NCBI GenBank assembly: GCA_027858835.1
Contig: JAQIBY010000050.1
Span: forward strand, 1-37,255
DNA length: 37,255 nucleotides
Source of the DNA: Bacteroidales bacterium
GTDB lineage: Bacteria > Bacteroidota > Bacteroidia > Bacteroidales > ML635J-15
Direction: 5' to 3'
The notes beneath the pieces are model-generated. The model was not told the origin of the DNA. It saw only the letters and a program-made list of their open reading frames with translations, and searched no databases. The position numbers and the translations under genes are program-made. This document shows, in pieces, positions 1-37,255 of the stretch. Numbering within the stretch: position 1 is the first letter of the stretch; the number at the start of each line of letters is the position of its first letter.

Positions 1-3
1 GGA

Positions 4-606
4 ATGATTCCAAGTGCCATGCACAGCTCCGAAAACCCTCAAATAGCCGGTCTTGTAATTATTGGAGGAATCATATTTTTCTTCATTTTTGAAAAGATAA
101 TACTTTGGAGAACCTGTCGAGATGATACTTGTGATCGCAGTGAACATGCAAGCATTCCAATCATTTTAGTCGGCGATGCAATTCACAATTTTGTGGATGG
201 GATTGTCATTACAGCAGCTTTCATGACTAGTATTCCATTTGGTATTGTTGTCACGATTTCGGTATTTGCCCATGAAATCCCACAGGAAATTGCTGATTTC
301 GGCATTTTGATTAACAAAGGGATGTCTAAGGCCAAGGCACTGAAATACAATATTTTATCAGGAATTACCACACTATTAGGTGCCGGTATGGCATATTGGG
401 CACTAGAAACAACAAAACATTTCGTTCCTTGGGTTTTAAGTATCAGTGCAGCCAGCTTTATTTACATTGCTTTGGCTGACTTAATCCCTCAAATGCATAA
501 ACGCACAAAGCCAAAGGAAAGTATTTTACAAATCTTTTTAATGATACTTGGCGTTGCTGTCATCTTTGTAACAATTCATTTTAAACATAAATTTCATTTA
601 CATTAA
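4..606 (+). CDS. ZIP family metal transporter (probably 5'-truncated by the window edge)
   Basis: Multi-pass ORF with ZIP signatures VGDAIHNFVDGIVI and HEIPQEIADFGILI; the reading frame begins at the window edge. Confidence 0.9.
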   Translation: MIPSAMHSSENPQIAGLVIIGGIIFFFIFEKIILWRTCRDDTCDRSEHASIPIILVGDAIHNFVDGIVITAAFMTSIPFGIVVTISVFAHEIPQEIADFGILINKGMSKAKALKYNILSGITTLLGAGMAYWALETTKHFVPWVLSISAASFIYIALADLIPQMHKRTKPKESILQIFLMILGVAVIFVTIHFKHKFHLH

Positions 607-608
607 TT

Positions 609-1034
609 ATGAGTATGAGAACAAAAATAGCAATTGACTGGACAGAGGATATGTCGTTTCGATCTGAAGTAAACGGACATGAAATTATTATTGACGCTGA
701 TGAAAAAGTCGGAGGAAAAGACAGAGGTCCCAGACCCAAACCCTTAATGTTGCTTGCCTTAGCAGGATGCACAGGTATGGATGTTATCAGCATTTTAAAA
801 AAAATGCGGGTTGATGTTAAAGATTTCCGAGTGACAACTGATGCGAACAACACTGAAGAGCAACCAAAACATTATGACGAGATTATTGTACGTTATGAGT
901 TTTGGGGAGACAATTTACCTAAGGACAAAATTGAAAAAGCAGTCAATCTTTCTGAAGAGAGATATTGCGGTGTATCACATGTTTACAAGCAATACATTAA
1001 AATGAGTTCTGAGATTATTATTCACCAGAAATAA
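609..1034 (+). CDS. OsmC family protein
   Basis: 141 aa; PRPKPLMLLALAGCTGMDVISILKKMR and EERYCGVSHVYK are OsmC/Ohr-type motifs; starts 2 nt after the ZIP gene stop. Confidence 0.88.
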   Translation: MSMRTKIAIDWTEDMSFRSEVNGHEIIIDADEKVGGKDRGPRPKPLMLLALAGCTGMDVISILKKMRVDVKDFRVTTDANNTEEQPKHYDEIIVRYEFWGDNLPKDKIEKAVNLSEERYCGVSHVYKQYIKMSSEIIIHQK

Positions 1035-1043
1035 AGATTATTC

Positions 1044-1076
1044 AAAAAAAAACCTGTGAAACGCAGGTTTTTTTTT
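1044..1076 (+). terminator. Rho-independent terminator after the ZIP-osmC pair
   Basis: Perfect inverted repeat AAAAAAAAACCTG-tgaaacg-CAGGTTTTTTTTT. Confidence 0.85.
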
Positions 1077-1196
1077 GAAAATTATTGACAAAAGTCCTTA
1101 AAAACCTAAAAATCAAAGAAAAAGGATAAGTATCCGTAACTTCAGGTTATTAAAATTTATTACTATTTTCGCAGCCAAAATCACAGGGCTACTGAA

Positions 1197-2249
1197 ATGA
1201 AAAATAAAGGAATACTACTGGCGATATTAATAAGCATTGGCTTCTCGGCATTTTCACAAGACGATTTTTCCGGAGAATGGTACATTGGCTATCAGCACCA
1301 AGAAGAAGCAAATTCTAGTCAATTTCAACTTAAACGGGCTTATATAACTTACAGAAAAGAAATTACTCCATGGCTTAAAGGAAGAATTACGCCTGACATC
1401 ACCATTGACACTGAAGGGAATGATAGCGGAGACATTGAATTACGCATGAAATATTTGTTTGTTCAATTTGAAATTCCGGATTTATGGATTTTTACAGATA
1501 ATAATCTTAAAACCGGTGTTGTTCCCCGTCCATGGATAGATTACCAACAAGACATTATTCATTACCGTGCACAAGGACATATGTTTCTCGAACGCACAAA
1601 AGTCACAAACTCAACAGATTATGGCATCAACTATAGTAGCAACATTGGTGGAAAATATGAAAACCCTGATTTCGAAACCGCTTGTCCCGGGAAATACGCA
1701 AACATCAGTTTTGGAATTTTTAATGGAGGAGGTTACAATAAACTTGAATTAAACACCAATAAAACCTTTGAATGGCGAACTAGTTTTCGTCCCTTTACAG
1801 ATTTCCTTCCGGGGCTTTTACTGACTTATCACGGAGCATACGGAACTGCAAATTCAACCCGAAACAATCCATTTCAATACAACGGCTACCATGTTGGATA
1901 TGAACACAAATATTTCATGCTATCTGCAGAATATTACAAAGGCATCGGGAATTTCAGCGACTCATACATTAACACGCTTGACCTCTCATCCATTGATCAC
2001 GAAGGATATTCTTTCTTCGCGGAGTTACGTCACCCAAAAAGCGGACTAGCCTTATGGGCAAGATACGACGCTCAATATAAAGCGTATCTTGAGCCTCAAA
2101 CCACCTTTACGGAACACCGAATAATTTTGAGTACTGCATGGAATTTCTACAATGACAATCGACTAATTCTCAGTCGTGACTTTTTTGAACAAGGCTATGA
2201 AAATCTTCCGTCAACCGTTTGGGAAGCAACATTAGACATTCGGTTTTAA
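1197..2249 (+). CDS. Porin-like outer-membrane beta-barrel protein
   Basis: N-terminal signal peptide (MKNKGILLAILISIGFSAFSQ), alternating aromatic/polar strands, C-terminal ...WEATLDIRF ending in Phe. Confidence 0.6.
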   Translation: MKNKGILLAILISIGFSAFSQDDFSGEWYIGYQHQEEANSSQFQLKRAYITYRKEITPWLKGRITPDITIDTEGNDSGDIELRMKYLFVQFEIPDLWIFTDNNLKTGVVPRPWIDYQQDIIHYRAQGHMFLERTKVTNSTDYGINYSSNIGGKYENPDFETACPGKYANISFGIFNGGGYNKLELNTNKTFEWRTSFRPFTDFLPGLLLTYHGAYGTANSTRNNPFQYNGYHVGYEHKYFMLSAEYYKGIGNFSDSYINTLDLSSIDHEGYSFFAELRHPKSGLALWARYDAQYKAYLEPQTTFTEHRIILSTAWNFYNDNRLILSRDFFEQGYENLPSTVWEATLDIRF

Positions 2250-2368
2250 GATTTCCAGAAGCAGCCCCGGCGAAATCAGCCAAAATATAAGCTAAAATAT
2301 TTTCGCGTTTTCCCAATACGAGAATATTTTCATTTCATAATATTTCATTGTAATTTTACAAAAAAAAC

Positions 2369-3469
2369 ATGCAACAGTCCTGGATATCATATTTTTCAAA
2401 TCTTGTAAAAGAAAACGGCGGAATCAATCTTGCACAAGGCATTCCCGGATTTCAGCCGCCCAAAGCCTTACTTAATGAATTGCAGAAACAAAGTGTCAAT
2501 CCTGTACATCAATATGCTCCCGGACTCGGAAATTCTAAACTCAGAGCGCATATTGCCACCGAATTTCAAGATAAAATACCTGCGGACTTTGAATTTATGA
2601 TTACCCTTGGCGGTACCGAGGCAATTCAACTTTTATATCTGTATCTGCATAAAAAACATAACGGATTAAAAGCAGCTGCATTTTCTCCGGTTTATGAATC
2701 ATACATGCATTTACCGCGAATTTACGGTGATCAATTTAAATCCATACCCATTGAAAAGCCCGATTTACAAACAAGGCTTACGGATTTTTTCACGCAATAT
2801 AAGCCGCAAGTATTTTTTGTCAATACTCCCGGGAATCCTTATGGAAAGGCATTGTCTGAGGAAGACTTTAATTTGCTGCAAACACTTTGTAATCAGTATA
2901 ATTGCTATTTAATTATCGATGCCGTTTATGATGTTTTTCATTTTGGAAAAGCGCCATATTATCCGTTCAAACACTTCAGCGACAAAACCTTTTATGTTAA
3001 TAGCTTTTCTAAACGATACAGCATCACCGGCTGGCGATTGGGCTATTTTTTCGCACATCAATCACATTTTGAACAAATTAGCGACATTCACGATTACACA
3101 GGGCTCTCCTGCCCTTCTGTTCTACAGGAAAGTTTGGCAAATTTTCTAGATATACCGAATGAGGCGCATGCTTATGTTGAATCCATCCGATTACAATTGC
3201 AGGAAAACTATCAACATTCCGAAAACGCGCTAAATTCAAAGGGATTTTTTATTCCTGAAATTCATGGTGGCTATTACATTTGGACAAAATTACCGGAACA
3301 CTGTAGTGATGGATTAGATTTTGCAAAATCGCTTTACGCAAAGCGAAAAACAGCAGTAATTCCGGGTGTGCATTTTGGCGATGCATATTCCAATTACATT
3401 CGAATAAATATTGCACGCGAGCCGGTGGAATTGAAAGCAGGAATTGAAGCAATTTGCAGATCTATATGA
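2369..3469 (+). CDS. PLP-dependent aminotransferase, class I/II
   Basis: INLAQGIPGFQPP, NTPGNPYGKALSEEDF, and PLP-lysine motif NSFSKRYSITGWRLGY. Confidence 0.92.
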   Translation: MQQSWISYFSNLVKENGGINLAQGIPGFQPPKALLNELQKQSVNPVHQYAPGLGNSKLRAHIATEFQDKIPADFEFMITLGGTEAIQLLYLYLHKKHNGLKAAAFSPVYESYMHLPRIYGDQFKSIPIEKPDLQTRLTDFFTQYKPQVFFVNTPGNPYGKALSEEDFNLLQTLCNQYNCYLIIDAVYDVFHFGKAPYYPFKHFSDKTFYVNSFSKRYSITGWRLGYFFAHQSHFEQISDIHDYTGLSCPSVLQESLANFLDIPNEAHAYVESIRLQLQENYQHSENALNSKGFFIPEIHGGYYIWTKLPEHCSDGLDFAKSLYAKRKTAVIPGVHFGDAYSNYIRINIAREPVELKAGIEAICRSI

Positions 3470-3595
3470 TGAAAATCGAAGCGCAAATAAAAGTCTGTTT
3501 TTTAATTGCACGATTCGCTTATAGAAATAAAAGCCATGAAATCGTAGAAACAGCAAGCATTTCAAGAAAAATGCATTTCTGTTCATGTTTCAACC

Positions 3596-3625
3596 TTGTA
3601 TATTCAACAATTAGCAGTACCTTTG
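3596..3625 (+). promoter_or_regulatory. Bacteroidota-type promoter upstream of typA
   Basis: TTG (3596-3598), 19-nt spacer, TACCTTTG (3618-3625); fits the TTTG-N19-TAnnTTTG consensus. Confidence 0.7.
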
Positions 3626-3673
3626 CAGCCGATTAAATGAGCGGATTTATCGCTTAAAACAGAGAGAAAAATA

Positions 3674-5476
3674 ATGGAATTAAGAAATATTGCAATCATT
3701 GCTCACGTTGACCACGGGAAAACGACATTAGTTGACAGAATGTTGAGCCAAGTGAAACTTTTTCGTGAAAACGAAGATGTTCAAGACCTTATCATGGATT
3801 CAAATGATTTAGAGCGCGAACGAGGCATTACAATTTTGAGCAAAAACTGTGCGGTACGTTACAAAGACATAAAAATCAATATTATTGATACCCCGGGTCA
3901 CTCCGATTTCGGTGGTGAAGTTGAGCGGGTATTAAATATGGCTGACGGTGTTTTGCTTTTGGTGGATGCCTTTGAAGGAGCTATGCCTCAAACACGATTC
4001 GTACTACAAAAAGCGATTGAATTAAAACTCAAACCCATCGTGGTGATTAATAAAGTTGACAAACCAAATTGTCGTCCTGAAGAAATTGCTGAGGATGTTT
4101 TTGATTTGATGTTTAGCTTGGATGCTACTGAAGATCAACTCGATTTTCCGGTTGTTTACGGATCATCAAAAGAAGGCTGGATGGGTCCAAAACATGATGA
4201 GCCAACCACTGATGTTTCCTATTTATTAGACACGATACTAGAACACATTCCCGCTCCAGAAAAACTCGAAGGAACCTTACAATTACAAGTTTCCTCCTTG
4301 GATTATTCATCATATAAAGGTAGAATTGCAGTCGGAAGAATCCATCGCGGCAGCATAGAACCAAATCAAAAGGTTGTTGTTATGATGCGTGACGGCAAGA
4401 AAATCCCTTCGGTTGTGAAAGAATTGTATGCATTTGAGGGCTTGGGTAAAGAAAAAGTAAAACACAAACTCGAAGCCGGGGAGATATGTGCCGTTATGGG
4501 GCTTGAGGATTTCGATATCGGAGATACAATTTCTGATTTTGAATTCCCGGAGAGCATGAAACGCATTCGCATTGATGAACCAACCATGTCAATGCTATTT
4601 ACCATTAACGATTCCCCATTCTTCGGAAAAGAAGGACTATACGTTACGTCAAGACACATTCGTGATCGCTTGTACAAGGAAACCGAAAGAAATCTAGCAC
4701 TGCGGGTAGAAGACACCGAGTCACCAGATAGATTGCTGGTTTTCGGGCGAGGCATTTTGCATCTCTCAATTCTCGTTGAAACCATGCGTCGTGAAGGATA
4801 CGAATTTCAACTCGGACAACCGCAAGTTATTATTCGGGAAATTGACGGAGTAAAACACGAACCGGTAGAAAGCTTAACTGTGCATGTTCCGGATGAATTC
4901 GGAGGAAAAGTGATTGAGTTGGTAAATCGTCGTAAAGGCGAAATGACCGATATGCACTCCGAGGACGGCAGAACCTATCTTGAATTCAACATTCCTGCAC
5001 GTGGATTGATAGGTCTTACAAATCCGATTTTAACATCCACTGAAGGCGAAGCCATTGTTGCCCATCGTTTTGTGGGTTTCGAACCATGGAAAGGAGAAAT
5101 CGCTTTGCGCAGACAAGGTGCATTGGTATCACAGGAAACGGGAACTGTAATTGCCTATGCGGTAGATAAATTGCAAGACAGAGGTAAGTTTTTTGTTGAG
5201 CCAAACGATCAGGTTTACACAGGACAAGTGCTTGGAGAAAATACGCGACAGGAAGACATCGTGTGTAATCTGATAAAAACCAAAAAACTCACAAATATGC
5301 GTGCGTCCGGTTCTGATGCAAAAGTATTGATTGCACCGGCCATAAAAATGTCTCTTGAAGAGCATATGGAGTACATCCGTAAAGATGAGTATTTGGAAGT
5401 TACACCAAAATCGTTACGATTGCGCAAAATTATGCTTGGTGAAAACGACAGAAAACGGGCTGCCAAAAAGTTTTAG
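3674..5476 (+). CDS. typA: Translational GTPase TypA/BipA
   Basis: 600 aa; AHVDHGKTTLVDRML, DTPGHSDFGGEVERVL, INKVDKP; full-length BipA-like C-terminus. Confidence 0.97.
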   Translation: MELRNIAIIAHVDHGKTTLVDRMLSQVKLFRENEDVQDLIMDSNDLERERGITILSKNCAVRYKDIKINIIDTPGHSDFGGEVERVLNMADGVLLLVDAFEGAMPQTRFVLQKAIELKLKPIVVINKVDKPNCRPEEIAEDVFDLMFSLDATEDQLDFPVVYGSSKEGWMGPKHDEPTTDVSYLLDTILEHIPAPEKLEGTLQLQVSSLDYSSYKGRIAVGRIHRGSIEPNQKVVVMMRDGKKIPSVVKELYAFEGLGKEKVKHKLEAGEICAVMGLEDFDIGDTISDFEFPESMKRIRIDEPTMSMLFTINDSPFFGKEGLYVTSRHIRDRLYKETERNLALRVEDTESPDRLLVFGRGILHLSILVETMRREGYEFQLGQPQVIIREIDGVKHEPVESLTVHVPDEFGGKVIELVNRRKGEMTDMHSEDGRTYLEFNIPARGLIGLTNPILTSTEGEAIVAHRFVGFEPWKGEIALRRQGALVSQETGTVIAYAVDKLQDRGKFFVEPNDQVYTGQVLGENTRQEDIVCNLIKTKKLTNMRASGSDAKVLIAPAIKMSLEEHMEYIRKDEYLEVTPKSLRLRKIMLGENDRKRAAKKF

Positions 5477-5490
5477 CAGCCCTTATTTTT
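5457..5490 (+). terminator. Terminator-like hairpin spanning the typA stop codon
   Basis: GGGCTGC-caaaaagtttta-GCAGCCC followed by TTATTTTTCT; lies between convergent typA and the flavodiiron gene. Confidence 0.6.
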
Positions 5491-6699
5491 CTATGCTTTT
5501 ACTGCTTGTGCAAATTCACGTCCGTAAGCTTTGAGAAACGCTTTATTATCTTCGTTCGGGCGGAATTTCATTGCCAGAGGCTCAAGCGGAGTTTTCAGCT
5601 TCAAATTTTGCAAAATCGGCTGCATAATTTTCACGCCTTCCCCACTCCATCCGTAGGAACCGAAAGAGGTTGCAATTTTCCCTTTATCACGAATCGGATT
5701 AATCAAAGCAAACATCCGGTAAACGGGCAGTAAAATGTTCTGATTAAATGTCGGACAACCTACCATATAGGCATCAGAACGGACAATTTCCGAATCCAAT
5801 TCGCCGAGTTCAATGGTTTCAATGTCGAGCAATTTTACGTCCAGCCCCTCCTCTCGAATTCCTTCAGCCATTGCTTCAGCCATTTCATTTGTATATCCGT
5901 AAGCAGAAACATAACTAATTAACACTCTGTGTGAAGGCAAATCGTTTTTATTCATGTATGCTTCGGAATACTCTTTAGACAAGGAGACCATTTCTTTCCA
6001 ATGATCTTTTAAAATCGGACCATGCCCAGTTGCAATCATTTCAATGTCTAAATCCTTGATTTTATCAATGGCTTTCAGCATAAATTTACTGAAGGGTTTC
6101 AATATCACATCAAAATAATATTTAAACGCATCAAGATAAGATTCGCGATCAACTTTGCCATCAATTATTTCATCTGAGCAATAATGCGCACCGAAAGAAT
6201 CGCAGGTAAACAGAATTTTATCTTCTTTTAGATAAGTGTACATGGAATCGGGCCAGTGTAAATTTGGAGCCCCGATAAATTCAAGCGTTTTATTTCCTAA
6301 ATCAAGGGTGTCGCCATGTTTTACGACAATGTGTTTGAAAGGTTTTCCGACAATCTCATTTAGATAGCGAATTGCCTGTCCTGTACCCACAACGGTCACA
6401 TTTGGAGCCAATTCTAACAAATGTACTAAACTGCCCGAATGGTCAGGTTCCGTATGATCTAAAATAATATAATCTAACTCGCTGATGTTTACCACCTGCT
6501 CGAGTTTTGTTTTATATACATCCCAAAATTTTTCTTTTGCAGTTTCAACCAGAGTTTTCTTTTCAGCATTAATAAAATAGGAATTATAGGTTGTTCCGTA
6601 TTCGGTTTCCATGACGATATCAAAGGTAAGGATATCGCGGTCAAGTATCCCGACCCAACTTACATCCGATGTCAGCTGTATAATTTTGTTGTCTTTCAT
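5491..6699 (-). CDS. Flavodiiron protein (A-type flavoprotein, FprA family)
   Basis: Diiron ligand pattern LDHTEPDHSGS, NLHWPDSM, CDSFGAHY, ATGHGPIL, followed by a flavodoxin domain (VLISYVSAYGYTNEMAEAMAEGI). Confidence 0.95.
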   Translation of the reverse strand: MKDNKIIQLTSDVSWVGILDRDILTFDIVMETEYGTTYNSYFINAEKKTLVETAKEKFWDVYKTKLEQVVNISELDYIILDHTEPDHSGSLVHLLELAPNVTVVGTGQAIRYLNEIVGKPFKHIVVKHGDTLDLGNKTLEFIGAPNLHWPDSMYTYLKEDKILFTCDSFGAHYCSDEIIDGKVDRESYLDAFKYYFDVILKPFSKFMLKAIDKIKDLDIEMIATGHGPILKDHWKEMVSLSKEYSEAYMNKNDLPSHRVLISYVSAYGYTNEMAEAMAEGIREEGLDVKLLDIETIELGELDSEIVRSDAYMVGCPTFNQNILLPVYRMFALINPIRDKGKIATSFGSYGWSGEGVKIMQPILQNLKLKTPLEPLAMKFRPNEDNKAFLKAYGREFAQAVKA

Positions 6700-7006
6700 A
6701 ATTGCATTTTTACAGTTTTCAAAATCGTTTCAAATTTAATTAAGCTAACACAAAAGTCTGCATGTTTGTTGACTTTTTTTGGATGTATATTTGATTTAAA
6801 GCATCACAGTTTGATCCGAATAAAGAACAAAAGCCTAAAAAACAAGAGACTCTGTTTTCTGATTTTCATTGACAAAAATTTATTGCACTCTATATCCTCG
6901 CATGAAATGACGAAATGATTTGTGAGATAATATACGATATTATATCTTGGAGTAAACGCTAATAAGTAAGTTTTGTAAACTCACCTTTTTTCTGTTTTTT
7001 TACCAC

Positions 7007-7945
7007 GTGAACCTAACGCAGATACAAAAAACAAAGCAGTGGAATGATTATTCTGGGTATATCCGGAAAACATTCGGAGAAAGGGTGCAAAAAATCTCTG
7101 TAAATACCGGAATGGGCTGTCCGAATCTGGATGGAAGTTTGTCTTTTGATGGTTGTACATATTGCAATAATTCCAGTTTTTCGCCATTTTATTGTAAATC
7201 AGACAAATCCATCCGGCAGCAATTGACGGAGGGCATCGACTTTTTTTCAAAAAAATATAAATCTCAAAAATATCTGGCGTATTTTCAATCATACACAAAT
7301 ACTTACACGAGCGATACAAATTTCGAAAATATGCTGAACGAAGCGCTGAATGTCACTGGAGTTGTCGGCCTTGTGGTTGCAACACGCCCCGACAGTATTT
7401 CCGAAACTCAAATTAAATTATTGGATCGCCTCGCAAAATCACATTACGTAAGTATTGAGTTTGGCATTGAATCCGCTTTGGATAAAACGCTAAAACGAAT
7501 TAATCGCGGACATAATGTGCAAGCGACTATTGATGCATTTGCTGCCTGCCGAGATAAATCGTTTCATACCGGAGCGCATTTAATTTTCGGCTTGCCCGGA
7601 GAATCGAAACAAGACATGCTGTCTCATGCGGATTTCATTAATTCCGTGCAACCAAGCAATCTAAAACTTCATCAATTGCAAGTATTAGAAGGAACTGCAC
7701 TAGCTGAGGAGTTTAAACAAATTTCGGAAGATTTTGTTAGCTTTACAGTTGATTCATACATTGATCTGGTGATTCAATTTTTGGAAAAACTGAATCCGAA
7801 TATTGTTGTTGAGCGTTTTACCAGCGAATCGCCAAAAGAAATGATTATTAGCCCGGATTGGGGCGGATTAAAGAATTTTGAATTTGTGGATAAGCTAAGA
7901 AAGGAAATGAAAACAAAGGATAGTTATCAAGGAAAAACATTTTAA
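7007..7945 (+). CDS. TIGR01212-type (YhcC-like) radical SAM protein
   Basis: GMGCPNLDGSLSFDGCTYCNN, YFQSYTNTY, SIEFGIESALDKTLKRINRGH, GAHLIFGLPGES; GTG start. Confidence 0.9.
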   Translation: MNLTQIQKTKQWNDYSGYIRKTFGERVQKISVNTGMGCPNLDGSLSFDGCTYCNNSSFSPFYCKSDKSIRQQLTEGIDFFSKKYKSQKYLAYFQSYTNTYTSDTNFENMLNEALNVTGVVGLVVATRPDSISETQIKLLDRLAKSHYVSIEFGIESALDKTLKRINRGHNVQATIDAFAACRDKSFHTGAHLIFGLPGESKQDMLSHADFINSVQPSNLKLHQLQVLEGTALAEEFKQISEDFVSFTVDSYIDLVIQFLEKLNPNIVVERFTSESPKEMIISPDWGGLKNFEFVDKLRKEMKTKDSYQGKTF

Positions 7946-7946
7946 C

Positions 7947-8593
7947 ATGAAACAATGCTTGATAAACATACACACACATCAGGAATCGACGAATGAGGAG
8001 CATATTGAGATCATTAGTTTGTTTCATAATGCCTCCATCCCGGAAGGGAAATTATTTTCTATCGGCGCTCACCCTTGGCATGCAGAAAAAGCATACCACA
8101 AGCATTAATTGATGAGATTTTTCCGAAAGTTCGCTTTGCTTTTGCCATCGGAGAATGTGGTTTAGATCGCAGCTCCTCGGTAAATTGGGATAAGCAAGTG
8201 GAATTATTTCGCCTGCAAATCTCATTGAGTGAAAAAACTCGAAAACCACTAATTATCCATGCAGTCAGATCATATCCAGACATTATCGCTTTACATAAAA
8301 TGTATCAGCCGAAACAAGCATGGATAATTCATGGATATCAAGGAAATCTTGAAAATATGCAACATCTTACACAGCATGGAATATACCTCTCATATGGTGC
8401 AGATGTACTCCGCAATCAAAATAAATTTGATGACTGTCTGATTAACACGCCCGAAGACAAACTCTTTTTTGAAACCGATGAGGCGTCCTTAAATATTTTA
8501 AGCATATATGAACACGCCGCACGATTGCGAAATGTCTCCATTGAAAGCTTAATAGAACAAATTCATAAAAATTTTGCAGCAATAAAAGCATGA
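7947..8593 (+). pseudogene. TatD family hydrolase interrupted by an apparent -1 frameshift near 8086-8090
   Basis: Frame A from ATG 7947: MKQCLINIHTHQES...FSIGAHPWHAEKAYHKH* ; frame B: ...RKSIPQALIDEIFPKVRFAFAIGECGLDR...PLIIHAV...WIIHGY...FFETDEAS. Together they make one TatD protein with all expected metal-ligand motifs. Confidence 0.8.
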
Positions 8594-9315
8594 CTAACAC
8601 AGATTGGCAAAGCAGAACTGAATTACTCATCGGGAAGGAAGGGGTTGCAAAACTAAACCAATCCCACATTTTCATTGCAGGGCTCGGTGGTGTCGGTTCA
8701 TGGGCAGCAGAACATTTGGTGCGTGCAGGAATTGGAGAAATCACGCTTGTCGATGCCGATGTCATTACGGAAAGCAACTTAAATCGACAACTCCTAGCAC
8801 TTCAAAGTACTATAGGAATGAACAAAGTGGATGTAATGAAAAATCGCTTATTGGATATTAATCCGGAATTAATTATCCATGCTCGCAAAGCATTTCTGAC
8901 TGAAGTAAACCGTGAGCTTTTGTTAACGGAATCATACGATTATGTTTTAGATTGCATTGACACGCTTACGCCGAAAATCAACTTAATCACCTATTGCCTT
9001 GAACATAAACTACCGCTGATATCATCGCTGGGCTCCGGCGCAAAAATGAATCACACCTCCGTTAAAATAGCAGATATCAGCAAATCACACAATTGCATGT
9101 TGGGGAGAATGCTGAGGAAACGATTGCATAAACTCGGAATTTACAAGGGATTCAAAGTAGTTTTTTCAGATGAATTACCCCGGAAAGAAGCGGTTATTTT
9201 AGAAACCGGACTTAATAAAAAATCAAATGCCGGAACAATTTCTTATTTACCCTCGATTTTCGGAAGTATGTTAGCAGGCGAAGTCATACAGGATATATTA
9301 AAAAAGCAAGCTTAA
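8590..9315 (+). CDS. tcdA: tRNA threonylcarbamoyladenosine dehydratase (TcdA/CsdL), ThiF-like E1 fold
   Basis: IAGLGGVGSWAAEHLVRAGIGEITLVDADVITESNLNRQLLAL; IDTLTPKINLI; overlaps the TatD end by 4 nt. Confidence 0.92.
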   Translation: MTNTDWQSRTELLIGKEGVAKLNQSHIFIAGLGGVGSWAAEHLVRAGIGEITLVDADVITESNLNRQLLALQSTIGMNKVDVMKNRLLDINPELIIHARKAFLTEVNRELLLTESYDYVLDCIDTLTPKINLITYCLEHKLPLISSLGSGAKMNHTSVKIADISKSHNCMLGRMLRKRLHKLGIYKGFKVVFSDELPRKEAVILETGLNKKSNAGTISYLPSIFGSMLAGEVIQDILKKQA

Positions 9316-9371
9316 TTCAATCCCATCTATTTTTTTTCTATATTGCATGAAAACCATAAAATAACGAAATC

Positions 9372-11579
9372 ATGCAAGTTCTTTCATTCAAACAAACGAT
9401 CGTTCTGTTGATTGTTTTATTAATGCAAAGTCCCTTCACTCAATCACAGATTTTAAAAAATACGTTTCCCGAAAAAATTGGAAAAAGCCGTGGTGTTCCT
9501 GCCAAACCGGCGTTTGTTAATTATAAACAATCAGACAATACCAATGTCATCATTAAACCCTTTGGTGATGCAATTATAAATTGGGCAGAAACTAAAGACG
9601 GATATTGCGTTTTACATAATGCATCAGGCGATTTGGTTTATGCAGTTAAAGATGATTCCGGTTTTTTGATTCCTTCAAAACAACTTGCACACAGCACCCG
9701 GGAACGGAGATCTCCGGAAATTGAATTTATCCAAAATATCCCGAGACATCTCCGTTTTTCAGAAGCGCAAAAATCTGTATTACAAACTGCACATAAGTTT
9801 TATCAAAACAAATACGTAAAAAATCCGGGAAGCTTTCCCACCACCGGTAATCCAAAACTATTGGTAATTCTTGCAAATTTTTCAGACAGCTCACCCCTAT
9901 ATACTCAATCACAGTTAGACCAACCGATGAATCAAACAAATTATAGCGGGAAAGGCTGTTTAAATGAATATTTTTATGAAGCCTCATTTGGACAACTAGA
10001 TATTCAGATTACAGTTACAAACTGGGTGCAAGTCGGAAACACACACGATTATTATGCCCCTGAATCAAAATGGGGTGAATTTGCATTTGATGCAATTTCT
10101 GCTGCAGACGCAAGCCTTGATTTCTCGCAATATGATAATGACAACGACGGAACAGTGGAAGCCATTGCAATAATTCACCAAGGCGCAGGACAAGAAGCAT
10201 CCTACGACACAAATGACATCTGGTCACATATGTGGACACTTGAAGAAGCCGGATACAGTGCTGTGCAGCGAGTTTTTGACGGAGTTGAACTCAACACATA
10301 CATTTGCCAGGCAGAGGATGATGCTACGGGTAACATCAATACAATCGGCATGATGGCGCATGAAATCGGGCATTTACTCGGCGCCCCTGATTTTTATGAT
10401 ACAGATTATACAAATCCGGATTATCGAGGCACAGGATTTTGGGATTTGCAAGCAGACGGTTCATGGAACGGGACACCAATGGGATCACAGCCGGCGCATC
10501 CCAATATTTTCACGAAGATATACTACTACAACTGGTTGGAGGCATCTGAACTTAGCAGCCCAATAACCATCAACATGTTGGCTACAGATTTAGGAGAACA
10601 AGCCTATTATTTTACAACAACAAACACAAATGAATATTTTCTGATTGAAAACCGCCAACATACGGGCTTCAATAGCATGGTCCCCGGTGCAGGATTACTC
10701 ATTTATCATGTGGATCAAGATTATATTGATGCACATTTTGAAGACAATGACATTAATGCCGCAGCACATATGGGACTTTACATAAAGGATGCAGGAAATA
10801 ACAGCAACATTGATGATGATGATTGTCCTTTTCCGGGCAGTTCAATTAACACCCAATTTACGGATTTCAGTGCGCCTTCAGCATTAAACTGGAGCGGTGC
10901 CCCAACCAACAAATCGATGACAAATATTGCAGGAAATTACACGATGACTTCCTTTGATTTCATGGGAGGACACGGCTGCGTACCACCTCCACTGCAATGT
11001 TCAGATTTAACAAGCACAGCAATTTCTGACAATTCAATAAGCCTGCAATGGACACGCGGGATGGGCGAAAAAGTATTACTCCTAGCAAAAGAAGGAAGTC
11101 CGGTTGATATTGACCCGCAAGCAAATATCCCTTATATTGCAAATACTGAATTCGGATTGGGAGAATCACTTGCCTCCGGGATTTTTGCAATGTATTACGA
11201 GGACGGAAACTCATGTGTTGTAAGCGGATTAGATGCCGGAACGGAATATCACTTTGCTGCCTACGAAGCCTTTGCAACGAATAATTGTTACACATTACCA
11301 GCAGCTGACGGAAGTTTTACTACGACCGGAACTCAAACTGCATTATCTCCATTAAAAGACATGGAAATAAGCATATTTTACAATTCTGAAAATTTGTTAA
11401 TTGATTATCCGGAACAATTAAAGCAAGCACATATAGAGATAATCAACATAACGGGGCAATGCATACGAAACGAAAAAATACGACATACTGTCCCTGTGAG
11501 TGACTTGCCGACAGGTGTTTATGTCCTGAGGATAAGTATTGGCAATCAAAAAGTTTACTTCGAGCGATTTGTAAAATAA
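9372..11579 (+). CDS. M6-family metalloprotease with T9SS type A C-terminal sorting domain
   Basis: Signal peptide; zinc motif GMMAHEIGHLLGAPDFYD; Fn3-like region; C-terminal IEIINITGQCIRNEKIR...VPVSDLPTGVYVLRISIGNQKVYFERFVK. Confidence 0.9.
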   Translation: MQVLSFKQTIVLLIVLLMQSPFTQSQILKNTFPEKIGKSRGVPAKPAFVNYKQSDNTNVIIKPFGDAIINWAETKDGYCVLHNASGDLVYAVKDDSGFLIPSKQLAHSTRERRSPEIEFIQNIPRHLRFSEAQKSVLQTAHKFYQNKYVKNPGSFPTTGNPKLLVILANFSDSSPLYTQSQLDQPMNQTNYSGKGCLNEYFYEASFGQLDIQITVTNWVQVGNTHDYYAPESKWGEFAFDAISAADASLDFSQYDNDNDGTVEAIAIIHQGAGQEASYDTNDIWSHMWTLEEAGYSAVQRVFDGVELNTYICQAEDDATGNINTIGMMAHEIGHLLGAPDFYDTDYTNPDYRGTGFWDLQADGSWNGTPMGSQPAHPNIFTKIYYYNWLEASELSSPITINMLATDLGEQAYYFTTTNTNEYFLIENRQHTGFNSMVPGAGLLIYHVDQDYIDAHFEDNDINAAAHMGLYIKDAGNNSNIDDDDCPFPGSSINTQFTDFSAPSALNWSGAPTNKSMTNIAGNYTMTSFDFMGGHGCVPPPLQCSDLTSTAISDNSISLQWTRGMGEKVLLLAKEGSPVDIDPQANIPYIANTEFGLGESLASGIFAMYYEDGNSCVVSGLDAGTEYHFAAYEAFATNNCYTLPAADGSFTTTGTQTALSPLKDMEISIFYNSENLLIDYPEQLKQAHIEIINITGQCIRNEKIRHTVPVSDLPTGVYVLRISIGNQKVYFERFVK

Positions 11580-11632
11580 GGGAAAATAAACATCAGCCAT
11601 AGATTTTCATTACCTTTGTCCAAAACTCAGCT

Positions 11633-12961
11633 ATGGACAGAAAACCTTATTGGTTTAGACTTGACAATGCAGCAAAGATTTTTCCTGCTGTTTCTGACCG
11701 CGAATTAACTTCGGTATTTCGCATTTCTTTCCATTTGAAACAACCGGTCAAAATCGGAGCACTGCAAAGAGCTTTAGAAAAAACCTATGAGCGTTTCCCC
11801 TATTTTAACGTTCACCTGAAACACGGTTTTTTCTGGCATTATCTTGAGCAACATAATGGAATTCCACAAGTTGAAGCAGATATATGGCCGCCAATGGAAG
11901 CGTTTCAAACCAAATTTGTGCATGATAGATTGTATCGGGTTAGGGCACGCGGACGGCAAATAAGTTTGGAAATGATGCATTCGGTAAGCGACGGCGGCGG
12001 CGGAATGCAATTTCTTAACAGTTTATTTCTGACTTACCTGAGAGAATTGGGATACGATATTCCTACACCGAAATATTTTATGGACATCGATGAATCTCCA
12101 AAAGCCTATGAATTTGAAGATTCTTACAAAAAGTATTTCCAAAAAGGGATTCCTCCAAACGTACCTAAAAATAAAGCCTGGGCATTGCCTTTCGAGTTAA
12201 AATCAAAACCCCGTTTAAGCGTTATTCAGGCTGAAATTTCGTCAAATGACGTACTAGAAGCGGCAAAGTCTTTCAATATTAGTGTTACAGAGTTCTTGGC
12301 ATCGGTTTATACAGATGCACTGCAACAAATACACATTCAAATGCGAGAAAAAGGGATTAAGCAAAAACTCGGAATTATTCGAATGCAAATTCCTGTTAAT
12401 TTACGCCGAATTTTCCCGAGTAAAAGCATGCGAAATTTCACTTTATTTGCCCTGCCTGAAATTGACACACGCTTAGGAGAATACAGTTTTGAGGAAATTA
12501 CTCAAACGGTTCATCATTACATGAAACTGGAAACATATCCGAAACAAATTCATCGCATTATCAGTAGAAATGTCGGCTCAGAAAAACTGTTTTACGTACG
12601 AGCCATACCATTGTTTATCAAGGATGTGGTATTGGCAGCGAAACATAAAAGTTACGGAAATGCTCAATATTCTGGAGTCATGACAAACTTAGGACAAATT
12701 AAATATCCGGAGGAAATTGCAAGGCATATCGATGCAATATCTTGCACTCCGCCCCCGCCAAATACACGCACAAAAATAAATTGCAGTATTGCCAGTTTTG
12801 AAAATAAAATGATTGCCAGCTTTTGTAATATTACGGATTCGACTAAGTTGGAGCAACTATTTTTCAAAAAACTGGCTGATTTCAACATTCCTGTTAAAAT
12901 GTTATCTTGGGATGAAGTATTAACGAATAAACAAGATGCAAGCCATGACGATAATTTGTAA
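11633..12961 (+). CDS. Condensation/alcohol acetyltransferase-like acyltransferase (HxxxDG)
   Basis: KPYWFRLDNAAKIFPAV; LEMMHSVSDGGGGMQFLNSLF retains the catalytic HxxxDG of the HHxxxDG motif. Confidence 0.75.
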   Translation: MDRKPYWFRLDNAAKIFPAVSDRELTSVFRISFHLKQPVKIGALQRALEKTYERFPYFNVHLKHGFFWHYLEQHNGIPQVEADIWPPMEAFQTKFVHDRLYRVRARGRQISLEMMHSVSDGGGGMQFLNSLFLTYLRELGYDIPTPKYFMDIDESPKAYEFEDSYKKYFQKGIPPNVPKNKAWALPFELKSKPRLSVIQAEISSNDVLEAAKSFNISVTEFLASVYTDALQQIHIQMREKGIKQKLGIIRMQIPVNLRRIFPSKSMRNFTLFALPEIDTRLGEYSFEEITQTVHHYMKLETYPKQIHRIISRNVGSEKLFYVRAIPLFIKDVVLAAKHKSYGNAQYSGVMTNLGQIKYPEEIARHIDAISCTPPPPNTRTKINCSIASFENKMIASFCNITDSTKLEQLFFKKLADFNIPVKMLSWDEVLTNKQDASHDDNL

Positions 12962-13631
12962 ACATTGCGGAGTAGAACTTGAAAAAAGCATGGATAAATG
13001 TCCGTTATGTCACTTATCTCCGGGCGAAGAGGCTACAGAACAAAATTTTCGGGCGAATAAATCAGTGATGCTGATTAAGCAAAAAATGAATTTGTGGCTT
13101 GCGTTTACGGTGATTTCATTCAGCACAATCGCATTTACCATTCTGATTAATTTAATAATTGACAGCAGTTTAAATTGGTCATTATATGTTGCAGGATCCG
13201 TTTTCAGTGCATGGGCATATTATACGATTTACACATTTTTCAAGCATTACATTTTTATGTGGGTCCCTTTAGCATTAAGTGTCACATTAGGAAACTTACT
13301 GCTAATTGATGCCTTGTCAGGTGGAAACTTTTGGTTTTTTAAACTTGGTTTTCCCATTGCAAGCGGAGCATTTATCTTGTCGGGGATTTTTCATTTCATT
13401 AGCCGTCATGTGAAATATCAGGGCTTTAATCTCTTGGGATATGCACTACTTGTCATTGTGGCTCTCTCTTTAATTATCGAAAGTTCTATTGGATTGTACA
13501 AAACTGATGAAATTCATTTATGGTGGTCGTTGTTTGTAGCTATATCCGCAACCCCGATTTCATTAATTTTATTATTTATTCATTACAGATTGGGTAAAGG
13601 GAATGATCTTAAAAGTTTTTTCCACATTTAA
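12936..13631 (+). CDS. Zinc-ribbon multi-pass membrane protein, DUF6320-like
   Basis: N-terminal CKHCGVELEKSMDKCPLC zinc ribbon followed by about six hydrophobic helices; overlaps the upstream acyltransferase by 26 nt. Confidence 0.75.
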   Translation: MQAMTIICKHCGVELEKSMDKCPLCHLSPGEEATEQNFRANKSVMLIKQKMNLWLAFTVISFSTIAFTILINLIIDSSLNWSLYVAGSVFSAWAYYTIYTFFKHYIFMWVPLALSVTLGNLLLIDALSGGNFWFFKLGFPIASGAFILSGIFHFISRHVKYQGFNLLGYALLVIVALSLIIESSIGLYKTDEIHLWWSLFVAISATPISLILLFIHYRLGKGNDLKSFFHI

Positions 13632-16464
13632 TAAAAATTTCTACGACCGAAGCTTTTAAAGATTCAATTGTAACCGGCTTAACAGCAATACTATCCATTC
13701 CAATTTCATAGGCTTTGGCTTTTATTTCATCCGTTGCGCTGGCGGTTAATGCAATCACCGGAATCATATTATTTTCAGGAAGATTTGCTTTGATTCTTTC
13801 AAAAGCATCAAATCCGTTAAGCTCAGGCATTTGAATATCCATCAGCACCAAATCAGGCATTTTCTCAATTGCAATTTCAGCCGCTTGATTCCCGTCTTCC
13901 GCTTCTAACACTATAGCTGACGGCCATAGCTTATTCAGCATTCGTCTTATCAAAATGCGATTAATATCAACATCCTCAGCAATTAAAAAAGTCAAATGAC
14001 TTCCTGTCATAAGCGATGTGTTAATATCCAATACACCCGGTTCTTCACTAAAATTCTGCTCCTCAATTATATCTTTTAACTTTGAAAAATTCAGCGGTTT
14101 CATAATAAAGGAGCATTTTGCTGCAAACTCAGGGCAAATTATTTCAGAATCCAGTTTCTCAGCATTTGAATTTTGTAAGATAATAAGCCGAAAATTCACA
14201 TTTTGGGATTGCAGTTTTTTGAAAGAATCATTTTGCATCAATAAATTAATCGTATTTTCAGTACAATAAACATGCACCGGACAATCACCATCAAGCAATT
14301 TATTAATTAAGATTTCAACATCAGAAATTTCATAAACATGCTGATAAAACAGATTTAGTAAGCGATCATTTTCGCACAAGACATCCGATTCATCGCAAAA
14401 CAAAACGGACTGTTCTACATCGTGAAAAGAGAATTTCTGTGGATAATTTTCCGCTTTCTGACGGATTGTAAAAGCAAATTCACTTCCGACTTTAGGTTCA
14501 CTTTTGATTTTCAATACACCACCCATTAAGCGAATAATTCGGTCGGCTATTGTTAATCCCAAACCCGTACCGCCGTATTTTCGCGTTGTAGAAACATCTG
14601 CCTGAGAAAAAGGCTCAAGCAATGAATTTTTCACATCTTCACTTATGCCAATACCGGTATCAACCACCGCAATATGCAAATCAATCATTTGATCCCTTGG
14701 ATCAAAATTATCAAAACTCAACTCCAATACAATTTTCCCGGAATAGGTAAATTTTGAAGCATTGCCCAATAAATTGGTGAGTATTTGACGGAATCTCATG
14801 GCGTCAATATTCAGTAATTCCGGGGGTTGATTTTTTAAATCAAATCCCAATTCGATATCTTTATCAATAGTTGCCGGATTAATTAAGTCAAGTGCTTGTT
14901 CGCAAATTTGAATTATGTTTTCATTACTATTATGCAAACGAATTTTGTCTGCCTCAATTTTCGACAAATCCAACACATCATTAATAATCCCCATTAAGGC
15001 ATTTGCTGACACTGATATATGTTCAAGAAACTTTCGTTGTTGCTCATCTAATTTTGAATTTTCTAAAAGCGAGGTAAAGCCGATTACACCATTTAAAGGA
15101 GTTCGGATTTCATGACTCATATTTGCAAGAAAATGCCCTTTCGCACGATTTGCATTTTCTGCATTCTTTGCAAATTGTTCAGCGGCCTTCTTTGATTCAA
15201 TTAATGCTTGATTGGATTCAACGATTGCTTTTTGTGTTTCTTTACGCTCAAGAATGCTTGCCATTATGTATGAAAATGAGATGAGCATACGTTTTTCAAA
15301 GGCAGTGATGTGATGAAAATCCTTCACAAAATCAAAACCAATAAAGCCCATACATTTATTGCCTTTTATTAATGGATAGGTAATCAGGCTTTTAATATTT
15401 TGTGGCGATAAAATGGCTTTCAAATTTCCTTCTGGCAAATCCGGTACACTTTTAACAATCAGCGCCTCTCCTTTCAAATGTGGCCTTGTCCATTCGGGAA
15501 TTCTATCAATTGGCACTTCCTGTAAATTTTCTATTTCAGGTAATATTCCCTTTGCACACCATTCATGCGTATTGTTTGTTGTTTTTTTCTCAAAATTATA
15601 ATCAAATCCATAAACCCTATCAGCATGAATATGCTCACCAATCATTCTGAAATATTTTTGTATAGCATTATCAACTTCATCAATCGATAAGTCAATACTC
15701 TCTGTGGCAATTTCAAAAATCAGATTTTGCACCTCGATTTCACGCTCCAACATCTTTTCAGCCTCTACACGCGATGTAATATCATCAAGAAAAAGCCAGG
15801 CACCATTAATCGTTTGCCGGTTATACTCGGGTTCGATATATATTTTCAGCCAGGAGGATTTCCCCCACTTTGAGATATATTTGGCCTCAAACGATTGTGA
15901 TTTTCCATCGCTTAAAGTGTGCTTTAATTTTTGCGAAAAGCCTTGTTTCACCAACAAGTCAAATTCGAGCATGTTGATTTCCATGGTGGCTTGGCGAGAT
16001 GGTGATTCTAACATCTTAACAACACTCGGATTACAATAAAGAATACGTCCTGAGTGATTTACAATGACAATTCCAACATATGATTTTTCGGCAATCTGAA
16101 AGAAAATAGATTTACTTGCAATTCGTGTCTGATTTTCAACCACACAGAGAAAATGATTATCATCAATTGGAAAGACTTTGAGCAAATAATCAATCACGTT
16201 CTCAACTCGAACAAAAGCATGTTTGGTGTCCATTTCTTGGCTTGCTTCAGCAAGTAAATCTTCAATATGAAAACTACTTATTTCCTCATCAATTGTATTT
16301 AGACTATGACCTTTAAGATGTTTATTTTCAGGGGTTATAAACATTAAAAACACCGGGGTATCTTTAACACGCTCAAAATGATTATTCGGTAGTTTTTCAT
16401 AGACAGCATAACCAAACTCGCTAATACCGGGGATTGATTTATTCATAAGCTCGTTTTTTATCAC
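13609..16464 (-). CDS. Hybrid sensor histidine kinase/response regulator (PAS, GAF, HisKA, HATPase, degenerate receiver, REC)
   Basis: H-box GHFLANMSHEIRTPLNGVIGFT; G-box KYGGTGLGLTIADRIIRLMGG; REC FLIAEDVDINRILIRRML...PDLVLMDIQMPELNGFDAF...IALTASA. Confidence 0.95.
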   Translation of the reverse strand: MIKNELMNKSIPGISEFGYAVYEKLPNNHFERVKDTPVFLMFITPENKHLKGHSLNTIDEEISSFHIEDLLAEASQEMDTKHAFVRVENVIDYLLKVFPIDDNHFLCVVENQTRIASKSIFFQIAEKSYVGIVIVNHSGRILYCNPSVVKMLESPSRQATMEINMLEFDLLVKQGFSQKLKHTLSDGKSQSFEAKYISKWGKSSWLKIYIEPEYNRQTINGAWLFLDDITSRVEAEKMLEREIEVQNLIFEIATESIDLSIDEVDNAIQKYFRMIGEHIHADRVYGFDYNFEKKTTNNTHEWCAKGILPEIENLQEVPIDRIPEWTRPHLKGEALIVKSVPDLPEGNLKAILSPQNIKSLITYPLIKGNKCMGFIGFDFVKDFHHITAFEKRMLISFSYIMASILERKETQKAIVESNQALIESKKAAEQFAKNAENANRAKGHFLANMSHEIRTPLNGVIGFTSLLENSKLDEQQRKFLEHISVSANALMGIINDVLDLSKIEADKIRLHNSNENIIQICEQALDLINPATIDKDIELGFDLKNQPPELLNIDAMRFRQILTNLLGNASKFTYSGKIVLELSFDNFDPRDQMIDLHIAVVDTGIGISEDVKNSLLEPFSQADVSTTRKYGGTGLGLTIADRIIRLMGGVLKIKSEPKVGSEFAFTIRQKAENYPQKFSFHDVEQSVLFCDESDVLCENDRLLNLFYQHVYEISDVEILINKLLDGDCPVHVYCTENTINLLMQNDSFKKLQSQNVNFRLIILQNSNAEKLDSEIICPEFAAKCSFIMKPLNFSKLKDIIEEQNFSEEPGVLDINTSLMTGSHLTFLIAEDVDINRILIRRMLNKLWPSAIVLEAEDGNQAAEIAIEKMPDLVLMDIQMPELNGFDAFERIKANLPENNMIPVIALTASATDEIKAKAYEIGMDSIAVKPVTIESLKASVVEIFIKCGKNF

Positions 16465-16528
16465 ACAATAAAGCTAAGAAAAATTGTATAACAAAAGTAG
16501 GTGATTTTACTTAGATTCACCAACGAAA

Positions 16529-17224
16529 TTATGAGATTGAATTCAAAAGCTCAGACAGACTTTCAAATTCGTGAAATTCTTCATGCTCATGAGAAACCTG
16601 CTCATATTCCCAAGTGGTATGAAATGGGATATGCACAGCCTGTCCGTTCAATGCAATTACTGGCAAAACATCAGACTTTACCGAATTTCCTATCATCAAA
16701 AATTCTTCTGGCGTGATTGCAAGCTTTCGCAATAAAAGCTCGTAATTTGCAAGCTGCTTGTCACTCATTACTTCAACATGGTCAAAATAATGTTCTAGCC
16801 CCGATGCACGCAATTTTCGTTCCTGATCAAGCGCATCCCCTTTTGTGGCCAGCACCAACCGATAGTCAGTAGTTTGTAAATAATTCAGCGTTTCCTGAGC
16901 TCCGGGCAATAATTCAATCGGGGCATTCAGAATATCTTTTCCCAATGCAATAAGTTTTGCAATATTTTGCTGTGGAATTTGTCCATTACTTAATTGAATT
17001 CCAGTTTCTATCACTGATAAAACAAAGGGTTTCACTCCATATCCGTAAAATTCCATATTCTCAATCTCGGTTTGAAATAAGGCATTACGACAGGTTTTCT
17101 CATCGACAAAATCTGTCATCATACGAACAAACTCCATTTCCAAATCACGGAAACGCGTTTCATTCACCCACAAGGTATCATCCGCATCGAAAGCGACAAC
17201 TTTTATTTGTTCTGGAATATGCAT
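16529..17224 (-). CDS. HAD family hydrolase
   Basis: VVAFDADDTLWVNE (DxDxT), LVLATKGD, FLMIGNSVKSDVLPV. Confidence 0.9.
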   Translation of the reverse strand: MHIPEQIKVVAFDADDTLWVNETRFRDLEMEFVRMMTDFVDEKTCRNALFQTEIENMEFYGYGVKPFVLSVIETGIQLSNGQIPQQNIAKLIALGKDILNAPIELLPGAQETLNYLQTTDYRLVLATKGDALDQERKLRASGLEHYFDHVEVMSDKQLANYELLLRKLAITPEEFLMIGNSVKSDVLPVIALNGQAVHIPFHTTWEYEQVSHEHEEFHEFESLSELLNSIS

Positions 17225-17296
17225 TTGCGTTCAGTTTTCACAAAGAAACAATAATGCAAAATAAAAAGAAAATATGTATGCTATAAAAAAACAAAA

Positions 17297-19012
17297 TTAT
17301 CTTTTCCGTGGTTTCCCGCTGCGTTTTTTCTTACGCTTTTTATCTTTTGGTTCACTGGAATAGCCGGAATTATCATCTGGTTTTGATAGTTCAACTCTCA
17401 ATTGAATACTTCCGTATTGCTGATTTTCAAAAGCACTCAATACAGTTTCTGCATGCGATGAATCAACTTCAAAAAACGAAAAGTTCCGCATGATATCTAC
17501 TTTTCCAATTTCAATATCACGTGTTCTTGTTTTCTCGTTAATCAGTCCAATTAGGTTGTGTACCTTAACATTTTGTTTTTCACCGATATTAATAAAGAAT
17601 CTAGAGAAATTTTTATCTGAGAAGTCGAGATTTGATTTGTCCTTTTTGGATTTGCCTTTGGTTTTACTTTTTACGCCTCTATCCTCCTGAGAAACATTAA
17701 GGTCTTTGGCATTTTTGTAATACTCAACAAAACGATTAAATTCATTAAAGAGGAAGCGTTTCAACAGTTCATCGCGATCTAACCAACTCAGTTTTTTCTG
17801 AATTTGCTCCCAATACGGTGCAATCTGGTCTTCATCAACAATAATATTTTCAATATTATCCATCAATGAATACAGGCGTTTTTCAATAATTTCCTCACCG
17901 GAAGGAATCAATTTTTTAGTTATTTTTTGTCCGACAACTTGTTCCAGTGTTTTAATTCTTCGCCCCTCACGAGCGTGGCTGATAATCACAGAAACACCTT
18001 GCTTCCCGGCACGTCCGGTTCTTCCGCTACGATGAATATAAATTTCAGGATCATCCGGCAAGTTATAGTTTAACACATGGGTTAAACTATTAATATCCAA
18101 GCCTCTGGCAGCAACATCAGTGGCTACCAATAATTGAATATGCTGTTTCCGGAACGAATCCATTACTGTATCACGCTGTGCTTGAGACAAATCTCCATGC
18201 AAAGCATCGGCGGAATAGCCGTCATTTATAAGCTGATCAGCAACATCCCTAGTTTCGACCCGTGTCCGGCAAAATACAATTCCGTAAATTTTCGGATTAT
18301 TATCGACCAATCGTTTCAACGCAATATAGCGGTCTGCAGCACGAACAACATAAACCTCATGTACCACATTTCCTGTACCTGCATTTTTTGTTCCACTAAC
18401 AATTTCAACCGGATTATTCATGTACAACTTGGTCAAGCGTCTGACCTCATTCGGCATGGTTGCAGAAAACAACATGGTTTGTCTGCCCTTAGGCGTACCT
18501 TCTAAAATTGCATCCAAATCATCGCGGAAACCCATATTTAGCATTTCATCCGCTTCATCAAGTACGAGCCAACGAATGTTATTTACCTTTAATTTTCGAC
18601 GTTTCAATAAATCCAGAGTACGTCCCGGTGTTCCAACAACTACTTGCGGATTTGCTTTTAATCCACGGATTTGTGTTTCAATATTTGCACCACCATATAC
18701 AGCAACTGTTTTAAATTGCTCAGTATGTTGTGAATACTTTTTAAAATCGCGGGTAATTTGCAAACACAATTCACGTGTTGGACACAAAATTAAAGCCTGT
18801 ACATTTGGGTTTTTAATATCGATTTGTTGGATTAGCGGCAAGCCAAATCCGGCAGTTTTTCCGGTTCCTGTCTGTGCTAAACCGATAACATCACGCTCTG
18901 ATGATAAAATTTCGGGAATTACTTTTTCTTGGATTTCTGTGGGCTGTTCAAAGCCTAATTCTTGAATCGCCTGAAGAATTTCTTCGCTCAGACCCATTGT
19001 TTTAAAACTCAT
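17297..19012 (-). CDS. DEAD/DEAH box RNA helicase with DbpA-like RNA-binding domain and basic tail
   Basis: AQTGTGKTAGFGLPL, PTRELCLQI, VLDEADEML, SATMP, ARGLDI, HRSGRTGRAG; C-terminal KKRKKKRSGKPRKR. Confidence 0.96.
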   Translation of the reverse strand: MSFKTMGLSEEILQAIQELGFEQPTEIQEKVIPEILSSERDVIGLAQTGTGKTAGFGLPLIQQIDIKNPNVQALILCPTRELCLQITRDFKKYSQHTEQFKTVAVYGGANIETQIRGLKANPQVVVGTPGRTLDLLKRRKLKVNNIRWLVLDEADEMLNMGFRDDLDAILEGTPKGRQTMLFSATMPNEVRRLTKLYMNNPVEIVSGTKNAGTGNVVHEVYVVRAADRYIALKRLVDNNPKIYGIVFCRTRVETRDVADQLINDGYSADALHGDLSQAQRDTVMDSFRKQHIQLLVATDVAARGLDINSLTHVLNYNLPDDPEIYIHRSGRTGRAGKQGVSVIISHAREGRRIKTLEQVVGQKITKKLIPSGEEIIEKRLYSLMDNIENIIVDEDQIAPYWEQIQKKLSWLDRDELLKRFLFNEFNRFVEYYKNAKDLNVSQEDRGVKSKTKGKSKKDKSNLDFSDKNFSRFFINIGEKQNVKVHNLIGLINEKTRTRDIEIGKVDIMRNFSFFEVDSSHAETVLSAFENQQYGSIQLRVELSKPDDNSGYSSEPKDKKRKKKRSGKPRKR

Positions 19013-19267
19013 ATTTATTTTTTTAGTCCAGCTTTACACCATTATAATAAATAACTGGAAATAATATTTGGTGCAAAATTGCCGGCCGGGCAGCCTGTGG
19101 ACTTTCCAAATAGCAATCGATAACACCTGATTACCTTAATCGGCGACAAAGATAATATAAATAAAATGATAATTTGCTTAAATTACCAAATGATTTCAAG
19201 ACTTACATTCTACATGCTCTTAAACAATTCTGAAAGCTTTGGGAAGTATTAATTATTAACTAATTTT

Positions 19268-20512
19268 ATGCTCTCAAAATTTAAGCCTATGAAGCCAATA
19301 AAAGTTGCAGTGCTGAAAGAGACAAAAACACCGCCGGACAGACGTGTTGTTTTAACTCCTGTTCAGGTGATGAAAGTGAAAGCGCAATTTCCGCATGTTG
19401 ATGTTGTTGTTCAACCGAGTAAGCTTAGATGTTATAAAGACGAAGAATATGAAAGGTTAGGAATTACGATGCAAGATGACATTTCAGATTGTGATATTTT
19501 AATTGGGGTTAAAGAAGCAAAGATTGACAGCCTGATTCCGGATAAAAAATATATGTTTTTTTCCCACACTCACAAAAAACAAGATTATAATCGCCCACTT
19601 TTAAACACTTTTATTGATAAAAAAATTCAAATCATTGACCATGAATGTCTCACGGATGATTATGGAATCAGACTGGTTGCTTTTGGTCGCTGGGCGGGGA
19701 TTGTCGGCTCTTATAACGGACTAATTGCTTATGGAAAACGCACGGGGAAATATGATTTAACTCGTGCAAAAAACTGTTTCGATATGCAACACATGTTACA
19801 AGAAGTTGAGCATGTACAGTTGCCACCAAATTTTAAAATTTTAATTACCGGTGGCGGACGTGTTGCAAGTGGTGCGCTGGAAACTTTGGAACCCTTATAT
19901 CTAAACAAAGTCAGTCCTGAAGATTTTCTCACAAAAACATTTGATGAACCGGTGCTTTGTCAAATTGATGCGGATCAATATGTGGAATTAAAAAAAGGCG
20001 GATGGAAAGACTTCCCCCACTTTTTTGACAATCCGTCGGATTACAAATCGACATTTAAACGATTCAGCAAAATTACCGATATGTGGATTCCATGCCACTT
20101 TTACAACCCGGACAGTCCTGCATTTTTAAAGCCAGAGGATTATCGTGAGCCGGATTTCAATATCAAAGTTATTGCAGATGTCAGTTGTGATATTGCAGAT
20201 CCGATACCGTCAACTTTAAGAGCATCTACGATTGCTGACCCGTTTTACGGATACGACCCCATCAATGAAAAAGAAGCTGCCCCATGGGACAAAAATAATG
20301 TCACCGTAATGGCAGTTGACAATCTTCCGGGAGAATTACCGCGAGATGCATCCGAAGCATTTGGAGAGCGATTAATTGAGGTGGTTTTCCCCTATTTGTT
20401 TGACACAGACAATCCGGATAACGAGGTTGTAATGCGCGCAAGCATTACAAAAGACGGGAAGTTAACTAAAGATTATACTTATCTTCAGGACTTTTTGGAA
20501 GGGAAAGAGTAA
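19268..20512 (+). CDS. NAD(P)-dependent oxidoreductase, alanine dehydrogenase/PNT N-domain and saccharopine dehydrogenase-like
   Basis: VAVLKETKTPPDRRVVLTPVQV; ILITGGGRVASGALETL; DNLPGELPRDASEAFGE. Confidence 0.82.
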   Translation: MLSKFKPMKPIKVAVLKETKTPPDRRVVLTPVQVMKVKAQFPHVDVVVQPSKLRCYKDEEYERLGITMQDDISDCDILIGVKEAKIDSLIPDKKYMFFSHTHKKQDYNRPLLNTFIDKKIQIIDHECLTDDYGIRLVAFGRWAGIVGSYNGLIAYGKRTGKYDLTRAKNCFDMQHMLQEVEHVQLPPNFKILITGGGRVASGALETLEPLYLNKVSPEDFLTKTFDEPVLCQIDADQYVELKKGGWKDFPHFFDNPSDYKSTFKRFSKITDMWIPCHFYNPDSPAFLKPEDYREPDFNIKVIADVSCDIADPIPSTLRASTIADPFYGYDPINEKEAAPWDKNNVTVMAVDNLPGELPRDASEAFGERLIEVVFPYLFDTDNPDNEVVMRASITKDGKLTKDYTYLQDFLEGKE

Positions 20513-20618
20513 AATTAAGTTTTAGAGAAGAGTAATTTCCTTTCTACTACAACTTAAATCAAGGCGCAGAGGCAAAATAAACTTAGACTCTCCCCTACTT
20601 GATTTGAGACAATATTTG

Positions 20619-21788
20619 TCATTTTCCTACAAAAATTTTCGATCTGAATTTTCGAGCATAAAGAAAAGCAAGGATTAAAACCAATGCATAAACCATTAAT
20701 CCCCAAAGTAATATTCCTGAGATATTATATTTATATATTAGCCAGGCAACACTAATATTTAAGCTCCCCCCAATCACAATTACAGGCAACAATAGTTTTT
20801 TTAAATAATACTCACTTAGAACGGCAAAAACGACTAAAGTTGGAGCAACCATAAATAAAATACGATCGACAATATATGGCCAAATTGGCATAAATAATAA
20901 ACTTAGAATGAAAGCCCATAATAAGGCATAGATTTCATGTTTTTCAGATTGTAGGATCTTAGATTTGCGCAAGGCAAACGCACCAAGAATAACTAACAAC
21001 CAATAAAAATCAAACACACGAAATAATTGCATTACATTATCCATACTATAATAAGCAAACCCTATCTGCTCCTGCTGCACGAATAATCTCATTATAATTG
21101 AGTCACCAAAAAATGCCTGTGTGACAATTTGTGTCAAAGCAAAAATGCTAAAGAAAACACTAGAAGACACAACTATCCCTAACACTTTATCCTTAATTGT
21201 TTTATTGTAAAATAATTGATAAAAAAGCACAAAAATAAAACTAAAAATCACACTTTCTTTTATTAACAAACCCATTGCGGACATTGCAGACAAAAATACC
21301 CACCACCAAATCGATATTTTTTCCTGATGTACTTTTGTAATTGCAATGTCAATAATCAGCAAACTAAAAAACCAACCTGCTGCATCGACTAAAACCATCA
21401 ATGAAAAAACAGCAAAAACTTGTGAAAATACATAAATCAGCATCGCATAAAATGCCAAATCATATCGTTTCGTCAGCTTATAAACAATACGTTTAATCAA
21501 CAATGCACAGCCAAAATATGCTGCAATATTTTGAATAATAAAACCCCAATGTGCATCTAACGAAGTTAATGCCTCCAATGCTCCGGGAAAGATTAAGACA
21601 AGTGGTTTTGATAATCGTGATTGAAAATTATATCCACCTTCGAGTCCAAACAACTCTCGTGCTGCTCCGGTAAAACTCGGAGAATCAAACATATCCCATC
21701 TTAAAAAATCGAACAAATACCAATATATAACAGCTAAAATTACCAATATTAGGATGGATAATAAATTAAAAAGCTGTTTTTTACTCAT
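20619..21788 (-). CDS. Multi-pass integral membrane protein of unknown function
   Basis: 389 aa with many hydrophobic helices; general topology resembles GT-C type membrane proteins but no diagnostic motif was recognised. Confidence 0.6.
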   Translation of the reverse strand: MSKKQLFNLLSILILVILAVIYWYLFDFLRWDMFDSPSFTGAARELFGLEGGYNFQSRLSKPLVLIFPGALEALTSLDAHWGFIIQNIAAYFGCALLIKRIVYKLTKRYDLAFYAMLIYVFSQVFAVFSLMVLVDAAGWFFSLLIIDIAITKVHQEKISIWWWVFLSAMSAMGLLIKESVIFSFIFVLFYQLFYNKTIKDKVLGIVVSSSVFFSIFALTQIVTQAFFGDSIIMRLFVQQEQIGFAYYSMDNVMQLFRVFDFYWLLVILGAFALRKSKILQSEKHEIYALLWAFILSLLFMPIWPYIVDRILFMVAPTLVVFAVLSEYYLKKLLLPVIVIGGSLNISVAWLIYKYNISGILLWGLMVYALVLILAFLYARKFRSKIFVGK

Positions 21789-22042
21789 TTTTATATTCTT
21801 TAAGCAGGTAAATTAAATCGTTAATCAAAAATAACAATTTTTAAGTATTTGTTTCATTTTTTCTGAAAGTCCTTCTTCTCACGCTAAACACCCTATTAAT
21901 CAACGAATTAACAAACAACCAATAGATTGTCGTAATGAAATAATTCTAAGTACGTGACAAGATTTTTGTAATTATTTGAATATTAGGCTCAATATTGTAT
22001 AAAAGTGCATGAGCGATGAAAATTAACCCATATTTAAAATAG

Positions 22043-22699
22043 CTATATGCCTGCGTCCATGCTTTTTAATTTTGAAATCACTTCAGATGGATTATCTGCT
22101 TTAAACACTGCACTTCCTGCAACCACTGAGGAAACTCCAGCATCAGCCAATTCGTTGACATTGTCCGGACTCACACCACCATCAACCTGAATAATCAAAT
22201 CTGGGTTTTTCTCGGCCGCCATTTGTTTTAAGGTTTTAATTTTATTGATGCTTTCCGGAATAAAGCTTTGTCCGCCAAAACCCGGATTCACAGACATTAT
22301 CAGCACCAAATCCAAATCAGCCAAAATATGACTAAGATTTGCAACAGGGGTATGTGGATTTAATGAAACTCCTGCTTTCATTCCAGCGGCTTTTATTTGC
22401 TGAATACAACGATGTAAATGAGTAACTGCCTCATAATGCACCGTAAGAATATCAGCTCCGGCAGCCTTAAATTCATCCACATATCGCTCAGGTTGAACAA
22501 TCATTAAATGAACATCCAACACTTTCCTTGTTAATTTACGAATTTGAGAAATAACAGGCATTCCAAAGGTAATATTCGGAACAAAAACGCCATCCATAAT
22601 ATCGAGATGCAACCAATCAGCATCCGATTCGTTCAGCATTTTTATTTCAGATTCAAGGTTCATAAAATCTGCGGACAATAAAGAAGGAGCAACAATCAT
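22043..22699 (-). CDS. rpe: Ribulose-phosphate 3-epimerase
   Basis: IVAPSLLSADFMNLESEI, HLDIMDGVFVPNITFG, MSVNPGFGGQSFI, VDGGV, VAGSAVF. Confidence 0.97.
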   Translation of the reverse strand: MIVAPSLLSADFMNLESEIKMLNESDADWLHLDIMDGVFVPNITFGMPVISQIRKLTRKVLDVHLMIVQPERYVDEFKAAGADILTVHYEAVTHLHRCIQQIKAAGMKAGVSLNPHTPVANLSHILADLDLVLIMSVNPGFGGQSFIPESINKIKTLKQMAAEKNPDLIIQVDGGVSPDNVNELADAGVSSVVAGSAVFKADNPSEVISKLKSMDAGI

Positions 22700-22728
22700 G
22701 AGTCAATAATTTTTACAAAGAAATAAAA

Positions 22729-22752
22729 AAAATCCCGAAAGATCGGGATTTT
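22729..22752 (-). terminator. Rho-independent terminator between rpoD and rpe, overlapping the rpoD stop codon
   Basis: AAAATCCCGA-aaga-TCGGGATTTT; the minus-strand transcript continues into a T-rich tract. Confidence 0.8.
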
Positions 22753-23617
22753 ATGTCAGATAGCTTCTTAATTTTTTATGTCGAGTGCTTTGTTTCAGGC
22801 GTCGAATACAGGATTCCTTAACTTGTCTAACCCGTTCACGGGTCAATCCGTAGATTTCTCCAATTTCCTCAAGGCTGTGTGCATAATAGCCGTTTAATCC
22901 GTAATACATTTTAATAATTTCAGCTTCGCGCTTATTTAGAACCCGTAGTGTCCGATTAATTTCCTGTGTCAAGCTTTCTTTCATCAGGGCATCATCCGGT
23001 GGAACAGACTCTTCTGATTTCAATAAATCTTCAACCGTTCCATCATCGGCATCTTTCCCGATGGGTTTATCAAGTGACAATTTCCGTTGAGAACTTTCCA
23101 AAACATTTTTAATTTCATCCGGAGACATTTCAATAATTGCAGAAATCTCCTCATCGGTAGGCTCACGTTGAAATACTTGCTCTAGATTGATTTTTGCTGA
23201 ATTAATTTTTTGAAGATTACCAATTTTATTCAAAGGCAAGCGAATCATTCTGCCTTGTACTGCCAATGCATGCAAAACAGACTGACGTACCCACCATACC
23301 GCATAAGAAATAAATTTAAATCCACGGGTTTCATCAAACCGATAAGCGGCTTTAATTAAACCTAAATTTCCTTCATTTACTAAATCCTGCAAACTAAGCC
23401 CTTGGTTTTGATATTGTTTGGCAACTGAAACAACAAAACGGAGATTTGCCTTAACCAATTTATCAAGCGCAGCCTTATCTCCATCTTTTATACGACGAGC
23501 CATTTCAATTTCCTCTTCCGCAGAAATCATATCAAGTTTGCCGATCTCCTGCAAATATCGTTCAAATGCGGGAGTATCACGATTCGTAATTTGTCTTGTT
23601 ATTTTTAGTTGTCTCAT
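22751..23617 (-). CDS. rpoD: Primary RNA polymerase sigma factor (RpoD/SigA, Bacteroidota type)
   Basis: NLRFVVSVAKQYQNQGLSLQDLVNEGNLGLIKAAYRFDETRGFKFISYAVWWVRQ; C-terminal EEIGEIYGLTRERVRQVKE; short, lacking region 1.1. Confidence 0.95.
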   Translation of the reverse strand: MRQLKITRQITNRDTPAFERYLQEIGKLDMISAEEEIEMARRIKDGDKAALDKLVKANLRFVVSVAKQYQNQGLSLQDLVNEGNLGLIKAAYRFDETRGFKFISYAVWWVRQSVLHALAVQGRMIRLPLNKIGNLQKINSAKINLEQVFQREPTDEEISAIIEMSPDEIKNVLESSQRKLSLDKPIGKDADDGTVEDLLKSEESVPPDDALMKESLTQEINRTLRVLNKREAEIIKMYYGLNGYYAHSLEEIGEIYGLTRERVRQVKESCIRRLKQSTRHKKLRSYLT

Positions 23618-23753
23618 TTTTCCATTTACTTCTCTTTGTTTAGACGCAATCTCAATTCATTTGGTTGCCCAAGTATTTAAATAAGCTCAAGAGTCATTCA
23701 ATATCACTGAACTACAATCTATAACAATTCAAATAAATTATTGTTGAAGAAAA

Positions 23754-23784
23754 TTTGGTTTATTAAAAAATAAACGTACCTTTG
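23754..23784 (+). promoter_or_regulatory. Bacteroidota-type promoter upstream of rho
   Basis: TTTG (23754-23757), exactly 19 nt, TACCTTTG (23777-23784). Confidence 0.8.
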
Positions 23785-23875
23785 CTTCGAATTACAAAAA
23801 CGATTGAGTATATCTCAAACATATTTTATTATTTAAATCCAAATTTTATTTGTCTTACCAAATTTTGTCATATTC

Positions 23876-25711
23876 ATGTACGACATTCTTGAATTAAATC
23901 AGAAAAAACTTCCTGAATTACGTTTAATCGGAAAAGAATTGAACATTAAAAAATACAATTCTTACCGAAAAAAAGAATTGGTTTATGCCATTTTAGATGC
24001 GCAAGCCATTCAGGAATCACAGAACACAGGGAAAAAGAAAGTGGAGAAGGAGTCTAATCAAAAACAGTCCAATTCCACAAATATTAACGAAGGAGAACGA
24101 AAAACTCGTCCGAGACGCCGTGTTGAAAAGATTGCATCAGCTGATCCTGATCAAAATAAAATAAAATTCAGCGCCTCGAAAAATCAAGCCGGAAACGCTG
24201 AGAAAACTGAGGATACCAAAAAGGAGCAAAAGCCCGAACAAAAAATCGAGCAAACTCAGGAAAAAGAGAGTGCCCATCGAAAACGGAGACGGCACATTGA
24301 GGTTCCAAAGGAGAATAAACCGACCTCTAAGCAAGCAGCCAAGGTTGAAAAATCTCCTAAAGAAGATACAAAGCCTGACATAAAAACTCCCAAGCCCCCT
24401 CAGGACAACAAAAAAGCGACACTTGACCGGGAAGCAAAAAAAGATTATTATCTGAAAAAAAACAGAGAAAATCAGGAGCAGAATAAAAAAATTATTCCTA
24501 ATAATCAGAGCGATAATAAAGATAAGAGTAAAAACGGAAACACAAGTGTCAACCCAAAGGACAAACGTAAAGAAAACACCCCATTTGACTTTAATGGGCT
24601 GATTACCAGCAATGGAGTATTAGAAATCATGCCGGATGGTTATGGGTTTTTACGTTCTTCGGATTTCAATTACCTCAGTAGCCCTGATGACATTTATGTT
24701 TCACAGTCACAAATTAAATTATTTGGACTTAAAACCGGTGATACTGTTGAAGGTTCTATTCGTCCGCCAAAGGAAGGTGAAAAATATTTTCCATTGATTA
24801 AAATCAAAAGTATTAATGGAAGAACACCGGAATTTGTCCGTGACCGGATTCCATTTGAGCATTTAACTCCTATTTTCCCGGATGAGAAATTTAATATTTT
24901 GGGAAACAATCAATCCAACTTAAGTACTCGTTTAATCGATTTATTTTCCCCGATAGGGAAAGGACAACGCGGACTTATTGTTGCACAACCAAAAACAGGT
25001 AAAACCGTATTGCTACAACAGGTTGCAAATGCAATTGCAGCAAATCATCCGGAAGTTTATCTTATGATTTTATTGATTGATGAACGCCCAGAAGAGGTAA
25101 CTGACATGGCTCGTAATGTAGATGCAGAAGTTGTTTCATCAACTTTTGACGAACCTGCAGAACGGCACGTGAAAGTTTCAAGCATTGTACTTGAGAAAGC
25201 AAAACGAATGGTTGAATGTGGTCATGATGTTGTAATTTTACTTGATTCAATCACACGTCTGGCTCGTGCTTATAATACTGTTGCTCCTGCATCCGGACGA
25301 GTTTTATCCGGTGGTGTTGATGCAAATGCCTTACATAAACCAAAACGCTTCTTCGGTGCTGCACGTAACATTGAAAAAGGCGGTTCACTAACCATTCTTG
25401 CCACTGCGCTGACAGAAACCGGCTCCAAAATGGATGATGTTATTTTTGAAGAATTTAAAGGAACAGGTAATATGGAACTGCAGCTTGACCGTAAGCTTTC
25501 AAACCGTCGAATTTATCCTTCAATCGATATTACAGCATCAAGCACCCGTCGTGAAGACCTCTTGCTCAACAAAGAAATGCTTACCCGAATTTGGGTTCTA
25601 AGGAACTTCTTATCGGATATGAATTCTAATGAAGCAATGGAATTTATGCGTCATAGACTTCCACAAACTAAAAGTAATGAAGAATTTCTTATCACGATGA
25701 ACGATAAATAA
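23876..25711 (+). CDS. rho: Transcription termination factor Rho with long charged N-terminal insertion
   Basis: Rho_N-like [34 protein letters not shown]; about 190 aa K/E/Q/N-rich segment; [25 protein letters not shown] and the rest of the Rho ATPase core. Confidence 0.97.
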
Positions 25712-25733
25712 TAAAAAGATTTCATACATTATT

Positions 25734-25764
25734 AAAAAGCACTCGTTACGGGTGCTTTTTTTTT
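25734..25764 (+). terminator. Terminator hairpin between convergent rho and histidine kinase genes, likely bidirectional
   Basis: AAAAAGCACTCG-tta-CGGGTGCTTTTT followed by T run (one G-T pair). Confidence 0.85.
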
Positions 25765-27814
25765 ACTGTAGTTTCACACGCGACAAGTCAATAAAAACCT
25801 GAGTCCCTTTACCCAAGTCTGACTCAATGCAAATTTCACCATGCATTGCCTCAATAGCCATTTTGCAAAATGCAAGCCCCAAACCATGTGATCTGAAATG
25901 TTCAGTTTGCTTCACCTTACTTTTATATGAATCAAAAAGTGTTGCTTGAATATCATCCGGGATACCGGATCCATTATCAGAAATAACAATACGTAATGAC
26001 GGAGCAAGTTTTAACATCGAATTTTCAACGGATATACGGATTTCTGCGTTTTCCTCCACATGCTTAATTGCATTATCCAAAAGATTAGTTACAACCCGAA
26101 CAAGAAGGTTTTTATCAGCATATACCACAAAATGGACTTTGACATCAACTATAATATTGACATTTTTTGCTTTTGCCTGATACAACATATGTTTTTTACT
26201 CTCATTCAAGACATCAGCCAAACGCAAACCCTCAATATCAACAGGCATGCCAGCGGTCTCAAGCCTCCTGATATCCAGCAAATTATGTACTAAAAACTGC
26301 ATACGGTTGGTGGATTCGCGCACGACATCAACAAAGTTTTTGTCCGGTGTTTTAATGACTTCAGTCAGGTGTAAAATAGTACCAATTGGTGCTTTCAAGT
26401 CGTGAACTAACATATGTGTTAATTTCTCCTGATATATTTGCAATTGTTCCAATTCTCGATTCCTCGACTGAATTTCAACTGCTTGTTTTTTTAATTCCTG
26501 ATTTTGATTTTCCTGCTTTTTGGTCCGCACAGAGACCTTTTCCTCCAAATTTTTGTTTAAAGCTCTCAGTTTCTTTGCAAATTGCAAGCTGTGTTTTCTC
26601 TCCATCAAAAATTCACTCATAAGATAAAACTCCTGAATGAAAACAAAAATCAATAAGCCCAAATGCGAAATGTAAATTGATTGTATAATATTTAAGTGTA
26701 GAAAAACATCATTAATCCCTGACACCACAACAATTGACAATGGAACAAGGACATAAATACTACCCTTCCGATTTCGAATAACAGCGAGTCCAACCACAGG
26801 AAGTAAGATGTATAAAGCAGTAATTCCTAGCAAAAAGCTGTAAACGAAGCTATATTTACTAATTAAATCCGTTGGAAATGTAATGATAAAAGTAAAAACC
26901 AATGCATATGCAAATGTAAAAAACTGAACAACAATCTTTTTATTTTCCTGAGGATAGAGTTCCCTCAAATAATACAATAAAACCAGCGGCAAGCAATAAG
27001 AAGCAATGTAACTTAATTTAAGAAACGTGGCAAAACTTATATTCGGAATGGCAAAATAAATTAAGCGTCCTTCATTAGTTATGGACAACAAGAATACAAA
27101 GAAAACGATTATTGAAAACAAAAATCGCTTAAGATTCCATGCAAATAAACTTATTAGCAAATGATGCAAAAAAATCATAATTAGAATTCCGGAAATCAAT
27201 AAACTCCAGAACAGGCCGTTGAAATACCGATGTATAATCACTGAGGTCTTACCAAACTTCACATAATCTCTTATTCCACCATTATCAAGATGAAAATTTG
27301 AGACATGCACTACAACATGATACACATAGTTTCCATTATCACTATCTGCTTCATCAAGAAATGCCATGCGATGGTAGAATGTAGGCCTAGTAGTTTCCTC
27401 TGTTTCACCTGCCTTACCCTGCTTTGCACACAACAATCCATTAACATACAATCTCATGCTTGTAGCCACCGGCTTAACATTTAGCACAAAATTTTCTCTG
27501 GGTGCATCTAAAATAATTTTCAAATAATAGGTTGCTATACCGTGAGCCGGGAAACTTGTATCTGCATTTACATTATTCCATACACCCGGAACCTGCATTT
27601 CAATAAAATCTACAGAAATCCCTTGTGCATAAAAATCTACCGGCAAGTGCTCTCCCCAGTAAAATAACCAATCACCATCAACTGCAACAACGGGTTCCTC
27701 TGTAAAATCCCACCCACGTAAATCAAGCACACCGGATTGCACAGAAAAATCATCAGAGGCAATTGCACCTAACTGAAAAATCAAAAGTATTATGGCAATA
27801 TAAAAAGCTTTCAT
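25763..27814 (-). CDS. 7TMR-DISM-like membrane sensor histidine kinase
   Basis: Signal peptide, extracellular beta domain, seven-helix region, coiled coil, H-box HMLVHDLKAPIGTILHL, and HATPase motifs VTNLLDNAIKH, ISDNGSGIP, SHGLGLAFCKMAIEAMHG. Confidence 0.9.
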   Translation of the reverse strand: MKAFYIAIILLIFQLGAIASDDFSVQSGVLDLRGWDFTEEPVVAVDGDWLFYWGEHLPVDFYAQGISVDFIEMQVPGVWNNVNADTSFPAHGIATYYLKIILDAPRENFVLNVKPVATSMRLYVNGLLCAKQGKAGETEETTRPTFYHRMAFLDEADSDNGNYVYHVVVHVSNFHLDNGGIRDYVKFGKTSVIIHRYFNGLFWSLLISGILIMIFLHHLLISLFAWNLKRFLFSIIVFFVFLLSITNEGRLIYFAIPNISFATFLKLSYIASYCLPLVLLYYLRELYPQENKKIVVQFFTFAYALVFTFIITFPTDLISKYSFVYSFLLGITALYILLPVVGLAVIRNRKGSIYVLVPLSIVVVSGINDVFLHLNIIQSIYISHLGLLIFVFIQEFYLMSEFLMERKHSLQFAKKLRALNKNLEEKVSVRTKKQENQNQELKKQAVEIQSRNRELEQLQIYQEKLTHMLVHDLKAPIGTILHLTEVIKTPDKNFVDVVRESTNRMQFLVHNLLDIRRLETAGMPVDIEGLRLADVLNESKKHMLYQAKAKNVNIIVDVKVHFVVYADKNLLVRVVTNLLDNAIKHVEENAEIRISVENSMLKLAPSLRIVISDNGSGIPDDIQATLFDSYKSKVKQTEHFRSHGLGLAFCKMAIEAMHGEICIESDLGKGTQVFIDLSRVKLQ

Positions 27815-27965
27815 TTAGACTTTAAAATTAGAAAAATAACCTGAGATTAAACATGTTTTTGGCTTAAAACTTTCATTCGGGAAAATTCAATATATTTTAA
27901 ATTCCATTTTATACCGATTAGACATCAATCCGAAAGCTGACGGATCAGCACAAGTCGTTCTGTAT

Positions 27966-28005
27966 GCCTGCCTGCCATCCTCAGCTGGTAAATAGGCAGA
28001 CAGGC
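27966..28005. repeat. Intergenic inverted repeat (hairpin)
   Basis: GCCTGCCTGCC (27966-27976) and GGCAGACAGGC (27995-28005); 10 of 11 positions complementary, 18-nt loop. Confidence 0.7.
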
Positions 28006-28222
28006 TTCTCTTTTCGTAATATCGGCATAAACTCAAGAAGTTAATTCGGAACAAAGAAGCCGTGTTTTGTAAACCTAAATATTTACCATATTTTCATCAT
28101 ATTCCACAAAGTTTGCAGTAAAACTTATTAATTATTCTGAAACACAATTAATATTACAAGTAAAATAAAGCGTTGAGTTGGGAAGTTGCGGTAGGTTGAG
28201 ATGGAGAGAGTCAAACTGCTAA

Positions 28223-28260
28223 AACCGCTTTCCCCCTATTGTTACTGGGTTACAGGAATA
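28223..28260 (+). repeat. Imperfect direct repeat, copy 1
   Basis: AACCGCTTTCCCCCTATTGTTACTGGGTTACAGGAATA; 29 of 38 positions identical to 28691-28728 without gaps. Confidence 0.65.
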
Positions 28261-28267
28261 AAAATCG

Positions 28268-28282
28268 GGATCAAGCAAAAAA
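28268..28282 (+). repeat. GGATCAAGCAAAAAA repeat, copy 1 (+), followed by a G-run
   Basis: 15-nt exact repeat; followed by T and eight G residues. Confidence 0.8.
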
Positions 28283-28376
28283 TGGGGGGGGACGTTCCGT
28301 CAAAAGTTTTGTCACAATCTTTGATTGCTTCGCCTCAAAGATATGCGCCAAAACAGTATTTTATAAACTTTAATCA

Positions 28377-28414
28377 CCATGGGTTACACTCGCCTATGGC
28401 TCACTCACCCATGG
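28377..28414. repeat. Intergenic inverted repeat
   Basis: CCATGGGT (28377-28384) and ACCCATGG (28407-28414), perfect 8-bp arms with 22-nt loop. Confidence 0.55.
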
Positions 28415-28559
28415 CTATTAATAGTTTGACCCGCTTCGGGGTCAGAACTTTCCAATGGTTTTAGTGAGTATCAATATGTTCATTAGACGAACCTTTGATT
28501 AATCTTTTAAATGCTTTTAATAATCAGTTTTAAAATAAAATATTAGAATTCCCCTCAGG

Positions 28560-28574
28560 TTTTTTGCTTGATCC
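28560..28574 (-). repeat. GGATCAAGCAAAAAA repeat, copy 2 (-)
   Basis: TTTTTTGCTTGATCC on the plus strand; exact reverse complement of copy 1. Confidence 0.8.
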
Positions 28575-28631
28575 CATTTTTCCTTTATAGATTATCTAAA
28601 ATTTATGCTTGATTTTGTGCTACCCCCCAAC

Positions 28632-28646
28632 TTTTTTGCTTGATCC
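28632..28646 (-). repeat. GGATCAAGCAAAAAA repeat, copy 3 (-), adjoining a C-run
   Basis: TTTTTTGCTTGATCC on the plus strand; exact reverse complement of copy 1; CCCCCC at 28623-28628. Confidence 0.8.
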
Positions 28647-28690
28647 AAAAATCGCTACATATAGCTGATAGCAAGGCAGCAACGGTTAAT

Positions 28691-28728
28691 AACCGCTTTT
28701 ACCCCATTATCACAGGGTTTCAGCAACA
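28691..28728 (+). repeat. Imperfect direct repeat, copy 2
   Basis: AACCGCTTTTACCCCATTATCACAGGGTTTCAGCAACA; overlaps a CGGTTA-a-TAACCG palindrome at its left edge. Confidence 0.65.
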
Positions 28729-28758
28729 CATGGAATATGCAAATTTATATTTTGAGCG

Positions 28759-29262
28759 TTATCTTTTCAAACAGTTAACTGCACAATTCAGTCGATCTGA
28801 ATTTACTCCACTGACAATACGGTAATCCAAGCCGTAATATTCCAGCTCCTTTCTATACCATTCAAAAAAGAATTCCCGTTTATCCGGATTTTCACGGGTT
28901 GGATCATACTCCCATTGCAAATCATAATTGCATAATAAGTGCAAATCTCGCGGTAGGTTTCTGATTGCATCATCAACAAATTGCGGCACCTCATTATATA
29001 CATGTTTGAGCCATACCTTTGTAATGATTAAATCGGTATCCAAAAACAAATATTCCGGCTTACATTTTACAAGCTCCTGCTCCAACTCCACTTGTTTTCG
29101 GGCAATGTAAATCACATCCTCTTTTGCGTAATTTCTTTGCAAATTTGCCACATAAAACCTCGCAAACTCAGGCACCCACAATCCGTTATAATGTCTTGCC
29201 AAACGTCCTGCAAGCCAAGATTTTCCTGTCGATTCCGGTCCTGTTAAAACAATTCGTTTCAT
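28759..29262 (-). CDS. NadR-like ribosylnicotinamide kinase domain protein (AAA ATPase), start reassigned to 29262
   Basis: MKRIVLTGPESTGKSWLAGRLARHYNGLWVPEFARFYV; FLDTDLIITKVW. The ATG at 29262 overlaps the pnuC stop by 4 nt; the longer ORF to 29406 lies inside pnuC. Confidence 0.85.
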   Translation of the reverse strand: MKRIVLTGPESTGKSWLAGRLARHYNGLWVPEFARFYVANLQRNYAKEDVIYIARKQVELEQELVKCKPEYLFLDTDLIITKVWLKHVYNEVPQFVDDAIRNLPRDLHLLCNYDLQWEYDPTRENPDKREFFFEWYRKELEYYGLDYRIVSGVNSDRLNCAVNCLKR

Positions 29263-29855
29263 ACCCTTTGCATGTCTTTTTTCCAGGCAAAAAATCCGAA
29301 AACAGCCATAATTGTCAAAAAGGCAAAGAGTGCAGCAGTCGGATACAATCCTTTGTAAATATATAAACCGACAGAAACGAGATCCACCACAATCCAAAAC
29401 AACCAATTTTCAAGGATTTTCCGGGCAAGCATCCATGTTGCAACAAAACTTAATGCCGTTGTAAATGCATCTCCGAGCGGTACGGTGCTATCTGTCAGGT
29501 GTTTCAAAATCAAATAGATGACAACAAACAATATCAGACTAATAAGCATACTCAAAAGCAAAGGTTTTTTCTTCAGTCTTGTTACCGGAATATCTTTTTT
29601 TGAGGTGCTTTCAGCTTGTTTCTTTTTCCCGAACATCCAAAAAAGCCAGCCATAAATACTGATAACGAAGTAATACACTTGCAAAGACATATCTGCATAA
29701 AATCCGGAATCAAAATACACCCAGATATACATGCTTACCATCACCAAGCTTACTAGCCAATACAAAGGTTTTTGATGAATTTGTAAAAATATACCAATCA
29801 CTCCGAGCAAAGCAGCCGTCAGCTCAAACCAGTTCTGCACAATCCAATCCCACAT
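29259..29855 (-). CDS. pnuC: Nicotinamide riboside/mononucleotide transporter PnuC
   Basis: WLVSLVMVSMYIWVYFDSGFYADMSLQVYYFVISIYGWLFW; ILENWLFWIVVDLVSVGLYIYKGLYPTAALFAFLT. Confidence 0.93.
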   Translation of the reverse strand: MWDWIVQNWFELTAALLGVIGIFLQIHQKPLYWLVSLVMVSMYIWVYFDSGFYADMSLQVYYFVISIYGWLFWMFGKKKQAESTSKKDIPVTRLKKKPLLLSMLISLILFVVIYLILKHLTDSTVPLGDAFTTALSFVATWMLARKILENWLFWIVVDLVSVGLYIYKGLYPTAALFAFLTIMAVFGFFAWKKDMQRV

Positions 29856-29859
29856 GAAT

Positions 29860-31461
29860 TTACTCTATTTTTTTCAGCAAGCGCTGATATTCTGCATCGT
29901 CTTTTAAAATCTCAATTGCTTTTTGCACGCTTTCATTCATGGCATTATTCACCTGATAAAATTCATTTGTTTCCCAGAGATCTGAGGCAATCAAGGATTT
30001 TAAATGGGTTTTTAAACGCCTTACCTGATAATCGGTCGGAGCTTCCTCCGGAATTTCAATTCCTTCTTCAATTGCACTTTGTTCCAAAGCATCGAGCAAA
30101 TCGTCGGTGACTTCAAACTGGGTATTGAAACGGTCAAAATCCGGATATTTTTCAGCGAATTCATCGCGATTTTCATCAATATATTTAATTGCGAAATTAA
30201 AAATCAAGCGTTTACGCATCAATTTACTGTGATAATCAGAGACGGCAAGCGTGTCAAGCGGGATAAATACATCCGGCATAATTCCTCCGCCGCCAAACAC
30301 TTTACGCTTGTTTCTAAGCGTAGTGTGCATTAATGAATCAGCAAATTGTATGCTATCACGATTCGTAAACTCACCATGTTCATAACGAGTCAATAAATCA
30401 GTTGCATAATCCTCCACTCCATCTTCATATGATTTTTGAATACAGCGTCCGGCAGGCGTATAATAGCGGGCAACAGTTAAACGAATCATGCTTTCATCAG
30501 GAAGCGGGAAAGGTCGCTGTACCAATCCTTTTCCAAAAGTACGCCGTCCGACAATAACTCCTCTGTCCCAATCTTGAATCGCACCTGAAACAATTTCACT
30601 AGCTGAAGCAGAACCTTCATCAACCAAAACAACCACTTTCGCATCCTCAAAATGTCCATTACTGCTTGCACGATATTCTCGTTTGGGATTATTTACACCT
30701 TCAGTATAAACAACCATCTCATTTTCAGCGAGAAACTGATCAGCCAACCATATGGCTTTATCCATATATCCGCCACCGTTGCTACTTAAATCCAAAATGA
30801 TTTTCGAAATATTTTTAGATTCAAATTCTTCAAAAACCTCATCCAGTTCTTCGTCTGTAGTTTTCGCAAAGCGATTCAGCTTTACATATCCGATTTCATC
30901 ATCAATAATATAACCTGCGTTTACTGAAAAAATCGGAATTTTATCACGCTCGATACTGAAATCAAGTAATTCATCTTCTCCCCTTCGCACGATTTCAACT
31001 TCAACAATGCTGCCTTTTTCTCCGCGGAGTAATTTCAACACATCAGAATTTTCCAAACCAACACCGGCAACATTTTCACCGTCAACAGTTATAATCCGAT
31101 CGCCTGCCATTATTCCAAGCTTTTCCGATGGACCGGTTGGGATGGTTGCAACCACCATTAAAGTATCTTCAAGAATATTAAACTGAATTCCTATGCCTTC
31201 AAATGCTCCATCGAGCGGTTCATTCATCCGTTTTACTTCATCTTTGCTAATGTAAATTGAGTGTGGATCAAGCTCTTGTAACATTGCCACAATCGCCTCT
31301 TCAACAAGACTTTCTTGATTAACCGTATCAACATATAATGAATTTACAAGCGTTAAAACCCGACCGAATTTATGCAATTGCTCGGAATAACTTTGAGCGA
31401 ATACCTGCAAACTCAACAAAACACCAATAAATGGAATGACTAAATACTTAATTTGTTTCAT
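29860..31461 (-). CDS. S41 family peptidase (C-terminal processing protease) with PDZ domain
   Basis: Signal peptide; PDZ region (GIMAGDRIITVDGENV); catalytic region VLVDEGSASASEIVSGAIQDWDRGVIVGRRTFGKGLVQ. Confidence 0.95.
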   Translation of the reverse strand: MKQIKYLVIPFIGVLLSLQVFAQSYSEQLHKFGRVLTLVNSLYVDTVNQESLVEEAIVAMLQELDPHSIYISKDEVKRMNEPLDGAFEGIGIQFNILEDTLMVVATIPTGPSEKLGIMAGDRIITVDGENVAGVGLENSDVLKLLRGEKGSIVEVEIVRRGEDELLDFSIERDKIPIFSVNAGYIIDDEIGYVKLNRFAKTTDEELDEVFEEFESKNISKIILDLSSNGGGYMDKAIWLADQFLAENEMVVYTEGVNNPKREYRASSNGHFEDAKVVVLVDEGSASASEIVSGAIQDWDRGVIVGRRTFGKGLVQRPFPLPDESMIRLTVARYYTPAGRCIQKSYEDGVEDYATDLLTRYEHGEFTNRDSIQFADSLMHTTLRNKRKVFGGGGIMPDVFIPLDTLAVSDYHSKLMRKRLIFNFAIKYIDENRDEFAEKYPDFDRFNTQFEVTDDLLDALEQSAIEEGIEIPEEAPTDYQVRRLKTHLKSLIASDLWETNEFYQVNNAMNESVQKAIEILKDDAEYQRLLKKIE

Positions 31462-31576
31462 AATTTAAGAATTTCCCGTAAAGATATCAAAAGCTGTGCT
31501 AAACTCATTAAAATTAAAGGGATTTTAACATAATTGTGAGATTACACTTTATTTCATCGCATGTTTTTAAGATCAG

Positions 31577-31608
31577 TTTGCAAATTAAAAACCATTTTCG
31601 TATCTTTC
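31577..31608 (+). promoter_or_regulatory. Candidate Bacteroidota-type promoter upstream of the PAP2-like gene
   Basis: TTTG (31577-31580), 20 nt, TATCTTTC (31601-31608). Confidence 0.4.
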
Positions 31609-31624
31609 AGAAAATCATCCGGAC

Positions 31625-32602
31625 ATGTTTTCAACCGCATTAAATCATTTTTTACAAAGCATTAATAATGAGGTGCTTCACACGATAAGTGAGTTGATGA
31701 AAATTCTCAATCAGGATTTATTCTTTTTCGTGATTTTCTTTGCATTTATTTTTGGGATTGATTTTAAACGTGGTTTTTTAATGATACATGCATTCTTCTG
31801 GACAATAGTTATTAACCAACTCCTGAAATCATGGATTAATCTACCGCGACCGGTTGACATTGATGCAAATTTGCGGATTTTAGGGGAAAACATCAACCAA
31901 ATAAAAGCTCCTTCAAAGCCAAGCAACACACCCGTTAATCTCAATGCAGAAAGCATTGAATACGCCAGAAATAATTATCTAATTTCCGGTGGTTTTCCGT
32001 CTGCAATCATGGCAAAAGCAAGCATTTTCTGGCTTAGCATTTGGCATTTTTACAAACAAAATTGGTTATTACTATCTGCAGCAGTCATATTAGTATTTTC
32101 TGCGATTACAGCATTGTATTTTGGAGAGAATTTCGGAATTGATATCATTGCCGGAGTAGTTCTGGGGATTTTGATTTATCTTTTTGTTTTCCAATTTCTG
32201 TATAAAGCGCCAAGACTAAGCGAGTTTTCTCAAAAACCTATGCATGGCTTTATCCATCCATGGAAAGCATTCGGACGAATAATATACTTTTTTGTCATAC
32301 CCTCATTATTGCTCTTAATTCCGCAAATTGAACTAAACATTATTGCCAAATTCATTGGTTTAAATCTGGCATATTACCTTATTGGCATCAAACGTTGGCC
32401 AAAAAATGACGGAACAACTTTTCAGCGTATGTTGCGTGTACTTTTGGCTATTTTTGTTTTTGGGATGATTAATCTGATTACGGCACAGTTCACCGTTGTT
32501 GATTATTCCATAAAATATTTCATGACAAATTTATTTGAGATGTATTTGTCAATTCATTTTAGCGTTTGGCTTTGTCGTCGCAGCGGATTATACAAAAAAT
32601 AG
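31625..32602 (+). CDS. PAP2-superfamily membrane protein with degenerate active site
   Basis: C1-like KSWINLPRP retained; C2 position FPSAIMAKA instead of PSGH; C3 position TALYFGENFGIDIIAG instead of SRxxxxxHxxxD; multiple TM helices. Confidence 0.78.
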   Translation: MFSTALNHFLQSINNEVLHTISELMKILNQDLFFFVIFFAFIFGIDFKRGFLMIHAFFWTIVINQLLKSWINLPRPVDIDANLRILGENINQIKAPSKPSNTPVNLNAESIEYARNNYLISGGFPSAIMAKASIFWLSIWHFYKQNWLLLSAAVILVFSAITALYFGENFGIDIIAGVVLGILIYLFVFQFLYKAPRLSEFSQKPMHGFIHPWKAFGRIIYFFVIPSLLLLIPQIELNIIAKFIGLNLAYYLIGIKRWPKNDGTTFQRMLRVLLAIFVFGMINLITAQFTVVDYSIKYFMTNLFEMYLSIHFSVWLCRRSGLYKK

Positions 32603-32668
32603 TTATCAAAACGATTTTACGTAACCCAAAAGGGATATATGTCCGTATCATTATAAAAACATATAATT

Positions 32669-34092
32669 ATGATGAAAATTAGGGAATCCGCAGTTGCCGG
32701 TAGTTTTTACGCTGATGATAAAAATGAATTATTTCAGGAAATTTCCGGCTATTTAAAAAACAGCCGGGCTGAAAACGGAAATTTAGATACTCGCATGCTG
32801 ATTTGTCCACATGCCGGATACATCTTTTCCGGACAAATTGCCGCAGATGCCATTTCTCATTTGAGCAAAAATAAGACAAAACGGATTTTTATTCTTGCAG
32901 CTGCACATCACTTCGGATTTCGTGGAATTTCTGTAAATCAGCAATCATACGAAACTCCGCTGGGGCTCGTAAAAAACGATACAGAAATAAGTGAAGCACT
33001 GTTAGGCGAGAAATTCATAGATTATTATCCAGAGGCGCATACACACGAACATTGCATTGAGGTTGAGCTGCCAATTTTGCAAGTGCATTTACAGAATTTC
33101 ACCTTGATTCCGATTTTATTCGGAGCCTGTTCAGAGAATGACATTGATTTACTTGCTAAACGATTAGAAAAATATGCCGAAAATCCGGAAAATGCATTTA
33201 TTGTTTCCACGGACTTTTCTCATTACCCCAATAATGAAGATGCATCCAAGATAGACAAACTTACTGCTGATGCAATAGTAAGCGGTGACTCGGAACAATT
33301 AAAACAATGCCTGTGGGATCATGATCAACGAAATATCAATGAGTTACACACAGCATTATGCGGTGAAAAAGCCGTACTCTGTGCCATGAAAATTGCAAAA
33401 CAAGCAAATTTGAATTGGGAAATTATTTCATATGCCAATTCCGGAGACAGTTTTCAGGGAAACTCAAAATCCGTGGTCGGATATTATGCGATTCGGGCAG
33501 GAAAAACAATTAATAACGAATTTCAATTATCAAAAAATGAAAAACAAAAATTGCTCAATTATGCCCGAGCAGTGATTCGTCATAAACTAGCACCCGAGAA
33601 GCACGATTTACCCACACGTGAACATTTGCCCAATGCATTGTTTGAAGCAGGTGGCGCATTTGTCACACTGCACAAAGGGGAAAAACTCAGAGGATGCATC
33701 GGAAGGTTTTCGGATGAGAATCCGCTAATAGAAAATGTGCATAAAATGGCAATTTCAGCGGCTTTTCAAGACCCGAGATTTGAACCGCTTCAAAAATCGG
33801 AATTGGATGAAATTAGCATTGAAATTTCTGTATTAACGCCATTGCAACGCATTGAAGGACCGAACGATTTTGTCTTAGGGAAACACGGTATATACATTAT
33901 AAAACGGGATGAAAATGGCAACATCACGAACAGCGGCACATTTTTACCTCAGGTTGCGCAATCTCAAAATTGGACAAAAGCTGAGTTTTTAGGATTTTGC
34001 GCTCGCGACAAGGCCGGAATCGGTTGGGACGGATGGAAAGATGCAGAATTATATCGTTACAACGCCTTGATTTTTAGCGAAAAGGAGATTTT

Positions 34093-34096
<4 letters not shown>
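32669..34096 (+). CDS. AmmeMemoRadiSam system protein B (MEMO1-like) fused to protein A (AMMECR1-like)
   Basis: MEMO1-like ICPHAGYIFSGQIAADAI, HTHEHCIEVELPIL, STDFSHYPN, ALCGEKAV; AMMECR1-like GAFVTLHKGEKLRGCIGRF, FLPQVA, GWDGWKDAELYRY. Confidence 0.93.

Positions 34097-37255
<3,159 letters not shown>

Follow-up and report, generated by a model that had tools for sequence, protein, structure and literature searches.

A MITE fused to the relict end of an ISAon1-type insertion sequence in a Bacteroidales genome

Introduction

Several described systems provide the background for the element that we analyse here. A 187-nt MITE of Microcystis, attributed to ISL3-family transposases, has GGCTCTTCG ends and 8-nt repeats that are common to ISL3 elements (PMC11448079). 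Miniature elements derived from Tn3, the TIMEs, form mosaic non-autonomous transposons (PMC4133298). Finally, there are the REP/REPIN repeats and the atypical structures beside the subclass 2.6 TnpA-REP genes of Bacteroidetes (PMC6006769).

The window, i.e. the whole stretch of DNA analysed here, comprises 37,255 nt of a Bacteroidales genome (GCA_027858835.1, contig JAQIBY010000050.1). Positions 28268–28646 of the window are very probably (we estimate the probability at about 0.93, judging from ends, duplications and relatives) a non-autonomous, MITE-like transposon of the kind that would depend on an ISAon1-type (ISL3-superfamily) transposase acting in trans. The element is a composite: a hairpin-rich MITE (28268–28574) is followed by 72 bp from the very end of an insertion sequence of the ISAon1 type. 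Like the Microcystis MITE, it is non-autonomous and hairpin-forming, with ISL3-superfamily ends and 8-nt direct repeats; however, its ends are GGATCAAGC rather than GGCTCTTCG, its host belongs to another phylum, and no insertion-sequence relic is reported in the available part of the Microcystis source (PMC11448079). With the TIMEs it shares the principle of miniature elements building composite or mosaic non-autonomous transposons, but these belong to the Tn3 family and have different ends: the likeness is one of build (PMC4133298).

Results

A 15-mer marks the ends of a mobile element

The first-pass annotation of the window had drawn attention to the 15-mer GGATCAAGCAAAAAA, present exactly at 28268–28282 on the plus strand and at 28560–28574 and 28632–28646 on the minus strand, to an ATCAAGC core on the minus strand at 28607–28613, yielding right-side spacings of 41 and 31 bp, and to a G-run (28284–28291) and a C-run (28623–28628). 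All of these positions and spacings are correct, and the two runs are part of a longer TIR consensus, GGATCAAGCAAAAAANNTGGGG. Judged by dinucleotide composition, about 0.0009 copies of the 15-mer are expected in the window and 0.09 (roughly 0.1) in the 3.6-Mb draft, 99%-complete assembly that we searched; as the assembly contains 21 exact copies and none of the reversed 15-mer that served as the control, a chance origin is excluded. When the copies are lined up, homology starts sharply at GGATC in every one of them and the flanks outside are unrelated, which identifies the 15-mer as the outer end (TIR) of a mobile element. Inward of the 15-mer there is usually a short spacer and a G-run, followed by one of a few recurrent interiors. 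The first-pass annotation had also proposed searching relatives for the 15-mer: of 60 related genomes, 59 lack the TIR and one (G032) has a single copy, and the distribution of the family is therefore patchy. A search of viral contigs yielded no match to the TIR.

The 379-bp element has split a host repeat and duplicated 8 bp of it

The whole element (28268–28646, plus strand) is 379 bp long. Its left TIR (28268–28282, plus strand), extended by a T and the G-run to 28291, and its right TIR (28632–28646, minus strand), extended as a C-run to 28623 on the plus strand, are identical at 15 of 15 positions and, over 24 nt including the G/C run, at 88%. Perfect 8-bp direct repeats, AAAAATCG, abut both outer copies of the 15-mer (28260–28267 and 28647–28654, plus strand). 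When left and right ends were paired without shifting the boundaries, the duplication fitted 28268–28646 (8/8) and not 28268–28574 (2/8).

Repeat search and joined-flank alignment revealed that the element splits a unit of a host repeat of approximately 190 bp, with the left part, including one copy of the target duplication, at 28223–28267 and the right part at 28655–28726 (both plus strand). After in silico deletion of the element together with one duplication copy (28268–28654), the flanks align across the junction with uninterrupted units of this repeat on contigs C24 (three units), C179 (five units), C67 and C23; the alignments are ungapped except for a single base in one C24 unit and one C179 unit. 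These uninterrupted units are paralogous empty sites. We used them because the orthologous site, which the first-pass annotation had suggested for comparison, is unusable: a same-genus genome does lack the element downstream of nadR, but the neighbouring gene differs there too, and no orthologous empty site was obtained. The outer limits that the annotation had set at 28223 and 28728 are the edges of this older repeat (28223–28258 and 28691–28726), which the element has split. The ~190-bp repeat also forms tandem arrays at G000:C179:26871–27880 and C24:3168–3682, with further units on C67 and C23, and each unit consists of two similar halves (AACCGCTTT..CCCC..GGGTT.CAG).

As the annotation had noted, no transposase is encoded between the 15-mer copies: the 379 bp hold no transposase gene, only the C-terminal tail described below. 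The sole notable reading frame (87 aa, 28201–28464) spans both flank and hairpins, and hence was not counted as a gene.

The right end is a relic of an ISAon1-type insertion sequence

From 28646 inward, the sequence corresponds to the end that lies on the transposase side in ISAon1-type insertion sequences. Positions 28577–28612 (plus strand) encode FFLYRLSKIYA-stop, the last 11 codons and stop of a relict transposase gene, to be compared with FFLFRLSKIYA-stop (locus L168), FFMFRLSKIYA-stop (L107) and FFLFRLAKIYA-stop (L169). The relict stop codon lies 34 nt from the element end, at a distance similar to that in real insertion sequences, and the ATCAAGC core at 28607–28613 (minus strand) corresponds to the Ala and stop codons (GCT TGA) of this tail. 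The transposase homology starts directly after the inner TIR (28560–28574, minus strand), which is the right end of the MITE portion. Since 28577–28612 encodes a transposase tail, the 72 bp of 28575–28646 (plus strand) are the relict right end of an insertion sequence, fused to the MITE at 28268–28574. The 8-bp duplication and the terminal sequence are those of the ISAon1 group of the ISL3 superfamily, and a DDE transposase (PF01610/NF049917) is lacking; with FFLYRLSKIYA-stop in place of a transposase gene, the element is a derivative and not itself an insertion sequence. A second right-end relic is located at C176:4975–5028.

Autonomous elements with the same ends occur in other genera. When a single genome of each species was searched for GGATCAAGCMAAAAWNNTGGGG, 69 stretches were obtained, most of which come from Pedobacter, Mucilaginibacter, Sphingobacterium and Lacihabitans and many of which lie at contig ends. 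The transposase behind these ends matches the NCBIfam model ISAon1 (NF049917, E 6.7e-104) as well as Pfam PF01610 (DDE_Tnp_ISL3). The complete 1411-bp ISAon1 transposase element L169 of Pedobacter borealis DSM 19626 has both TIRs in common with the window element, including the same 15-bp sequence, the subterminal motif NNTGGGG and the right end down to the last transposase codons. The 1412-bp insertion sequence L173 of Pedobacter sp. ISL-64 has, like the window element, an 8-bp target duplication (CTAGTAGT); it is nested in a MITE of the same TIR type, an uninterrupted sister sequence of which is found at L148. L173 thus shows directly that the insertion sequence can be nested in the MITE. 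Unlike these insertion sequences, with which it shares TIR and 8-bp duplication, the window element retains only the last eleven codons and the stop, and hairpin-rich DNA takes the place of the gene.

The element belongs to a MITE family of about twenty copies

The element at 28268–28646 is a member of a non-autonomous family that numbers about twenty copies in this genome, and has the hallmarks of a MITE: it is short and without a transposase gene, has TIRs and a target duplication, exists in multiple copies, and has a TIR and duplication length common to an autonomous element. There are two main interiors: type B, to which the window element belongs, measures approximately 290–307 bp, and type A 200–359 bp (for example C29:3254–3453 and C106:19148–19506). 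The type-B portion of the window element (28268–28574, plus strand) has a full counterpart with its own target duplication at C135:6562–6854; further type-B copies are on C82, C86, C35, C69, C134, C138 and other contigs. Exact 8-bp duplications flank the window element (AAAAATCG) and the copies on C135 (GTGGCTTG) and C29 (AAAAAAAA), with 7/8 positions matching on C106. Elsewhere, they flank three elements in Pedobacter sp. ISL-64 and one in a Bacteroidales MAG; all other end pairings match at 5/8 or fewer positions. Many copies lie at contig ends, making the family a likely cause of the assembly breaks.

At C84:26280–26508 and C157:1660–1920 we observed mosaics, in which a type-B interior switches to type A within the hairpin region. 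Tandem TIRs in the same direction (GGATCAAGCAAAAAAGGGATCAAGC) are present at G000:C69:24793–24823 and also at L117, L120, L138, L141 and L159, and such tandem copies recur in Pedobacter, Mucilaginibacter and Lacihabitans. The easiest explanation would be that the element inserted into TIRs already in place, as if it often entered its own end. Another dispersed repeat, with 38 genome matches, lies just upstream of the histidine-kinase gene (window positions ~27905–28055) and is also found inside the MITE copies on C74 and C48.

The interior is a three-hairpin module with other carriers

The segment 28307–28444 folds into three hairpins (all plus strand): H1 (28307–28353), with a TTTTG/CAAAA outer stem and a variable inner stem arranged as TTTTGTCA-stem-GCCAAAA, followed by H2 (28377–28414) and H3 (28427–28444). 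A covariance model built from this genome's copies detects 28 copies in the assembly; nine relatives without the GGATCAAGC end contain further ones, as many as 35 in G057 and 14 in G023. Loci L279–L336 hold copies from these two and from G019, G002, G029 and other Bacteroidia genomes. Phylum-wide, the module was found in at least 3 of 297 genomes, a lower bound with 11 candidates scored per genome. Rfam yielded no match at the gathering threshold in the window, and six module loci gave no match up to E 0.5.

A comparison of 30 copies shows 26 different inner stems between TTTTGTCA and GCCAAAA, and all of them pair. In an alignment of 20 sequences, 86.8% of the cells pair (71.9% in shuffled alignments), 96 cells carry double changes (39.4 when shuffled), and the covariation score is 0.378, compared to 0.141 for shuffled and at most 0.118 for slid versions, the structure having been drawn from these same sequences, so that the slid control leans in its favour. 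Further pair types are not in excess (32 versus 31.5 in shuffles), and the paired double changes are compatible with folded DNA as well as with RNA. In G231, which belongs to another family, the outer stem has also changed in a compensating way (ATTTG/CAAAT).

While the carriers in this genome have GGATCAAGC ends and 8-bp duplications, those in G019 and G023 have CAGGGCAAACGCATAC ends and 10-bp duplications: there the module lies inside elements of approximately 203–228 bp with ends CAGGGCAAACGCATACTTTT, and the duplications match at 10/10 positions in L288, L304, L308 and L311 and at 9/10 in L306 and L314. Other copies of the module have no obvious ends. The same folded module is, therefore, carried by two kinds of MITE with different TIRs and also occurs alone. 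The CAGGGCAAACGCATACTTTT elements of 203–228 bp with 10-bp target duplications constitute a separate MITE family (L288 and L303–L315, in G019 and G023).

As REP/REPIN sequences are (PMC6006769), the module is dispersed, intergenic and hairpin-forming, with many copies per genome. It differs from them in having the invariant blocks TTTTGTCA and GCCAAAA instead of a GT[AG]G foot, in its size (~110–140 nt, three hairpins), in lying between the TIRs of DDE-type elements, and in that consistent linkage to a Y1 gene was not found. Of 61 genomes, 52 have Y1 (RAYT) genes, whether or not they carry the module, and a clear module beside a Y1 gene was seen only once (G023:C48). Such genes are too common to discriminate and seldom adjacent, and a RAYT/Y1 transposase was not retained as the module's likely mover.

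Most likely, the module represents a repeat, structured as DNA or as RNA, that was acquired by MITEs more than once, the alternative being a single ancestral MITE that changed its ends. We advance only tentatively, at somewhat less than even odds, the wider proposal that 28307–28444 is an independent, structure-conserved element of Bacteroidia rather than a side product of a single transposon, with compensating stems and fixed TTTTGTCA and GCCAAAA blocks, and that it travels as cargo in MITEs belonging to two or more unrelated transposase systems and also exists alone.

Discussion

The first-pass annotation had offered a decayed insertion sequence or MITE as one reading of the repeats, and an array of DNA-binding sites as another. 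The former has been borne out in both its halves at once, by the TIR boundary, the 8-bp duplications, the paralogous empty sites, the more than 20 copies and the autonomous relative in other genera; the latter survives in the trivial sense that TIRs are expected to bind transposase, but what has been established is a transposon. The annotation would have abandoned a mobile origin had the genome held no other copies and relatives shown no insertion polymorphism, or had the interval been uniformly conserved as a transcribed RNA. The genome holds many copies and, though the interior includes a structured repeat that is present elsewhere, the interval as a whole is not conserved uniformly as one RNA.

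The structure of the element suggests how it could have arisen. On the simplest reading, a MITE would have entered the transposase gene of a resident insertion sequence, close to the 3' end of that gene, after which recombination between the two identical left TIRs in the same orientation would have removed the body of the insertion sequence. The composite may then have moved here as a unit, or it may have formed here from an insertion sequence that was already flanked by the AAAAATCG duplication; movement would presumably have been driven by an ISAon1-type transposase. As the composite is a single copy in the genome, the order of these events is something that we infer. We would give an even chance to the possibility that an autonomous ISAon1-type insertion sequence landed here and was gutted in place, the 379-bp composite itself never having transposed: the duplication matches at the outer ends but not at those of the MITE, the 72 bp on the right are a genuine end of an insertion sequence and include transposase codons, and the genome holds no second composite copy. 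Nothing decisive speaks against this order of events, which is one of the two that the composite origin allows.

Two other readings fare much worse. That the mobiliser was not of the ISAon1 type but the resident ISL3-type transposase of contig C19, or another, unrecognised enzyme, is very unlikely. C19 does encode an ISL3-family transposase, and the ISL3 elements of Microcystis make 8-nt duplications (PMC11448079). However, the C19 insertion sequence (G000:C19:3011–4300, L096) has GGTTCTACT ends and not GGATCAAGC ends, its gene contains one in-frame stop, and the relic in the window is of the ISAon1 type; on its ends and its stop, C19 was rejected as the mobiliser. Stray ends of the C19 kind (GGTTCTACT) occur on C58, C69 and C79. 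A resident IS1595 element on C86 was likewise rejected, with no GGATCAAGC ends found near it. Least probable of all is that the segment is for the most part a structured RNA under conservation, or an array of regulatory hairpins, with the 15-mers as its protein-binding sites. The interior does fold far better than shuffled sequences (z -8.6), and its three-hairpin module covaries across genomes, but the 15-mers coincide with abrupt insertion boundaries and target duplications, and the same module lacks them in relatives; the module thus accounts for the interior and not for the 15-mers, for which this reading is refuted.

On the preferred reading, a composite of MITE and insertion-sequence relic, the element probably cannot move now, as no intact cognate transposase was found: searched with the NF049917 model, the 99%-complete assembly contains no intact ISAon1 transposase, with weak matches only to the ISL3-type gene on C19. 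The parent insertion sequence has either been lost or is hidden in assembly gaps; with so many family copies at contig ends, an intact one could lie there.

Given that we found no mention of ISAon1 in the literature searched, this MITE family and the composite have probably not been described before, though they are of a known kind: MITEs driven by ISL3 elements have published precedent. The finding ties a MITE family to the ISAon1 group, and provides a clear case of how the body of a parent insertion sequence can give way to a miniature element, documented by a target duplication, paralogous empty sites and a transposase relic. If the folded module is indeed an independent element, it would be under selection for some function, whether it acts as RNA or as a single-stranded DNA substrate, and whether the benefit is its own or that of its carriers; and if unrelated MITEs do carry the same module, the role of the folded interiors of bacterial MITEs could be addressed by comparing the module between transposase systems.
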